From Streptomyces sp. SJL17-4 (GTDB lineage Bacteria > Actinomycetota > Actinomycetes > Streptomycetales > Streptomycetaceae): DNA of 64,000 nucleotides. This document shows, piece by piece, positions 1 to 64,000 of this stretch. Every line of letters begins with the position of its first letter. Positions within the stretch are counted from its first letter, which is position 1. The position numbers and the translations under genes are program-made. The notes beneath the pieces were generated by a model that saw only the letters and a program-made list of their open reading frames with translations, had not been told where the DNA came from and did not search any database. Location of the stretch: contig NZ_CP104578.1 in the NCBI RefSeq assembly GCF_036826855.1, positions 2,728,001 through 2,792,000 of the forward strand, written 5' to 3'.

Positions 1-969
1 GGCCCTGCTGGTCGGATGGGCGAGCTGCCCGGCCGTGTACTGCCCGAGCCCGGCCGGGTCGACGGCGTGGTCGGCGACCTCGGCGTACGAGCGGTGGGTG
101 AGGACCGGGATGTCGTACGGGAAGCCCGCGAGGCGTTCGTACGCCTCCAGGATCGCCACCGGTCCGGTCTCGGCGAAGGTCCGGGCGCGGCCGTGGCCCA
201 TCGCGGGGGCGTCCGGCACCACGGCCATGCTCATCGCGAACGGGGCACGGGACTCGCGCAGCAGCGCGCGGACAGGCCCGAAGCGGCCGTCGACCAGGCG
301 GTCCTGGAGCACCCCGCGCTCGACGAGTCGGCTCGCGGCGGTGCGGGTGCAGTCGTCCGGGAAGGCGGGCCGGTCGGTGAGGGCGAGCGGCGCCGGGGTC
401 TCCGTACCGTCGAGCCGCTCGTACGCCGGTCCGCAGAGCGGGCAGTGGAAGCTGCGGGCGATCCGGTGGCGGCGCAGGCCGCGCGGCGAGACGGAGAAGA
501 GTTCGCCGGGCCCGAGCGGCCGCCTCACCAGGTGCTCCAGGGTCGCCCGGAGCAGTTCGGGGAGGAGCGGCGCGCCCGGCCCGGGGGCGGTGGTCGCGTA
601 CCGGAGGTCGCCGACGAGCGGGTGGTCGGGGACGGTGCGGTCGCGGACCTCGGCGCAGCCGGCGCAGCCGGCGTCGGTGCCGGGCCGCCAGAGGGGCCCC
701 ACCAGGACCTCGTCGCCCAGGAGGCGTACGGAGAGGTGGGCCCGGTCGGCGGCGACGGCCTCGTCGAACCGCGCCCGCTCCCAGGCGAGGTGCCAGCCGC
801 GGTCGACCGCGACGGTTCCCTCGGGGAGGACGTCCGCGAGGGCGTCGAGCGCTGCGTGCCAGGCTTCGTCGGCGGGGTGGGCGTCGAGCCCGGGACCCTG
901 GGCGAGGGCCGGGGCGGGGACGGGGGCGGGAACGGGAACGGGGACGGAGGTGAGCGTGTCAGTGGGCAT
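1..969 (-). CDS. YcaO/SagD-type azole cyclodehydratase (3' end beyond window)
   Basis: Only the first 323 residues are present; the frame is open to base 1. The ATG at 967-969 lies inside the end of the upstream gene (959-2800, 11-nt overlap), so the two are translationally coupled. After a Pro/Val-rich N-terminus comes a domain with two CxxC pairs (CAGC, and CPLC about 80 residues later), as in the zinc-binding E1-like part of SagD/TOMM cyclodehydratases. From about residue 165 the YcaO fold begins, with the conserved stretch around ILEAYERLAG near residue 290. YcaO enzymes use ATP to convert Ser, Thr or Cys of a precursor peptide to oxazolines or thiazolines. Neighbouring RRE, LanB and SagB genes place it in thiopeptide maturation. 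The C-terminal ATP-site residues lie outside the window. Confidence 0.85.
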   Translation of the reverse strand, partial: MPTDTLTSVPVPVPAPVPAPALAQGPGLDAHPADEAWHAALDALADVLPEGTVAVDRGWHLAWERARFDEAVAADRAHLSVRLLGDEVLVGPLWRPGTDAGCAGCAEVRDRTVPDHPLVGDLRYATTAPGPGAPLLPELLRATLEHLVRRPLGPGELFSVSPRGLRRHRIARSFHCPLCGPAYERLDGTETPAPLALTDRPAFPDDCTRTAASRLVERGVLQDRLVDGRFGPVRALLRESRAPFAMSMAVVPDAPAMGHGRARTFAETGPVAILEAYERLAGFPYDIPVLTHRSYAEVADHAVDPAGLGQYTAGQLAHPTSRA

Positions 970-2800
970 CGTGGGCCTCCACAGGGCCGTACCAGAGGGG
1001 AAGCTCGCCGAGCACGGGGTCGTGGCGGAGGGCCTCGCCCCGGTACGTGGTGCCTGTGCGGGCGGCCAGTTGGGCGCGGAGGGCGTCCAGGACGGCGCGG
1101 TCGGCGAAGAGCAGGGCGTCGGTGGAGAGCGGGTCGACGGTGCCGGGTCCGCCCACGGTCTGGGTGTGGGCGAGGGCGGTGCACAGGGCGTTCCTGGCGG
1201 CCTCCGCCGCGTCGGCGCCCCAGGCGCGGCCGAGGGTGACGCCGTCGGCGGTCACCTCGGCGAGCCGCCAGTCGAGGCCGGGCACGTGGTGGAACCGTAC
1301 GGCCGGCTCCTGCGGGAGGAGGTCCCGGAGGCGGGCGAGGATGCGCAGGCCTTCGGGATCGAGAGGCTCGGCCCGTCCCGTTCCCTCGGCGGGGGCACGT
1401 GTCTCGCCGCCCGCGGCCACGGCGGGGGCGCCCGCCGGGAGGGCCGCGGGCGGCACGTGCGGGGTGACGGTCTTCGCCGGAAGGGGCGCCGTCTCCTCGG
1501 CGAGCAGGCGCAACGCGCCGTCGAGGAGCCAGTGTTCCCTCGTGAGCCCTGCCGCCGGGGTGGGAGCCCCGGGGATGTGGGCGTGCGGGCCGGCCGCCGG
1601 GGTGGGAGCCCCGGGGATGAGGGCCCGCAGGGCCGCCAGGGTGGCCGCGACGGTGGCGGTCTCCTGATGGGCGGCCCAGGCGAGGACCGTGGTCGTGGGG
1701 CGGCCGTCGGCGCGGAGCTCGGCGGCGCGCAGGGCGAGCGGCATCTGGGGCAGGTCGGCGCCCTCGGTGAGGGCGAGCGGTCCGGTCCAGCGGGCGGCGA
1801 GCGGGGTCGCCGTCTCGCGTGCCTCGTCCGGTTCGGGACGGGGGTCGGCGGGGGCGGTGCCGAGGGTGAACGGCCCCTCGGGGAGGGAGCCCGGTCGGCC
1901 GGTCGCGGCCGCCTGGTGGGCTCCCTCGACGGTGACCCGGTCGGAGACCAGGTCCGTCCCGTGCACGACATGGGCCTCGCCCGTGTCCGCCGTACCGGTG
2001 AGGGTGTCGATGAGGAGCTGCGCGCCGAGGGCGCCGGCAAGCGCGTCCGCCATGGGGCGGGGCGCGGGCGCGGTGGACTCGGCGGCGGCCCAGACGCGGG
2101 CCCGGTCGTGGAACGCGTCCCGGACGGCCGGGTGTCCGGGGCCGGTGAGGGCGGGGCCGGTGAGAGCGGGGCCGGTGAGAGCGGGGCCGGTGAGAGCGGG
2201 GCCGACGAGGGTGACGCCGGTGCCGCCGAGGAGGACGGGGACGACCAGGGGCGCCTCCGTCGGGGATGTCCCGTCGTCCTCGCGGATGTCGAGGACCGCG
2301 TCCGGGGTGGCGGCCGCCTCGTCCGTACCGGTGAGGACCGTGCCGACCCCCGCCCGGCGCAGGCCGCGCACGGCCGGGCCGGTCGCGGTCGCCGGGCCGG
2401 TGACCAGGACCGTCGCGGAGCGGAGCCGGGCGAAGGCCCCGTACGGGTCGTCGAGGAGGCCTTCGAGGCGGGCGAGGGACTCCGTGTGCCGTTCCCGTAC
2501 GTCGGCGGGCGGTTCGGGCGCGGTGTGCGCGGCCGGGTCGAGGAGCAGTCCGTTCTCGCGGAGCTTGTCGACGAGGAGACGGACGGCGGGGCGGGCGCGT
2601 TCGGTGCCGATCTCGGCGACGAGCGCGTCCTCGTCGGTGCCGTCCTCCAGGAGCGGGACGCAGCCCTGGGCGACGGCGTGCAGGACCTCGGAGCCGCGCA
2701 GGACGAACTGGGCGCGGGCGCCGCTGAAGTAGACCCCGCCGGGGACGGGCGCGTAGTGCAGGTCCGGACGTGTCCTGAGCACCTGTGCGGGCATCGTCAT
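959..2800 (-). CDS. RRE/ThiF-like cyclodehydratase partner protein
   Basis: This 613-residue protein starts at the ATG at 2798-2800, preceded by GGAGG; its first bases overlap the stop of the LanB gene (ATGA). The first ~85 residues, with YFSGARAQFVLRG and a small winged-helix-like region, resemble a PqqD-like RiPP recognition element. Around residues 105-190 is a degenerate Rossmann segment of the ocin-ThiF type without zinc cysteines. Such proteins bind the leader peptide and present it to the YcaO enzyme; that role is inferred from family and context. The coding sequence contains a four-fold 15-bp tandem repeat (LTGPA units) and a second duplicated PGAPTPAAG linker, so its inter-domain linkers are low-complexity. 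Confidence 0.8.
   Translation of the reverse strand: MTMPAQVLRTRPDLHYAPVPGGVYFSGARAQFVLRGSEVLHAVAQGCVPLLEDGTDEDALVAEIGTERARPAVRLLVDKLRENGLLLDPAAHTAPEPPADVRERHTESLARLEGLLDDPYGAFARLRSATVLVTGPATATGPAVRGLRRAGVGTVLTGTDEAAATPDAVLDIREDDGTSPTEAPLVVPVLLGGTGVTLVGPALTGPALTGPALTGPALTGPGHPAVRDAFHDRARVWAAAESTAPAPRPMADALAGALGAQLLIDTLTGTADTGEAHVVHGTDLVSDRVTVEGAHQAAATGRPGSLPEGPFTLGTAPADPRPEPDEARETATPLAARWTGPLALTEGADLPQMPLALRAAELRADGRPTTTVLAWAAHQETATVAATLAALRALIPGAPTPAAGPHAHIPGAPTPAAGLTREHWLLDGALRLLAEETAPLPAKTVTPHVPPAALPAGAPAVAAGGETRAPAEGTGRAEPLDPEGLRILARLRDLLPQEPAVRFHHVPGLDWRLAEVTADGVTLGRAWGADAAEAARNALCTALAHTQTVGGPGTVDPLSTDALLFADRAVLDALRAQLAARTGTTYRGEALRHDPVLGELPLWYGPVEAHDAH
2141..2200. repeat. 15-bp tandem repeat, four copies, inside the RRE/ThiF-like gene
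   Basis: Four head-to-tail copies of a 15-bp unit (gccggtgagagcggg, first copy one base different) encode repeated LTGPA units in the minus-strand protein. The length is a multiple of three, so copy-number change would not break the frame. Confidence 0.85.
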
Positions 2801-5511
2801 CGCTCCTCCCCGTCGGTCGTCGGGTGGTAGGTGAAGCGGCCGCCGGCGGTCCGGCCGACCTCGACGACCCACTCGGTGGCGTGGGTGCCGTCGACGACGC
2901 CGGGCAGCGCCTCCTCCAGGTAGCTGCCGCCGGTGTCGGCGCCGCGGCGCTCCAGCATCCGGGGCAGGACGCGGGCGCCGAGCGCGCTGCTCAGGTCCAC
3001 GTACTGGGGCTTCTGCTGGAGGCGCTTGGACTGGATGTCGGGGGCGCCGACGGAGAGCGGGCCCTCGTCCTCGGGGACGGTCTTGATGACGACCTCCTCG
3101 GGGACGCCGTACTTGGCACGCCAGGCGTTGAGGGCGAGGAGCCGCTCGTGCTCCTCGGGACCGGCGGCCAGGGCGGTGCCCAGTTCCTCTCCCCCGTACC
3201 AGCGGCGGCGGCCGATGAGGACGTCGCCGACGGCCATGCGGGGCGCGACGCGGGTGGTGGCCCGGTCCCAGGGGGTGGCGGCGTGCCAGCTGTTGGGGAG
3301 GGCGTTGAAGAGGCGGCCGCTGATGGCGAGGCCGGAGGCGACGGAGAGCGGCGGCGGGAAGAGGCCGGGGTGGCCGGTGCCGAGCGGCAGGACCCGCAGT
3401 GGGGCGCCGTCGGCGTCCTCGACGCGCAGGGAGTCGGTCTCGGGGTCGTGGGCGAGCCGCAGCCCGAACCAGTCGTCGGGGGTGAGGCCGCCGGGCAGGA
3501 TCGGCGTGTGGGCGTTGACGTTGAGGCGGTGCAGACCCAGGTCCTCGGTGACGCGGGCGCCGTCGTGGCCGTACACCCGGCGTACGTGCTCGGCGAGGCG
3601 GGGCAGCGCGCGGCCGCCGAGGCGCCGGTCGGCCTCCAGGAAGCGGGCGTAGAGCATGCCGTGGCCCGGCAGGCCGTCGTTGAGGACGAGGTGGCCGTCG
3701 CCGCGCTGGAGCAGGATGCCGTAGATCAGCGGGTCGCGGCGGAATCGTTCCGGCAGGTCGCCGGTGAGGCCGGCGACCTGCTCCGGGCTGATGCGGAGGG
3801 TGTCGTCGCCGCGCTCGACGGCCCGGCCGATGAGGGCGTGGAGCGTCTCGGTGACCTCGCGGCGCAGCTCGTAGATGCGCTCCAGTGAGCCGTCGTCGGG
3901 GCCGATGCCCTTGAGCGCGGTCGGGTCGCCGGGGCCGTCGGGGCCGTACACGGCGGCCATGGCGGCGGCGCGGCGCGATACCTCGCCGACGACGAAGGGG
4001 GCGTGGGCGGCGAGGGGGACGTTCGCGCCGGGGCCGAAGCGCTCGACGAACGCGGCGGTCATGAGGACGCGCACGTCGTGCAGCCAGTCGAAGACGGTGA
4101 GGAGTTCGACGGCCGGGCCGAGGTCCTTCAGGGACTCCTTCCAGGGTTCCGTGGCCACCTTGAGCGGCGGCATCACGTAGTCCTCCTCGACCGTGACGTG
4201 CGCGGGGCGGCCCGCGGCATGACTGAGTTCGCCGAGGGCGCCGCGCAACTCGGCGAGCGCGTCGCCGCGTTCGGCGGCGGGCGCGGCGGTGAAGGCGGGC
4301 AGGCCGGCCTTGACGCGGTCGGTGAGCAGCTTCGTCACCGGGCGGGGGTCGTCGGGGGTGAGCAGGACGTCGTAGTCGGTTGAGCCGTCCTCGGCCTCGT
4401 GGAAGGTGCAGAGGAGGCCCTGCGCGACGGCGCCGCGGACCTTCTGGTCGGCGTCCTCGGCGGCGATGCCGGAGCGTTCGGCGACATGGGCGACGACGGA
4501 CGGGAAGGGGCGGGGGCCCATGGAGACGGCGTCGAGGAGGTCTCCGGCGGGGCCGTCGAGGGAGACGGCGGCCCGGCGCATCCCCTCGGGGGCGGGCTTC
4601 AGGAAGAACAGCTTCCCGGCCGCCGGGTCGGGCGCGGAGGTCGGCGGCAGGCCGATCCACATGTCCTCGATCGCCCGGCCCGCGGGGTCGGGCAGTCCGC
4701 CGAGGACGTAGTTGAGCATCACGCGGTCGAGGCCGGGGAAGGCGGTCGCGCCGGCGAAGCCCGCCTCGTCGGGGCCGGGCGCGGCCGGGTCGGGCTCGGC
4801 GATGCCGACGGCGGTGAACCGGGCGAGCGGGCTCGTACGGACCATGGCGCGGGTGACGTACTGGATGAGTCCGCGCTCGGACTTGCGGGACTTGGAGGGG
4901 ACCTTGCCGGGGGCCCGGACGGCGGCACGGTAGCGCTCGGCCTCCTGGTGGACCTCGGGTGCGACGAGGGCGAGGGAGCGCAACAGGTCGGGGTCCCCGA
5001 GGAGTTCGGCGAGGACGCCGCGCTCGCGCTCGGCCGCGTCGGGGTAGCCGGAGACGAGTTCCTCGCGGATCCGCTCGCGCTCCTGGCGGGCTGCGAGCCA
5101 GGCGGCGATCACGGGGGTGGCGGGCTCCGGGGCCTTCTTCGGGGCCTTGCCGCTGTTCACGGAGCGGCGCAGGGCGATCAGTTCACGCCGTTCGGCGTCG
5201 TCGGTCGCGGCGCCGATCCGCTCGTACAGCTCGTCGGAGGCGGCGGCGGAGGCTTCGGCGAGGGTCTGCTCGGCGGCGTTGAGGAGCACGAGCTGCCGGC
5301 GCAGCTCGGCGTCGGCGAGCCGGGCCCGGCGCAGCGGGTTGACCCGCAGGAACCAGAGGGGCTCGGGGGCGGGTGCCGCATGCGCGGGGGTCGGTACGGT
5401 CGCCGGCTCGGGCGTCGGTACGGTCACCGGCTCGGCCGTCGGTACGGTCGCCGGCTCGGGCTGAGTGGCCCCGGGCAGGTCCGTCGGGGGGCCGATCACG
5501 GGGGCGGTCAT
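2797..5511 (-). CDS. LanB-type dehydratase, glutamylation domain
   Basis: A 904-residue protein of the lantibiotic dehydratase N-terminal type. The ATG at 5509-5511 overlaps the stop of the upstream gene by 4 nt (ATGA), and its own stop overlaps the next start the same way. After a ~45-residue Pro/Thr/Glu-rich N-terminus, family-typical stretches follow, such as WFLRVNPLRRARLAD, YVTRAMVRTSPLARFTAVG and LLQRGDGHLVLNDGLPGHGMLY. In split systems such as TbtB or GodF this enzyme transfers glutamate from Glu-tRNA to Ser/Thr side chains, and a separate SpaB_C protein eliminates it to give dehydroalanine or dehydrobutyrine. Length fits the split form rather than a fused ~1000-residue LanB. Confidence 0.88.
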   Translation of the reverse strand: MTAPVIGPPTDLPGATQPEPATVPTAEPVTVPTPEPATVPTPAHAAPAPEPLWFLRVNPLRRARLADAELRRQLVLLNAAEQTLAEASAAASDELYERIGAATDDAERRELIALRRSVNSGKAPKKAPEPATPVIAAWLAARQERERIREELVSGYPDAAERERGVLAELLGDPDLLRSLALVAPEVHQEAERYRAAVRAPGKVPSKSRKSERGLIQYVTRAMVRTSPLARFTAVGIAEPDPAAPGPDEAGFAGATAFPGLDRVMLNYVLGGLPDPAGRAIEDMWIGLPPTSAPDPAAGKLFFLKPAPEGMRRAAVSLDGPAGDLLDAVSMGPRPFPSVVAHVAERSGIAAEDADQKVRGAVAQGLLCTFHEAEDGSTDYDVLLTPDDPRPVTKLLTDRVKAGLPAFTAAPAAERGDALAELRGALGELSHAAGRPAHVTVEEDYVMPPLKVATEPWKESLKDLGPAVELLTVFDWLHDVRVLMTAAFVERFGPGANVPLAAHAPFVVGEVSRRAAAMAAVYGPDGPGDPTALKGIGPDDGSLERIYELRREVTETLHALIGRAVERGDDTLRISPEQVAGLTGDLPERFRRDPLIYGILLQRGDGHLVLNDGLPGHGMLYARFLEADRRLGGRALPRLAEHVRRVYGHDGARVTEDLGLHRLNVNAHTPILPGGLTPDDWFGLRLAHDPETDSLRVEDADGAPLRVLPLGTGHPGLFPPPLSVASGLAISGRLFNALPNSWHAATPWDRATTRVAPRMAVGDVLIGRRRWYGGEELGTALAAGPEEHERLLALNAWRAKYGVPEEVVIKTVPEDEGPLSVGAPDIQSKRLQQKPQYVDLSSALGARVLPRMLERRGADTGGSYLEEALPGVVDGTHATEWVVEVGRTAGGRFTYHPTTDGEER

Positions 5512-6752
5512 CGGAGGGCTCCCTCGGGGGCGGTGCCCTGAGCGGGGCTCGGGGCAGGGGCGGATGAACTCGCGCTCCCGGCAGGGGCGTTCGCGGCGAT
5601 GCGCTCGCGCCAGGAGACGCCGAGGACCTCGTCGACGGTCTCGGCGACGGCGAAGCAGGTGTAGTAGCGCTGCATCGGGGAGACGGTGAGCAGCGGCAGC
5701 TGCTCGTAGAAGAGGTTCGTGAGGAGGCGGAAGGAGGCGAACCATGGCGACGGGGCCGAGGTCACGCCGGCCTCGCCGACGGTCCGGTGGAAGTCGCTGT
5801 CGGGCTGCTCGCCCTGCGGGACGACGGTGGTGGCGCCGGGCGGGCCCATCTCGGAGCGGTCGAGCCCGGCGGTCGCGCCGTCGAGCAGGTCGAGCGTGAG
5901 GGTGCCGGCGGCGACCGCGCTCTCCAGCGCCCCGGCGCCGTAGGCGAGTCCGGTGCGCCAGGCGGCGGCGGTCGCGGAGACCTCGCCGCTCAGCCGCTGC
6001 TCGACGACCCTGCGGAGCACGGGCGCGTCCTTGGCGAGGCGCTGCTGGAAGACGGGGCGTACGTCCTTGGTGGGCGCGGCCCAGGCGAGGAAGGCCTCGA
6101 CGTGGGAGCGGGGCGAGAAGACTCCGTATCCGAGGCCGAGGGTGTGGGTGTCGGCGAGCGCGACGAAGGCCTCGGCGAGCCGGAGCGTGCCGGAGCCGGG
6201 CTCGCCGGCGAGGTCGTCGATCGTCCGCAGGAGTGCGGGGGTCAGGGCCCCGTGCACGACGGTGCGGAAGCGGTCGAGGCGCGGGTCGCGGGCGGCGGGC
6301 TGCCCGCCGGACTGCCCGTCCGCCTGCCCGCCGACCCGCCCGCCGGGCTCGATCCGCTCGACGGCGCCGTGTTCGCGCAGCGGCAGGTACGGCGGCTGGA
6401 CGGCCTCCAGGCGGCCGAACTCGCGGGCCTGGTCGAGGTAGGTCTCCTCGGTGAGGGCCCGGGGCGGGTCGAGCGGTCCGGCGTCCAGGGCCCGCGCGAC
6501 GCCTTCCCAGTCGGGGCCGCCGCCGGGGACGCCGGTGGCGTCGCGGGCGAGGATGTCGACGTGCGGCCCGTGGAGCCACCCGCGGCGCAGCTGGACGGCG
6601 GGAGCGCCCGCCTCGTTCAGCGCGCGGGCGACCGGTACGACGTACCGGGCGAGCCAGGCCGGTGTGACCGGCATCCGTGTGTGCAGCCGCACTCCCGTCA
6701 GGCCGTCGGAATCCGGCTTCACGGCAGTGCGCTCCAGCGCATCAACCCCCAT
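5508..6752 (-). CDS. SpaB_C/thiopeptide maturation protein, probable pyridine synthase
   Basis: First gene of the lower maturation operon; 414 residues, ATG at 6750-6752 with GGAAGG upstream. It carries the thiopeptide-type bacteriocin biosynthesis (SpaB C-terminal) fold: an N-terminal VRLHTRMPVTPAWL, a QLRRGWLHGPHVDI stretch near residue 55 that resembles the RHWRRGPH region of TbtD/TclM-type proteins, and a C-terminal FRLLTNLFYEQLPLLTVSP helix pair. TbtD-type enzymes join two dehydroalanines in a formal aza-[4+2] step and release the leader; TbtC-type relatives eliminate glutamate. The C-terminal pattern favours the pyridine-synthase branch, but elimination cannot be excluded because only one such protein is visible. 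An internal Gly/Gln-rich loop (about residues 130-155) is low-complexity. Confidence 0.75.
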   Translation of the reverse strand: MGVDALERTAVKPDSDGLTGVRLHTRMPVTPAWLARYVVPVARALNEAGAPAVQLRRGWLHGPHVDILARDATGVPGGGPDWEGVARALDAGPLDPPRALTEETYLDQAREFGRLEAVQPPYLPLREHGAVERIEPGGRVGGQADGQSGGQPAARDPRLDRFRTVVHGALTPALLRTIDDLAGEPGSGTLRLAEAFVALADTHTLGLGYGVFSPRSHVEAFLAWAAPTKDVRPVFQQRLAKDAPVLRRVVEQRLSGEVSATAAAWRTGLAYGAGALESAVAAGTLTLDLLDGATAGLDRSEMGPPGATTVVPQGEQPDSDFHRTVGEAGVTSAPSPWFASFRLLTNLFYEQLPLLTVSPMQRYYTCFAVAETVDEVLGVSWRERIAANAPAGSASSSAPAPSPAQGTAPEGALR

Positions 6753-6864
6753 GCTTTCGCACCTTCCGAGAATTCGAGAACAACGTCCTGGGCTTTCTTT
6801 CGCTTCCGGCCGTAATCATGTGGCGGGGAATTGCGGGGCGTAAGGGGAAAGAGGTTCCGGCTGA

Positions 6865-6874
6865 CATGTGTCAC
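6865..6874. promoter_or_regulatory. Shared 10-bp motif in lanB-operon/membrane-protein divergent promoter
   Basis: catgtgtcac here is the reverse complement of gtgacacatg at 9968-9977, in the other divergent promoter region of the cluster. Here the surrounding tgacatgtgtca is nearly palindromic. It sits about 110 bp upstream of the 6752 start. A common regulator site is an inference from two copies. Confidence 0.35.
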
Positions 6875-6985
6875 CCTTTCCGTGACGCTCGGGCCATGGC
6901 TTCACGCGATGCCGATCGAGTCGGACTGGCTGAAAATAGACAACCCGGTCGGATCATCACGGTGGAGCGTTGTAGGGTCCGCGCC

Positions 6986-7549
6986 ATGACTACGGAATCC
7001 ACCGACGCCGAGTGCCTGGCACTCACGCGCAATCTGCGCCGTCGCGGCGCGATCGTCCTCGCCGTCTTCGCCCTCGTATGGGCCTTCGCGGGCGGTTCGG
7101 GAATAGCGGCGGTGCCCGTGTCCGTCGCGGTCGGCGTCGTCGCGGCCGCCGTGACCGCCGGCGCGGTGGTGTTCGCCTTCCGGGGCACCGCGGGTCCGGT
7201 GACCCGTCTCGTCCGCCTGCCGGAGAAGTGGAACCGGGGGGTCGGCCTGGTCAACATGGCCGAGCTGGTGGCGATCTTCGCAGTGATCGCCGCGTCGAAC
7301 GCCTCGGGCCACCCCGAGTTCATCCCGGTCGGGATCTGCCTGGTCGTGGGCCTGCACTTCTTCCCGCTCGCCCGCCTCTTCGACCAGGGGCAGTACAAGT
7401 GGACCGCGATCTTCCTGACGGCGGTCGCGCTCGTGGGGCTCGTCGTCCTGGCGGCCGGCACCACTGCGGAAACGATCCGTACGGTGGTGGGCCTGGGCGC
7501 GGCGATCGTGCTGTGGGCCTCGTCCTTCCACGTCGCCCTGCGGGGCTGA
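6986..7549 (+). CDS. Six-helix membrane protein of unknown function
   Basis: A 187-residue protein with about six hydrophobic segments (for example AIVLAVFALVWAFAGG, PVSVAVGVVAAAVTAGAVVF, NMAELVAIFAVIAA, and TAIFLTAVALVGLVVLAAG). No catalytic motif or family was recognised. The ATG at 6986 lies only 7 nt after a TAGGGT hexamer (6973-6978) that could serve as a -10 element, and no ribosome-binding site is seen, so a leaderless transcript is likely. It is divergent from the lanB operon and convergent with the precursor genes, from which a strong hairpin separates it. Its position suggests a role in immunity or export, but similar small membrane proteins occur widely, so no function is assigned. 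Confidence 0.75.
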   Translation: MTTESTDAECLALTRNLRRRGAIVLAVFALVWAFAGGSGIAAVPVSVAVGVVAAAVTAGAVVFAFRGTAGPVTRLVRLPEKWNRGVGLVNMAELVAIFAVIAASNASGHPEFIPVGICLVVGLHFFPLARLFDQGQYKWTAIFLTAVALVGLVVLAAGTTAETIRTVVGLGAAIVLWASSFHVALRG

Positions 7550-7581
7550 CGGCCCGGACCCGGACCCTTCGGAAACAGCGA

Positions 7582-7639
7582 GACGCACGCGAGGATGCGC
7601 CACCCGGCCGGAGCCGGGCGGTCGCATCCTTCGTGCGTC
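7582..7639. terminator. Bidirectional terminator between membrane-protein and precursor genes
   Basis: Arms at 7582-7599 and 7623-7639 (gacgcacg..aggatgcg against cgcatcct..cgtgcgtc) pair almost perfectly. A second stem (cccggc/gccggg) lies in the loop. It sits between the convergent genes ending at 7549 and 7664. Confidence 0.8.
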
Positions 7640-7663
7640 GTGCGTTCAGCCTCGGTTACTCGG

Positions 7664-7834
7664 TCAGCAGGCCGAGCAGGTGGAGGAGGACGACGACGAG
7701 GTGCCGATCGAGCCGCTGGAGGCACCCATCTCCGGGAGGGCCACGCCCTGGGCGACCTCGAGGGTCTCCAGCTCCGCGACGTCGAAGTTGTCGAAGGCCG
7801 CGTCGTCGCCGTTCTTGATGTCGTCGATGCTCAT
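7664..7834 (-). CDS. Thiopeptide precursor peptide, copy 2
   Basis: This 56-residue peptide starts at the ATG at 7832-7834 with GAAAGGAAA upstream. The acidic leader (MSIDDIKNGDDAAFDNFDVA) leads to ELETLEVAQ and GVALPEMGA, close to the VALPENGA end of the lactazole precursor leader as I recall it. The remaining 18 residues, SSGSIGTSSSSSSTCSAC, are identical to the upstream copy. If cleavage follows GA, core Ser1 could pair with one of Ser10-Ser13 in pyridine formation, as in thiopeptide macrocycles; Cys15, Cys18 and several Ser/Thr are candidates for azoles or dehydroamino acids. Relative to copy 1 the leader is two residues shorter with a few substitutions. It is transcribed with copy 1, 36 nt downstream. 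Confidence 0.88.
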   Translation of the reverse strand: MSIDDIKNGDDAAFDNFDVAELETLEVAQGVALPEMGASSGSIGTSSSSSSTCSAC

Positions 7835-7870
7835 GGTGTGTTTCCTTTCAGCGTTTCGGTTGGGGGATGT

Positions 7871-8047
7871 TCAGCAGGCGGAGCAGGTGGAGGACGAGGA
7901 GGACGAGGTGCCGATCGAGCCGCTGGAGGCACCCATCTCCGGGAGGGCCACGCCCTGGGCGACCTCGAGGGTCTCCAGCTCGTCGACGTCGAAGTTCTCG
8001 AACGCCTTGTCCGCGTCCTGGCCCTGCTTGATGTCGTCGATGCTCAT
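7871..8047 (-). CDS. Thiopeptide precursor peptide, copy 1
   Basis: This 58-residue peptide starts at the ATG at 8045-8047; GAAAGGAA is the ribosome-binding site. The leader begins MSIDDIKQGQDADKAFENF and ends GVALPEMGA; the core SSGSIGTSSSSSSTCSAC ends at the stop codon. The run of six Ser followed by TCSAC is unusual beside Cys-rich cores such as thiostrepton and is closer to the Ser-rich berninamycin/lactazole style. The SagB gene lies 142 bp upstream on the same strand, so a separate promoter in 8048-8189 or read-through from SagB are both possible. It is the likely substrate of the YcaO, LanB and pyridine-synthase-like enzymes of the cluster. Confidence 0.9.
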   Translation of the reverse strand: MSIDDIKQGQDADKAFENFDVDELETLEVAQGVALPEMGASSGSIGTSSSSSSTCSAC

Positions 8048-8189
8048 TCTGAATTCCTTTCCGAATTCTTCTCGGCAACCGTTCGGCTGCAACACCAATA
8101 ATGCTGACCGACCATCCCCCGCACCAGCTTTTCCGGGCTCCGCCTGACGTTTATCACGCCAGGAATAACCGGCGTCATGCCGCACGGGA

Positions 8190-9728
8190 TCAGGGGTTCT
8201 CGGGAAGGGACCACTCGGGGCTGTTGAGCATGCGCCAGCCCTCACCCGGCTCACCTGCGACGGAGTCGTCCGGGCGCCGGCTGCCGAGCAGGAAGTCGCC
8301 CACCGAGGACTCCTGGAGGTAGTCCAGGCCCAGCACCCGCGCGGACATGTCGGCGTCGCCGTTGCCCAGGGCGCACGGGGCGAGACCGAGGGCCGTCGCG
8401 ACCAGGTACATCGTTTGGTAGAGCACGCCCGTGTGCCGGAGCGTGGTCGCGTAGGCGATGGCCCGGTACTTCCACGACATGCGCTGGAAGCGGGCCGTGA
8501 CGGTGACGAGGACGTCCGGGCGCGCCTCCATGCCGGTGGCCCGGGAGGCCACGTGGAAGAGGGACTCCCGGTCGGCCTCCTCCTCGTTCCGCAGGACGAG
8601 CCGGTGGCCGACGGGGTCGTAGTAGTAGATGCCGGGCGCCAGGCCCTCGCAGCGCCGCACGGTGACGTACAGCTCCAGCTCGTAGCCCTGGCCGCCGCTC
8701 GGGTAGGGGCGGGAGACGACCTCGTCGCGGTCGCTGCCGGGCTCCGGCGTGTAGTGGGCGCGGACGCGCGCGACACGGTAGAGGAACTCGCCGAGCTGGC
8801 GGGCGGTCATCTCCTGGTCGCCGTAGCCCCGGATGGACCGCCGGGTCTCGATCGCCGTGGTGAGGGACGGGTCGTGGGCCGCGATCTCCTCCCGGGTCGG
8901 CCGGTGGAGGGGCACGGCGGGACCTTCGGGGACGGGCCGCACGGCCGGCCGGGGCTCGATGGCTCCCCGGTGGGGGTAGACGGCGCCGAACACGTCGTCG
9001 TACCGGCCGGAGCGGATGCGCGAGTGGAAGAGGAGGTCGTGGAAGTCCCACTGCCGCAGGACGGGTTCATCGTCCGAGGCGAAGGCCCCGCCCTCGTCCG
9101 CGAGTTCGGCGAATCCGGCGCCGACGAGGTGGCCGAGGACATCGGTGGTGCCGGCCGCGTCGAGACCGGCGTCGGCGCCGAGGCGGGCGGGGGTGCCGGG
9201 TTCGCCGAGCGCGGCGGCCAGGGTCCGGGCGGCGGGGTCGGTGAGCACCGCCCGGAAGGTGACCAGCGGCGACTCCAGGACGAGGGCGCCTTCGCGGGTG
9301 CGGCAGAAGGCGAAGCGGGAGAGCCGTACGGTCGCGTCGGCGGGGACGAGGACCGGCACGTACGCGGCCTCGCGTGCCACCGGCTCCAGGCGGAGCAACT
9401 CGCGCTTCCCGCCCCGGGCCAGGACGGCGTGCGCGACCAGGTGCCGGGCGCGGTCGAGGACCCGCTCGAACTGGACGCGCTCGGCGGGGCGCAGCCCCTC
9501 GTACAACTCCTCGGCGGGCCGGGGCCCTTCGGCGAGCCGCTCCAGGGCGGTCCGGACGCCGTCCCGGACGGGGCGGAGGGCGAGGGAGGTGGCGGGCCCG
9601 GCGAGGGTGGCGACGTCACCCCCGCCCGGGGCGAAGAGGACGCGCACGCCGCCGGTGAACGCCGGTACGGCGAGGGCGGGTCCGAGGGGGCGCGGGCCGG
9701 TGTCCGATGGTGTCTGCGTGGTCTGCAC
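8190..9728 (-). CDS. SagB-type azoline dehydrogenase (FMN nitroreductase family)
   Basis: From the GTG at 9726-9728 (GGAGG four bases upstream) the product is 512 residues; the open frame extends further upstream, but that part is Arg/Pro-rich and has no ribosome-binding site. The N-terminal ~230 residues are a divergent winged-helix region typical of long SagB proteins. The nitroreductase core follows at about residue 290, with ETRRSIRGYGDQEMTARQL, YPSGGQGYELELYV, GIYYYDP and the late GLAPCALGNGDADM. SagB enzymes use FMN to oxidise azolines to thiazoles and oxazoles. It completes the azole-forming set with the YcaO and RRE/ThiF genes and lies directly upstream of the two precursor genes. Confidence 0.9.
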   Translation of the reverse strand: MQTTQTPSDTGPRPLGPALAVPAFTGGVRVLFAPGGGDVATLAGPATSLALRPVRDGVRTALERLAEGPRPAEELYEGLRPAERVQFERVLDRARHLVAHAVLARGGKRELLRLEPVAREAAYVPVLVPADATVRLSRFAFCRTREGALVLESPLVTFRAVLTDPAARTLAAALGEPGTPARLGADAGLDAAGTTDVLGHLVGAGFAELADEGGAFASDDEPVLRQWDFHDLLFHSRIRSGRYDDVFGAVYPHRGAIEPRPAVRPVPEGPAVPLHRPTREEIAAHDPSLTTAIETRRSIRGYGDQEMTARQLGEFLYRVARVRAHYTPEPGSDRDEVVSRPYPSGGQGYELELYVTVRRCEGLAPGIYYYDPVGHRLVLRNEEEADRESLFHVASRATGMEARPDVLVTVTARFQRMSWKYRAIAYATTLRHTGVLYQTMYLVATALGLAPCALGNGDADMSARVLGLDYLQESSVGDFLLGSRRPDDSVAGEPGEGWRMLNSPEWSLPENP

Positions 9729-9967
9729 GGTGCCTCCGTGGGCGCGAGGATGACGGTCCGGCGCCGGGGCCGTACGACCCCGGAGGCCGGCGGACGGAAG
9801 GCGCCGCACGCAGGGCAGACGCCGGGCGACACTCTCGCGCGGGGAATCGGGCTCCGATCCGCGCCCGCCGAAATCGGTGACATCTCCTCGGCGATTCATG
9901 ACTCCCGTCATCCCGGATTCCCCGATTCCCCTCCCCACCGGCCGGAATGACCGAGGTCATCGATTGC

Positions 9968-9977
9968 GTGACACATG
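9968..9977. promoter_or_regulatory. Second copy of cluster promoter motif
   Basis: gtgacacatg, the inverse of the motif at 6865-6874. It lies 240 bp upstream of the SagB start and 178 bp upstream of the oxidase start. Its role as a regulator site is inferred. Confidence 0.35.
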
Positions 9978-10047
9978 CAAGAACCGGTGCTCACCCGCTC
10001 GGAGTTCCGCCGGTTCGCGCCCATGCTCGGAGAGCGAATTCACCACC

Positions 10048-10122
10048 GTTCCGAACCACTGTTCCGAACCACCGCCCGATCCACCACGCGATCCACCACC
10101 CGATCCACCACCCGATCCACCG
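10048..10122. repeat. Tandem 12-13 bp repeats upstream of the oxidase operon
   Basis: Two copies of gttccgaaccac spaced 13 bp apart (10048-10072) are followed by four head-to-tail copies of the 12-bp unit cccgatccacca (10075-10122, two copies with one change). They end 32 bp before the GTG start of the multicopper oxidase, so they lie in the leader or promoter. They could be an iterated binding site or simple slippage repeats. Confidence 0.8.
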
Positions 10123-10154
10123 TTCCCGGAAAACCGTCACGTTAGGAATCCGCT

Positions 10155-11615
10155 GTGTTCTCTCGCCGCAACGCGATACGACTCGGACTCACCGCCGGTG
10201 CCGTCGGCGCTGTCGGCGCGGCCGGCGGGGTGTTCCAGAGCCTCACCTCCGGTACGCAGGCGGTGGCCGCCGAGCCGCCCGCCGGCCCGCCCGCGGTCAC
10301 CCCGTTCACCGTGCCGCTGCCCCGGCCGCGGGTCCTCGCCCCGTACCGCCGCACCCGGTCGGCCGACTACTACGCGGTCACCATGCGCAGGGCGCGGGTC
10401 GAGATCCTGCCCGGGCTGCGGACCGAGGTCCTGACGTACAACGGCACGTTCCCCGGCCCCACCATCCGGGCCCGCAGCGGGCGCACGGCCGTCGTGAAGC
10501 AGATCAACGCCCTCTCCGCGCCGACCTCGGTCCATCTGCACGGCGGGAACAACCCGCAGGACCAGGACGGCGGAATGATGGACCTGATCCAGCCGGGCCG
10601 CTCGAAGACGTACGTGTACGCCAACCGCCAGGTGGGCGCCACGCTGTGGACGCACGACCACGCGCACCACATGGAGTCCGAGCACGTCTACCGGGGCCTT
10701 TCCGGGCTCTACCTCCTCGGCGACGAGGCCGAGGACGCGCTCGGGCTGCCCTCGGGGCCGTACGAGGTGCCGCTGATCCTCCGGGACGCGCACTTCGACG
10801 CGGCGGGGCAGATGGTCTACACGATGGACGACGCGCTCAACCGCACGACCATCCTCGTCAACGGGGCCCCGTGGCCGTACATGAAGGTCAAGGCCCGCAA
10901 GTACCGCTTCCGGATGGTCAACTCCTGCAACCTGCGCATCTTCGTGATGGCGCTCTCCGACGGCAGCCCCATCATCCACGTCGGCTCGGACGGCGGGCTG
11001 CTGCCGGCGCCGGCGCCCTCGCCGGTGATCGTCCTCTCCCCCGGTGAGCGCGCCGACTTCGTCGTCGACTTCTCGCGGTACGCGCCGGGGACCCAGGTCA
11101 CCCTGGCGAACATGCTGGGCCCCGGGCCGACCGAGCTCGTCGGGCAGATCATGCGCTTCGACGTCGAGGAGCAGGTGACCGACACCAGCCGGGTGCCGGA
11201 CGTCCTCACCACCCTGCCGCCGCTGCCCACGCCGACCGTGGAGCGGAGCTTCGAACTGCGGATGGACGAGCCGGGCACGGGCCACCTCGCGTACATCAAC
11301 GAGAAGACCTTCGACCACGACCGGATCGACACCGAGATCAAGTGGGGCGCCACCGAGGTGTGGACGGTCAGGAACACCAGCACGACCGTTCCGCACAACT
11401 TCCACACCCATCTGGTGCAGTTCCGCATTCTCGAGCGGGACGGAATGCCGGTCTATCCGGCGGAGGCCGGACTCAAGGACACCGTCCTCCTCTTCCCGGG
11501 GCAGACCGCGAAACTCCAGCTGACCTTCGACACCCACCGCGGGGTCTTTCCCTATCACTGCCACATGATCGACCACAGCGCCATGGGAATGATGGCGCAG
11601 ATGCGTATCTCCTGA
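10155..11615 (+). CDS. Tat-exported multicopper oxidase
   Basis: A 486-residue protein from a GTG start with AGGA nine bases upstream. The N-terminus (SRRNAIRLGL plus a hydrophobic stretch) is a Tat signal. Copper ligands of all four conserved blocks are visible: HLH in SVHLHGG, HDH in WTHDHAHHM, HNFHTH near residue 415, and the C-terminal HCHMIDHSAMGM block with type-1 copper ligands. These enzymes take electrons from phenols or aminophenols and reduce oxygen to water. It is the first gene of an operon with an acid ligase and 3,4-AHBA synthesis genes, so an o-aminophenol-type substrate is plausible by analogy with phenoxazinone synthase. Copper homeostasis or a general laccase role remains possible. 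Confidence 0.88.
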   Translation: MFSRRNAIRLGLTAGAVGAVGAAGGVFQSLTSGTQAVAAEPPAGPPAVTPFTVPLPRPRVLAPYRRTRSADYYAVTMRRARVEILPGLRTEVLTYNGTFPGPTIRARSGRTAVVKQINALSAPTSVHLHGGNNPQDQDGGMMDLIQPGRSKTYVYANRQVGATLWTHDHAHHMESEHVYRGLSGLYLLGDEAEDALGLPSGPYEVPLILRDAHFDAAGQMVYTMDDALNRTTILVNGAPWPYMKVKARKYRFRMVNSCNLRIFVMALSDGSPIIHVGSDGGLLPAPAPSPVIVLSPGERADFVVDFSRYAPGTQVTLANMLGPGPTELVGQIMRFDVEEQVTDTSRVPDVLTTLPPLPTPTVERSFELRMDEPGTGHLAYINEKTFDHDRIDTEIKWGATEVWTVRNTSTTVPHNFHTHLVQFRILERDGMPVYPAEAGLKDTVLLFPGQTAKLQLTFDTHRGVFPYHCHMIDHSAMGMMAQMRIS

Positions 11616-11659
11616 AGCCTTCCACACCTCTGAACTCCTCGTTCCGGAAAGGAGGAACC

Positions 11660-13447
11660 ATGTACGTACGCCGCATTCTCGACGCTCTCGGAAAGGCCCC
11701 GGGGCGCGTGGTGATCCACCACGCCGACGAGGCCGTCACCGCCGGCCGGCTCGCCGGCTCGGTGCGGGCCACCACGGCCCTGCTGTACTCCCGCGGCGTC
11801 CGCCCCGGTGACACCGTCGCCGTGCTGACCGGCCCCAACCGGCCGTTGATGCTCGCCGCCCGGTACGCCGTCCATCTCCTGGGCGCCACCTCCGTGTACG
11901 TACGGTCGATGAATCCGCGTACCGACACGGAGACCTTCTCGGTCGCCACCCAGGCCCGACTCCTGGAGGACCTACGGGTGTCGGTGCTGCTCGTCGACGA
12001 CGAGAGCGCCGAGCGCGGCGACTGGCTCACCCGCCGCGTCCCGGCCGTGACCGCGCTGACCGTCCCCTGGGGGGCGTCGGCCGGCTCCACCGAACCGCTG
12101 CCGGCGCGACTCCCCGAGCCGCGCCCGGACGACCTCGCGACCGTCGAGTTCACCAGCGGGAGCACCGGACGGCCGAAGATGGTCGCCCAGCGGTACGACA
12201 CACGTGAGGAGCTCGTCAGCCGTCTCGCCCATGGCCTCGATCCCCGGGGACCCGCGACGCTGCTGTCCGTCACGCCGATCAGCCACACGACCGCGCCGAT
12301 GGCGGACGCGGTGCTCGCGAGCGGCGGACGGGTCGTGCTGCACGACGAGTTCGACGCGGGCGAGGCCCTGGACGCCTTCGAGCGGCACGGGGTCACCGAC
12401 GTCTATCTCGCCGTCCCGCACCTCTACCGGCTTCTGGACCATCCGGCCGCGCCGCTCACCGATCTGTCCTCGCTGCGCCGCATCACCTACAGCGGCACCC
12501 CGGCGGCGCCGGCGCGGGTGGCGCGGGCCGTCGAGCTCTTCGGCGACGTGCTCATCCAGGTGTACGGGACGACGGAGGCGGGCGGTATCAGCAGCCTCAA
12601 CCCGCTGGACCACCGCGAGCCGGAACTGCTCGGCTCGGCGGGGCGTCCGTTCCCCTGGGTGCGGGTGGAGATCCGCGGCCCCGGCGGCGGCCCCCAGGTG
12701 GAGCGGGGGGTGTCGGGCGAGATCTGGATCAGCTCGCCGACGGTCACGGCCGGCTACCTCGGCGACGAGGAACGCACCGGGACGGTCTTCCGCGACGGCT
12801 GGCTGTGCACCGGCGACCTGGGGCACTGGGACCGGTACGGCTATCTCCGGCTCGACGGCCGGGTGGGCGACGTGATCAAGCACGGCGGGCTCAAGCTGGA
12901 CCCGGCGGCCATCGAGGAGGCGCTGATGCGCCATCCGCAGGTGCGTCAGGCCACGGTGTTCGGGGTGCGGGACCGCGACTGGGTGGAGCAGGTGCACGCG
13001 GCCGTCGAGCTGTACTCGGGGGCCGGGCACACCTCCTGCGACCTGCGGGGCTATGTGGCCGCGGCGCTGACTCCGGAGCACACTCCGGTACGGGTCTCGG
13101 TCTGGCCGCGGCTGCCGCTCACGCCCTCGGGCAAACCGGACCGCGCCTACCTGCGCTCCGTCTCACCACCGGACCCCACCGCGTCGACCGCCCACACCAC
13201 CGCCAGGGGCGGCCCGACCGCCACCGCACCGGGCGTCCCCAAGGCCTCCGCGCCGGGTCTCCCGACCACCTCCGCATCAGGCGCCCCGAACGCCACCGCC
13301 CTCCGCGGCGCCGGCGCCCCGCGCGTCGGTGGGACGGCCCTCAGCTCCCCGCGCGGAGCCACCGCGCGGGACGACCCCGTCCGCGTGAGCGGCGTGGGTC
13401 ACCAGCCCGATCACGCCTCCTCGCGAACCAGAAAGGGCGTTCCATGA
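11660..13447 (+). CDS. AMP-dependent acid ligase (adenylating enzyme)
   Basis: ANL-superfamily enzyme of 595 residues, ATG with AGGAGG upstream. Core motifs are complete: the phosphate loop TSGSTGRPK near residue 165, YGTTEAG near 305, the GWLCTGDLGHWDRYGYL region, KHGGLKLDP, and the C-terminal TPSGKPDRAYL with the catalytic Lys. Its substrate is unknown; its position upstream of griI/griH-like genes suggests activation of 3-amino-4-hydroxybenzoate. No carrier-protein gene is seen nearby, so the acyl group might pass to CoA, a remote carrier or directly to an acceptor. The last ~95 residues form an Ala/Pro/Thr-rich tail outside the family fold. Its stop overlaps the next start (ATGA). Confidence 0.85.
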   Translation: MYVRRILDALGKAPGRVVIHHADEAVTAGRLAGSVRATTALLYSRGVRPGDTVAVLTGPNRPLMLAARYAVHLLGATSVYVRSMNPRTDTETFSVATQARLLEDLRVSVLLVDDESAERGDWLTRRVPAVTALTVPWGASAGSTEPLPARLPEPRPDDLATVEFTSGSTGRPKMVAQRYDTREELVSRLAHGLDPRGPATLLSVTPISHTTAPMADAVLASGGRVVLHDEFDAGEALDAFERHGVTDVYLAVPHLYRLLDHPAAPLTDLSSLRRITYSGTPAAPARVARAVELFGDVLIQVYGTTEAGGISSLNPLDHREPELLGSAGRPFPWVRVEIRGPGGGPQVERGVSGEIWISSPTVTAGYLGDEERTGTVFRDGWLCTGDLGHWDRYGYLRLDGRVGDVIKHGGLKLDPAAIEEALMRHPQVRQATVFGVRDRDWVEQVHAAVELYSGAGHTSCDLRGYVAAALTPEHTPVRVSVWPRLPLTPSGKPDRAYLRSVSPPDPTASTAHTTARGGPTATAPGVPKASAPGLPTTSASGAPNATALRGAGAPRVGGTALSSPRGATARDDPVRVSGVGHQPDHASSRTRKGVP

Positions 13448-14448
13448 CCGGTTTCGGCCACTTCGCCCGGTCGCTGCGGCTTCGGCGGCTCTACCGCCAC
13501 AGCACGGCCGGCCTGATGATCACCCCTCTCGACCATTCGATCCACGACGGTCCCGTGGTGCCGAAGGGCACCACGCTCGACCAGCTCGCCGCCCGGATCG
13601 CGGCCGGCGGCGCCGACGCCGTCGTCGTGCACAAGGGCAGCGTCCGGCACATCAGCCCGGAGCGGTTCGCCGCGATGTCGCTGATCATCCACCTCAACGC
13701 GAGCACCAGCCAGGCGCTCGACCCCAACGCCAAGTACGTCGTCGCCGGCGTCGAGGAGGCCCTGCGCCTCGGCGCGGACGCGGTCAGCGTCCACGTCAAC
13801 CTCGGCTCCGACGACGAGCGGCAGCAGATCGGCGACCTCGGCCGGATCGCCGACGCCTGCGACCGCTGGAACCTGCCGCTGCTCGCGATGGTGTACCCGC
13901 GCGGGCCGCGGATCAGCGACCCCCGGGACCCGGCGGTCGTCGCGCACGCCGTGACGATCGCCGCGGACCTGGGCGCGGACCTGGTCAAGACCGTCTTCCT
14001 CGGATCCACCGCGGAGATGCTCGACCTGACCGCGGCCTGCCCGGTGCCGGTGCTCGTCGCCGGCGGCCCCGCCCTGGAGAAGGAGGAGGACGTCCTGGCG
14101 TACGTCAGGGACGCCATCGCCGGAGGGGCGGGCGGGGTGGCCATGGGCCGCAACATCTTCCAGGCCAAGGACCCGCGCGCGCTGGCGGCCAAGGTCGCAA
14201 GGATCGTGCACCACTTCCCCGAACAGCACTTCACCACCGTCCCGTTCAGCGAGTCGGGCGGCCGGGAGCGGCTTCACAGCGAACGCCTCACCCCCGACCA
14301 CCTCGACGGCACACCGCTCGACGACCCGCACCACGACGACACCCCTCACGACGACACCCACCTCGACGGCCCGTCGCTCGACGGCTCGTCTCTCGACCAT
14401 CTGACAGGAGGTCCGCATCATGACGGACGCCAAACTGTGCTGGCTTGA
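13444..14448 (+). CDS. griI: GriI-like class I aldolase (3,4-AHBA pathway)
   Basis: DhnA/FbaB-type aldolase. GriI of the grixazone pathway condenses aspartate-4-semialdehyde with dihydroxyacetone phosphate to a C7 amino-keto phosphate. Visible signatures are MITPLDHSIHDGP near residue 25, VVHKG near 64, the likely Schiff-base Lys182 in DLVKTVF, and GGAGGVAMGRNIFQ near the phosphate site. The product has 334 residues; the last ~50 form a His/Asp-rich low-complexity tail (DDPHHDDTPHDDTHLDG) not needed for the barrel. The gene is translationally coupled to the ligase and overlaps griH by 29 nt. Pairing with a GriH homologue makes this assignment firm at pathway level. Confidence 0.9.
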   Translation: MTGFGHFARSLRLRRLYRHSTAGLMITPLDHSIHDGPVVPKGTTLDQLAARIAAGGADAVVVHKGSVRHISPERFAAMSLIIHLNASTSQALDPNAKYVVAGVEEALRLGADAVSVHVNLGSDDERQQIGDLGRIADACDRWNLPLLAMVYPRGPRISDPRDPAVVAHAVTIAADLGADLVKTVFLGSTAEMLDLTAACPVPVLVAGGPALEKEEDVLAYVRDAIAGGAGGVAMGRNIFQAKDPRALAAKVARIVHHFPEQHFTTVPFSESGGRERLHSERLTPDHLDGTPLDDPHHDDTPHDDTHLDGPSLDGSSLDHLTGGPHHDGRQTVLA

Positions 14449-15535
14449 CATCCGCGAGGCCGGCGCCGCCACCGCCGCCGTCCTGGAGGAGGCCCTGCAC
14501 CAGAAGATCGACGGCATCGTCGCCGCCGACCCGGCGGTGTTCACCGGTCTGCCGCCCACCGTCCGCAAGGTCCTGCTCTTCGAGGACGGCGCCGCCACCG
14601 TGCCCGCCGACCTGGGCGACGCCGACGTCGTGATCGTCCCCGGCCCGAAGGACGGCCGCGCCGAGCTCGAAGCGGCCCACCCGGACGTGCTGTTCGGGCG
14701 GTACGTGGAGATCGTCGACGCCGACACCCTGGAGGACGCCTGCCTGGCGGCGCGTCTCGAGGCGTGGAGCGTCCTCGACTTCCGCGACCCGACGAAGATC
14801 CCGCTGGAGATCGTCATCGCGGCCGCCTCGGGCGCGCCCGGCTCGATCGTGACGACGGCCGCCGACACCGAGGAGGCCGAGATCCTGTACGGCGTCCTGG
14901 AGCACGGCTCGGACGGGGTCCTGATGCGGGGCCGTACGGTCGGCGACGCGACGGCCCTGCGGACCGCGGCGACCGCGCACGGCGGGGAGATCTCCCTGGT
15001 CGAGCTGGAGGTCACGGCGACCACGCACATCGGCATGGGCGAGCGTGCCTGTGTCGACACCACGACCCACTTCCGCAAGGACGAGGGCATCCTGGTGGGC
15101 TCCCACTCCAAGGGCATGGTCCTGTGCGTCAGCGAGACCCACCCGCTGCCGTACATGCCGACCCGTCCGTTCCGCGTCAACGCGGGTGCCCTGCACTCGT
15201 ACACCGTGGGGCAGAACGGCCGCACCCACTACCTGAGCGAGCTGCACGCCGGCAGTTCCGTCCTGGCGGTCGACGTCGACGGTCGTACGCGGCCGGTCAG
15301 CGTCGGCCGGGTGAAGATCGAGACGCGTCCGCTGATCTCCATCGACGCGGTCGCGCCCAGTGGTCAGACGGTCAACCTGATCCTCCAGGACGACTGGCAC
15401 GTGCGGGTCCTCGGCCCCGGCGCCTCGGTGCTCAACAGCACCGAACTCAAGCCGGGCGACCGCATCCTGGGTCACCTGCCGACGGCCGACCGTCATGTCG
15501 GCTACCCGATCAACGAGTTCTGCCTGGAGAAGTAG
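14420..15535 (+). CDS. griH: GriH-like 3-amino-4-hydroxybenzoate synthase
   Basis: A 371-residue member of the archaeal-type 3-dehydroquinate synthase (AroB', DHQ synthase II) family. GriH cyclises and aromatises the GriI product to 3-amino-4-hydroxybenzoate. Typical family stretches are visible: EAWSVLDFRDPTKIPLEIVIA, DGVLMRG, GMGERACVDTT, GILVGSHSKGM and RPFRVNAGALHSYT. The start ATG at 14420 is chosen for its AGGAGG ribosome-binding site and lies within the end of griI. With griI it gives a two-enzyme route to 3,4-AHBA, the precursor of grixazone, asukamycin-type and ferroverdin/bagremycin-type compounds. Confidence 0.92.
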   Translation: MTDAKLCWLDIREAGAATAAVLEEALHQKIDGIVAADPAVFTGLPPTVRKVLLFEDGAATVPADLGDADVVIVPGPKDGRAELEAAHPDVLFGRYVEIVDADTLEDACLAARLEAWSVLDFRDPTKIPLEIVIAAASGAPGSIVTTAADTEEAEILYGVLEHGSDGVLMRGRTVGDATALRTAATAHGGEISLVELEVTATTHIGMGERACVDTTTHFRKDEGILVGSHSKGMVLCVSETHPLPYMPTRPFRVNAGALHSYTVGQNGRTHYLSELHAGSSVLAVDVDGRTRPVSVGRVKIETRPLISIDAVAPSGQTVNLILQDDWHVRVLGPGASVLNSTELKPGDRILGHLPTADRHVGYPINEFCLEK

Positions 15536-15576
15536 GAGCGCACGGAGCGCCCTGCTCCACCCTGTCGTGAAGCCCC

Positions 15577-15601
15577 GCCCCGGCACGCCTCGTGCCGGGG
15601 C
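15577..15601. terminator. Terminator between convergent griH-like and regulator genes
   Basis: A perfect 11-bp stem (gccccggcacg/cgtgccggggc) with a 3-nt loop lies between the convergent genes ending at 15535 and 15631. It probably acts in both directions. Confidence 0.75.
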
Positions 15602-15630
15602 CGGCGCGCGTCCGGGCGCCACCACCGTCC

Positions 15631-16236
15631 TCACAGCAGCCCGCATTCCGCCGCGATGCGCGCCGCGTCGAACCGGTTGCGCCCGCCGAGCTTCTTGATC
15701 GCCGCCGAGGTGAGGTTCCGTACCGTCCCCGCCGCGAGGTAGAGCTCGCCCGCGATCTCCTTGACGGTCGCCCCGCCGGCGGTCAGCCGCAGGACGTCCG
15801 TCTCCCGGACGCTGAGCACCGTCTCCCCCGCCGCCGGTGTCCGGAGCAGCCCGGGGTCGACGGTGAGGCAGCCCCCCGCGACTCCCACGAGGGTGGTGAT
15901 CAGCTGCGGGAGCCGGGCCGTCTTCGGTACGACTCCGAGTGCTCCGGCGGCCACCGCCCGGTCCACCACGGACGGGGTGGCCGAGCCGACCATCAACGCC
16001 ACTCCGCAGCTCGGATGGTGCGAACGCACCTCGGTGGCGGCGTGCAGCGCCTTGCCTCCCATGGTGCTCTCGCCGAGCAGGAGCACCGTGGGCCGGTGCC
16101 GCTGGACGGCCGGGAGCACCGCCTCGAAGGTCGTGGCGAGCCCCACGACATCCAGGCCGTTGGTGCCGTTCAGGGTCTCGGCGAAGGCCTCCAGGACCAG
16201 TTGGTGGTCACCGGCCACGACGACGCGAATGGACAT
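15631..16236 (-). CDS. Atypical NarL-type response regulator without phospho-acceptor Asp
   Basis: A 201-residue protein from the ATG at 16234-16236 (GGGGAGAGAG upstream). A receiver-like domain (1-~120) precedes a LuxR-type helix-turn-helix (VLSVRETDVLRLTAGGATVKE, then AAGTVRNLTSAAIKKLG). The receiver looks inactive in the usual sense: the acidic pair is reduced to AGD, and the position of the phospho-Asp in LLLGES is Gly55; the switch Lys (GVVPK) remains. Such atypical regulators work without phosphorylation, sometimes sensing ligands or end products. No partner kinase is adjacent. It is convergent with the 3,4-AHBA operon and is a candidate cluster regulator. Confidence 0.82.
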   Translation of the reverse strand: MSIRVVVAGDHQLVLEAFAETLNGTNGLDVVGLATTFEAVLPAVQRHRPTVLLLGESTMGGKALHAATEVRSHHPSCGVALMVGSATPSVVDRAVAAGALGVVPKTARLPQLITTLVGVAGGCLTVDPGLLRTPAAGETVLSVRETDVLRLTAGGATVKEIAGELYLAAGTVRNLTSAAIKKLGGRNRFDAARIAAECGLL

Positions 16237-16309
16237 CTCTCTCCCCGTGGTGACTTCTTTGTGCCTTCTGTGTGGCGGTCTGTGGTGGCGGCCCTCGCGG
16301 CCGCCACCC

Positions 16310-16837
16310 TCAGCGGCTGGTCGCCCGCGCCGCGTCGGCGGCCAGGCCGTCGACGACGGAGCGGAGCCAGCCGCGGTCCCCGGCGGTCGTCGTGTCCGGT
16401 CCGGCCGCCGCGGCCGGGGTGCGCTCGATGTGCCGGGCGCCGGGCGGCAGAGCGGCCGCGAGCGCGGCCGACACGGCCCGGAAGGCACGCAGCAGTTCGC
16501 CGGGGGCGTCCGGCGCCGGCAGGACGACGACGGCGGCGTTCACCGGGGCCGCGTCGGCGGCGATCTGGCCGGGCAGCCGGGCAGCCTCGGCCGGATCGCG
16601 GATGTCGATGCGGTACGGCAGGGCGAGCAGGCCCGCGTCGTTGAGCGCCTTGCAGAGGAAGGCCGCGTTGGTGGCGGCGTCGTCGCCGCGGTCCGGGTGA
16701 CCGGCGCCGACGACGGCGACGATCGCCCCGGCGGCGCTCAGCCGCGTCGCGAGCTCCCGGCCGATGCCCGTGGTGGCATCGACGACGAGGACGACGAGGC
16801 CGTCGAGCTGCGGCGGGGAGGAACCGGTCTGGAGCAC
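16310..16837 (-). CDS. Truncated SDR-like protein
   Basis: From the GTG at 16835-16837 (AAGGGA upstream) the product is 175 residues. It starts with a Rossmann segment, LVVLVVDATTGIGRELATRL, in which the first glycine of the short-chain dehydrogenase TGxxxGxG motif is missing. The remainder follows SDR secondary structure only through about the fourth strand; the catalytic Ser and YxxxK are absent. Activity as a reductase is unlikely. It may be a degenerate or regulatory member, or act as a partner protein. It lies upstream of the atypical regulator gene on the same strand (73 nt gap) and is divergent from the TrmB/LuxR gene. The open frame continues upstream, but coding there would overlap the divergent gene. 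Confidence 0.65.
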   Translation of the reverse strand: MLQTGSSPPQLDGLVVLVVDATTGIGRELATRLSAAGAIVAVVGAGHPDRGDDAATNAAFLCKALNDAGLLALPYRIDIRDPAEAARLPGQIAADAAPVNAAVVVLPAPDAPGELLRAFRAVSAALAAALPPGARHIERTPAAAAGPDTTTAGDRGWLRSVVDGLAADAARATSR

Positions 16838-16987
16838 GTGACGTCCCTTTCGAGGAGATCGTCGAGCGGGTAGCGTGATGATCGTGTGAATGGGGTGAAT
16901 CGGGGCCGCTCGGGCGATAGGGCGCGGGACCCGGTTCGGAACTCCGCCCCGACCGACCCCGGGGCGGTACGACCATTGGGGGACACC

Positions 16988-17974
16988 GTGGACGAGGTCT
17001 CGTCGCTCGACCAACACACGCTGGGCGTATACCGCGCGATCCTGTTCCACAAGGAGCACGATCCCGAACGGCTGGCGAAACTCCTGAGTTGCACGACGGA
17101 CCAGGTGGAGGAGGCGCTCGACCTTCTGACGCGGCTCTCCCTGCTCGCCCCGTCCCGGGACAGTCCGGGCCGGATGCGCGCGGTGAACCCGTCGCTCGGT
17201 CTCAAGGTGCTGCTCCAGCGGGAGGAGCGCGAACTCGCCTCGCGGCAGCAGCGGATCGAACAGAATCGTGCCGCCCTCGCCGCCCTCGCGGCCGAGTACA
17301 CGGCATCGGGCCCGTCGGGCGGTCTCGACGGGGCGGAGCACCTCGACAACGTCGACGACATCCGCATCCGGCTCGAAGCCCTGGCCGAGTCCTGTACGCA
17401 CGAGTCGCTCGCCTTCCATCCGACCAAGGCCCTGAGGGCGGAGTCCGTGGAGGCCGGCCGGCCCCTGAACGAGCGGGCGATGGAGCGTGGTGTGCGCTTC
17501 CGGACGATCTACCTGGACAGCGTCGCGGGTGACCGCGTCACCCGGGGCCACGCCCAGTGGATGGCGGAGCGCGGCAGCGAGATACGGACCTCGCCGACTC
17601 TCCCGATGCGTCTCCTCATCGTGGACACGACGGCGGCGGTCGTGGCCGGGCTGCCGGGTCAGGCCCAGCCGTCCGCGCTGCTTTTCAGCAGCCAGCCGGT
17701 GGTCCTGGCCATGCGGGCCCTGTTCGAGGCGTACTGGGAGCACTCCAGTCCCCTCGACGGGCCCGGTGACGCCCTGCTGCCCGGTGGGCTCACGCCGCAG
17801 GAGCGCAAGCTCCTGCAACTCCTGGCGAGCGGTCTCACCGACGAGGCGGTGGCGCGGGCGCTCGGCATCGGGGTGCGGACGGAGCGGCGGATCGTGGCCG
17901 ACCTGATGGAGCGGCTCGGTGCGTCCAGCCGGTTCGAGGCGGGGGTGCAGGCGACGCGCAGGGAATGGATCTGA
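16988..17974 (+). CDS. TrmB/LuxR-type transcriptional regulator
   Basis: The GTG at 16988 is preferred (GGGGGA just upstream), giving 328 residues; an ATG at 16886 would add 34 residues. The N-terminal ~75 residues resemble a TrmB-like winged helix (LDQHTLGVYRAILFHKEHDPE), followed by a coiled-coil (EERELASRQQRIEQNRAALAAL), a ligand/PLD-like middle domain with a conserved FRTIYLDSV, and a C-terminal LuxR helix-turn-helix (LTPQERKLLQLLASGLTDEAVARALGI). Proteins of this architecture are common single-gene regulators in Streptomyces RiPP clusters. It is divergent from the SDR-like gene and probably controls the adjacent operons; that role is inferred. Confidence 0.82.
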   Translation: MDEVSSLDQHTLGVYRAILFHKEHDPERLAKLLSCTTDQVEEALDLLTRLSLLAPSRDSPGRMRAVNPSLGLKVLLQREERELASRQQRIEQNRAALAALAAEYTASGPSGGLDGAEHLDNVDDIRIRLEALAESCTHESLAFHPTKALRAESVEAGRPLNERAMERGVRFRTIYLDSVAGDRVTRGHAQWMAERGSEIRTSPTLPMRLLIVDTTAAVVAGLPGQAQPSALLFSSQPVVLAMRALFEAYWEHSSPLDGPGDALLPGGLTPQERKLLQLLASGLTDEAVARALGIGVRTERRIVADLMERLGASSRFEAGVQATRREWI

Positions 17975-18008
17975 GCGAGGCCGGCGGCGACGGTGACACG
18001 CATGGTGT

Positions 18009-18269
18009 TCAGTCCTTCGGGGCGGTGTCCCAGACGAAGTCGTCCGGGGCGTCGGGGCAGGGCAGGCCGGGAAGGCACGGGATCCCGGGGAGGTCGCCGG
18101 GCATGCCCGGCCGGGGCGGGAGGTCCCAGACGAAGTCGTCGGGGGTGTCGGTGACGACCGGCGGGACGACGGGGGCGGCCTGGGCCGGGGAGGCCATCAG
18201 GACACCGCCGAGGACGGCGGCGGCGACGGCGGCGAGGACACCGCTTGCGCGGCGGGAGCGACAGGACAT
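18009..18269 (-). CDS. Small secreted protein with duplicated PDDFVWD motif
   Basis: An 86-residue protein with GGAGA six bases before its ATG. Residues 1-32 are a typical Sec signal with cleavage predicted after AQA. The mature ~54 residues are Pro/Asp-rich and contain the heptad PDDFVWD twice, flanking a Gly/Pro/Cys section (PGIPCLPGLPCPD) with two cysteines. No family was recognised. It is convergent with the TrmB/LuxR gene at the edge of the biosynthetic region. It could be a secreted ligand, a protease-processed peptide or a cell-wall protein. Confidence 0.75.
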   Translation of the reverse strand: MSCRSRRASGVLAAVAAAVLGGVLMASPAQAAPVVPPVVTDTPDDFVWDLPPRPGMPGDLPGIPCLPGLPCPDAPDDFVWDTAPKD

Positions 18270-18610
18270 GGAGGTCTCCGTTCCGGGTTCGGATGCGGTA
18301 CGGGTGCGGCGTACGTGCGTGTCAGGAGGTCCTTGGCGGCCGGTGACTTTTCAGCCGTCCCGGCCGCACACCTAGAGGAAATCACCGTGGTGCCCCGGCT
18401 GTCCGCTTCCGGACAGGCCAGGAAGCTGCCTGGCAACGAGCTGCCTCACGACCTGCGGGAAACGGCGGGGGCAGGCACCGGGCGGACCCTCTCGTTCCGG
18501 CCAAAAGGCCAGGTGAGGGGGCGCATCCGAGTTCGTGCGCGCCGGGCCGGAATCCGGCCACGGGCATGTGATGCAGCGAGTTGCCACCGGCACGGGGCGA
18601 TCGGAACCGC
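18270..18610. other. Non-coding stretch between secreted-protein and CopD genes
   Basis: 341 bp without a supportable gene. The part next to 18269 must carry the small-protein promoter. An imperfect 18-bp palindrome (gccaggaagctgcctggc, two central mismatches) lies at 18417-18434. Confidence 0.45.
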
Positions 18611-19519
18611 TCAGGGAACGATGCCGTGCGCATCCGGCACCACGGTCAGCAGCGCCGAGACGACCACGATCGCCGCGAGGACGGACACCTCCACGCGCGC
18701 GGGTGCCTGGGCGTCGCCGCCGGACAGCATCCGCCCCCGGGCGGCGAGCGCCAGCAGGCTCGCCCCGCCGAACAACACCAGCTTCACCAGCAGGACCCTG
18801 CCGTAGGCGCTGCTCAGGACGGCGTCGAGGGGGAGCTTGCGCAGGGTCGTGGCGGTGCCGGTGACCGCGAGCGCGGCGTACACCCATGCGGCCATCCGGG
18901 CGTACCGGACGAGGACCTCCCGCCCGCCGCCGCGCAACCGCATGGTGCGGAGCACGTACAGGAGCGTGCCGGCCCAGAGGGAGGCGGCGGTGAGGTGGAC
19001 GAAGGTGAGCGAGGTGCCCACGAGGGGCTGGTACGTCTCCGGGTGGGCGCGCAGCGCCTCGGCGCCGACGGCGACGGCGAGCGGCAGGGCGGCGAGCCCG
19101 GGGCGCCGGGATGCGGCGCAGAGGGCCGCGAGGACGAAGGCGTTGGCCGTGACGAGGACGAGACGGCCCTCGCGGAGCCCGTACACGATGCTCGGGCTCA
19201 GTCCGCTGACGGCCGCGAAGAGCAGCAGGAGCCCGGCCGAGGCGGCCGCGGCGAGGAGGGAGGCGGGTACGGACCAGGCGCGGGGCCGTGGCCCTCCGCC
19301 CGCGAGCCGGCATCCGACGAGTTCGCCGAGGTGCACGGCCAGACCGGTGAAGACGAGGAGCCGCAGCAGCGTGGTGGTGCCCGCGGCGGGTATCCGGAGC
19401 TCGTCCGTTCCCGCCTGGGCGAGGCCCGCGCCCAGCAGGGCGACGACGAGGACGGCGACTGCGGCGAGGACCGCTGCCGTCAGACGGCTCGGGGTACCGA
19501 AAGGTCCGGGAAGCGTCAC
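18611..19519 (-). CDS. CopD-family membrane protein
   Basis: 302 residues from a GTG start, with about eight hydrophobic segments. The stretch YQPLVGTSLTFVHLTAASLWAGTLLYVLRTMR is characteristic of the CopD domain, followed by LVRYARMAAWVYAALAVTGT. CopD proteins sit in the cytoplasmic membrane and are linked to copper uptake or tolerance, usually with CopC; no copC gene is adjacent. A role in supplying copper to the exported multicopper oxidase 8 kb away is possible but not shown. Confidence 0.82.
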   Translation of the reverse strand: MTLPGPFGTPSRLTAAVLAAVAVLVVALLGAGLAQAGTDELRIPAAGTTTLLRLLVFTGLAVHLGELVGCRLAGGGPRPRAWSVPASLLAAAASAGLLLLFAAVSGLSPSIVYGLREGRLVLVTANAFVLAALCAASRRPGLAALPLAVAVGAEALRAHPETYQPLVGTSLTFVHLTAASLWAGTLLYVLRTMRLRGGGREVLVRYARMAAWVYAALAVTGTATTLRKLPLDAVLSSAYGRVLLVKLVLFGGASLLALAARGRMLSGGDAQAPARVEVSVLAAIVVVSALLTVVPDAHGIVP

Positions 19520-19587
19520 CGGACGATCGTCACCGAGCCCCGAACGGGCGGCAACTCAGCGTTGCGCCGCCCGTCGGGGCGGGCGGG

Positions 19588-19803
19588 TCAGACCTTGCTG
19601 TAGTGGGCCCAGAACTCGTCCCAGGACAGGACGCCGTCGCCGTTGGCGTCGCGCTGCTTGATAAGGACCTCGGCGACCGTCTCGGTGACGTTGAAGTCGC
19701 CGTGGCGCGCCATGAGGCTCTTGTACTCCGCGGCGGTGATGAAGCCGTCGCCGTCCGCGTCGAACTGGTTGAATGCCGTGCGTGCCGACTCGATGTCCGC
19801 CAC
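19588..19803 (-). CDS. EF-hand calcium-binding protein
   Basis: A 71-residue cytoplasmic protein starting at GTG (19801-19803) with AAGGGG upstream. Two EF-hand loops with the canonical pattern are visible: DADGDGFITAAE (about residues 15-26) and DANGDGVLSWDE (about 52-63). Such two-hand proteins in Streptomyces (CabC/calerythrin-like) buffer or sense Ca2+. It is 68 bp downstream of the CopD gene on the same strand and could be co-transcribed or independent. Confidence 0.9.
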   Translation of the reverse strand: MADIESARTAFNQFDADGDGFITAAEYKSLMARHGDFNVTETVAEVLIKQRDANGDGVLSWDEFWAHYSKV

Positions 19804-19878
19804 TGCTTCCGCCCCTTCTTGGTGCTTCTCTGACGGGGGTCAGATTAGCTGGCCCCCGTCCTGCCGGATGATGGTGGT

Positions 19879-20517
19879 ATGAGCAGCGAAGTGGCACGGA
19901 TCCTGGCGGCGGCGGCGCGCGGGGAGTTCCCTCCCCCGGACGGGGCGACGACGGTGGTGCCGCAGCCGGGCCCCCGGGACGCCGGGGTGCTCGCCTTCAC
20001 CGCCCATTCGGTGGTCTTCACGGACGCCGACCCGGAGTGGGTGCGGGCCGCGCTCGCGGCCGCGTCGAGCGATCCGCTGGCGGCCAGCATGAACCCGGGT
20101 TTCCTGGTGGCGCTGATGGCCCGTACCGGCCGGCACATGAACACGATCGACCTGCTCACCGTCGCCGACGCCCTGCCGGGCGATCCTCCGATGGAGCTCC
20201 GGGAGATCGTGGACCCGGACCACCCCCGGGTCGCGCGGGCGCTGAAGTTCCGCGACGAGGTCCGGGTGTGGGCGGCGGACGGCGGTCTCGTGGTCCTGGG
20301 GCGGGGCGTGGCGGGCCGCTGGGAGGCGGCGGTCGAGGTCGACGAGGAGGTACGCCACCGGGGCCTGGGCCGGGCGCTGGCCACGGCGGCCCGGCATCTC
20401 ACGCCGGACTCCGTGGTCTGGGCCCAGCAGTCCCCCGGCAACGCCCGCAGCGTGCGTGCCTTCCAGGCGGCGGGCTACCGCCCGGTGGCCTCGGAGGCCC
20501 TCCTGGTCGCGGGCTGA
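19879..20517 (+). CDS. GNAT-family N-acetyltransferase
   Basis: 212 residues. The C-terminal half carries the GNAT acetyl-CoA site: AAVEVDEEVRHRGLGRALATAARH (R-x-x-G-x-G/A) followed by ARSVRAFQAAGYRPV. The N-terminal ~90 residues, with FTAHSVVFTDADPEWV, are a divergent GNAT-like half, so this may be a tandem-fold member. Acceptor unknown. It is divergent from the EF-hand gene and convergent with the lipoprotein gene. Confidence 0.82.
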   Translation: MSSEVARILAAAARGEFPPPDGATTVVPQPGPRDAGVLAFTAHSVVFTDADPEWVRAALAAASSDPLAASMNPGFLVALMARTGRHMNTIDLLTVADALPGDPPMELREIVDPDHPRVARALKFRDEVRVWAADGGLVVLGRGVAGRWEAAVEVDEEVRHRGLGRALATAARHLTPDSVVWAQQSPGNARSVRAFQAAGYRPVASEALLVAG

Positions 20518-20534
20518 CCGCCCGCTCACCGGCT

Positions 20535-21803
20535 TCACCGGAAGATGCCGGTGTGGCCGAGGGAGTAGCGGCCCGGCTGCGGGTAGACGGCGAGGCCGTG
20601 GGGGCCGCCGCCGACCGGGATGCGGGCCAGCTGCTTCCCGGTCGTGGTGTCGATCGCGTACACCTCGGAGTCGTAGCGGCCGGAGAGCCAGAGGACCTTG
20701 CCGTCGGCGGAGACTCCTCCCATGTCGGGGGAACCGCCGTCCGGCAGCCACCACTTCTTCGTCAGCTTGTCCTTCTCGAAGTCGAAGACGGAGATGGAGC
20801 CCTCGCCGCGGTTGGGGACGTACATCTCGCGGGAGTCCCGGCTGATGTAGAGCCCGTGGCAGCCCTTGCCGGTGGGCAGCAGGGTCGGGGTGGTGAACTT
20901 CTCGCCGTCGAGGACCCACATGCCGTGGGCCATCATGTCGGCGATGTAGAAGGTCTTGCCGTCCGGGGAGATCTTCACGTCCTGCGGCATGGCGCCCTCG
21001 AAGGGCAGTCTCTGCTGGCCGATCACCTCCATCTTCTCGGTGTCGACCTTGAGCAGCTCGCCGGAGAACTCGCAGGAGACGACGAAGTAGCGGCCGTCGG
21101 CGGAGAAGTCGGCGTGGTTGACGCCGTAACAGCTGACCGGGACGGTCTTCTTCCGTTCCATGGTGTGCGGGTCGCGGAAGACGAGTTCGCGGTCGAGCGA
21201 GGCCATCACGATGGCGTACTTGCCGTTGGGCGTGAAGTAGAGGTTGTACGGGTCGTGGACCTCGACGGGTTTGCCGGCGACGCCGGTGGCCGGGTCGATG
21301 GGGGTGAGCGTGTGGCCCCGGTTGTTGTTGACCCAGAGCGTCTTCATGTCCCAGGAGGGCACGACGTGCTGGGGCTGGATGCCGACGGGGATGGTCTCGA
21401 CGACCTGGTAGGTGGCCGGGTCGATGACGGAGACGGTGTTGGAGTTGGTGTTGGGGACGTAGACCCGGGAGGGGAAGTTCCTGACGACCGGTGAGAGCTT
21501 GTCGGGCCGGTCGGCGGCGTAGACGTCCTTCGGGTCGAGGAGCGGCGGCATCCCGGGGAGCCCGGCGGGGGCGGCGGCGGGCTTGGGGACGGCGGGGGCG
21601 GCCTTCTTCACCGGGGCCGCGCCGTCGCCCGGGTCCCCGGTGCCGCAGCCGGCGAGCGCGGCGAGGAGGGCGGCGGCGAGGAGGGTCCTGGTCCGCCTCG
21701 TGAGGTGTCCCCGCGGACGGTGTCCCTGCGGGCGGTGTTCCTGCGGACGGTGTTCCTGCGTCAGGTGTCCCTGCGGGCGGTGTCTCCGGGTGCGGTGTGC
21801 CAT
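20535..21803 (-). CDS. YncE-like beta-propeller lipoprotein
   Basis: A 422-residue protein whose ATG shares one base with the stop of the upstream deacetylase gene (TGATG). An unusual ~35-residue Arg/His-rich N-terminus built of RPQGH-type repeats precedes a lipoprotein signal (LLAAALLAALAGC, lipid on Cys53). The remainder is a 40-residue-repeat beta-propeller (YVPNTNSNTVSVIDPATYQVV; ISPDGKTFYIADM; VSADGKVLWLSGRYDSEVYAID). YncE-family proteins are secreted or surface-anchored, often of unknown ligand. Coupling with a polysaccharide deacetylase suggests a cell-envelope role. Confidence 0.85.
   Translation of the reverse strand: MAHRTRRHRPQGHLTQEHRPQEHRPQGHRPRGHLTRRTRTLLAAALLAALAGCGTGDPGDGAAPVKKAAPAVPKPAAAPAGLPGMPPLLDPKDVYAADRPDKLSPVVRNFPSRVYVPNTNSNTVSVIDPATYQVVETIPVGIQPQHVVPSWDMKTLWVNNNRGHTLTPIDPATGVAGKPVEVHDPYNLYFTPNGKYAIVMASLDRELVFRDPHTMERKKTVPVSCYGVNHADFSADGRYFVVSCEFSGELLKVDTEKMEVIGQQRLPFEGAMPQDVKISPDGKTFYIADMMAHGMWVLDGEKFTTPTLLPTGKGCHGLYISRDSREMYVPNRGEGSISVFDFEKDKLTKKWWLPDGGSPDMGGVSADGKVLWLSGRYDSEVYAIDTTTGKQLARIPVGGGPHGLAVYPQPGRYSLGHTGIFR
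21704..21800. repeat. 15-bp imperfect tandem repeats in lipoprotein N-terminus
   Basis: About six degenerate copies of a 15-bp unit (consensus ggacggtgttcctgc) encode the RPQGH/RPQEH residues before the signal peptide. The repeat is in frame, so its copy number can vary without frameshift. Confidence 0.75.
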
Positions 21804-22567
21804 CAGGTCAGCAGCTCCGTGGTGGTGACCGCGCGCAGTCCGCGACGGTCGAGGTCGGCGAGGAGGAGGGGCAGCGCGGCGGCGGTGTCCGGGTAGCCGA
21901 AGTGCAGGCTGACGACGGATCCGGCGCGGACGGATCCGGTGACGTTGCGGACGACGGCGGTGGCGCCGGGCGAGGTGAAGTCGAGGGAGTCGACGTCGTA
22001 CGAGAGGACGTGCGGGTATCCGGCGCGGTGGGCGGCGCGCAGCACGGCGGGGGCGGCGTGCTGGGTACGGGAGGGCCGGAACCAGGTGCCGATGGAGCCG
22101 GTGAGCCGGCGCAGCCGGGTGGCGCAGGCCTCGATCTCGGCGAGGGCCTCGGTCTCGGTCATGGCGTTGACGTCGATGTGGCGCTGGGTGTGGTTGCCGA
22201 GGTCGTGTCCGCCGTCGAGGACCCGGCGGGCCAGGTCGGGGTGCCGGTCGAGCCAGCTGCCGACGGCGAGGACGGTGACGCGGGCGCCGGCCTTCTCGGC
22301 CTGGCCGAGGAGCGTCCGGGCGAGGGCGGGGTCGCCCTGGCCGTGGAAGGTGAGCGCGACCCGGGGCCGGTCGCGGGGACCGTGGGCGATCTCGGCGGGC
22401 TGCCCGGGGAGGCTCCGGGGCGCGGGGGCCGCGACGGGTGCGGGTGCCGGGCGCCGGGGTGCGGGCGCGGCGGGGCGGGGGGTCGTGCCGCAGGCGGTGG
22501 CGAGGGCTCCCGCGAGGGCGGCGGTCGCACCTGCCCGGAGGGCTCCGCGGCGGTCGATCGGCTTCAC
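21803..22567 (-). CDS. Polysaccharide deacetylase-like Tat lipoprotein with altered catalytic motif
   Basis: 254 residues. The N-terminus has a twin-arginine motif (DRRGALRAG) and a lipobox ending in Cys26. A Pro/Ala linker is followed by a NodB-homology domain: motif 1 is TFHGQGD where active CE4 enzymes have TFDDG, while motif 2 NHTQRH (metal-binding His pair) and later LSYDVDSLDF and VVSLHFG are present. The altered motif 1 removes the usual catalytic-base Asp position, although an Asp lies three residues on. It may be a specialised or weakly active member. It is upstream of and coupled to the beta-propeller lipoprotein. Confidence 0.85.
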   Translation of the reverse strand: MKPIDRRGALRAGATAALAGALATACGTTPRPAAPAPRRPAPAPVAAPAPRSLPGQPAEIAHGPRDRPRVALTFHGQGDPALARTLLGQAEKAGARVTVLAVGSWLDRHPDLARRVLDGGHDLGNHTQRHIDVNAMTETEALAEIEACATRLRRLTGSIGTWFRPSRTQHAAPAVLRAAHRAGYPHVLSYDVDSLDFTSPGATAVVRNVTGSVRAGSVVSLHFGYPDTAAALPLLLADLDRRGLRAVTTTELLT

Positions 22568-22893
22568 GCGACCATTTAAGGGCGGTAACGCCCGATTGAT
22601 GACGATTAGGCCAATTCAGGACGTTTGCGGGCCCTACCGGAGGCGTCCAGCATGCGGACGAACCCGAGGAACAATCAGGGAACCGCATAATCATTCATTG
22701 TTTGCAAGGTGAGTGTGCCACGTCACCAACGATTCACTATTGAAGTGTCCAGTTTTAGTGGAGATTGCCCCACTAGGGACTTTTGGCGGTATGGCCACCT
22801 GTCTGCCATAGTCGGTGGCACGACCCCCATTGACCCGGGCCAGGTCGACATAGCAGCCGTGGATACACCCCCCCGTCCACGGCGCATCCCACG
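22568..22893. other. Unusually AT-rich intergenic region
   Basis: 326 bp between the divergent deacetylase and the terminator of the ATPase gene. Around 22680-22790 the base composition is much less GC-rich than its surroundings. A plus-strand reading frame from 22709 runs through it into the terminator, but codon use is unlike the rest of the window. It probably holds a promoter and perhaps an untranslated RNA; nothing more can be supported. Confidence 0.4.
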
Positions 22894-22931
22894 AAAGCCC
22901 CCACGCGCCCCACTACGGCGCACGGGGGCTT
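22894..22931 (-). terminator. Hairpin terminator after the ATPase gene
   Basis: Arms aagccccc..cgcc and ggcg..gggggctt (22895-22909 and 22917-22931) form a long stem with two mismatches, 26 bp beyond the stop at 22957. Confidence 0.7.
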
Positions 22932-22956
22932 CCGTGCGTCCGGGGGCCGGCGTCGA

Positions 22957-23475
22957 TCAGGGACGGTCGGCGACCCGCATCTCGAACCAGGTCGTCTTGC
23001 CGCGGGGCGCCAGGTCCACACCCCACCGGTCCGAGAGCTTGTCGACCAGGAAGAGCCCCCGGCCGCTCGTGTCGAGCTCGTGCACCGGCATCAGACAGGG
23101 CAGCCCCCGCGAGGGGTCCCGCACCTCGATCCGGATCCAGCCGCGCCGCCGCTGCAACCGCAGCGCGAAGACCCGCGCACCCGTGTGCCGCACCGCGTTC
23201 CCGACGAGCTCCGACACGAGGAGCACCGCGTGCTCGGCGATCTGCGGGCCGAGCGCCCACTGCCGCAGCACGACGTGATGCGTGAGCCTGCGGGCCACCC
23301 AGGCGGATTCGGGCCGGGACGGCAGCCGGACATCCTCCTCGGCCGGATTGCCGTACAACTCCACTGCGTCGGCGGCCTGTTCGTCGTCCGCGGCCGGTGA
23401 CCACCGCGCTGCGGCGGCGCCAGTGCGCTGCCACGGTTGTTCCCTACCCTCCAGGCCCGCCATGCCCCCCATCAT
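22957..23475 (-). CDS. RsbW-like ATP-binding (anti-sigma/serine kinase) protein
   Basis: 172 residues of the HATPase_c_2 type abundant in Streptomyces. Core blocks are visible: the N-box LLVSELVGNAVRHTG, IRIEVRDPS, and the G-box SGRGLFLVDKLSDRWGVD near the C-terminus. Members bind anti-anti-sigma factors or phosphorylate them on Ser; most have unknown partners. No sigma or antagonist gene is adjacent. The start is uncertain (ATG codons at 23475, 23472 and 23463). Confidence 0.82.
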   Translation of the reverse strand: MMGGMAGLEGREQPWQRTGAAAARWSPAADDEQAADAVELYGNPAEEDVRLPSRPESAWVARRLTHHVVLRQWALGPQIAEHAVLLVSELVGNAVRHTGARVFALRLQRRRGWIRIEVRDPSRGLPCLMPVHELDTSGRGLFLVDKLSDRWGVDLAPRGKTTWFEMRVADRP

Positions 23476-23518
23476 GGCCGCACGGAGTCGTTCGCGGGGG
23501 CCGTTCCGGTGGAATCGG

Positions 23519-23535
23519 CCCCCACGAAAGGGGGG
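23519..23535 (-). terminator. Short GC hairpin after the enoyl-CoA hydratase gene
   Basis: Five to six C/G pairs (ccccc..ggggg) around an acgaaa loop, 20 bp beyond the hydratase stop. Modest evidence only. Confidence 0.4.
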
Positions 23536-23554
23536 TCTGTCACCTCAGGGCCCC

Positions 23555-24322
23555 TCAGGCGAACTTCGCCTTCCCCGGGCCCTCCTCGACGAAGCTGCGC
23601 ATCCCGTTCTCGCGGTCCTCGGTCGCGAACAGGCCCGCGAACCAGTTGCGCTCGATGGCGAGACCGGTGTCGATGTCGGTCTCCAGGCCCTGGTCGATCG
23701 CCTCCTTCGCGGCCCGCAGCGCGACGGCCGGGCCCTGCGCCAGCTTGGCGGCCCAGGCGTGCGCCTGCTCGTACACCTCGGCGGCGGGGACGACCCGGTC
23801 GACCAGACCCAGCGTCAGGGCCTCGTCGGCCTTGACCATCCGGCCGGTGAAGATGAGGTCCTTGGCCTTGGAGGGGCCGACGAGCCGCGCCAGCCGCTGG
23901 GTGCCGCCGGCGCCGGGGATCAGGCCGAGCAGGATCTCCGGCTGGCCGAGCTTGGCGTTGTCGGCGGCGATCCGGTAGTCGGCGCAGAGCGCGAGCTCGC
24001 AGCCGCCCCCGAGGGCGTAGCCGGTGACGGCCGCGACGACCGGCTTGGGGATGCGGGCGACGGCGGTGAAGGAGTCCTGGAGGGCGCGGGAGCGCTTGAC
24101 CATGGCCACGTGGTCCATGACCTGCATCTCCTTGATGTCCGCGCCGGCCGCGAACACCTTCTCGCCGCCGTAGATGATCACGGCCCGTACGTCGTCGCGG
24201 TCGGTCGCCTCCTGGGCGAGCTCGCGCAGCCGGTCCTGGGTGGCGATGTCCAGGGCGTTCATCGGGGGGCGGTCGAGGCGGATCGTGCCGACGCCTTCGG
24301 CGACTTCGAGGTTCACAGTCAT
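23555..24322 (-). CDS. Enoyl-CoA hydratase/isomerase family protein
   Basis: 255 residues of the crotonase fold. The oxyanion-hole segments are clear: AAGADIKEM near residue 60 and GYALGGGCELALCADYRIA near 105-123, followed by GLIPGAGGTQRLARLVG, which holds the catalytic-Glu region (PEILLGLIPG). It hydrates enoyl-CoA in fatty-acid beta-oxidation or a related route. No Shine-Dalgarno precedes the ATG at 24320-24322, suggesting a leaderless mRNA. It stands alone. Confidence 0.92.
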   Translation of the reverse strand: MTVNLEVAEGVGTIRLDRPPMNALDIATQDRLRELAQEATDRDDVRAVIIYGGEKVFAAGADIKEMQVMDHVAMVKRSRALQDSFTAVARIPKPVVAAVTGYALGGGCELALCADYRIAADNAKLGQPEILLGLIPGAGGTQRLARLVGPSKAKDLIFTGRMVKADEALTLGLVDRVVPAAEVYEQAHAWAAKLAQGPAVALRAAKEAIDQGLETDIDTGLAIERNWFAGLFATEDRENGMRSFVEEGPGKAKFA

Positions 24323-24350
24323 GGGAGGAAGGTTAGTGTCCGTTAACGCC

Positions 24351-24390
24351 GAAGGGCCCGGTGCTGTTGCTCACAGCACCGGGCCCCTTC
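24351..24390 (-). terminator. Terminator of the first L,D-transpeptidase gene
   Basis: A long stem (gaag-ggcccggtgctgt paired with acagcaccgggccccttc, one bulge) around a 5-nt loop, lying 19 bp past the stop at 24409. Confidence 0.85.
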
Positions 24391-24408
24391 AGACGTACGA
24401 GCGGAGGA

Positions 24409-25674
24409 TTACTTGATCCACTCCGACCAGTCCATGTTCCAGCCGTTGAGGCCGTTCTCCGGCTTGATCTGCTTGTCCTTCGAGTTCTTCACGACGACCA
24501 CGTCACCGATGATCGAGCGGTCGTAGAACCAGGCGGCCGGCATCGAGCTGTTGCCCGCGCCCCGCGCGTCCTGGAGGCCGACGCAGCCGTGGCTGACGTT
24601 GGCGGAGCCGAACGTGCCCGCCGAGGCCCAGTAGTTGCCGTGCACGAAGGTGCCGGACTGGGACAGCCGCATCGCGTGCGGGACGTCCTTGATGTCGTAC
24701 TCGCCGCCGAAGCCGACCGTGGCCCCGTTCATGCGGGTCACCTTGTACTTCTCGCTGATGACCATCTGACCGTTGTACGTGGTCGTGGAGGGCGCGCCCG
24801 CGGTGATCGGGATCGTCTTGATGATCTTGCCGTCGCGCTCGACCTTCATCGTCTTGGCGCTCGCGTCGACGGTGGAGACCTGACGGCGGCCGATGGTGAA
24901 GGTGACCGTCTTCTTCTGCTTGCCGTAGACGCCCGGGCGTCCCTCGACACCGTCCAGGTTGAGGTGCACGGTCACCTTGGTGCCCGCGGCCCAGTAGTTC
25001 TCCGGGCGGAAGTCGAGGCGGTCGTTGCCGAACCAGTGGCCCTCGATCGGCACGGACGGCTCGGCCGTCACCTTGATGGCCTTCTCGACGGCCTCCGGGT
25101 CGGTGATGCCCCGGGTGAAGTTGATGGACACCGGCATGCCGACGCCGACGGTCGAACCGTCCTCCGGCGTGTAGTGGCCGATGAAGGTGTTCTTCGGGAC
25201 GAGGGTGGTGAAGGTGGTGTCCTTCGCCGACTCGCGGCCCTCGGCGTCCTTCGCGATCGCGTGGACCTTGTACTGCGTGCCCGCGGCCAGGTGCACGGCC
25301 GGCGACCAGCTGGCGCCGTCCGCCGCGATCTTCCCCTCGACCGCGGTGCCCTTGGAGTCGGCGACCGTGACCGTGGTCAGCTTGCCCTGCGCCGCGGTGA
25401 CCTTGAGGACCCCGCTGGTGGCGACCGAGTCGGCGCCGTCCTTCGGAAGGATCGTCACGACCGCCTGGGAGGCGGCGTTCTCCTGCTTGCCGCCGCCCTG
25501 GGCGGCCGGTCCCTGGCCCCCCGTGCCGCCGCCGTTCGCCGTCTCACCGCCGCCGCAGGCGGTGAGCACCAGGAGCAGCGCTCCTGTCGCCAGGGCCTGC
25601 AGCCTGACTCCCCCGCGTCGGCCGCGCCGCGCCGTCGCTCCGACCGATGCCCCCGATATCGGCTGCCCGTTCAC
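24409..25674 (-). CDS. L,D-transpeptidase lipoprotein (Ig-like/YkuD)
   Basis: 421 residues from the GTG at 25672-25674, with GGGGAG ten bases upstream; an upstream extension is possible but lacks features. Signal peptide ends in the lipobox LVLTAC (lipid on Cys40). A Gly/Asn/Gln linker is followed by two bacterial Ig-like domains and a C-terminal YkuD catalytic domain with HGNYW and SHGCVGL (nucleophile Cys), then the conserved Trp-rich tail NGWNMDWSEW. It forms 3-3 cross-links in peptidoglycan outside the membrane. A close paralogue lies just upstream. Confidence 0.93.
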   Translation of the reverse strand: MNGQPISGASVGATARRGRRGGVRLQALATGALLLVLTACGGGETANGGGTGGQGPAAQGGGKQENAASQAVVTILPKDGADSVATSGVLKVTAAQGKLTTVTVADSKGTAVEGKIAADGASWSPAVHLAAGTQYKVHAIAKDAEGRESAKDTTFTTLVPKNTFIGHYTPEDGSTVGVGMPVSINFTRGITDPEAVEKAIKVTAEPSVPIEGHWFGNDRLDFRPENYWAAGTKVTVHLNLDGVEGRPGVYGKQKKTVTFTIGRRQVSTVDASAKTMKVERDGKIIKTIPITAGAPSTTTYNGQMVISEKYKVTRMNGATVGFGGEYDIKDVPHAMRLSQSGTFVHGNYWASAGTFGSANVSHGCVGLQDARGAGNSSMPAAWFYDRSIIGDVVVVKNSKDKQIKPENGLNGWNMDWSEWIK

Positions 25675-25870
25675 TGTGGTCTTCTCCCCTCGCACGGCCC
25701 GGCACCGCCCGGCCCCACCCCCGTGCGCATCCACTCGCGCACACGGCGATAGATAATCACACCGCAGGACACGAAAGATCCTCGCGAATGTCACCGTTCC
25801 GTCCCGATCGACCTGCTAAGACAACGAAAGAGGCCGAAAGCTCCGGGCGGTACGAGGGGGACGAAGGGGG

Positions 25871-27088
25871 TCAGCCCAGTGCGGAGCCGGCCTTCCACCG
25901 GTTCCACTCCATGTTCCAGCCTCCGAGGCCGTTGTCGGGAGCGACCTTTCGGTCACGGGAGTTGACCACTTCCACCACGTCGCCGATGAGGGTCCGCTCG
26001 AAGAACCAGCCCGCCGGGGACTCGGCGCTGCCGCCCTTGTCGTCCCGGAGGCCGATGCAGCCGTGGCTGACGTTGGCGGAGCCGAAGGTGCTCGGCGCGG
26101 CCCAGTAGTTGCCGTGCAGGAAGGTGCCCGAGTCGGTGAGACGGATGGCGTGCGGCACGTCCTTGATGTCGTACTCGCCGCCGAAGCCGACCGTGGCCCC
26201 GTTCATCCGGGTCACGTCGTACAGCTCGGTGACGACCATCTTCCCGTTGTACGTGGTGGTCTTCGGCGCTCCCGCGGTGATCGGCACGGTGGCGAGGACG
26301 TCACCGTCCCGCCTGACCTCCATGGTGTGGGCGGCGGCGTCGACCGTGGAGACCTGGGAGCGGCCGACGGTGAAGCCGACGGTCTTGCGCTGGATGCCGT
26401 ACACGCCGGGTGCTCCCTCGACGTCCCGCAGGCCGAGTTCGACGGTGACCTCGGTGCCCGGCTGCCAGTACGCGGCGGGGCGGAAGTCGAGCCGCTCCTT
26501 GCCGAACCAGTGGCCGACGACCTCCACCGGCGGCACGGAGGTGATCCGGATGGCCCGCTCGACCGCCGCGCGGTTCTCGATCGGCATGTTGAAGCCGAAG
26601 GAAACGATCATGCCGGTGCCGACAGTGGAACGGTTCTCCGGCTTGAAGTAGCCGATGAAGCGGCTCTCGGGCACCACGGTGGTGAAGGTGGTGTGCCGGG
26701 CGGAGCGGCGGCCGTGCGCGTCGAGCGCGACGGCGTCCACACTGTACTTCGCGGCCAGCGCGAGGCGGGTCTCCGGCCGGGGCCGCCAGCGCAGTCCGTC
26801 GGCGGAGATCTCCCCGGCGACCCGGGTCCGTCTGCCGTCCTCCACCTGGACGACGGTCACCCGTTCGAGTCGCCCGCTGTCCACCTTCACCTCGACCGGG
26901 CCCTCGGCCGGCAGCCCCCGGCTGCCGTCCTCCGGGCTGACCCGGATGACGTCGCCGGGGGCCCGTGCCTTGCCCGGCAGGCTGATGTCGATCCCGCCTC
27001 CGCCGTCCGGCGCCGTGCAGCCCACGAGGCCCGCCAACAGTCCCGCCACCGCGAGGGCGTACCTCGCCCGCTTCCATACAAGTGTCAC
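25871..27088 (-). CDS. L,D-transpeptidase lipoprotein, paralogue
   Basis: Same architecture as the neighbouring protein: lipobox LAGLVGC (Cys24 from this start), Ig-like repeats and YkuD domain with HGNYW, SHGCIGL and the terminal NGLGGWNMEWNRW. The GTG at 27086-27088 gives a compact signal peptide of 405 residues total; another GTG at 27109 adds seven residues but abuts the GGAGG directly. The tandem arrangement with 196 bp between the genes points to an old duplication. Divergent from glgX. Confidence 0.9.
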   Translation of the reverse strand: MTLVWKRARYALAVAGLLAGLVGCTAPDGGGGIDISLPGKARAPGDVIRVSPEDGSRGLPAEGPVEVKVDSGRLERVTVVQVEDGRRTRVAGEISADGLRWRPRPETRLALAAKYSVDAVALDAHGRRSARHTTFTTVVPESRFIGYFKPENRSTVGTGMIVSFGFNMPIENRAAVERAIRITSVPPVEVVGHWFGKERLDFRPAAYWQPGTEVTVELGLRDVEGAPGVYGIQRKTVGFTVGRSQVSTVDAAAHTMEVRRDGDVLATVPITAGAPKTTTYNGKMVVTELYDVTRMNGATVGFGGEYDIKDVPHAIRLTDSGTFLHGNYWAAPSTFGSANVSHGCIGLRDDKGGSAESPAGWFFERTLIGDVVEVVNSRDRKVAPDNGLGGWNMEWNRWKAGSALG

Positions 27089-27252
27089 GCTCGGCCCAAC
27101 GACAGCCACCCTCCAGGGGAAACGTGCGTGCGGGTCATGTTGGGAGCCGGGCCGTCCGGGCAGAACAGGGGGAGAACCACGCGCGGGAGCGGCGGCCGGG
27201 ACGCCGCCACTTCCCCGGGTGCGGGCCCGACGAGCCGCTGGAGGCCGGGACG

Positions 27253-29454
<2,202 letters not shown>

Positions 29455-29464
29455 GCGACCCGGG

Positions 29465-30106
29465 TCACGAGCGGCCCAGGATCCCCCGGTCGTATCCGGC
29501 GGCGACGGCGGACGCCCGGTCGTTGACCCCCAACTTGCCGTAGATGTGCGTGAGATGGGTCTTCACGGTGGCCTCGCTGATGAAGAGCTCGGCGGCGATG
29601 GCCCGGTTGGCGGTGCCCTTGGCGACAAGGGCCAGGATCTCGCCCTCGCGGGCGGAGAGCGCGGTGACGGCGGCCGGGGCGGCGGGCGTGCGGACGGCGG
29701 TGACGAGGCGGGTGGCGACGGCCGGGGAGAGGACGGTCCGGCCGTCGGCGGCGGCCCGCACGGCCCCGAACAGCTCCTCACGCGGGGCGTCCTTGAGGAG
29801 GTAGCCGGTGGCGCCCGCCTCGATCGCCGGGAGCGTGTCGGTGTCCGTGTCGTACGTGGTGAGGACGAGGACCCGGGCGCCGCGCCGGGTGAGCTCGGCG
29901 ATGGCGTCGACGCCGTTGCCGCCGGGCATGCGCAGGTCCATGAGGACGACGTCCGGGTCGAGCCGCAGGGCGAGTTCGACGGCCTCGTGGCCGTCGGAGG
30001 CCTCGCCGAGGACGCGGAATCCGGAGGCGGCCGCGGTGAACATGCCGCGCAGGCCGTCCCGTACGACGGGGTGATCGTCGACGATCAGCAGGGTGATCTC
30101 GCTCAT
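29465..30106 (-). CDS. NarL-type response regulator
   Basis: 213 residues from the ATG at 30104-30106, which overlaps the kinase stop (ATGA). Receiver residues are intact (VDDHP, phospho-acceptor Asp57 in DVVLMDLRMPGG, Lys in YLLKD), followed by a LuxR helix-turn-helix (LSAREGEILALVAKGTANRAIAAEL). Last gene of an operon ABC ATPase-permease-kinase-regulator, so it probably controls that transporter in response to a membrane signal. Confidence 0.93.
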   Translation of the reverse strand: MSEITLLIVDDHPVVRDGLRGMFTAAASGFRVLGEASDGHEAVELALRLDPDVVLMDLRMPGGNGVDAIAELTRRGARVLVLTTYDTDTDTLPAIEAGATGYLLKDAPREELFGAVRAAADGRTVLSPAVATRLVTAVRTPAAPAAVTALSAREGEILALVAKGTANRAIAAELFISEATVKTHLTHIYGKLGVNDRASAVAAGYDRGILGRS

Positions 30107-31401
30107 GGTGCGGCCCACGGTACGCGAGCGGAGATCGCGGTGCCTTCGCCGAGGGCGGTCTCGACCGTGACGGAGCCGGCGAGGCGCTCGGCCCGGGCCC
30201 GCATGCCGTCGAGTCCGAACCCGCCGCCCGTGGAGCCGCGTTCGGGGAGGGCGAGCGGGTCGAAGCCCCGGCCGTCGTCCCGTACGTCGAGGGTGATCTC
30301 GTCACCCATGTAGGAGAGGGTGACGCCCGCCCGGGTCGCCCCCGCGTGGCGTGCGGCGTTCGACAGGGCCTCCTGGGCGATCCGCAGCAGGGTGGCGGCG
30401 ACCTCGTCGTGCGGCGGCCGCACGGTGCCGGTGACCGTGAACCGGGTGTCGACGCCGCTGTGCTCGGCCCAGTCGGCGACCGTCCTGCGCAGGGCGTCGT
30501 CGAGGGTGTCGTGGGCCAGGGCGACCGGGCTCAGGTTCCGCACCGAGCGGCGGGCCTCGCCGAGGCTGTGCCGGGCGAGGTCGGCGGCCCGCCGCAGGTG
30601 GACGTCGGCGCCGGCCCGGTCGGGGAGGGCGTGGGCGGCCTGGAGCTGGGTGATGACCCCGGTGAGGCCCTGGGCGATGGTGTCGTGGATCTCGGCGGCG
30701 AGCCGGCGCCGCTCGTCGGCGATCCCGGCCTCGCGGGCCTGGAGGAGGAGCTGGGCCTGGAGGGTGGCGTTCTCGGCGAGGGCCCGTTCGAGGCGCTCGT
30801 TGGCGCGGGCGAGTTCCGCGATGGTCGCGGCGCGCTCGGCGGCCTTCTCCGTCTCCTTCGTGCCGAGGTGGGCGAAGGCCATGACGAGGCAGGCGTTCAG
30901 GGCGAACAGCCCGCCGAAGGCGAGCCAGTGCACGAGGGAGGCGGGCGGCAGACCGCCGGACTGGGAACCGGCCATGGTGACGGCGGTGACGAGGAGCCCG
31001 GCCCGGGTGAGGCGGTGGGGCAGCAGGTGGACGGCGTCGAAGTAGCCGGCGCAGGCGTAGATCGCGAAGAACGGGTTGAGCCAGCTGAGCGCGAAGGCGA
31101 GGGCGGTACGGAGGACGAAGAAGGTGACGGAGGCCGGCCCCGGCGCCCCCGGCACCAGCACGGGTCCGGTCCCCGGCCGTTCGGGCCCCCACCCGGCGGC
31201 CGCGACCACCCTGGAGCACCGGCGGTCCCACGCCACGTGGAGGAGGAGCACCGCCGCCACCAGGACGCCGGCCGTCACCGTCTCCGTACGGTCCATGAGC
31301 AGGTCGGCCGAGGCCCCGGCGATCACGACGGCGATGCCGAGCAGTCCGAACGGCCCCCAGCGGATGAACTGGCGCCAGCGCTCCTCGACGGTGGTGGGCA
31401 C
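30103..31401 (-). CDS. HPK7-type sensor histidine kinase
   Basis: 432 residues from a GTG (31399-31401) with GGAGAGGAGG upstream. Five or so membrane helices fill residues 15-180; a coiled coil (ETEKAAERAATIAELARANERLERAL) leads to the HisKA_3 block with His239 in AAEIHDTIAQGL, and the ATPase domain with NAARHAGA and DDGRGFDP. The N-terminal membrane sensor has almost no external loop, as in LiaS/DesK-type kinases sensing membrane or envelope stress. Pairs with the regulator gene. Confidence 0.93.
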   Translation of the reverse strand: MPTTVEERWRQFIRWGPFGLLGIAVVIAGASADLLMDRTETVTAGVLVAAVLLLHVAWDRRCSRVVAAAGWGPERPGTGPVLVPGAPGPASVTFFVLRTALAFALSWLNPFFAIYACAGYFDAVHLLPHRLTRAGLLVTAVTMAGSQSGGLPPASLVHWLAFGGLFALNACLVMAFAHLGTKETEKAAERAATIAELARANERLERALAENATLQAQLLLQAREAGIADERRRLAAEIHDTIAQGLTGVITQLQAAHALPDRAGADVHLRRAADLARHSLGEARRSVRNLSPVALAHDTLDDALRRTVADWAEHSGVDTRFTVTGTVRPPHDEVAATLLRIAQEALSNAARHAGATRAGVTLSYMGDEITLDVRDDGRGFDPLALPERGSTGGGFGLDGMRARAERLAGSVTVETALGEGTAISARVPWAAP

Positions 31402-31420
31402 CCCGCCGCCTCCTCTCCTG

Positions 31421-32170
31421 TCACTCCCAGCGGAACCAGCGCACCGACGCGGCGGTCAGCACGGTCGTCCACAGGGCCAGTACCCCGAGCGCGGCCCAGC
31501 CGGGCCAGCCGCCCCTCACGGCCGAGTCGAGGGCCTCGGATGCGGCGCCGAACGGGGTGAGTCCGACGATCCGCTGCAGCGTATCGGGCATGGCCTGGAC
31601 AGGCACCCAGACTCCGGCCGTGAACATCGCGGGGAACGCGACGGCCGAGCCGACGGCGTAGGCGATGCTCTGGGTCCGGGAGACCGCGCACACGGTGGCG
31701 CCGAGGGCCAGACCGGCCGCCACGGTGAGGAGCAGGGCGAGGACGTACCCCGCGAGGTTGCCCGGCAGGCCGACGCCGAAGGCGAGCCGCCCCACCGTGA
31801 TCACCAGCACCGCGGAGACCAGGGTGGCCGCGGCGTACAGCACGATCTGGGCGGTGAGCAGCGCCGCGGGCCGGACCGGGGTGGTGGACATTCGGCGCAG
31901 CACGCCGCGTTCCCGGTAGCCGGCGAGGACCGCGGGCATGGCCTGGACCGCGGCCATGATGAGGGCGAAGAGAACGGAGACGGGGACGTAGAGGTCGATG
32001 ACGCGTCGCCCGCCGAGGTCCTCGGACGCCTCCCGGAAGGAGGGGATCAGACCGAGGATCACGATCAGCACGGTCGGCGAGGCCATCACCCAGAACAGGG
32101 TGCCGGGTTCGCGGGTGAAGAGGCGGACCTCGGTCCGCAGGACGGCGGCGGCAGGGCTGGTCGTACTCAT
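31421..32170 (-). CDS. ABC-2 type transporter permease
   Basis: 249 residues with six hydrophobic segments, including LFWVMASPTVLIVILGLIP, VSVLFALIMAAVQAMPAVLAGY and AFPAMFTAGVWVPVQAMP. GYRERGVLRRMSTTPVRP is typical of the ABC-2 drug/antibiotic export family. The ATG overlaps the ATPase stop by 4 nt. Acts with the upstream ATPase, probably exporting a lipid or antimicrobial; substrate unknown. Confidence 0.9.
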   Translation of the reverse strand: MSTTSPAAAVLRTEVRLFTREPGTLFWVMASPTVLIVILGLIPSFREASEDLGGRRVIDLYVPVSVLFALIMAAVQAMPAVLAGYRERGVLRRMSTTPVRPAALLTAQIVLYAAATLVSAVLVITVGRLAFGVGLPGNLAGYVLALLLTVAAGLALGATVCAVSRTQSIAYAVGSAVAFPAMFTAGVWVPVQAMPDTLQRIVGLTPFGAASEALDSAVRGGWPGWAALGVLALWTTVLTAASVRWFRWE

Positions 32171-33072
32171 CGGAGTTCGGCTCCCGTCAGGTCGAGGTAG
32201 GCGTCGTCGAGGGTGGCGTCGGCGACCCGGAGCTGCCCGGCCGTGACGCCCCGGCGGGCGAGGAGGGAGACGAAGGCGGCGACGGTCTCCTCCGTGCCGC
32301 TGACGACCGTCCGGCCGTCCGCCGTCGCGACGGAGGCGGCTCCGGGCAGGGCCCGCAGCGCCTCCGCGTCGAGCGCGGTGTCGGCCGCGAAGGAGATCAC
32401 CTTGGCTGCGGCGGCCCGCCCGATCAGCCCCTCGGGGGTGTCGAGCGCGGCGATCCGGCCCTGGTCGAGGACGGCGATCCGGTCGCAGAGACGCTGCGCC
32501 TCCTCCATGAAGTGGGTGACGAGCAGCACCGTCACCCCGTCGTCCCGGATGGACTCGACGAGCTCCCAGACCTCCCGGCGGGCTCGTGGGTCGAGGCCGG
32601 TGGTGAGTTCGTCGAGGACGACGATCCGCGGGTCGCCGATCAGCGCGAGGGCGATGAGGAGCCGCTGCTTCAGGCCGCCCGACAACTTCCCGAACCGGCT
32701 CCTCAGATGCGGCAGCAGCCCGAGCCGCTCGGCGAGGGCCTGCCGGTCGGCAGGCCGCTCGTAGAAGGAGGCGTACAGGTCGAGCGCCTCCCGGACGGTC
32801 AGTTTGGCCTGGAGCTCGCTCTCCTGGAGCTGGACGCCGAGCACCCGGGTGAGTTCGGAGCGCCGGCTCGCGGGGTCGTACCCGCAGACCTGCACCCGGC
32901 CCTCGTCGGGGGTCCGCAACCCCGCCACGCACTCCACCGTGGTGGTCTTGCCGGCGCCGTTGGGCCCGAGGATCCCGAAGACCTCGCCCTCACCGACCTC
33001 GAACGTCACCCCGTCGACGACCTTCCGGCCGCCGTACGACTTGTGCAGTCCCCGCACCTCGATCACTGTCAT
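32167..33072 (-). CDS. ABC transporter ATP-binding protein
   Basis: 301 residues from the ATG at 33070-33072. Walker A GPNGAGKTT, signature KLSGGLKQR, Walker B RIVVLDELTTGLD, and the H-loop LVTHFMEEA are complete. The ~80-residue C-terminal extension (ADGRTVVSGTEETVAAFVSLL) is the usual domain of DrrA-type ATPases. First gene of the four-gene operon; a 20-bp palindrome lies 59 bp upstream. Confidence 0.93.
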   Translation of the reverse strand: MTVIEVRGLHKSYGGRKVVDGVTFEVGEGEVFGILGPNGAGKTTTVECVAGLRTPDEGRVQVCGYDPASRRSELTRVLGVQLQESELQAKLTVREALDLYASFYERPADRQALAERLGLLPHLRSRFGKLSGGLKQRLLIALALIGDPRIVVLDELTTGLDPRARREVWELVESIRDDGVTVLLVTHFMEEAQRLCDRIAVLDQGRIAALDTPEGLIGRAAAAKVISFAADTALDAEALRALPGAASVATADGRTVVSGTEETVAAFVSLLARRGVTAGQLRVADATLDDAYLDLTGAELR

Positions 33073-33130
33073 GCCCCAAGGCTGTCGGCCGGGGCGCGGC
33101 ACGGGTATCGGCCATCTCGCTCGTCGTGGA

Positions 33131-33150
33131 CATCAACCGATCGGTTGATG
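33131..33150. promoter_or_regulatory. Perfect 20-bp palindrome between two ABC transporter operons
   Basis: catcaaccgatcggttgatg is self-complementary over all 20 bases and lies between the divergent starts at 33072 and 33254. The AACCGATCGGTT core resembles TetR-family operators. No TetR gene is adjacent, so the binder would be encoded elsewhere. Confidence 0.6.
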
Positions 33151-33253
33151 GGCGGTACGACTCACGGCCGTCCGGCGCCTGCGCCCTTCCGGCCGATCGG
33201 TGGCCGGAAAACAGGATGAGACGTGTCAGTGGTGAACCGTATGGTCGGGCCTG

Positions 33254-35227
33254 ATGCCCGAGAAACCTGTCGCCCCAGCGCCCCCCGCCCCCGATTCCCG
33301 CGACGGCCATGACGACCACGCCGCTCACGCCGACCACGCCCACCACGCCGCTCACGCCGATCGCGCCGATCGCGCCGATCGCGACCGTTCCGCGGTGCGG
33401 ACGCTGCTCCGTCTCTGGCCGTACGTGCGGCCCGTGCGGGCGCGGTTGTTCACGGCCGCGTTCGTCGCGATCGTCGCGTCCTGTCTGTCGCTCGTCATCC
33501 CGCTCGTACTGAAGTGGCTGGTCGACGGGCCGGTCGCGGACCGGGACCCGGGCGGCGTGTGGCTGGGGGCGCTCTACCTCCTGCTGCTCGGCATCGCCGA
33601 GGCGGTGCTCTTCGGCTACCGGCGATGGCTGGTGGCCCGCCCCCTGTCGGGGGTGGAGGCGAGGATGCGGGCCGATCTGTACGGCAGGCTCCAGCGGCTC
33701 CCGATCGCCTTCCACGACCGGTGGGCCTCCGGCCAGCTGCTCTCCCGGGGCACGACCGATCTCATGCTGGTCCGGATGTTCCTGGCCTTCCCGCTGACGT
33801 TCCTGCTGGTCAACGCCGTGACGATCCTCGCGGGTTACGTCCTGTTGCTCGCCCAGGACTGGTCCCTCGGGCTCGTCCTCCTCACCCCGGTCATCCCGCT
33901 CGTCATCGTCTGCTCGATCTTCGAGGGCCGGTACGGGGTGGTCGCGCGCCGCGCCCAGGACCAGGTGGGCGATCTGACGACGGTCGTCGAGGAGAGCGTC
34001 CTCGGCATCCGGATCGTCAAGGGCTTCGGCCGCCATCGCAGCCAGGCGACGGCCTTCCGCGAGCTCTCCGGCCGACTGCGCGGCACGGAACTCGTCAAGG
34101 CCCGGCTGCTCGCGATGATCTGGGCGGTCATCACCTTCGTACCGGAGCTGGCCATCGGGGCGGCCCTCGTCCTCGGCACGGTCCAGGTGGCGGACGGGGA
34201 CCTGTCGGCGGGCACGCTCGTCGCGTTCCTGTCGACGGCCCTGGCGCTGCGCTGGCCGGTGGAGTCGATCGGCTTCCTGCTGGCGATGAGCCAGGAGGCG
34301 GCGACCGCGACGGAACGGTACTTCGAGGTGATGGACGCCGAGGAGGAGCCGGACACCGCCCCGGCTGCCCCGGCTACCCCGACTGCCCTGGGCGCGAAGG
34401 CCGCCCGGGGCGCGACGGCCGGCGGTCCGGGCGGCGTGCGCTTCGAGAGCGTGTCGTTCCGCTACCCGGACGCCCCGGCGGACTCCCCGCCCGTCCTCGA
34501 CGGCATCGACCTGCACATCCGCCCCGGTGAGACCCTGGCCCTGGTCGGCGGCACGGGCTCCGGCAAGACCACGCTCACCGCCCTCGTACCGAGGCTGCAC
34601 GAGGCGACGGGCGGCCGCATCCTCCTGGACGGCGAGGACATCGCCCTGATGGAACGGGAGCGGCTGCGGTCCCTGGTGTCGATGGCGTTCGAGGAGCCCA
34701 CCCTCTTCTCCGCCAGCGTCGGGGAGAACGTCCTGATGGGCGCGGACGGAACGGCGGGCGAGCCGGAACTGCGCCGCGCCCTCGGTGTGGCGCAGGCGGA
34801 CGGCTTCGTCGAGCGGCTGCCCGACGGCGCCGCGACCCAGGTCGGCGAGCAGGGCCTGAGCCTGTCCGGCGGCCAGCGCCAGCGGCTCGCCCTGGCGAGG
34901 GCGGTCGTCGGCCGCCCCCGTTTCCTGGTCCTGGACGACCCCCTGTCCGCGCTCGACGTCCACACGGAGGCCCGCGTGGAGGCGGCCCTGCGGGAGGTCC
35001 TGCGGGACACCACGGCACTCGTCGTGGCGCACCGTCCGTCGACGGTGATGCTGGCCGACCGGGTGGCGCTGCTGTCCCGGGGCCGGATCGCGGCCGTGGG
35101 CACCCATCACGAACTGCTGCGGAGCAGCGAGGAGTACGCCTGGCTGATGTCCGGCGAGATGTCCGGTGACACATTCGACGACATGTCCGGCGACATGTCC
35201 GGCGACGGCGAGGGCGGGGACCGATGA
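33254..35227 (+). CDS. ABC exporter half (degenerate-site subunit), TMD-NBD
   Basis: 657 residues. The N-terminus is a His/Asp/Ala-rich repeat (residues ~18-45). Six transmembrane helices of the exporter type occupy ~50-340, and the nucleotide domain carries Walker A GGTGSGKTT, signature LSGGQRQR and Walker B FLVLDDPLSALD, where the usual catalytic Glu is Asp. The C-terminus repeats MSGDM-like units. The stop overlaps the next start (ATGA). With the following protein it forms a heterodimer in which this subunit supplies the good signature but the poor Walker B. Substrate unknown; multidrug or siderophore-type export are possibilities. Confidence 0.9.
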   Translation: MPEKPVAPAPPAPDSRDGHDDHAAHADHAHHAAHADRADRADRDRSAVRTLLRLWPYVRPVRARLFTAAFVAIVASCLSLVIPLVLKWLVDGPVADRDPGGVWLGALYLLLLGIAEAVLFGYRRWLVARPLSGVEARMRADLYGRLQRLPIAFHDRWASGQLLSRGTTDLMLVRMFLAFPLTFLLVNAVTILAGYVLLLAQDWSLGLVLLTPVIPLVIVCSIFEGRYGVVARRAQDQVGDLTTVVEESVLGIRIVKGFGRHRSQATAFRELSGRLRGTELVKARLLAMIWAVITFVPELAIGAALVLGTVQVADGDLSAGTLVAFLSTALALRWPVESIGFLLAMSQEAATATERYFEVMDAEEEPDTAPAAPATPTALGAKAARGATAGGPGGVRFESVSFRYPDAPADSPPVLDGIDLHIRPGETLALVGGTGSGKTTLTALVPRLHEATGGRILLDGEDIALMERERLRSLVSMAFEEPTLFSASVGENVLMGADGTAGEPELRRALGVAQADGFVERLPDGAATQVGEQGLSLSGGQRQRLALARAVVGRPRFLVLDDPLSALDVHTEARVEAALREVLRDTTALVVAHRPSTVMLADRVALLSRGRIAAVGTHHELLRSSEEYAWLMSGEMSGDTFDDMSGDMSGDGEGGDR

Positions 35228-37032
35228 CGGAACAGCAGACCAGCGACCCCTTCGACCGCGACGACCTCCCGGCTCCCCCCGGAGCGACGGGCGCCCTGCT
35301 CCGCTCGCTCCTCTCGACCCACCGCCTGCGGGTCGCGACGGCCGCCCTGGTGCTCCTCGTCAAGGAGGGCGCGATCCAGGCCGGTCCCCTCCTCGTCGCG
35401 TACGCCATCGACGAGGGCGTCCCCGCCTTCCGTGCGGGCGACCACGGCCCCGTGCTCGCGGTGGGCCTCGGCTACCTCCTCTGCGCGGCGCTCTCGGGCC
35501 TCCTCCAGTACGTCTTCGTCCGCGGCGCCGCCCGCGTCAACCAGGACGTGCTGCTCGATCTGCGCGGCCGGATCTTCCGCCACTCGCAGATCCTCAGCGT
35601 CGACTTCCACGAGCGGTACACCTCGGGCCGGCTGATCTCCCGCTCGACCACGGACGTCGAATCCCTCCGGGAGCTCCTCTCCGAGGGCCTGCAGGAGCTG
35701 ATCGGCGTCGTCCTCTCCTTCGTCTCGATCTCGGCGATCCTCCTCTACCTCGACCTGGGCATCGGCGCGGTCGCCGTGGCCTCCTTCCTCCCCCTCTCCT
35801 TCCTGGTGCGCGTCTACCGGCGACGTGCCGGAGCGGTGTACGCCGAGCGCTCCACGGCCATCGCGGGCGTGATCGTGAAGTTCGCGGAGACGATGAACGG
35901 CATCCGTCCGGTACGGGCGTTCCGCCGGGAGCGGGTCAACAACGCCGAGTTCGCGACGCTCAACCACCGGCACGAGCGCAGCAACGGCGACGCGCTCCTG
36001 GAGATGGCCCGCTATGTCGTGGGCTCGCGGCTCGTCGCGAACACGGCGGTCGCCGGTATGTGTCTCTGGGGCGCCTACCGGGTGGCCTCGGGCTCCCTGG
36101 AGCTGGGCGTCCTGGCGGCGGCGGTCCTGTACATGCGGCGCCTGTACGACCCGATCGACCGGCTGGGCATGTTCCTCAACTCGTACGAGTCGGCCGCCGC
36201 GTCCCTCGCCAAGATCGCGGGCCTGCTCGCCCAGGAACCCGGAGTCCCCGAGACGACCGACCCCCGCACGCTGCCCGCCCGCACGGGCTCCCCGGGGCGC
36301 GAGGTCACGTTCGACAAGGTCCGCTTCGCCTACCGCACCGGCGGCGAGGTCCTGCCCGCCTTCGACCTGACGATCCCCGCCGGCCAGACGGTGGCGGTGG
36401 TGGGGGCGACGGGCGCGGGCAAGTCCACCCTGGCGAAACTCCTGGCCCGCTTCTACGACCCCACGGACGGCGCGGTGCGCCTGGACGGCGTGGACCTCCG
36501 CGACCTGACCACCCCGGACCTCCGCCGGGGCATCGTCATGGTCACCCAGGAAGCGTTCCTCTTCTCGGGAACGGTCGCCGAGAACATCGCGATCGGCCGC
36601 CCGGACGCGACCCGCGAGCAGATCGAGGACGCGGCCCGCGCGATCGGGGCCCATGACTTCATCAAGGGGCTGCCGGACGGCTACGACACGGACGTACGCA
36701 AGCGGGGCGGCCGCATCTCGGCGGGCCAGCGGCAGCTGGTCGCCTTCGCGAGGGCCCTGCTCGCGGACCCGGCGGTCCTGATCCTGGACGAGGCCACCAG
36801 CTCGCTGGACGTCCCGGGCGAACGGGCGGTGCAGCGGGCCATGGACACGGTCCTGGCGGGTCGTACGGCTGTCGTCATCGCCCACCGTCTGTCCACGGTC
36901 GAGGTCGCGGACCGGGTCCTGGTGATGGAGTCGGGTCGGATCGTCGAGGACGGTGCGCCCTCGGACCTGGTCACCGATGAGGGCCACTACGCGGGGCTGC
37001 ACCAGGCTTGGCGGGAGAGTCTGGTGGGGTAG
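35224..37032 (+). CDS. ABC exporter half (catalytic-site subunit), TMD-NBD
   Basis: 602 residues with an exporter membrane domain (~30-310) and a nucleotide domain: Walker A GATGAGKST, Walker B VLILDEATSSLD with the catalytic Glu, and His in IAHRLSTVE. Its signature is ISAGQRQ instead of LSGGQ. In a head-to-tail dimer its Walker A/B meets the canonical signature of the partner, giving one active and one degenerate ATP site, as in TM287/288-type exporters. Translationally coupled to the partner gene. Confidence 0.92.
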   Translation: MTEQQTSDPFDRDDLPAPPGATGALLRSLLSTHRLRVATAALVLLVKEGAIQAGPLLVAYAIDEGVPAFRAGDHGPVLAVGLGYLLCAALSGLLQYVFVRGAARVNQDVLLDLRGRIFRHSQILSVDFHERYTSGRLISRSTTDVESLRELLSEGLQELIGVVLSFVSISAILLYLDLGIGAVAVASFLPLSFLVRVYRRRAGAVYAERSTAIAGVIVKFAETMNGIRPVRAFRRERVNNAEFATLNHRHERSNGDALLEMARYVVGSRLVANTAVAGMCLWGAYRVASGSLELGVLAAAVLYMRRLYDPIDRLGMFLNSYESAAASLAKIAGLLAQEPGVPETTDPRTLPARTGSPGREVTFDKVRFAYRTGGEVLPAFDLTIPAGQTVAVVGATGAGKSTLAKLLARFYDPTDGAVRLDGVDLRDLTTPDLRRGIVMVTQEAFLFSGTVAENIAIGRPDATREQIEDAARAIGAHDFIKGLPDGYDTDVRKRGGRISAGQRQLVAFARALLADPAVLILDEATSSLDVPGERAVQRAMDTVLAGRTAVVIAHRLSTVEVADRVLVMESGRIVEDGAPSDLVTDEGHYAGLHQAWRESLVG

Positions 37033-37198
37033 TCGACCGCTCAACGCAGTGGGGGACGTGGAGGGGGTCGCGTTCGGGACGTAAAACGTGATGTGTGGCG
37101 CGACCAGAGCGTTCAGCAAGAACTGCTCCCGATGCGCCGTAGATCATGAGTCCCGAATGCGGCCCCCGGAACGGCCCCCACGGCACCACCCACGGGTT

Positions 37199-38695
37199 TC
37201 AGCCCCGCGCCCGCCGCAACAGGACCAGCGACAGCGCGGCCGACGCCACCATCAGCACGGCCGCGCCGACGGCGACCACCCCCATCGCCTCCACGAACGC
37301 GGTGCGTGCGGCGTCCAGCACCGAGGGCCCGGAGGTCAGCGCCCCGCCCAGGGTCTCGCGAGCCGCGGGCGGCGCGGACGCGGGCATCGCGCCGGTGTAG
37401 ACCGCCGCCCCCAGGGTGCCCAGGAGTGCCATGCCGAGTGCTCCGCCGAGTTCGGCTCCCAACTCCAGCACCGCGGCGGCGGACCCCGCCCGCTCGGGTG
37501 GCGCGGCGCCGAGAGCCAGTTCGTTGGCGAGCGTCATCGCGGACACCAGCCCGCCGGCGTAGACGGCACCCGCCACGAGCACCACCCAGAGGGGCGTGGC
37601 GCGGTCGATGCCGGCGAGCCAGGCGAAGCCGGCGGCGGCCACGAGGAACCCTCCGGCCATCACGTACGCCCGGTCGGTCTTCTGGGCCAGCGCCGCGGCC
37701 GCGGGCGCTCCGGCGAGCACGCCCACGGTCGGCACCAGGCTCCAGAGCGCCGCCTCGAACGGGCTCTGGCCCAGGACGGACTGCAGGTACTGGGTGAGGA
37801 AGACGGCGAAGCCGACCGTCGCCGCCATCGCCAGCAGGTTGGCGAGGACGGAGCCGCCGTAGGCCCGGTTCCGCAGCAGAGCGAGGTCGACCATGGGATG
37901 GGCGAGCCGGGCCTGTCGGCGGACGAACAGCAGACCGGCGAGCAGCCCCACGGCCACACCGCCCGCCGGAAGGGGCGCCCAGCCGTCCTCGGCCAGTTCC
38001 TTGATGCCGTGGATGAGCGGCAGCAGCGCGCCGAGCGAGAGGGCGGCGCTGAGGACGTCGAACCGGCCGGTGACGGCCGGTCCCTTGGACTCGGGCAGCA
38101 GCAGGGGGCCCAGGACGAGGAGCAGGGCCATGGCCGGCAGGTTGACGAGGAAGACGGACCCCCACCAGAAGTGCTCGACGAGCGCGCCGCTGACGACGGG
38201 CCCGAGGGCGATGCCGCTCGCCATCACCGAGGTCCACAGGGTGATGGCCTTCGCGCGCTGTGCCGGGTCGGTGAACAGCACCCGGAGCAGGGCGAGCGTG
38301 GCGGGCATGAGGCAGGCCCCGGCGACGCCGAGCAGCGCACGGGCGCCGATCAGGGCGCCGGGGCTCTGGGCGTAGGCCGCGGCCACGGAGGCGACACCGA
38401 AGAGCGCCGCGCCGCCGAGCAGGACCTTGCGGCGCCCGACGCGGTCCGCGAGCGCGCCCATGGTGACGAGGAGCCCGGCGAGGACGAAGCCGTAGACGTC
38501 GAGGATCCAGAGTTGTTCGGTGGCTCCCGGCCGCAGGTCGGCGCTGACGGCGGGGATGGCGAAGTAGAGGACGGAGACGTCCATGGAGACGAGGAGCAGC
38601 GGCAGCATGAGGACGCCGAGGGCGGTCCATTCACGGCGGCCGGCGCGAGCGGGGCCGGGTCCGGTGGCGGGCTCCGGCTGTGCGGTGAGTGTCAT
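37199..38695 (-). CDS. DHA2-family MFS drug efflux pump
   Basis: 498 residues with about fourteen hydrophobic segments. Motif A appears as GALADRVGRRKVLL after helix 2, and motif C-like GIALGPVVSGALVE in helix 5, as in proton-coupled EmrB/QacA-type exporters. No ribosome-binding site is evident before the ATG. It is divergent from the GntR-TetR regulator, with half-site and full operator sequences in the 125-bp gap, so its expression is probably induced by a drug ligand. Confidence 0.9.
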   Translation of the reverse strand: MTLTAQPEPATGPGPARAGRREWTALGVLMLPLLLVSMDVSVLYFAIPAVSADLRPGATEQLWILDVYGFVLAGLLVTMGALADRVGRRKVLLGGAALFGVASVAAAYAQSPGALIGARALLGVAGACLMPATLALLRVLFTDPAQRAKAITLWTSVMASGIALGPVVSGALVEHFWWGSVFLVNLPAMALLLVLGPLLLPESKGPAVTGRFDVLSAALSLGALLPLIHGIKELAEDGWAPLPAGGVAVGLLAGLLFVRRQARLAHPMVDLALLRNRAYGGSVLANLLAMAATVGFAVFLTQYLQSVLGQSPFEAALWSLVPTVGVLAGAPAAAALAQKTDRAYVMAGGFLVAAAGFAWLAGIDRATPLWVVLVAGAVYAGGLVSAMTLANELALGAAPPERAGSAAAVLELGAELGGALGMALLGTLGAAVYTGAMPASAPPAARETLGGALTSGPSVLDAARTAFVEAMGVVAVGAAVLMVASAALSLVLLRRARG

Positions 38696-38739
38696 GCGGA
38701 GGAGGGAAGCAGCGAGGTGCGTACGGTGCCAGTCCCGCC

Positions 38740-38749
38740 CTAGTGCACC
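38740..38749. promoter_or_regulatory. Operator half-site at the MFS promoter
   Basis: ctagtgcacc is the exact inverse of ggtgcactag at 38799-38808, and lies 45 bp upstream of the MFS start. Probably a second site for the adjacent regulator. Confidence 0.55.
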
Positions 38750-38799
38750 TGGAATCCTCGCGGGGAAAGGGCAGTTCAGGGGCGCGTACGCCCCTCTTG

Positions 38800-38813
38800 G
38801 TGCACTAGTACAC
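38800..38813. promoter_or_regulatory. GntR-type operator overlapping the regulator promoter
   Basis: gtgcactagtacac is a near-palindrome centred on ctag (pattern GTGyACTAGTrCAC), close to sites bound by GntR proteins of this type. It ends 7 bp before the regulator ATG, so binding would give autoregulation. Confidence 0.65.
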
Positions 38814-38820
38814 TCCCGCC

Positions 38821-39741
38821 ATGACGACGCAACCGCCCTACCTCGCGATCGCCGCCGAGCTCCGTCGCCGCGTACAGGTGGGCGAGTTGGGACCGGGGGA
38901 CCGGCTTCCGTCGACGCGGGCGATCACCCGCGAGTGGGGCGTGGCCATGGCGACGGCCACGAAGGCACTCGCGGTGCTCCGCCAGGAGGGCCTGGTCCGG
39001 GCGGAGCCGGGGGTGGGCACGGTGGTCGTGCCGGCGGCGAAGGGCGCCCGGGCGGCGGGCGGGGACCGGGCGGCAACTCCCCTGGCCCGCGCGGAGATCG
39101 TCGCCGCGGCTCTCGCACTCGCCGACGCGGAGGGTCTGAACGCCCTGACGATGCGCAGGGTGGCGGCGATGCTCGGCGTCTCGACCATGGCCCTGTACCG
39201 CCATGTCCCGGGCAAGCCGGAGCTGATCCGTCTGATGACGGACGCGGTCTGTGGCGAGGTCCCGCTCGGTCCGGTGCCGGCGCACTGGCGGACGGGTCTG
39301 GAGCAGGGCGCGCGCTGGTTGCGTGACGTGTACGCCCGGCACCCGTGGCTGGCGCACGCGATGGCCTCGTTCACGCGGCCCGTGGCGACGCCGAACGCGA
39401 TGGCGTACACGGAGTGGATCCTGCGGGTGCTGAGGGGCACGCCGCTCACCCCCATCCAGAAGCTCCACACCCATCTGACGGTCTTCGCCTACGTCCAGGG
39501 GCTGTCGATGGCGGACGATCTGGAGGAGCAGGCCCGACAGGATTCGGGCATCTCCGACAGCGAGTGGATGGAACAGAACGAGCCACGATTCGACGCGATC
39601 CAATCGGGTGGCTCGTACCCGGAGTTGGCCTCGGTGACGAGCGGCGGCGGGTTCGGTCTCGATCTGCGGACACTCTTCGAATTCGGGCTCGGGCGAACAT
39701 TGGACGGCATCGCGTCCTTGATCGACGAAACGTCCGGTTAA
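38821..39741 (+). CDS. GntR-TetR fusion transcriptional regulator
   Basis: 306 residues. An N-terminal GntR winged helix (LPSTRAITREWGVAMATATKALAVLRQEGLVRAEPGVGTVV, residues ~27-68) is joined to a TetR-type helix-turn-helix (MRRVAAMLGVSTMALYRHVPGKPELI, ~115-140) and a TetR ligand domain. Two DNA-binding domains in one chain occur in a known actinobacterial group that controls adjacent MFS pumps. No ribosome-binding site is seen, so a leaderless mRNA is likely. Confidence 0.9.
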   Translation: MTTQPPYLAIAAELRRRVQVGELGPGDRLPSTRAITREWGVAMATATKALAVLRQEGLVRAEPGVGTVVVPAAKGARAAGGDRAATPLARAEIVAAALALADAEGLNALTMRRVAAMLGVSTMALYRHVPGKPELIRLMTDAVCGEVPLGPVPAHWRTGLEQGARWLRDVYARHPWLAHAMASFTRPVATPNAMAYTEWILRVLRGTPLTPIQKLHTHLTVFAYVQGLSMADDLEEQARQDSGISDSEWMEQNEPRFDAIQSGGSYPELASVTSGGGFGLDLRTLFEFGLGRTLDGIASLIDETSG

Positions 39742-39964
39742 CGAACACGGCCTTACGGGCAGCGGACGATTTCCGGCCAACTTCCCGACGCACTCCTGAC
39801 AGGTCCCCGTCATTCCTGTCACTCTCTCCCCGGCTCTTCGCACCAGAGTTCGCTGCTTCACCCGAACGAGTCCGCGCCATATGAACGTGCTCCACAGCTC
39901 TGCTTGCTCCGCCCGGACGGGCCGACCCAGTCCGCCGGTACCCCCCTCGCAAGAAGGAGTCTGC

Positions 39965-41995
39965 GTGAGATCCACGCCCAGCCGTCGCGCCACCGCGACC
40001 GGCGCTCTGATCGCTGCCGCCGCCATGCTCGCCGTGAGCGTCCAGTCGGGTGCCGCCACCGCGGCGGACGCCCCCTGGAGCATCGCCCCGAAGGCCCAGC
40101 AGGGCACGTCGGCGAACCCAGGCAAGCTCCCGGCCGACCTCACCCCCGCCGAGCGCACCGCGCTCATCAAGGCGGCCGACGCCGACAAGGCCGCCACGGC
40201 CAAGGAACTCGGCCTCGGCGCCCAGGAGAAGCTGGTCGTCCGTGACGTCGTGCAGGACCGCGACGGCACGACCCACACGCGCTACGAGCGCACCTACGCC
40301 GGACTGCCCGTCCTGGGCGGCGACCTGATCGTCGCCGAGACCAAGGCCGGCGCGACCACCGGGGTCACCAAGTCCTCCCGCGCGGAGCTGAAGAACGTCG
40401 ACCTCAAGGCCACCGTCGCCCCGGCCGCCGCCGAGAAGCAGGCCGTCGGCCTCGCCGCGGCGGAGGGCTCGAAGGAGACGGACGCCGAGCGCGCCCCGCG
40501 CAAGGTCGTCTGGATGGCCTCGGGCGCCCCCGTCCTCGCGTACGAGACCGTCGTCGGCGGCCTCCAGCACGACGGCACCCCGAACGAGCTGCACGTCGTG
40601 ACGGACGCCAAGTCCGGCGCGAAGCTGTACGAGTGGCAGGCCGTGCACACCGGCACCGGCAACACCCAGTACAGCGGCTCGGTCACCCTCGGCACCGCGC
40701 CCTCGTACACGCTGACCGACACGACCCGCGGCAACCACAAGACGTACAACCTCAACCGGGGTACGTCCGGCACCGGGACGCTGTTCTCCGGCTCCGACGA
40801 CGTCTGGGGCGACGGCACCCCGTCGAACCTGGAGACCGCCGGCGCCGACGCGCACTACGGCGCCGCCCTCACCTGGGACTACTACAAGAACGTGCACGGC
40901 CGCTCCGGCATCCGCGGTGACGGCGTCGGCGCGTACTCCCGGGTCCACTACGGCAACGCGTACGTCAACGCCTTCTGGCAGGACTCCTGCTTCTGCATGA
41001 CGTACGGCGACGGCTCGGCCAACGCCAAGCCGCTCACGTCCATCGACGTGGCCGCGCACGAGATGACGCACGGCCTCACGTCGGTCACCGCCGGCCTGGT
41101 CTACAGCGGCGAGTCCGGCGGCCTCAACGAGGCCACCTCGGACATCTTCGCGGCGGCCGTCGAGTTCTACGCCAACAACACCCAGGACAAGGGCGACTAC
41201 CTGGTCGGCGAGAAGATCGACATCCGCGGCAACGGCACCCCGCTGCGCTACATGGACAAGCCGAGCAAGGACGGCTCGTCCAAGGACGCGTGGTACTCGG
41301 GCATCGGCTCCATCGACGTCCACTACTCCTCGGGCCCGGCGAACCACTGGTACTACCTGCTCTCCGAGGGCAGCGGCGTCAAGACCGTCAACGGCGTGAA
41401 CTACGACTCGCCGACCTCCGACGGCCTGCCCGTCACCGGCATCGGCCGTGACAAGGCCTCGCTGATCTGGTTCAAGGCGCTCACCACCAAGTTCAACTCC
41501 TCCACCAACTACGCCGGCGCCCGCACGGGCACCGTCGCGGTCGCCACGGAGCTGTACGGCGCCGGCAGCCCCGAGGTCCTCGCCGTCCAGCACGCCTGGG
41601 CCGGCGTCAACGTCGGAACCCGCCCCGGCACCACCGAGCCGCCCACCGGCAAGGTCTTCGAGAACACGGCCGACGTGTCCATCCCGGACAACGGCGCCGC
41701 GGTGACCTCCACGGTCAACGTCACGGGTGTCGCGGGCAACGCGCCCTCCACCCTCAAGGTGGACGTCAACATCGTCCACACCTACCGCGGTGACCTCGTC
41801 GTCGACCTCGTCGCCCCCGACGGCTCGGCCTACAGCCTGAGCAACCGGTCCGGCGGCAGCGCCGACAACATCGTCCAGACCTTCACCGTGAACGCCTCCT
41901 CCGAGGTCGCCAACGGCGCCTGGAAGCTCCGCGTCCAGGACAAGGCCTCGATCGACACCGGCTACATCAACAGCTTCAAGCTCACCTTCCCGTAG
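39965..41995 (+). CDS. Secreted thermolysin-type (M4) metalloprotease with P-domain
   Basis: 676 residues from GTG with GAAGGAG upstream. Sec signal to about residue 36 (AATAADA), then an FTP-type propeptide, then the M4 catalytic domain with zinc motif HEMTH and the third ligand in GGLNEATSD, and active-site His in VHYSSGPANHWYYLLSEG. The C-terminal ~120 residues (PDNGAAVTSTVNVTG.. HTYRGDLVVDLVAPDGS) are a proprotein-convertase P-domain. The propeptide should be removed by autocatalysis outside the cell. A perfect palindrome terminator follows. Confidence 0.95.
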   Translation: MRSTPSRRATATGALIAAAAMLAVSVQSGAATAADAPWSIAPKAQQGTSANPGKLPADLTPAERTALIKAADADKAATAKELGLGAQEKLVVRDVVQDRDGTTHTRYERTYAGLPVLGGDLIVAETKAGATTGVTKSSRAELKNVDLKATVAPAAAEKQAVGLAAAEGSKETDAERAPRKVVWMASGAPVLAYETVVGGLQHDGTPNELHVVTDAKSGAKLYEWQAVHTGTGNTQYSGSVTLGTAPSYTLTDTTRGNHKTYNLNRGTSGTGTLFSGSDDVWGDGTPSNLETAGADAHYGAALTWDYYKNVHGRSGIRGDGVGAYSRVHYGNAYVNAFWQDSCFCMTYGDGSANAKPLTSIDVAAHEMTHGLTSVTAGLVYSGESGGLNEATSDIFAAAVEFYANNTQDKGDYLVGEKIDIRGNGTPLRYMDKPSKDGSSKDAWYSGIGSIDVHYSSGPANHWYYLLSEGSGVKTVNGVNYDSPTSDGLPVTGIGRDKASLIWFKALTTKFNSSTNYAGARTGTVAVATELYGAGSPEVLAVQHAWAGVNVGTRPGTTEPPTGKVFENTADVSIPDNGAAVTSTVNVTGVAGNAPSTLKVDVNIVHTYRGDLVVDLVAPDGSAYSLSNRSGGSADNIVQTFTVNASSEVANGAWKLRVQDKASIDTGYINSFKLTFP

Positions 41996-42044
41996 GCCCG
42001 CGAGCCGCTCGACGGATGAGTGAGTAACCCGAGTCACAAGTGCC

Positions 42045-42078
42045 GGACGCCCGGAGGGAACGTTCCCTCCGGGCGTCC
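42045..42078 (+). terminator. Perfect palindromic terminator after the metalloprotease
   Basis: 34 bp, fully self-complementary (ggacgcccggagggaac followed by its reverse complement), 50 bp past the stop and 24 bp before the response-regulator start. Confidence 0.9.
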
Positions 42079-42101
42079 GTGCGTCTGCATACGCTGGACC
42101 C

Positions 42102-42758
42102 ATGATCAAGGTGCTGCTGGCCGACGACGAGACGATGATCAGGGCCGGGGTGCGGGCCATCCTCGCCACCGACCCCGGGATCGAGGTGGTCGCCGAGGCC
42201 GGCGACGGCCACGAGGCCGTCGAGCTCGCCCGCGAGCACCGCCCCGACGTCGTCCTCCTGGACATCCGGATGCCCCGCCTCGACGGACTCGGCGCGGCCG
42301 AGGAGCTGCGCGGGGCCGTCCCGGGCGCGGCCGTCGTCATGCTCACCACCTTCTCCGAGGACGCGTACATCGCGCGCGCCCTCGGCAGCGGCGTCAGCGG
42401 CTTCCTGCTCAAGTCCGGGGACCCGCGCGAACTGATCGCCGGGGTCAGGGCCGTGGCGGGCGGCGGCGCCGCCCTCTCCCCCACCGTGGCCCGCCGCGTC
42501 ATCGACACCCTCGGCGGCGAGCGCCTGGCCCGCGCGGCCGCGGCGCGCGCCCGTCTCGACCGGCTCACCGGCCGGGAGCGGGAGGTCGTCGCCCTGCTGG
42601 GCGCCGGGCTCTCCAACCAGGAGATCGCGGACCGGATGTACGTCGTCGAGGGCACCGTCAAGGCCCATGTGAGCGCCGTCCTGGGCCGGCTGGGCCTGCG
42701 CAACCGGGTCCAGCTCGCGGTCCTCGCGTACGAGGCGGGCCTGGTGCCCGATGCGTGA
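42102..42758 (+). CDS. NarL-type response regulator
   Basis: 218 residues. Receiver with LADDE, phospho-acceptor Asp54 (DVVLLDIRMPRLDG) and Lys in FLLKSGD; LuxR helix-turn-helix LTGREREVVALLGAGLSNQEIADRM with the recognition helix VEGTVKAHVSAVLGRL. It overlaps the downstream kinase gene by 8 nt, so the two are coupled. Confidence 0.94.
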   Translation: MIKVLLADDETMIRAGVRAILATDPGIEVVAEAGDGHEAVELAREHRPDVVLLDIRMPRLDGLGAAEELRGAVPGAAVVMLTTFSEDAYIARALGSGVSGFLLKSGDPRELIAGVRAVAGGGAALSPTVARRVIDTLGGERLARAAAARARLDRLTGREREVVALLGAGLSNQEIADRMYVVEGTVKAHVSAVLGRLGLRNRVQLAVLAYEAGLVPDA

Positions 42759-44295
42759 GGCACCGCGCGAGCCGGTCCGCGAGCGGCTCTTCGACCTCGG
42801 GCTCTGGCTGCTGCTCTGCGTGCCCGTCCTGCTCAGGTCGGACCCGAACGACGGCGGCAGCTGGCTCCAGGTCGCCGTGGGTGTAGTGGTCCTCGCGGGT
42901 TGTGTCGCGGTCAGTCGGCGGTGGCCGCTCGTCGCGCTCGGCGCCACGGTCGCGGCGAGCCTGCCCGCCTCCCTGGAGCTGTTCACCCCCTCGTACAGCC
43001 TGGCCCTGGTCGCCTTCGGGTACCTCGCGGGGCGGCGCCAGGAGCACACCCGGGCGGCGCTCTGGCTGTTCGGCTCGATCGCGGTCACGGGTCTGCTCCT
43101 CACCTCGATCACCCGTACCTCGCTCGGCCAGTGGTTCACGCTGCTGCTCGCGCTCGCCCTCGCCGTCGTCGCGCCCTGGCTGATCGGCCGGTACGTACGC
43201 CAGTACGACCGTCTCGTGCGGAGCGGCTGGCAGCTGGCGGACCGGATGGAACGCGAGCAGGCGGCGGTCGCCGACCGGGAGCGGCTGCGGGAGCGGTCGC
43301 GGATCGCGGGCGACATGCACGACTCGCTCGGCCACGACCTGGCCCTGATCGCGATCCGCGCGGGCGCCCTGGAGGTCTCCCCCGACCTCGGCCCCGACCA
43401 GCAGCGGGCGGCGGGCGAGCTGCGCCGCGCGGCGGCGGACGCGACGGCCCGGCTGCGGGACATCATCGGTGTCCTGCGCGAGGAGGACGACACCGCGCCG
43501 ACGAGCCCGGCCGGCGAGACCGTCGAGGAACTGGCGGCCCGCGCCCGCGCGTCGGGGCTCACGGTCACCCTCGCCACGACGCCCGTGCCCACGCTGCCGG
43601 GGATGTCGGGGCTCGCCCTGCACCGGGTCGTGCAGGAGGGTCTCACCAACGCCGCCAAGCACGCGCCGGGCGCGGCGGTCTCGATCACCGTGACTCCGGA
43701 GGACGACAAGGCGGCGACGGTACGGGTCGAGGTGGTCAGCGGGCCCGGCTCGGGCGGGCCCGACCTCGGGTCCGGCTCCGGCGGGACCGGCCTCGTCGGC
43801 CTCGGCGAGCGCGTCCGCCTCGCCGGCGGCACCCTCACCCATCGCGCCACCGAGGACGGCGGCTTCGCCCTGACCGCCGTGCTGCCCCGCACGGCCCCCG
43901 CGCCGCTGCCCGCCGCCCCCACCTCGGCCAGGGAACTGGACCGGGCGCGCCGCGAGGTCCGCAAGGGCCTGGCGCGGGCGATCTGGATCCCGCTCGCGCT
44001 TCTCGCCGCGCTCGGCGCGCTGATGCTGGGGGTCGCCGCGTGGACGCAGGCCCAGTCGTATCTGGAGCCGGACGACTACGCGAGGATCCGGATCGGCCAG
44101 ACGCCCGCGCAGCTCGACGAGACCGTCGACGACTGGCCCGAGCACCCGTTGGACAGCGCGCCGCAGGTGGCTCCGCCGGAGCCGCCCGGGATGGACGAGT
44201 GCCGGTACTACCGCTCGACGATGCTGGCCGTGGTGCCGGTGTACCGGCTGTGCTTCGTCGACGGGCACCTCGCCGACAAGGCCGAGGTGCCGTGA
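42751..44295 (+). CDS. Sensor kinase with extra C-terminal membrane segment and exported tail
   Basis: 514 residues. N-terminal membrane domain (~15-150), HisKA_3 with His190 in IAGDMHDSLGHDLA, and an ATPase domain with NAAKHAPG and GTGLVGLGERV ending near residue 385. Unlike ordinary HPK7 kinases, the protein continues with a basic linker, a further hydrophobic helix (~409-432, AIWIPLALLAALGALMLGVAA) and an ~80-residue tail containing Cys484 and Cys501. With an odd or even helix count unknown, the tail is predicted to be outside. It may sense a signal or thiol state from the C-terminal side. Confidence 0.9.
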   Translation: MREAPREPVRERLFDLGLWLLLCVPVLLRSDPNDGGSWLQVAVGVVVLAGCVAVSRRWPLVALGATVAASLPASLELFTPSYSLALVAFGYLAGRRQEHTRAALWLFGSIAVTGLLLTSITRTSLGQWFTLLLALALAVVAPWLIGRYVRQYDRLVRSGWQLADRMEREQAAVADRERLRERSRIAGDMHDSLGHDLALIAIRAGALEVSPDLGPDQQRAAGELRRAAADATARLRDIIGVLREEDDTAPTSPAGETVEELAARARASGLTVTLATTPVPTLPGMSGLALHRVVQEGLTNAAKHAPGAAVSITVTPEDDKAATVRVEVVSGPGSGGPDLGSGSGGTGLVGLGERVRLAGGTLTHRATEDGGFALTAVLPRTAPAPLPAAPTSARELDRARREVRKGLARAIWIPLALLAALGALMLGVAAWTQAQSYLEPDDYARIRIGQTPAQLDETVDDWPEHPLDSAPQVAPPEPPGMDECRYYRSTMLAVVPVYRLCFVDGHLADKAEVP

Positions 44296-44307
44296 CCGAC
44301 CGCCGGG

Positions 44308-46884
44308 CTAGCGGAGCAGCACCCCCGCCCCCGCCCCCGTCGTCTCCTCCGGCAGGGCCACCAGGCCCAGTTCCGCCGGGTGGGCGAGGAGCGGATGGGA
44401 GGGGCGGACGCGGACCGTGCAGCCGAAGGAGCCGGTGCGGTCGAGCGCCAGGGTGCCCGCGTACGGCTGCCGGCCCTCCAGGTCCGGGCCGCCCGCCGGC
44501 TTCAGCGGGACGGTTCGGGTGTCGGCGAGGGTGTCGTCGGCGTCGACCCGGCCGGTGACGGCCTGCACCTCGACGTCGTCGGGGGTGAGGGCGCCGAGGG
44601 CGACCCGGACCCGGACGACCGGTGTCGCGCCGAGCTCCGCGTCGTCGAGGTCGTCCGCGAGGTCGTCGCCGACCTCGACGTGGTCGACGGTCACCTTGGG
44701 CCAGGCCTCCCGGACCCGCGCCTTCCAGGCCGCGAGGTCCCGCGCCCGGTCCGGGGTGAGCGCCCGGCGGGCGGCGGCGGCGGGGACGTAGAGCCGTTCG
44801 ACGTACTCGCGGACCATCCGGTCGGCGAGCACCTTCGGGCCGAGGTCGGTGAGGGTGCGGCGGACCATCGCCGTCCAGCCGGCCGGGACGCCGTCGGGGC
44901 CCCGGTCGTAGAAGCGGGGGGCGACCCGGCGTTCGATCAGCTCGTAGAGCGCGGCGGCCTCCAGGTCGTCGCGGCGGTCCTCGTCCGCGGCGGCGGCCCC
45001 GTCGGCGGTGGGGATGGCCCAGCCGAAGTCCGGCTCGAACCACTCGTCCCACCAGCCGTCGAGGACGGAGAGGTTGAGGCAGCCGTTGAGCGCGGCCTTC
45101 ATGCCGCTGGTGCCGCAGGCCTCCAGGGGGCGGAGGGGGTTGTTGAGCCAGACGTCGCAGCCGGGGTAGAGGCCGCGGGCCATCGCCATGCCGTAGTCGG
45201 GCAGGAAGACGATCCGGTGCCGGACCCGGGGGTCGTCGGCGAAGCGGACGAGTTCCTGCACGAGCCGCTTCCCGCCGTCGTCGGCGGGGTGGGCCTTGCC
45301 GGCGACGACGAGCTGCACGGGCCGCTCGGGGTGCAGCAGCAGCGCCCGCAGCCGGTCCTTGTCCCGCAGCATGAGGGTGAGCCGCTTGTACGAGGGGACC
45401 CGGCGGGCGAAGCCGATGGTGAGGACGTCGGGGTCGAGGACGGAGTCGGTCCAGCCGAGTTCGGCGGCTGCCGCTCCGCGCTGCCGCCAGGAGGCCCGCA
45501 GCCTCTCCCGTACGTCGGTCACGAGCCGTTCGCGCAGGGTGCGGCGGAGTTCCCACAGCTCGCGGTCGGCGGGGTCGGGGCCGAGCCGGCCGACCTCGGG
45601 GGCGACCCAGGTGGGAGCGTGGACGCCGTTGGTGATGGAGGTGATCGGCACCTCGTCGGCGTCGAAGCCCGGCCAGAGCCCGGCGAACATGGCCCGGCTG
45701 ACGGCCCCGTGGAGGGTGGAGACGCCGTTGGCGCGCTGGGCGAGGCGCAGGCCCATGGCCGCCATGTTGAAGAGGCCGGGCTCGCCGCCCAGCGGGGTCT
45801 CGTCGCCGAGGGCGAGGACCTTACCGGTGTCGACGCCGGGGAGCGCGCCGTCCTCGCCGAGGTGGCGGGCGACCAGGGTGCGGTCGAAGCGGTCGATGCC
45901 GGCCGGGACGGGCGTGTGGGTGGTGAACACGGTTCCGGCGCGCACGGTCTCCAGGGCGCTGTCGAAGTCGAGTCCCCCGCCCTGGAGTTCGCGGATGCGT
46001 TCGAGGCCGAGGAAGCCGGCGTGGCCCTCGTTGGTGTGGAAGACCTCGGGCGCGGGGGTGCCGGTGAGCCGGGTGTACGTACGGACGGCGCGGACGCCGC
46101 CGATGCCGAGCAGCATCTCCTGGAGGAGCCGGTGCTCGCTGCCGCCGCCGTACAGCCGGTCGGTGACGCTCCGTTCGCCGGGCGCGTTCTCCTCGACGTC
46201 GGAGTCGAGCATGAGGAGGGGGACGCGGCCGACCTGGGCGATCCACAGGTGGGCGTGCAGGCTGCGCCCGCCGGGCAGGGCGAGGGTGATCCGGGCGGGG
46301 GCACCGTCGGTCTCGCGCAGCAGGGTGACCGGCAGCTCGCCGGGATCGAGGACGGGGTACTGCTCCTGCTGCCAGCCGTCCCGGCCGAGGGACTGGCGGA
46401 AGTAGCCGTGCCGGTAGAGCAGTCCGACACCGATGAGCGGGACGCCGAGGTCGCTGGCGGACTTGAGGTGGTCGCCGGCGAGGATGCCGAGGCCGCCGGA
46501 GTACTGGGGCAGGGCGGCGGTGACGCCGAACTCGGGCGAGAAGTAGGCGACGGCGGCGGGCGCGTCGGCTGTTCGTTCGGAAGCCCGCTGGTACCAGCGG
46601 GGGGCGTGCAGGTAGGTGTCGAGGTCCTCGGCTGCGGCCCGGAGCCGGGCCAGGAAGTCCTGGTCGGCGGCGAGCGCGGCGAGCCGGGGGCCTTCGAGGG
46701 CGCCGAGGATCCGGACGGGGTCGGTGCCGCCGGACGGCGCCGCCGGGCCGGGAAGTTCGAGCGATTCGAAGAGGGCGCGGGTGGGTTCGTGCCAGGACCA
46801 GCGCAGGTTGTGCGCGAGGTCGGCGAGGGGTCGAAGGGTGTCGGGGAGGACGGGACGCACGGTGAATCGACGGATTGCCTTCAC
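44308..46884 (-). CDS. glgP: Alpha-glucan phosphorylase
   Basis: 858 residues from the GTG at 46882-46884 (AGGTGG upstream). The N-terminal ~110 residues are the DUF3417-type region of actinobacterial phosphorylases (LRPLADLAHNLRWSWHEPTRAL). The GT35 core includes LGILAGDHLKSASDLG, FHTNEGHAGF, and the pyridoxal-phosphate site CGTSGMKAALNGCLNLSVLDGWW. It releases glucose-1-phosphate (or acts on maltose-1-phosphate-related glucans) by phosphorolysis. In S. coelicolor, as I recall, glgP lies directly beside glgE; here an ~8 kb block separates them. Confidence 0.94.
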   Translation of the reverse strand: MKAIRRFTVRPVLPDTLRPLADLAHNLRWSWHEPTRALFESLELPGPAAPSGGTDPVRILGALEGPRLAALAADQDFLARLRAAAEDLDTYLHAPRWYQRASERTADAPAAVAYFSPEFGVTAALPQYSGGLGILAGDHLKSASDLGVPLIGVGLLYRHGYFRQSLGRDGWQQEQYPVLDPGELPVTLLRETDGAPARITLALPGGRSLHAHLWIAQVGRVPLLMLDSDVEENAPGERSVTDRLYGGGSEHRLLQEMLLGIGGVRAVRTYTRLTGTPAPEVFHTNEGHAGFLGLERIRELQGGGLDFDSALETVRAGTVFTTHTPVPAGIDRFDRTLVARHLGEDGALPGVDTGKVLALGDETPLGGEPGLFNMAAMGLRLAQRANGVSTLHGAVSRAMFAGLWPGFDADEVPITSITNGVHAPTWVAPEVGRLGPDPADRELWELRRTLRERLVTDVRERLRASWRQRGAAAAELGWTDSVLDPDVLTIGFARRVPSYKRLTLMLRDKDRLRALLLHPERPVQLVVAGKAHPADDGGKRLVQELVRFADDPRVRHRIVFLPDYGMAMARGLYPGCDVWLNNPLRPLEACGTSGMKAALNGCLNLSVLDGWWDEWFEPDFGWAIPTADGAAAADEDRRDDLEAAALYELIERRVAPRFYDRGPDGVPAGWTAMVRRTLTDLGPKVLADRMVREYVERLYVPAAAARRALTPDRARDLAAWKARVREAWPKVTVDHVEVGDDLADDLDDAELGATPVVRVRVALGALTPDDVEVQAVTGRVDADDTLADTRTVPLKPAGGPDLEGRQPYAGTLALDRTGSFGCTVRVRPSHPLLAHPAELGLVALPEETTGAGAGVLLR

Positions 46885-47013
46885 GCGTTCCACCTTCGCA
46901 GGCGAGTACGGAGCGGAGTGGACGCACCACGCTGTGCGTCCGTCGTTCCGCTCAGACGTTAGGGCACACCGTTCCCGCCGCGCGACGGCGCACGGGGAGC
47001 GGTGGGGCGCGTG

Positions 47014-48405
47014 TCAGCCGATGGCCGGGAGGGGGACCTCGTAGGGGGAGCCCTGGTTCACGCTCGCCGGGTCGAAGGCGGCGGTGGTGGCGTACCGGCA
47101 GGCGATGGCGGCGAGTTCCTCGGCGGGGATGACCTGGTGGATGTCGGTGAAGCCGTGCGGGGCGCGCGCGTGCACGAGGTCGATGACGACCTCGGGGCCC
47201 CGTTCCCGGTTGGCCCGCTGGAGCGCGGTGGTGACGGGGCGGCGGTCCCGCTCGTACGCGGCGAGGCCGTCCTCGGGGTCGGCGTGCCGGGCGAGGGCGT
47301 GGGCGAGGGCGCGCGCGTCGACGATCGACTGGGTCGCCCCGTTGGAGCCGATCGGGTACATGGCGTGGGCGGCGTCGCCGATGAGGGTGGTGCGGCCGTG
47401 GGTCCACCGGTCCAGGGGCTCGCGGTCGACCATCGGGTACTCGTACGCGGAGTCGGCGGCGCGCAGGATGTCGGGGACGCTGACGCCGTCGAACTCCCAG
47501 CCCTCGTAGAACGGGAGGAACGTCTCCACGGGGACGGGCCTGTTCCAGTCGCCCAGGAACCGCTCCTCCCCCGGCGCCGTCCCGGACCCGCAGGTGCGCT
47601 CCGCCGGGCGGGCGAGCGCCCAGTTCACCAGGACCTCGCGGTCGGGCCCGGTCGGCCGGCCGATCGGGTAGACGACGGCCTTCTGCCGGTCGTCGCCGGC
47701 GATGAGCATGAACGAGCCCACCGCACGCGCCGGCATCCGGGACACCCCCCGCCACACCAGCATCCCGTTCCAGGGCGGCCCGCCCTCCCCCGGGTGCAGC
47801 GCCGCCCGTACCGTCGAGCGGATGCCGTCCGCGCCGACGAGCACGTCCGGTTCGAGGGAGGCACGGCCGTGCACGGCGCCCTCCCGGTGTTCGAGCCGCA
47901 GTCGGGGCCGCCCGTCCGGTGTCGGCTCCACGCCGCTCACCCGGACCCCGGTGACCAGGGCCGCGGGGCCGAGCCTGGCCCGTACCGCGCCCGCGAGGAC
48001 CTGCTGGAGGTGCCCGCGGTGGACCGAGAGCTGCGGCCAGCGGTAGCCCGCGCCGAGGCCGCGCGGCTCCCGGGATATCAGCCCGCCGGAGCGGTGGTAG
48101 TAGCGCAGTTCGCGGGTGCGGAGGGCGCCCGCCTCCAGGGCGTCGAGCAGGCCGAGCGCGTCCAGTTCGCGGACGGCGTTCGGCATCAGGTTGAGCCCGG
48201 CGCCGACCGGGCGGATCGCGGGTGCCGTCTCGACGACCGTCACCCGCTCGAAGCCGGCGGCGTGCAGGGAGAGGGCGGTGGTGAGGCCGGCGATGCCACC
48301 GCCGGCGATCACGATGTGCGGGCTCTGCCCATAGTCCGGCGCGTAGTCCGGCGTGGGGCGGCGGCCGTGGACCGGCGAGAACACGGAGGGGGTGTGGGGG
48401 GACAT
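47014..48405 (-). CDS. FAD-dependent monooxygenase (salicylate hydroxylase/PhzS-like)
   Basis: 463 residues; ATG at 48403-48405 with GAAGGAG upstream. The group A flavoprotein hydroxylase motifs are present: dinucleotide fold IVIAGGGIAGLTTALSLHAAG (~31-51), VLVGADGIRSTVR near 200, and GDAAHAMYPIGSNGATQSI near 330. Such enzymes hydroxylate aromatic substrates with NAD(P)H and O2. Last gene of the four-gene PrnB-type operon, 22 nt after the PrnB-like gene, so it probably oxidises an indole- or pyrrole-derived product. Substrate not deducible. Confidence 0.88.
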   Translation of the reverse strand: MSPHTPSVFSPVHGRRPTPDYAPDYGQSPHIVIAGGGIAGLTTALSLHAAGFERVTVVETAPAIRPVGAGLNLMPNAVRELDALGLLDALEAGALRTRELRYYHRSGGLISREPRGLGAGYRWPQLSVHRGHLQQVLAGAVRARLGPAALVTGVRVSGVEPTPDGRPRLRLEHREGAVHGRASLEPDVLVGADGIRSTVRAALHPGEGGPPWNGMLVWRGVSRMPARAVGSFMLIAGDDRQKAVVYPIGRPTGPDREVLVNWALARPAERTCGSGTAPGEERFLGDWNRPVPVETFLPFYEGWEFDGVSVPDILRAADSAYEYPMVDREPLDRWTHGRTTLIGDAAHAMYPIGSNGATQSIVDARALAHALARHADPEDGLAAYERDRRPVTTALQRANRERGPEVVIDLVHARAPHGFTDIHQVIPAEELAAIACRYATTAAFDPASVNQGSPYEVPLPAIG

Positions 48406-48427
48406 GACGACTGCTCCTTCGGCGCCG

Positions 48428-49537
48428 CTACGCGGCCGACGGCCCGACGGGGGCCCCTGCGGGACGGCGCCGCACGGTCGCGCGGCGCACCATGGTCTCG
48501 TTCTCCCTGGTCAGATCCAGGATCGAGCGCAGCAGCGCGACCGGGGCCCCGCCGCTGCCCTCCTCGTACAGCCGCGTCTCCTCGCTGTACGCCTTGCGGG
48601 CGATGCCGAGGTGCCGGGCGCGGAAGGTCTTCAGGAGGCGCAGCACCCGGCCGAGTGCCTCCGCCGACGCGGTCAGCGAGGGCGGCAGCCGGTCCGCGCC
48701 CTCCCAGCTGACGGCGGCCGACAGCTTGCTCACCGCCGACACCCCGCCCCGGTGCCGGGCGTGGAAGGCGCGCCAGGCCGGCAGCGCGTACGGCACGGAC
48801 TCCGTGAGGAAGGCCTCGTAGGCGGAATCGGAGCGGTCGCACTGCCACAGCGTCAGATCGACGAGCCAGAGCGGCACCTGTGCGGCGGCCGGACCGAGGT
48901 AGTCCCGGCCGTCCACCTCGATCTCCTCGAAGTAGGGGCGCAGGGCGACCGCGAAGAACTCCGGCGACACCTGCGCCACCGTGAGGTCGATGGAGTCGAC
49001 CATCGCCCGCACGTGGCGGGCCACCCGGTCCAGGGCGGTGGCGAAGCCCGGGTCGTACGGTTCCAGGCGGGCGACCCGGCCGCAGTCGTCGAGCGCGGCG
49101 ACGAGGCCGGGGAAGACCATCCGTACGGCGTCCTGGAGCCGGGCCTCCGTCGGATGGCCGGTGTACGAGCGGCGGCGCCGGCCGGGCGGGTTCCAGGTGG
49201 TGTAGTGGTGGACGGTGTCCCTGGGCACCATGTCGGTGCGGCGGCCCAGGAGTTCGAGGACGGGCAGCGCTTCGGGGACGGCGGCGAGGGGCTGGACGCC
49301 GTGCCGCTTCAGTGAGCCGAGCAGGATGCCGAGGTCCCGCATCGCGGCGAGCGCGTGACCGACGCTCCACTGGGCGGCACGGTCGATGTCCGGCACGAGG
49401 GCGCGCAGTGCGACGGTGAGCGCGGCGACGTCGGCGTCGGCGTTCATGGTGGGCACGGCGGCGAGCAGGCCGTCGGCGCCGAGCGGGTCGGCGGCGCGTA
49501 TGTCCTCGGTGCGATGGCGCGGATCGCCCAACAGCAC
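48428..49537 (-). CDS. prnB: PrnB-like haem enzyme (aminophenylpyrrole synthase family)
   Basis: 369 residues from GTG with GGAGGAG upstream. The sequence matches the pyrrolnitrin enzyme PrnB along its length: AAMRDLGILLGSLKRHG (~64-80), TTWNP and RSYTG (~113-127), DYLGPAAAQVPLWLVD (~212-227), and FRARHLGIARKAY with His309 at the position of the PrnB proximal haem ligand. PrnB rearranges 7-chlorotryptophan to monodechloroaminopyrrolnitrin, and relatives accept tryptophan. No halogenase (PrnA, PrnC) or arylamine oxygenase (PrnD) is present here, so the product is likely unchlorinated. Confidence 0.88.
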   Translation of the reverse strand: MLLGDPRHRTEDIRAADPLGADGLLAAVPTMNADADVAALTVALRALVPDIDRAAQWSVGHALAAMRDLGILLGSLKRHGVQPLAAVPEALPVLELLGRRTDMVPRDTVHHYTTWNPPGRRRRSYTGHPTEARLQDAVRMVFPGLVAALDDCGRVARLEPYDPGFATALDRVARHVRAMVDSIDLTVAQVSPEFFAVALRPYFEEIEVDGRDYLGPAAAQVPLWLVDLTLWQCDRSDSAYEAFLTESVPYALPAWRAFHARHRGGVSAVSKLSAAVSWEGADRLPPSLTASAEALGRVLRLLKTFRARHLGIARKAYSEETRLYEEGSGGAPVALLRSILDLTRENETMVRRATVRRRPAGAPVGPSAA

Positions 49538-49705
49538 GGGGGCTCCTCCTTTTTGAAGGCTCGGTTCCCCTCCGGGGCGCTGGTGCGACTGTCGACGGTC
49601 GACCGTGCTCGGTCCCTCGTTCCTCGGGACCTCCGCGCGCTCTCCCTCACGACAGCCGCGCGCCCCTTCGGCTCGCTCGCCTGGTGGTGTCGGGCATCGT
49701 GCTGG

Positions 49706-51145
49706 TCAGCGGTGTTCCGGGACCTCTTTCCCTGAGGGCGGCGAAGCCGGCGGGGTCGGTCTCGGCGGGTGGAGGCGTACGGAGGCGAGGGCGGCCGCGG
49801 CGGCGAAGGCGGCGCCGGTGAGCAGGGCGGCGCGGTATCCCGACGTCTCGGCGGCGGCGCGGGCCGCGTCGACGGCTTCGGTACGGCTCGTGGCGACGGC
49901 CACCAGGACGGCGAGGCCGAGGACGGCACCGAACTGCTGGCTGGTGTTGACGAGTCCGGAGGCGAGTCCGGTCTCCTCGCCCGCGGCCTCCGCCGTCGCC
50001 GCCACGTTGGTGGTGACCATGACGAGCGGCAGGGCGGCGCCCAGGAGCAGGCTGGGGGCGAGGACGGTGCTCGCGAAGCCGCCGTCGGGGGTGAGCGCCA
50101 GGGCCAGCCACAGCGTCCCCGCACTCAGCAGCACGAACCCCAGGGTCATCGTCCGGTGCAGACCCATCCGGTAGATGAGCCGGCCGGTCTGCGGGGCGAC
50201 CGCCACGACGACGAGCGACAGCGGCAGCAGGCCCAGACCGCCGCCGAGGGGCGAGTACCCCAGCACGTTCTGGAGGTAGAGGCTGACCAGGAAGAACATC
50301 GGGAACAGGGTCGTCTGGGCGAGCGCGGCCAGGGTGTTGGACAGCCGGAGCGCGGGCCGGGTGAGAACGGACGGCGGGACGAGCGGCGCGGCTGCCCGGG
50401 ACTCGACGGCGGCGAAGGCGAGCAGCAGCGCGAGGCCCGCTCCTCCGGCGCCGAGGGTACGGGCGGACAGCCACCCGGCGTCGGCGGCGCCGACGAGCGC
50501 GTAGGCGACGAGTCCGAGTCCGGCGGTCGCGGTGAGCGCCCCGGCGAGGTCGAAGCCGCCGTGCCGGCCGGGGCCGGTGCGGCGGTCGAGGACCAGCGGG
50601 GCGAGGGCGGCGAGGGCGGCCGCGAGCAGCACGTTCAGCCAGAACGTGGAGCGCCAGCCGAGCAGGTCGGTGACGACGCCGCCGAGGACCGTGCCGAGGA
50701 CCCCGCCGAGGCCGCCCATCGCGGCGAACGCGCCGAGCGCCCGGTGCCGGGCGGGCCCGTCGGGGAAGAGCAGGAGCAGCAGGGCGAAGGCGGCGGCCGC
50801 GGCGAGCGCGGCGCCGACGCCCTGGGCGGCGCGGGCCGCGACGAGGGCGTCGGCGCCGGGGGCGAGACCACCGGCGGCGGAGGCGACGGCGAGCAGGCCG
50901 AGGCCGCCGAGGAAGACCCGCCGGTGGCCGAGGAGGTCGGCGATCCGGCCGCCGAGGAGGAGGAGTCCGCCGAAGGTGATGAGGTAGGCGTTGGCGACCC
51001 AGGAGAGTCCGGCGGAGCCGGCGGTGAGGTCCTCGCCGATGGACGGCAGTGCGACGTTGACGATCGCGGTGTCCATGATGAGCAGGAGTTGGGTGGCGGC
51101 GAGCAGGGCGAGCGCCCCGCGCCGTGGTGCCGGTGCCGTCGTCAC
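49706..51145 (-). CDS. DHA2-family MFS exporter of the PrnB operon
   Basis: 479 residues from the GTG at 51143-51145, which overlaps the stop of the upstream hydroxylase gene. About fourteen hydrophobic segments, with motif-A-like GGRIADLLGHRRVFL and motif C-like GGLGGVLGTVLGGV. Operon position suggests export of the pathway product and self-protection. A 168-bp gap separates it from the PrnB-like gene. Confidence 0.88.
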   Translation of the reverse strand: MTTAPAPRRGALALLAATQLLLIMDTAIVNVALPSIGEDLTAGSAGLSWVANAYLITFGGLLLLGGRIADLLGHRRVFLGGLGLLAVASAAGGLAPGADALVAARAAQGVGAALAAAAAFALLLLLFPDGPARHRALGAFAAMGGLGGVLGTVLGGVVTDLLGWRSTFWLNVLLAAALAALAPLVLDRRTGPGRHGGFDLAGALTATAGLGLVAYALVGAADAGWLSARTLGAGGAGLALLLAFAAVESRAAAPLVPPSVLTRPALRLSNTLAALAQTTLFPMFFLVSLYLQNVLGYSPLGGGLGLLPLSLVVVAVAPQTGRLIYRMGLHRTMTLGFVLLSAGTLWLALALTPDGGFASTVLAPSLLLGAALPLVMVTTNVAATAEAAGEETGLASGLVNTSQQFGAVLGLAVLVAVATSRTEAVDAARAAAETSGYRAALLTGAAFAAAAALASVRLHPPRPTPPASPPSGKEVPEHR

Positions 51146-52572
51146 CGGGTCGTCCCGAGGCCGTAGCCGTCGAGGCAGGCCTGCGCGAGGTTCTCGCAGT
51201 CGTCGGCGGCGCCGGCCCAGGTCTGCATGGTCAGGTAGACGTGCGGGGCGCCGTGGTAGAAGCGCTCGTACTGCTCGTGGCGGCCGGCGAACTCGGAACC
51301 GAGGGCGTCCCAGGCGAGCTTGAGGAGTTTGACGCGGTCCTCGGCGGGGTGGCCGGGGGTGCCGAAGTAGCGGCGGACCAGGGGCCCGAGTTCGGGGTGG
51401 AGGAGGTCCTGGCCGCTGGCGGGGAGCTGGACGAGGGCGCCGCCCGCGAGGAGCCTGATGTCCTGGACGGCGCGCGGGTAGAGCTCGCCGGCCATGATCC
51501 GCTGGGCGAAGGAGATGTCCTGCCCGGGGCGGACGCCGCCGCGCCCGCCGTCGACCTCCTCGTACGCGGCCTCGGCGGCGAGCACGAAGGCCTTGGCCTG
51601 GGCGACCATGCCGAGGAGCCGGCCGACGGCCTGGGTGACGGGCGGGAGGTTCTCGGTGCCGTTCGCGCGGGTGATGAGGATCGCGAGTCCGGTGAGGAAC
51701 TCCAGCTTGGTCCAGAAGCGGGTCGCGGACTGGTGGACGAAGTTGAGGTAGGCGGGGGTCTGCCACCAGACGGCGCCGGTGGTGGCCGGGTCGCGGTGGG
51801 TGAGGACCCGTTCCCAGGGCACGAAGACGTCCTCGCACACCAGCATCGCGTCGTTCTCGTCGTACCGGGAGGACAGCGGGTGGTCGAAGACGGACCGGGA
51901 CCGTTCCTCGTAGGAGGTGCGGGAGATCAGCCTGAGGCCGGGGGTGTCGGGCCGTACGGAGAAGGTCACGGCGTGCGCGAGGTCGTCGGCGGCGAGCGGC
52001 TCGATGGTGCCGACGAGGATCTCGTCGGCGAAGACGGCGCCCGTGCCGACGGTCTTGGCGCCGCGAACGACGATCCCGCCGTCCCGTTCCGCCACGACCC
52101 GCAGCGTGAGGTCCTCGCCGCCGTGCCCCGGGGGCGGGTTGCCGAGGGTGAACGCGCAGTGCAGATCGCCCTCGGTGAGCCGGCGGTGGAGGGCGAGGGC
52201 GTGCTCGGCGCCGTCGAAGGTCCCGCCGGTGAAGACGGCGGGCGCGGCGGCGAACCCGGCCGCTCCGGCCGCCATGTAGTCGGGGGTGCGGCCGAGGAAG
52301 CCGAAACTGGCCCGGGCCGTGGTGCGGAAGGCGCGGCGGCGGGCGACGAGGTCCTCGTACGAGCGGGGCACGGCGTACGCGCGGCGCACCCCGCCCTGGA
52401 CGAGGACGGGGTGGTGGACGGGGTCGTCGGCGAGGTCGTAGAGGCCGGCGAAGGAGGCCGCGGTGGACCGGAAGGCGGGGTGGGCGGTGACGTCCTTGAC
52501 CCGTTCCCCGTCGAGCCAGATCTCGCGCCCGTCGCGCAGCCCCTCCAGATACTCCTGCCCGGACCTCGTCAC
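51142..52572 (-). CDS. HpaB-type FADH2-dependent aromatic hydroxylase
   Basis: 476 residues of the 4-hydroxyphenylacetate 3-monooxygenase large-subunit family. N-terminal SGQEYLEGLRDGREIWLDGERV is diagnostic, and the acyl-CoA-dehydrogenase-like fold follows (IVVRGAKTVGTGAVFADEILVG; DVFVPWERVL). HpaB enzymes hydroxylate phenols using FADH2 from a separate reductase, which is not seen nearby. In natural-product clusters they hydroxylate tyrosine- or tryptophan-derived rings. First gene of the operon; start GTG with GGAGAGG ten bases upstream. Confidence 0.9.
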   Translation of the reverse strand: MTRSGQEYLEGLRDGREIWLDGERVKDVTAHPAFRSTAASFAGLYDLADDPVHHPVLVQGGVRRAYAVPRSYEDLVARRRAFRTTARASFGFLGRTPDYMAAGAAGFAAAPAVFTGGTFDGAEHALALHRRLTEGDLHCAFTLGNPPPGHGGEDLTLRVVAERDGGIVVRGAKTVGTGAVFADEILVGTIEPLAADDLAHAVTFSVRPDTPGLRLISRTSYEERSRSVFDHPLSSRYDENDAMLVCEDVFVPWERVLTHRDPATTGAVWWQTPAYLNFVHQSATRFWTKLEFLTGLAILITRANGTENLPPVTQAVGRLLGMVAQAKAFVLAAEAAYEEVDGGRGGVRPGQDISFAQRIMAGELYPRAVQDIRLLAGGALVQLPASGQDLLHPELGPLVRRYFGTPGHPAEDRVKLLKLAWDALGSEFAGRHEQYERFYHGAPHVYLTMQTWAGAADDCENLAQACLDGYGLGTTR

Positions 52573-52720
52573 CGGTGTATCGCCTCTCCTCGGGTGTCAC
52601 GGCTCTGCCGGTCCCGAGCCTGTCCGGGGCGACCCGTCCGGACAATGAGCGTCCGTCCAGGGGTCCTTAAGAACCGGCCAGGGAGTCCCGAAGATGTCAG
52701 GTCGGTGGAGCCGGGGCGGC

Positions 52721-52823
52721 GCGGACGCCCGGAGGGCACCGCCCGGACCGTCGCCGCGGACGCCCGGAGGCACCGCCCGGACCGTCGGCGCGGACGCCCG
52801 GAGGCACCGCCCGGACCGTCGGC
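52721..52823. repeat. Three ~34-bp tandem repeats between AraC and HpaB genes
   Basis: Copies begin at 52721, 52756 and 52790 with the shared start gcggacgcccggagg and end caccgcccggaccgtcg; spacing 35 and 34 bp. They sit in the 285-bp gap that must hold the operon promoter. Apart from these repeats nothing else is seen in the gap. Confidence 0.85.
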
Positions 52824-52857
52824 CGCCGGCCGTTCCGGAGGGCCGGTCCGCCTCTTC

Positions 52858-53841
52858 TCAGGCGGCCCGGTCGGCTCCCGCGCGGTACTCCCCCGGGGTC
52901 ACCCCGAACCATTTGCGGAAGGCGAGGTGGAAGCCGACGGCGCTCTGGTAGCCGACGCGGGCGGGCACCGCCGACTGCGGGAGGGAGGTCTCGGTGAGGA
53001 GCCGGCCGGCCTCCTGCATCCGGCGGGCGGCGAGGTACCGGGCCGGTGACTCGCCGACCAGGTCGCGGAAGGAGGCCGTGAACGCGGAGCGGGACATGCC
53101 GACCTCCCGGGCGAGGAAGTCGATGGTCCAGGGTTCGGCGAACCGGGTGGCCATCATGACGACGGCCCGGCTGATCCCGGGGTGCCGGAGCAGCGGCAGC
53201 GACGCCGGGTTGCCCGCGAGTTCGCGGAGCAGCGGCCGGAGCGCCAGGACCAGGGCCATCTCGAAGGCGCGCAGGGTGATGAGCCGGTCGCCGGGGCCGA
53301 CGGGCCGGTCGGGGGCGGCGAGCAGCCGCAGGGTGTCGCGGAGCAGCGGCTCCCGGTCGACCTGGGGGCCGTCGAGGACGAGTGCCCAGGGCAGCGAGGT
53401 GTAGAGGCCGGTGGCGGCGCTGGCGTCGTAGTGGAGCCCGGCGCAGAGCAGCCGGCTCTCGGGGCCGTTGCCCTCGATGACGATCTCGCCGGAGGTGCCG
53501 GGTTGCCGCTCGGGCAGCACGGCCTTGAGCGGGAGCCCCTGGCGTTCGGGCCGGTCGGAGAGGCGGTGCGCGGTGCCGGTCGGGAAGACGACGAGGTCGC
53601 CGGCGTGCAGTTCGACCGGGGCCTCGTCCTCGGTGGTGATCCAGCAGTCGCCCTCGACGACGTAGTGGAGGACGGCGCAGCTGCGTTCGGCGTCGCCCTC
53701 GATGGCCCAGGGGGCGCGGACGTGCCAGCGGCTGTCGAAGACTCCGGTGAGCCGGAGGGGTTTGAGCAGTTCGCTCAGCAGGTCGTCCTGCTCGTCCTGC
53801 TCGGGCTGCTGTGCGTGACGGTCGGTTCCCACGATTGCCAT
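52858..53841 (-). CDS. AraC-family regulator with cupin domain
   Basis: 327 residues, ATG with GAAGGAT upstream. An N-terminal cupin (VEGDCWITTEDEAPVELHAGDLVVFPTGTAHRL) is followed by a C-terminal AraC double helix-turn-helix: FLAREVGMSRSAFTASFRDLVGESPARYL and AVPARVGYQSAVGFHLAFRKWFGVTPGEYR. This type often controls a divergent reductase gene; it is divergent from the NmrA-like gene. Whether it also controls the PrnB-like operon downstream is open. Confidence 0.9.
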   Translation of the reverse strand: MAIVGTDRHAQQPEQDEQDDLLSELLKPLRLTGVFDSRWHVRAPWAIEGDAERSCAVLHYVVEGDCWITTEDEAPVELHAGDLVVFPTGTAHRLSDRPERQGLPLKAVLPERQPGTSGEIVIEGNGPESRLLCAGLHYDASAATGLYTSLPWALVLDGPQVDREPLLRDTLRLLAAPDRPVGPGDRLITLRAFEMALVLALRPLLRELAGNPASLPLLRHPGISRAVVMMATRFAEPWTIDFLAREVGMSRSAFTASFRDLVGESPARYLAARRMQEAGRLLTETSLPQSAVPARVGYQSAVGFHLAFRKWFGVTPGEYRAGADRAA

Positions 53842-53959
53842 GGACGATCCTTCAACTTCCGCCCCGGTTTGTTAATTGAACGGCCGAAGCCGTGGCGGCG
53901 AGCCTGGAACGACGCCGACACGACAGCCGGGAAAGTCTATCGAAGGGCCTCAGACACAC

Positions 53960-54886
53960 ATGTCCAGTGAGAATCCGATGCGGGTGGCGGTCGTGGGCGC
54001 GACGGGGTTCCAGGGGGGTGCGGTGGCCCGTCTGCTCGCCGAACGGCACCACCGGGTCCGCACCCTGACGCGGCGCCCGTCGGCGGACCGGCCGCCGCTG
54101 CCGGGGGCCTTCTTCCTCGCCGGTGACCTGGGGCGGCCGGACGACGTCCGGCAGCTCTTCGAGGGGGCGACCCACGCGTTCATGACGATGCCGCTGGTGT
54201 ACGAGAGCGAGCGGGTGGAGGCGTACGCGCGGAACGTCGCGCAGGCGGCCCTGGAGGCGGGCACGGAGCGGCTGGTCTTCAACGCCAACACCCGGATACC
54301 GCTGGGTCCGACGGATGTGGCCGCCTTCGAGACGCGCCGGCTGGCGGAGCGGGTGCTGCGGGACAGCGGGGTGCCGCTGGTGGTGATCCGGCCGCCGGTG
54401 TACCTGGACAACCTGTTCTCGCCGTGGAACGGGCCGGCCCTGGTCGACGACGGGGTGCTCGCCTATCCGCTGCCGGCGGCCGCGCGGACGGCGTGGCTGT
54501 CGCACCGGGGTCTGGCGGAGGCGGCGCTCGCGGCGCTCACCCGGGAGGAACTGGAGGGCCGGACGTTCGACATCGGCGGCGAACGCTCGCTGACGGGCGG
54601 CGAGCTCGCGGCGGCGTTCGGCCGGGGGCTCGGCCGGGCGGTGCGGTACGAGGAGCTGGATCCGGCCGCTTTCGAACGGAGCCTCGCCCAGCTGCTCGGC
54701 CCGGAGACGGCGGCCGGGGTGGCCGGGATCTACCACTTCATGGCGAGCGGCGTCGATCCGCTCCTGATGGCGGACGACGACGGCGTGTCGACCGAGGTCC
54801 TGGCCCTCGAACCGCCCCCGGTGGAGGAATGGGTGGCCCGCCAGCCCTGGCAGGTCTGGTCTTCAGATACGTCCCCACAGCGCTGA
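53960..54886 (+). CDS. NmrA-like NAD(P)-binding protein
   Basis: 308 residues. N-terminal Rossmann motif VAVVGATGFQGGAVARLLAE is the NmrA/atypical SDR type, without YxxxK catalysis. Family members include quinone reductases and redox sensors. The ATG at 53960 has only a weak GAAGGG upstream; the ATG 18 nt later is an alternative. Divergent from the AraC gene. Confidence 0.85.
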   Translation: MSSENPMRVAVVGATGFQGGAVARLLAERHHRVRTLTRRPSADRPPLPGAFFLAGDLGRPDDVRQLFEGATHAFMTMPLVYESERVEAYARNVAQAALEAGTERLVFNANTRIPLGPTDVAAFETRRLAERVLRDSGVPLVVIRPPVYLDNLFSPWNGPALVDDGVLAYPLPAAARTAWLSHRGLAEAALAALTREELEGRTFDIGGERSLTGGELAAAFGRGLGRAVRYEELDPAAFERSLAQLLGPETAAGVAGIYHFMASGVDPLLMADDDGVSTEVLALEPPPVEEWVARQPWQVWSSDTSPQR

Positions 54887-54906
54887 CCGCGACATGAGGA
54901 AACAGG

Positions 54907-54937
54907 CCCCGCCCCACAACGGCGGGGTCTTTTCTTT
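54907..54937 (+). terminator. Rho-independent terminator after the NmrA-like gene
   Basis: Stem ccccgcc/ggcgggg around ccacaac, followed by tcttttcttt. A rare classic T-tail terminator for this GC content. Confidence 0.9.
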
Positions 54938-55111
54938 GTCCGGGTCCCGTGCTTGCCGCTTCGGCTACGCCCTAGTAGTTAACAAAGCGCCGGGATTGCC
55001 CACCCGAGGACGGTGGGAAGGCTTCACCGGTAATCCCCCGAACCCTTCTCCCCGTGACCCCTGTTCATCCCTGTGGACCCCCCATCCGAGTGAACGCGGA
55101 CAGGAGCGGCC

Positions 55112-57189
55112 ATGCCCGCAACCCGTCGGCCGTCGACGGAGCTAGAAAGAGCGCACAACCACCACCCGCACCCCCGTAACCCGTCAGGTGATGCTGTGAA
55201 TCCGCTCATGGGACGCATTCCCGTACTGGACGTACGCCCGCTGGTCGACTGTGGCCGGCGCCCCGCCAAGGCGGTGGCCGGAGAGACCTTCGAGGTGACG
55301 GCGACCGTCTTCCGCGAGGGCCACGACGCGGTCGCCGCCAATGTCGTGCTGCACGGCCCCTCGGGCCGCCCCGGCCCCTGGACCCCGATGCGCGAACTGG
55401 CCCCGGGCACCGACCGCTGGGGGGCCGAGGTCACCCCGGACTCCGAGGGCCTGTGGACGTACACCGTCGAGGCGTGGAGCGACCCGGTGGCCACCTGGCG
55501 CCACACGGCGAAGATCAAGATCCCGGCCGGGATCGACTCCGAACTCGTCCTCGCCGAGGGCGCCGAGCTGCACGAGCGGGCCGCGAAGGGCGTACCGAAG
55601 AAGGGCGGCGCCCGGGAGGCCGTGCTCGCCGCCGCGGACGCGCTGCGCGACGCGTCCAGGCCGGCCGCGGTCCGGCTCGCGGCGGCCCTGAACCCCCGGG
55701 TCGTCGAGTCCCTCGACCGTCACCCGCTGCGCGAACTCCTGTCGGCCTCCCCGGCGTTGCCGCTCCAGGTGGAGCGGGAGCGTGCCCTGTTCGGCTCCTG
55801 GTACGAGTTCTTCCCGCGCTCGGAGGGCGTACGGAAGGTCAAGGGGCGTACGGTCCCGGGGAACTTCCGCACGGCCGCCGAGCGGCTCCCGGCGGTGGCC
55901 GCGATGGGCTTCGACGTGGTCTATCTGCCGCCGGTGCACCCGATCGGCGAGACCCATCGCAAGGGCCCCAACAACTCCCTCTCCGCGGCGCCGAACGACG
56001 TCGGCGTGCCGTGGGCGATCGGCTCGCCGGAGGGCGGCCACGACGCGCTCCACCCGGACCTGGGGACCTTCGAGGACTTCGACGCCTTCGTGGCGCGGGC
56101 CCGGGAGCTGCGTCTGGAGATCGCCCTGGACTTCGCGCTCCAGTGCTCGCCGGACCACCCGTGGGTGGAGAAGCACCCGGAGTGGTTCCACCACCGTCCG
56201 GACGGTTCGATCGCGTACGCCGAGAACCCGCCGAAGAAGTACCAGGACATCTATCCGATCGCGTTCGACGTGGACATGGACGGGATCGTCGCGGAGACCG
56301 TGCGGATCCTGAGGCACTGGATGGACCACGGGGTACGGATCTTCCGCGTCGACAACCCGCACACCAAGCCGGTGGTGTTCTGGGAGCGGGTGATCGGCGA
56401 GATCAACGCCGCCGACCCGGACGTGATCTTCCTGGCGGAGGCCTTCACCCGGCCGGCGATGATGCGGACGCTCGGCGCGATCGGCTTCCAGCAGTCGTAC
56501 ACGTACTTCACCTGGCGGAACACCAAGGAGGAGCTCACGGAGTACCTGACGGAGCTGTCCGGCGAGACGGCGGCGCAGATGCGGCCGAACTTCTTCGTGA
56601 ACACCCCGGACATCCTGCACGCCTACCTCCAGGAGGGCGGCCGGCCGGCGTTCGAGGCGCGCGCGGTGCTCGCGGCGACGCTGTCGCCCTCGTGGGGCAT
56701 GTACGCGGGGTACGAGCTGTGCGAGGGCACGCCGCTACGGGCCGGCAGCGAGGAGTACCTCGACTCGGAGAAGTACCAACTGAGGCCACGGGACTGGGAG
56801 TCGGCGGAGCGGGCGGGGACGACCATCACTCCGCTGATCACCGCCCTGAACCGGATCAGGCGCCGTCACCCGGCCCTGCGCCGGCTGCGGAACATCACCT
56901 TCCACGACACGGACAACGCGCAGGTGATCGCGTACAGCAAGCGATCGGGTTCGAACACCGTTCTGGTGGTCGTCAACCTCGACCCGCACCACACCCAGGA
57001 GGCGACGCTCTCGTTGGACATGCCGGAACTCGGCCTCGACTGGCACGAGACCGTGCCGGTGCGCGACGAGCTCACCGGCGAGACCTATCACTGGGGCAGG
57101 ACCAGCTACGTGCGCCTAGAGCCGGGTGTCACACCCGCGCACGTCCTCGTCCTGCGACCGTCCCCGCAGACCGGAGGGTCACCCACATC

Positions 57190-57193
<4 letters not shown>
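55112..57193 (+). CDS. glgE: Alpha-1,4-glucan:maltose-1-phosphate maltosyltransferase
   Basis: 693 residues from the ATG at 55112 (AGGAG upstream), beginning MPATRRPS, similar to S. coelicolor GlgEI. N-terminal domain [15 protein letters not shown] ([13 protein letters not shown]), a GH13 barrel with [28 protein letters not shown], nucleophile Asp414 in [11 protein letters not shown] and acid Glu443 in [10 protein letters not shown]; the 29-residue spacing equals that of Asp394/Glu423 in S. coelicolor GlgEI. It extends alpha-1,4-glucan with maltosyl units from maltose-1-phosphate. Coupled to treS by ATGA. Confidence 0.97.
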
Positions 57194-58884
<1,691 letters not shown>

Positions 58885-58911
58885 CCGCCGGTCAGTTCGG
58901 ATTCGTCCTGG

Positions 58912-58936
58912 GTGGGACGGTTTCCTCCCGTCCCAC
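58912..58936 (+). terminator. Hairpin between treS and mak
   Basis: Nine-bp stem gtgggacgg/ccgtcccac with a 7-nt loop, 28 bp past the treS stop. It could reduce read-through into mak, which lies 194 bp further on. Confidence 0.65.
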
Positions 58937-59130
58937 TCTGGGCACTGTGACCCACACACGTTCCGCAGCACGATTCAGGTCCATACGGGCCTTCTTGTCG
59001 GGCCCATACGGATCTTCCCCCTCCGACACGTCCCGCACATCCGGACAGCCCCAGCCGCCATCCGGGACACTCTGCGCATTTGAACGCATACGACAGTTAT
59101 CTGCGCGCCCCGGGGAAAGGACGCGATGCC

Positions 59131-60480
59131 ATGCCGGAGACCGCATCCACCACCCGGGCCCCGGACGCCCTCCTTCCGTCCCTCGCACCCCTGCTCCACG
59201 AATGGCTGCCACGGCAGCGCTGGTTCGCGGGCAAGGGCCGCCGGGTCACCGGATTCACGCTGGACGCGGCCACCGAGCTGCTGCCCCTGGACGGCACGGG
59301 ACCCGGTCTTCTGCATCTGCTCGTACGGGTCGAACAGCCGGGCCGCCCGGCCGGAACACCCGCCGACTGCTACCAACTGCTCCTGGGCGTACGGACCCAG
59401 CTCCCGCCCCGCCTCGCCCCCGCCCTGATCGGACGGATCCGGCAGGGCCCGCTCGCCGGACGCGCGGTCTACGAAGGGCTGCGCGACCCGCGGCTCGCGG
59501 GACTCCTCTACGACCGGCTGCGCACCCCGGGCCGGACCGGCCCCCTGCGCTTCCACGCCACGACGGCGCTCCCGCCCGCCCTGGCCCCCCGCATGCTGGA
59601 CGCCGAGCAGTCCAACTCGTCGCTTGTCTACGGAGATTCGTTCATCCTCAAGATCTTCCGCCGGGTCAGCCCGGGGGCCAACCCGGACCTGGAACTGCCG
59701 CTCGCGCTCGCGGGAGCGGGCTGCTCCCGGGTTCCGGCGCCGGTCGCCTGGTTCGAGAGCGGGGCGGCGACCCTGGGCGTCCTCCAGCCGTACCTCCGGG
59801 ACTCCCGCGACGGATGGCGGCTCGCGCTCGACGCCCTGGCCGACGGACGGGACTTCACCGCGGAGGCGCGGGCGCTCGGCCGCGCCACGGCCGAGGTCCA
59901 CCTGGCCCTCGCGGAGGCGCTGCCCACCCGTCGGCTCGGCCGCGCCGAGACCGAGCAGCTGGCGGCCGCGATGGACCGCCGGCTGCACGCGGCGGCGCAG
60001 GCCGTACCGGCACTGCTGCCGTTCGTCCCCGGCCTGCGCGCCGTCTTCGCGGCGGCGAGCGGCACGACCGGCGACGGGGTGGTCCAGCGCATCCACGGCG
60101 ACCTGCACCTCGGGCAGACGCTGCGGGGCTCCGACGGCGGCTGGGCCGTCATCGACTTCGAGGGCGAGCCGGCGAAGTCGCTCGACGAACGGCGCAGCCC
60201 ACAGCACCCGGTCCGCGACGTCGCCGGCATGCTCCGCTCCTTCGACTACGCGGCCCGCACGCACCGGCCGTGGAACGCGGACTGGGCGGCGCGGAGCCGG
60301 GCGGCGTACTGCACGGGCTACGCGGAGGCGGCGGGCGAGGACCCGCGGACGGATCCCGCGCTGCTCCGCGCCTACGAGACGGACAAGGCGGTGTACGAGG
60401 TCGTGTACGAGGCCCGGCACCGGCCGGACTGGCTCCCGGTCCCCATGTCAGCCATCAAACGCCTGTCGGCCCCCCAGTGA
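59131..60480 (+). CDS. mak: Maltokinase (Pep2 family)
   Basis: 449 residues from the ATG at 59131 (GAAAGGA upstream). N-terminal cap with HEWLPRQRWFAGKGRRV is typical of Mak; the aminoglycoside-phosphotransferase-like kinase core has the catalytic loop IHGDLHLGQTL and the metal-binding DFEGEP. It phosphorylates maltose at O1 with ATP to give the GlgE donor. Positioned between treS and glgB as in other Streptomyces. Confidence 0.95.
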   Translation: MPETASTTRAPDALLPSLAPLLHEWLPRQRWFAGKGRRVTGFTLDAATELLPLDGTGPGLLHLLVRVEQPGRPAGTPADCYQLLLGVRTQLPPRLAPALIGRIRQGPLAGRAVYEGLRDPRLAGLLYDRLRTPGRTGPLRFHATTALPPALAPRMLDAEQSNSSLVYGDSFILKIFRRVSPGANPDLELPLALAGAGCSRVPAPVAWFESGAATLGVLQPYLRDSRDGWRLALDALADGRDFTAEARALGRATAEVHLALAEALPTRRLGRAETEQLAAAMDRRLHAAAQAVPALLPFVPGLRAVFAAASGTTGDGVVQRIHGDLHLGQTLRGSDGGWAVIDFEGEPAKSLDERRSPQHPVRDVAGMLRSFDYAARTHRPWNADWAARSRAAYCTGYAEAAGEDPRTDPALLRAYETDKAVYEVVYEARHRPDWLPVPMSAIKRLSAPQ

Positions 60481-60730
60481 CCCCGCCGCCACCGCCGACC
60501 CCCCGGGCCCCACCGTGGCGGTGTCCGGGGCGCGAACCCCGCCGGGCCGCTGCCGCGGGTGGCGCCACGGCGGTGCTCACCCGGTCGGCCGCCGTGGCGG
60601 GGCATCCCGCGCGCGACCCGCCGCCTGCCCGGCCGGGGCGCGCGCCGGGCCGCCGCCCCCTGCCGCATGCGCCACACGAACGCGCCTGCCCCCATGCGGG
60701 GCCGGCGCCCCCACCACGCCCACCCCCGGG

Positions 60731-60828
60731 CCGCGCCCGCACCCTCGCGACCTCCGTGTGGGCTGCGCCCGCGCCCTCGCCACCCCCGTGTGGGGCCGCG
60801 CCCGCGCCCTCGCCACCCGCCGTGTGGG
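60731..60828. repeat. Three ~32-bp tandem repeats between mak and glgB
   Basis: Three degenerate copies starting at 60731, 60763 and 60796 (pattern cgcgcccgcrccctcgc followed by cgtgtggg). Part of the 704-bp gene-free interval 60481-61184, which has no supportable gene. Confidence 0.7.
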
Positions 60829-60841
60829 CAATCGTCCCGCA

Positions 60842-61003
60842 GGGCGGGACGGGTGGGCACACGGGACGGCGCGCTTGGCGGCGCCTCCGCCCCTTGTGCC
60901 TGGACCCGCACCAACCGTGCCGCGTGCATCGGGTGCGGGTCAGGGCGCAGGGAGCCTAGGCCCGGCAAGGGGCGCCGTCCGTTGTGCCCACCCGTTCCGC
61001 CCC
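60842..61003. repeat. MITE-like inverted-repeat element upstream of glgB
   Basis: The left arm gggcgggacgggtgggcac (from 60842) recurs inverted at 60981-61003, with similarity extending inward about 34 nt (gggacggcgc..ggcgccgtcc). A further hairpin (gacccgcac..ggtgcgggtc) lies inside. No open frame for a transposase. Similar arms are, in my recollection, frequent between Streptomyces genes. Confidence 0.6.
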
Positions 61004-61009
61004 TGGGGG

Positions 61010-61036
61010 TCCCCCCTGGACGAAGTCCTTGGGGGA
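61010..61036. other. Hairpin in the glgB leader
   Basis: tcccccctggac pairs with gtccttggggga (two mismatches) around a gaa loop, 150 bp before the glgB start. Could be a terminator, attenuator or part of the repeat element. Confidence 0.45.
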
Positions 61037-61043
61037 GGAACAG

Positions 61044-61099
61044 ATGCCCACAACGAGGTGGGCGCCGCCCCAGCGGAACGAATGCCCACAACGAGGTGG
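61044..61099. repeat. 18-bp direct repeat in the glgB leader
   Basis: atgcccacaacgaggtgg occurs at 61044-61061 and 61082-61099, 38 bp apart. It resembles the arms of the inverted-repeat element (gcccac core), so it is likely derived from it. Confidence 0.7.
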
Positions 61100-61184
61100 A
61101 CGCACCGCCCGTTCGGCCGAGTGTCCCGTCCCCGTACCGCACCGTTGCGCAGTCATACCCCCCGTACCCCCAGGAGGCATCCCG

Positions 61185-63482
61185 GTGACCGCCCGCCCCG
61201 CAGGCAAGTCGGCCCGCAGCAGTACCAAGACCACCAAGGCCGGAACGGCAGCCGGCAAGACCGCCGCCAAGCCCCCCACCCCCCGGCAGGCCCCGCCGCT
61301 CGATCCCGGTGACCGGGCGCGGCTGCTCGCCGGGGAGCACCACGACCCGCACGGCGTGCTCGGCGCGCATCCGGTGCGCGGCGGCGTGGTGGTCCGGGTG
61401 CTGCGCCCATGGGCGAAGGAGGTCACGGTCCTGACGAAGGGCAAGCGGATCCCGCTCCGGAGCGACGGCGACGGGCTCTTCTCCGGGCTCCTGCCCCTGC
61501 TCCGCAAGGTGCCCGCGTACGAGCTGCGCGTCCGGTACGACGACGGCCCCGACGAGCTCGCCGTCCACGACCCGTACCGCTTCCTGCCCTCCCTCGGCGA
61601 CCTCGATCTGCATCTGATCGGCGAGGGCCGGCATGAGGAGCTGTGGACGGCCCTCGGCTCCCACCCCATGACCCACGACGGAGTCGCCGGCACCCGCTTC
61701 GCGGTCTGGGCGCCGAACGCCCGTGGCGTCCGCGTCACCGGTGACTTCACGCACTGGGACGGCACGGGCCTGCCGATGCGCTCGCTCGGTTCGACGGGTG
61801 TGTGGGAGCTGTTCGTGCCGGGGATCGGCGAGGGAGCGGTCTACAAGTACGACATCACGCGGCCCGACGGTACGCACACCGTCCGCGCGGACCCGATGGC
61901 CCGCCGCACCGAGTGCCCGCCGAACACCGCGTCGATCGTCACCGCCTCGCACTACACCTGGGACGACGCCGAGTGGATGGCCGCGCGCGGGACACGTCCG
62001 CCGCACGAGGCGCCGATCTCCGTCTACGAGGTGCATCTGCCGTCGTGGCGACCCGGGTTGACCTATCGCCAGCTGGCGGAGCAGCTGCCCTCGTACGTCC
62101 GTGATCTCGGCTTCACGCACGTGGAGCTGATGCCGGTCACCGAGCATCCCTTCGGCGGCTCCTGGGGCTACCAGGTCACGGGCTTCTACGCGCCGACGGC
62201 CCGTATGGGCACCCCCGACGACTTCAGGTTCCTCGTGGACGCGCTGCACCGGGCGGGCATCGGGGTCCTGATGGACTGGGTGCCGGCGCACTTCCCGAAG
62301 GACGACTGGGCGCTGGCCGAGTTCGACGGGCGGCCGCTGTACGAGCACGAGGACCCGCGCCGTTCGCACCATCCCGACTGGGGCACCCTGGAGTTCGACT
62401 ACGGCCGCAAGGAGGTGCGGAACTTCCTGGTGGCGAACGCCGTGTACTGGTGCCAGGAGTTCCACATCGACGGGCTGAGGGTGGACGCGGTGGCGTCGAT
62501 GCTCTACCTGGACTACTCGCGGGAGCACGGCGAGTGGCTGCCGAACGAGCACGGCGGCCGGGAGAACCTGGACGCGGTGGCCTTCCTCCAGGAGATGAAC
62601 GCGACGGTGTACCGGCGCTGCCCGGGGATCGTGACCTTCGCGGAGGAGTCCACGGCCTGGGACGGCGTGACACGGGCGACGGACCAGGTGGGGCCGGGCG
62701 GCTTCGGCGGTCTGGGCTTCGGCATGAAGTGGAACATGGGCTGGATGCACGACTCGCTGGAGTACGTGCAGAAGGATCCCGTGCACCGGAAGTACCACCA
62801 CCACGAGATGACGTTCTCGATGGTGTACGCGTACAGCGAGAACTACATCCTGCCGATCTCCCACGACGAGGTGGTGCACGGCAAGCGGTCGCTGGTGTCG
62901 AAGATGCCGGGCGACTGGTGGCAGCAGCGCGCCAACCACCGCGCCTATCTGGGCTTCATGTGGGCCCACCCGGGCAAGCAACTGCTCTACATGGGGCAGG
63001 AGTTCGCGCAGGGAGGGGAGTGGTCGGCGGACCACGGGCCGGACTGGTGGCTGCTCGACCCGGCGTACGGGGCGGAGCCGGACCACCGGGGTGTGCGGGA
63101 TCTCGTCCGGGACCTGAACACGGTGTATCAGGCGACGCCTTCGCTGTGGGAGCGGGACACCGCACCGGAGGGCTTCCAGTGGGTGGTCGGTGACGCGGCC
63201 GAGGACAACGTCTTCGCGTTCCTGCGCTTCGACGCGTTCGGCTCGCCGCTGCTCGCGGTCTCGAACTTCTCGCCGGTCGTACGGCACGACTACCGGCTCG
63301 GTGTGCCGGACGAGGTGGTGGCCTGGGCGGAGGTCCTCAACACGGACGCCGGCCGGTACGGCGGCGGGGACGTGGTGGGGCGGGATCCGGTCAAGACGGA
63401 GTCGGTTCCGCACCACGGGCGTTCGGCCAGCATCCGGATGACGCTGCCCCCGCTCGCGACGGTCTGGCTGCGGCCTGCCTGA
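61185..63482 (+). CDS. glgB: 1,4-alpha-glucan branching enzyme
   Basis: 765 residues from the GTG at 61185 (AGGAGG upstream); the first ~35 residues form a Lys/Ala/Thr-rich tail. Two N-terminal CBM48-like domains ([22 protein letters not shown]) precede the GH13 barrel with nucleophile Asp434 in [11 protein letters not shown], acid Glu487 in TFAEESTAW and [10 protein letters not shown]. It introduces alpha-1,6 branches, converting the linear GlgE product to branched glucan. Last gene of the glgE set. Confidence 0.96.
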
Positions 63483-63603
63483 CCGTCTGTCCGATAATGA
63501 ACGCTCGATCCGTTGATGGTTCACACGTTCGGACATCTCGCTCGCTGTTCGGCTATCTTCGCTCTCCGGATCAGGCCGACAGGTCCAGATGGGCGGGGAC
63601 ACG

Positions 63604-64000
63604 ATGCAGGACACCGTCGAGCGGCTTCTGTCGCCGCAGCTCTGTCACCGGGTGCGCGGCGAGGACACCTTCCCCGTCGAGTGGCGCCCGCTCGACGGGA
63701 GGGACCGCTTCGCGGTCCGGGCCACCTGGCCCACCGACCACCCGTTCTTCACCCCGGTCCGCCGGGGTGGAGAGCGGTGTCACGACCCGCTCCTGGTCGT
63801 CGAGACGTTACGGCAGGCCACGATGGCCCTCCTGCACTCGGTCCACGGCCTTCCGCTCACCCGGCACATCCTGCTGAGCGAGATCTCCCTGACCTGCGAC
63901 CCGGCGGGTCTCGCCGTCGCGGGCGACGAGCCGGACATCGAGATCCGGTTCACCGAACTCGCGCTGCGCGGCGATCAGTTGACCGAGATGCTGGTGGAGT
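63604..64000 (+). CDS. AfsA-type hotdog-domain protein (5' part)
   Basis: The first 132 residues are in the window; the gene runs off the right edge. The sequence VRGEDTFPVEWRPLDGRDRFAVRATWPTDHPFF and LLVVETLRQATMALLHSVHGLPL matches AfsA/ScbA, which condense an acyl chain with dihydroxyacetone phosphate to start gamma-butyrolactone or related autoregulators. An in-frame ATG at 63589 is an alternative start. No butyrolactone receptor gene is seen in the window, so it may be an orphan copy. Confidence 0.85.
   Translation, partial: MQDTVERLLSPQLCHRVRGEDTFPVEWRPLDGRDRFAVRATWPTDHPFFTPVRRGGERCHDPLLVVETLRQATMALLHSVHGLPLTRHILLSEISLTCDPAGLAVAGDEPDIEIRFTELALRGDQLTEMLVE

Follow-up and report, generated by a model that had tools for sequence, protein, structure and literature searches.

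A homologue of the pyrrolnitrin enzyme PrnB is encoded in Streptomyces sp. SJL17-4 next to flavoenzymes and a transporter, and the question raised by this locus is what such an enzyme could do without halogenases at its side. We considered a window of 64,000 nucleotides (contig NZ_CP104578.1, positions 2,728,001 to 2,792,000). The haem reaction of PrnB is among the odder ones known, and the enzyme, inactive once purified, has never been made to work in that state, a failure tentatively ascribed to the lack of redox partners or of some other component of the cell (excerpts of PMC11791213). Our preferred answer, to which we give a probability of about one half, is a conserved halogenase-free operon of Streptomyces in which PrnB would rearrange L-tryptophan to an arylpyrrole, an FAD monooxygenase (FMO) and then an HpaB-type hydroxylase would oxygenate it, and an MFS pump would export the product.

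The four genes occupy positions 47014-52572 of the window, all on the minus strand, in the order HpaB, MFS, PrnB, FMO; coordinates, domains and the haem-ligand histidine of PrnB (His309) thus bear out the preliminary description, which had grouped them as one set. The first gene (51142-52572, 476 aa) encodes the HpaB-type flavin-dependent monooxygenase and its end shares four bases with the GTG start of the predicted DHA2/EmrB-like MFS exporter (49706-51145, minus strand, 479 aa; PF07690, E 1e-42; 196 bits for TIGR00711, under the cut-off of 230). The prnB homologue (48428-49537, minus strand, 369 aa) follows after 168 bases, a gap that leaves room for a separate promoter, and the FMO gene (47014-48405, minus strand, 463 aa) lies directly downstream after another 22 bases. 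The four genes would probably be read as a single transcript. GC3 values of 0.95-0.97 favour coding for HpaB, PrnB and FMO, the MFS gene not being chosen by a simple caller, and a scan of positions 46700-54100 gave no terminator-like or promoter-like sites, a result that says little as shuffled sequences were expected to give 1.4 and 0.0, respectively. The set is accompanied by a gene for an AraC-family regulator with a Cupin_6 domain upstream of the operon (52858-53841, minus strand; PF12852 and PF12833), found by clustering in 23 of 36 loci, and by a divergent gene for an NmrA-like NAD(P)-binding oxidoreductase (53960-54886, plus strand; PF05368, E 1.9e-25; best PDB match 5f5l, E 7e-19).

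The PrnB homologue scores 129.5 bits with PF08933, far over the curated cut-off of 27 bits. In the alignment, His309 (48611-48613) corresponds to the axial haem ligand His313 of PfPrnB and Ser328 (48554-48556) to its carboxylate-binding Ser332, and the structural model has the PrnB/IDO fold with PrnB structures as nearest neighbours. Identity as an IDO was rejected, since the Z scores of PrnB structures are higher by about 12 units; TDO is not among the 50 structure matches listed for the model. The protein is 36-37% identical to PfPrnB and belongs to a separate actinobacterial clade in a quick tree (no bootstrap, and with a warning of long branches meeting), so that its reaction may differ. 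One database relative (P0028) lacks the haem-ligand His. One residue of the pocket, either Val or Tyr, sets the PrnBs encoded in prn clusters apart from the rest: the Val-type enzymes form one clade, in a tree group that includes four sequences known without their gene neighbourhoods, and the window PrnB has Tyr112 (49202-49204) at this position. The split depends on this single Val clade; the nearest row to it, P0168 from Cystobacter, has Tyr, and another row, P0172, has Cys. Two tree labels of type C (L083, L084) are guesses from short loci, and both branch elsewhere, beside L154.

Are halogenases supplied from elsewhere? The preliminary description had noted that PrnA, PrnC and PrnD are missing from the set, and this extends to the whole genome for PrnA and PrnC, for which no homologue was found at E<=1e-5, a positive control being available for the PrnA query only (it matched its own source genome and one Streptomyces). 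The PrnD query gave one partial match elsewhere in the genome, 25% identical over residues 29-166 of 363. PF04820 (Trp_halogenase) has three matches of 23-26 bits in the genome, the FMO among them; the FMO exceeds the threshold (25.1 bits, with 21 required) through a match confined to its FAD-binding start, residues 31-89 of its 463, and was rejected as a tryptophan halogenase for want of a full-length match. Halogenases close outside the window, which the preliminary description had held to count against its proposal, did not turn up in the genome-wide search, nor did any that could act in trans. PrnB loci free of halogenases proved widespread in a flank search that covered 116 loci, some of them short (L163, 3.4 kb; L099, 8.7 kb), and set aside L072-L088 with about 1.5 kb of flank each. 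That Tyr-type PrnB never occurs with a halogenase is not absolute, as in locus L040 a frame-broken Tyr-type PrnB lies near a truncated PrnA-like sequence that spans residues 349-524 of 538 and contains a stop. The further claim that PrnB requires chlorinated tryptophan is contradicted by the listing of L- and D-tryptophan as alternative substrates (excerpts of PMC11791213).

In the search across other genomes that the preliminary description had suggested, PrnB was found in 36 of 295 Streptomyces genomes, and 24 of those 36 carry the complete four-gene set; since its gene order recurs in many genomes, the set is not due to chance. A close HpaB, with five candidates scored per genome, is present in exactly these 24 genomes, all of which (24/24) also encode PrnB. 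Over the phylum, PF08933 was found in 2 of 396 genomes, the window's own and one whose protein resembles the Pfam model far more closely than does the PrnB of the window. Across cluster types A, B and C, it is the FMO and not HpaB that stays adjacent to PrnB (gene families of types B, C and D were assigned from Pfam matches in one or two representatives of each and then spread by clustering): type C has PrnB and FMO without HpaB, and the HpaB gene is shortened in S. litmocidini (L049, L140) and gone in L160 while PrnB and FMO are kept. The PrnB-FMO pair is thus the conserved core, although L132 and L160 have no FMO immediately adjoining PrnB, no such FMO or HpaB lies beside the PrnB homologues of type D, L154 and L168, and the locus counts ignore relatedness.

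The FMO (PF01494, 82 bits) reaches 507.1 bits with NF005720 (NCBIfam, PRK07538 subfamily), over the cut-off of 400, and its closest solved relative is PDB 2rgj/3c96 (E 2e-86), which we take to be PhzS of phenazine synthesis. HpaB passes the Pfam cut-offs of PF11794 (E 3.9e-76, 256.6 bits) and PF03241 (E 2.1e-53, 180.9 bits), and its nearest solved structures are 4oo2, presumably SgcC, and 6b1b. Of the residues Arg113, Tyr117 and His155 of E. coli HpaB, which we assume to be substrate residues, the Arg and the Tyr are retained (RTPDY), and Phe141 (52150-52152) stands at the position of the His. Phe occupies this phenol site in 59/59 family members (counted before 13 near-identical pairs between overlapping named and unnamed sets were merged), and 20/20 other Streptomyces HpaBs looked at have His or Tyr. 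Identity as an ordinary HpaB was rejected on the missing His and on the scores for the equivalogs TIGR02309 and TIGR02310 (254 and 256 bits, under cut-offs of 480 and 885), and with Phe in place of His the enzyme is unlikely to be a phenol hydroxylase of the ordinary kind. The idea that hydroxylation replaces chlorination finds no support, given that the partner kept is the FMO, that HpaB is lost in places and that its phenol-site His is Phe; what stands of the earlier proposal is a PrnB-type halogenase-free operon for which an arylpyrrole derived from tryptophan is plausible.

As to the substrate, an enlarged cluster with an extra indole-glycerol-phosphate synthase (IGPS) is found in Kitasatospora, Plantactinospora and other Streptomyces, and this additional IGPS points to tryptophan as the likely substrate. 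Type B combines a dedicated IGPS with a PKS-type ketosynthase, for which a literature search on the PDB codes of the best match found no paper, and has the NmrA-like gene inside the operon (L036/L038/L041, L159/L161/L165). A trpD-like gene (c25) beside type B was set aside as further evidence for tryptophan because it lies on the opposite strand, in what we take to be the core trpD neighbourhood, and the IGPS alone was counted. We propose that the PrnB-family haem enzyme would convert plain L-tryptophan to a core of the 3-(2-aminophenyl)pyrrole type, which the FMO encoded beside it would oxygenate first and the HpaB-type hydroxylase afterwards; the predicted MFS pump would then export the oxygenated product, likely a hydroxylated compound of the phenylpyrrole type. 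The AraC protein may regulate the operon, and the NmrA protein might reduce or oxidise an (imino)quinone.

The main rival reading takes the PrnB homologue for an indole hydroxylase like Luz15, reportedly a His-haem enzyme hydroxylating tryptophan, whose hydroxytryptophan would be further oxidised by HpaB or the FMO without any pyrrole rearrangement; the IGPS evidence fits it equally well, it would not be unusual for a second oxygenase to act on an aromatic already hydroxylated, and we regard this reading as possible, if unlikely. Luz15 is cited as a tryptophan 5-hydroxylase within a family of haem-dependent enzymes, and a PrnB homologue of a Paenibacillus lipopeptide cluster is predicted to hydroxylate tryptophan (excerpts of PMC13036774).

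It is less probable still that the operon serves detoxification or catabolism, the haem enzyme and the flavoenzymes degrading an aromatic compound and MFS and NmrA conferring resistance. Type A lies at one chromosomal site, beside glgP, in 22/22 loci, and a single fixed place of this sort is frequent for vertically inherited functions, just as MFS pumps, AraC/cupin regulators and NmrA oxidoreductases are also usual in stress or efflux loci; however, type B looks biosynthetic by its IGPS and ketosynthase, and L141, L146 and L155 keep the enzymes without the MFS.

We consider it quite improbable that HpaB, or the FMO, hydroxylates tryptophan first and that the resulting hydroxytryptophan is then rearranged by PrnB in the way 7-chlorotryptophan is by PfPrnB. 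HpaB does open the unit and its close form always occurs with PrnB, but we know of no HpaB acting on tryptophan, and the shortened or missing HpaB of L049, L140 and L160 and of type C leaves PrnB-FMO in place. Moreover, tryptophan itself is accepted by PrnB, and Tyr in place of Val117 shrinks the pocket (excerpts of PMC11791213), which would leave less space for a ring substituent. Decay or loss of function of the operon in the majority of strains is very unlikely, for despite HpaB and MFS losses in some strains, a PrnB end out of frame in L044 (before the His) and L088, and an FMO (L032) or MFS (L157) in pieces, every gene of the set is matched over at least 80% of its length, and in a single frame, in 52 of the 54 four-gene loci (before merging), and the PrnB His is missing only in L044.

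If the preferred pathway is true, a chlorine-free hydroxylated phenylpyrrole would represent a natural-product family near a known antifungal scaffold, in about one twelfth of the Streptomyces species sampled. The actinobacterial PrnB branch, with the same FMO nearly always adjoining in three cluster types, supplies a specific candidate for a partner of PrnB and places the enzyme in a new substrate context. More tentatively, and with some doubt, halogenase-free PrnB could be the older and commoner form, chlorines having been added once, in the clade whose pocket is enlarged by Val, while Actinobacteria would make hydroxylated aminophenylpyrroles from plain tryptophan by a PhzS-like FMO and a Phe-type HpaB put to a new use, with ketosynthase extension in Kitasatospora and Plantactinospora.

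The preliminary description went too far in recalling no description of such a set: cluster 17 of S. venezuelae NRRL B-65442 (RS25415-25435) appears as 'Pyrrolnitrin-like?', product not detected, in Table 1 of a 2022 paper (excerpts of PMC9769785), although no title or abstract opening among the literature matches listed concerns the set or its product. Because of these five locus tags and a PrnB (P0021) 87% identical to that of the window, it is probably the same operon, known there from a table line and here from gene analysis. FbPrnB and the Bacteroidota PrnBs share the pocket Tyr of the window PrnB, and prnA, prnC and prnD are absent within the flanks of the Bacteroidota loci fetched, where, unlike in the window operon, no HpaB, FMO or MFS relatives were found; the gliding bacterium Rapidithrix is presumably a member of Bacteroidota. 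From Rapidithrix, the chlorine-free 3-(2'-aminophenyl)-pyrrole is known alongside marinoquinoline A (excerpts of PMC2630848). Among flavoenzymes, 2rgj/3c96 is nearest to the FMO by sequence, but the latter is encoded beside PrnB; the HpaB-type two-component hydroxylases (6b1b, 2yyg, 4oo2) share with the window HpaB the fold family and the substrate Arg and Tyr, and differ from it by the family-wide Phe for His and by the reductase gene absent from the window operon. Compared with prnABCD of Pseudomonas, Burkholderia, Serratia and myxobacteria, the operon lacks PrnA, PrnC and a convincing PrnD and has HpaB, FMO and MFS instead, and its PrnB, of a separate clade, has Tyr where prnABCD has Val; both are nevertheless small sets of oxidative enzymes that include a PrnB-family haem enzyme, and the two PrnBs agree in the His ligand, the substrate Ser and, in the model, the fold.

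Genes for an HpaB-type hydroxylase (51142-52572), an MFS exporter (49706-51145), a PrnB homologue (48428-49537) and a flavin monooxygenase, FMO (47014-48405), are present together between 47014 and 52572, as the preliminary description stated, and lie on the minus strand. Upstream are genes for an AraC/cupin regulator (52858-53841) and, divergently oriented, an NmrA-like protein (53960-54886), and the set is flanked by a glgP-like alpha-glucan phosphorylase gene (44308-46893) and by glgE (55112-57193). HpaB and MFS overlap by 4 bases and PrnB and FMO are separated by 22 bases, such that, of the single operon claimed earlier, two tight gene pairs can be read from the sequence itself and the common transcript, spanning the 168 bases between MFS and PrnB, is what we infer. 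The window is part of one 8.54-Mb contig of Streptomyces-type DNA and the closest named relatives of its PrnB are Streptomyces proteins. On the plus strand (47002-53049), long open frames of up to 641 aa lie opposite the operon; the GC3-based caller left them out, and rather than genes they seem to be a side effect of the very high GC3 here.

The PrnB family (PF08933) is present in 36 of 295 Streptomyces genomes, in 32 of 293 genomes of an order-wide draw, all of them Streptomyces, and in 2 of 396 genomes of a phylum-wide draw, one being the window's own. Among the 36, 21 (window counted) have the four-gene set adjoining glgP (type A), three an enlarged cluster (type B), three PrnB-FMO with a methyltransferase (type C) and seven another neighbourhood (type D), and single genomes have a type A locus with HpaB shortened and MFS gone (L049) or a decayed locus (L040). 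Because glgP adjoins the unit in every one of the 22 type A loci among these genomes, the type A form is inherited in place. Of the 24 four-gene loci, 23 have each gene matched over at least 80% in one frame; FMO is in pieces in L032 and the end of PrnB is out of frame in L044. Close copies of HpaB (64-100% identity) occur in 24 of the 295 genomes, all within the 36, and the next matches fall to 44% identity or less. When 80 named loci are added, from a scan that retained its 80 best of 118, and near-identical loci are merged, the four genes are found together in 43 distinct type A loci, besides 6 of type B. The type D loci (L050, L054, L056-L060) form a conserved cluster around distant PrnB relatives (28-31% identity, three aligned), in which clustering places a GHMP-kinase-like protein, a methyltransferase and a PLP-decarboxylase-like protein in 7/7 loci, with a glycosyltransferase-like protein also present.

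Type B clusters (L036, L038, L041, L159, L161, L165) were found in three Streptomyces genomes, Streptomyces sp. SA15, Kitasatospora aureofaciens and Plantactinospora endophytica, in the order AraC, then FMO2-HpaB-MFS-NmrA-ketosynthase-PrnB-FMO-DsbA-BBE-IGPS. The ketosynthase is stand-alone and PKS-type (best solved match of the L165 copy 7zma, E 2e-151), the DsbA protein is FrnE-like and the berberine-bridge-type oxidase (BBE) occurs in 5/6, not being found in the Plantactinospora cluster. IGPS makes the indole of tryptophan, and second copies of it are known from other tryptophan-using antibiotic clusters. In the genomes tested, three with type B have 2, 2 and 3 IGPS genes and three with type A have one each; this extra IGPS is the strongest pointer to tryptophan as substrate, though the PrnBs it accompanies are about 55% identical to that of the window.

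PrnB would likely convert L-tryptophan to 3-(2-aminophenyl)pyrrole or its carboxylated form, FMO and HpaB would oxygenate that product, and the oxygenated product would be exported. To judge from gene content, PrnB and FMO are the core, because FMO directly follows PrnB in 64 loci spanning types A, B and C and persists where HpaB or MFS is lost. FMO and PrnB are kept without an MFS match in L141, L146 and L155 (HpaB and PrnB matches 126-385 bases apart) and in L140 of S. litmocidini, where HpaB is cut to 86 residues, and without HpaB or MFS matches in L160 of Streptomyces sp. DH12, where 458 bases separate the end of the PrnB match from the start of the FMO match. No FMO match was found downstream of PrnB in L132 of Streptomyces sp. 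adm13(2018), but this locus contains 102 N and the missing gene may be an assembly gap. The window's FMO belongs to subfamily PRK07538, with 2rgj (PhzS) as closest solved protein, and the enzyme most naturally proposed to carry out the second step, or to act as PrnB's redox partner, is this FMO. In HpaB the Arg and Tyr of the motif RTPDY are conserved, whereas its Phe141 aligns with His155 of E. coli HpaB and His142 of T. thermophilus HpaB. Phe stands there in 59/59 family rows, and 20 other Streptomyces HpaBs, picked among the weaker matches of the 295-genome search, have His (15) or Tyr (5); the window's HpaB probably does not accept a simple phenol. The operon has no flavin reductase gene, and the genome's four PF01613 genes are located outside it.

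The chief rival to an aminophenylpyrrole-forming PrnB is possible tryptophan hydroxylation of the Luz15 kind. Among the biosynthetic readings, the one with least support is that of the preliminary description, hydroxylation first and in place of chlorination. Halogenases close outside the window, which would have spoken against a halogenase-free set, did not appear: PrnA and PrnC of Pseudomonas piscis had no match in the whole genome at E<=1e-5, in a search whose control, run for PrnA alone, recovered its source genome and one Streptomyces. PF04820 gave three matches of 23-26 bits, FMO among them, and also matches in 5 of 14 control genomes.

The PrnB family name is already on protein records, and the set has probably been tabled as "Pyrrolnitrin-like?" for cluster 17 (RS25415-25435) of S. 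venezuelae NRRL B-65442, with metabolite not detected and transcriptome "None" under ethanol shock (PMC9769785); our literature search found no analysis of the gene set, type B cluster, pocket residue or Phe-type HpaB. Free chlorine-free aminophenylpyrrole occurs naturally in a gliding bacterium whose extract lacked pyrrolnitrin intermediates; the authors regarded the compound as a dead end branching off pyrrolnitrin synthesis, unless it is made by a different pathway (PMC2630848).

According to PMC11791213, Tyr104 of FbPrnB, at the Val117 position of PfPrnB, makes the pocket smaller. The window's PrnB has Tyr112 there, and 134 PrnB sequences have Tyr (112), Val (21) or another residue (1). 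Homologues of prnA and prnC accompany 21/21 Val loci; PrnA, PrnC and PrnD had no match at E<=1e-3 in 94 of the 95 Tyr loci searched (116 loci minus 21 Val), the single exception being L040. This decayed Streptomyces locus (L040:5786-6286 and 9281-10290) holds a frame-broken Tyr-type PrnB and a truncated PrnA-like stretch, with a class-III aminotransferase and chorismate mutase, and is possibly the remnant of a halogenating PrnB cluster. Tyr-type homologues (L089-L105, L107, L128) occur in many Bacteroidota, including Dyadobacter, Fulvivirga, Pseudochryseolinea and Reichenbachiella, and in the cyanobacterium Cylindrospermum (L104), with no prnA, prnC or prnD match in the fetched flanks. The prnA homologues of Burkholderia metallica (L109:7741-9294) and Citreicoccus inhibens (L112:9234-10772) are inverted and 58% and 48% identical to Pseudomonas prnA (prnC 91% and 78%), and may be either a different halogenase or a first step with a separate history. 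In a quick tree rooted on type D, where long branches meet, the window falls in a type A clade (support 100) inside an actinobacterial group (98), separate from the eight Val rows, which form one group (99, starred) with the Tyr-type Cystobacter row P0168 as sister (93), beside Bacteroidota PrnBs (96). As the Val rows form a single group, the Val/Tyr split represents at most one evolutionary event, and, within the limits of such a tree, it speaks for chlorination being the exception rather than the rule.
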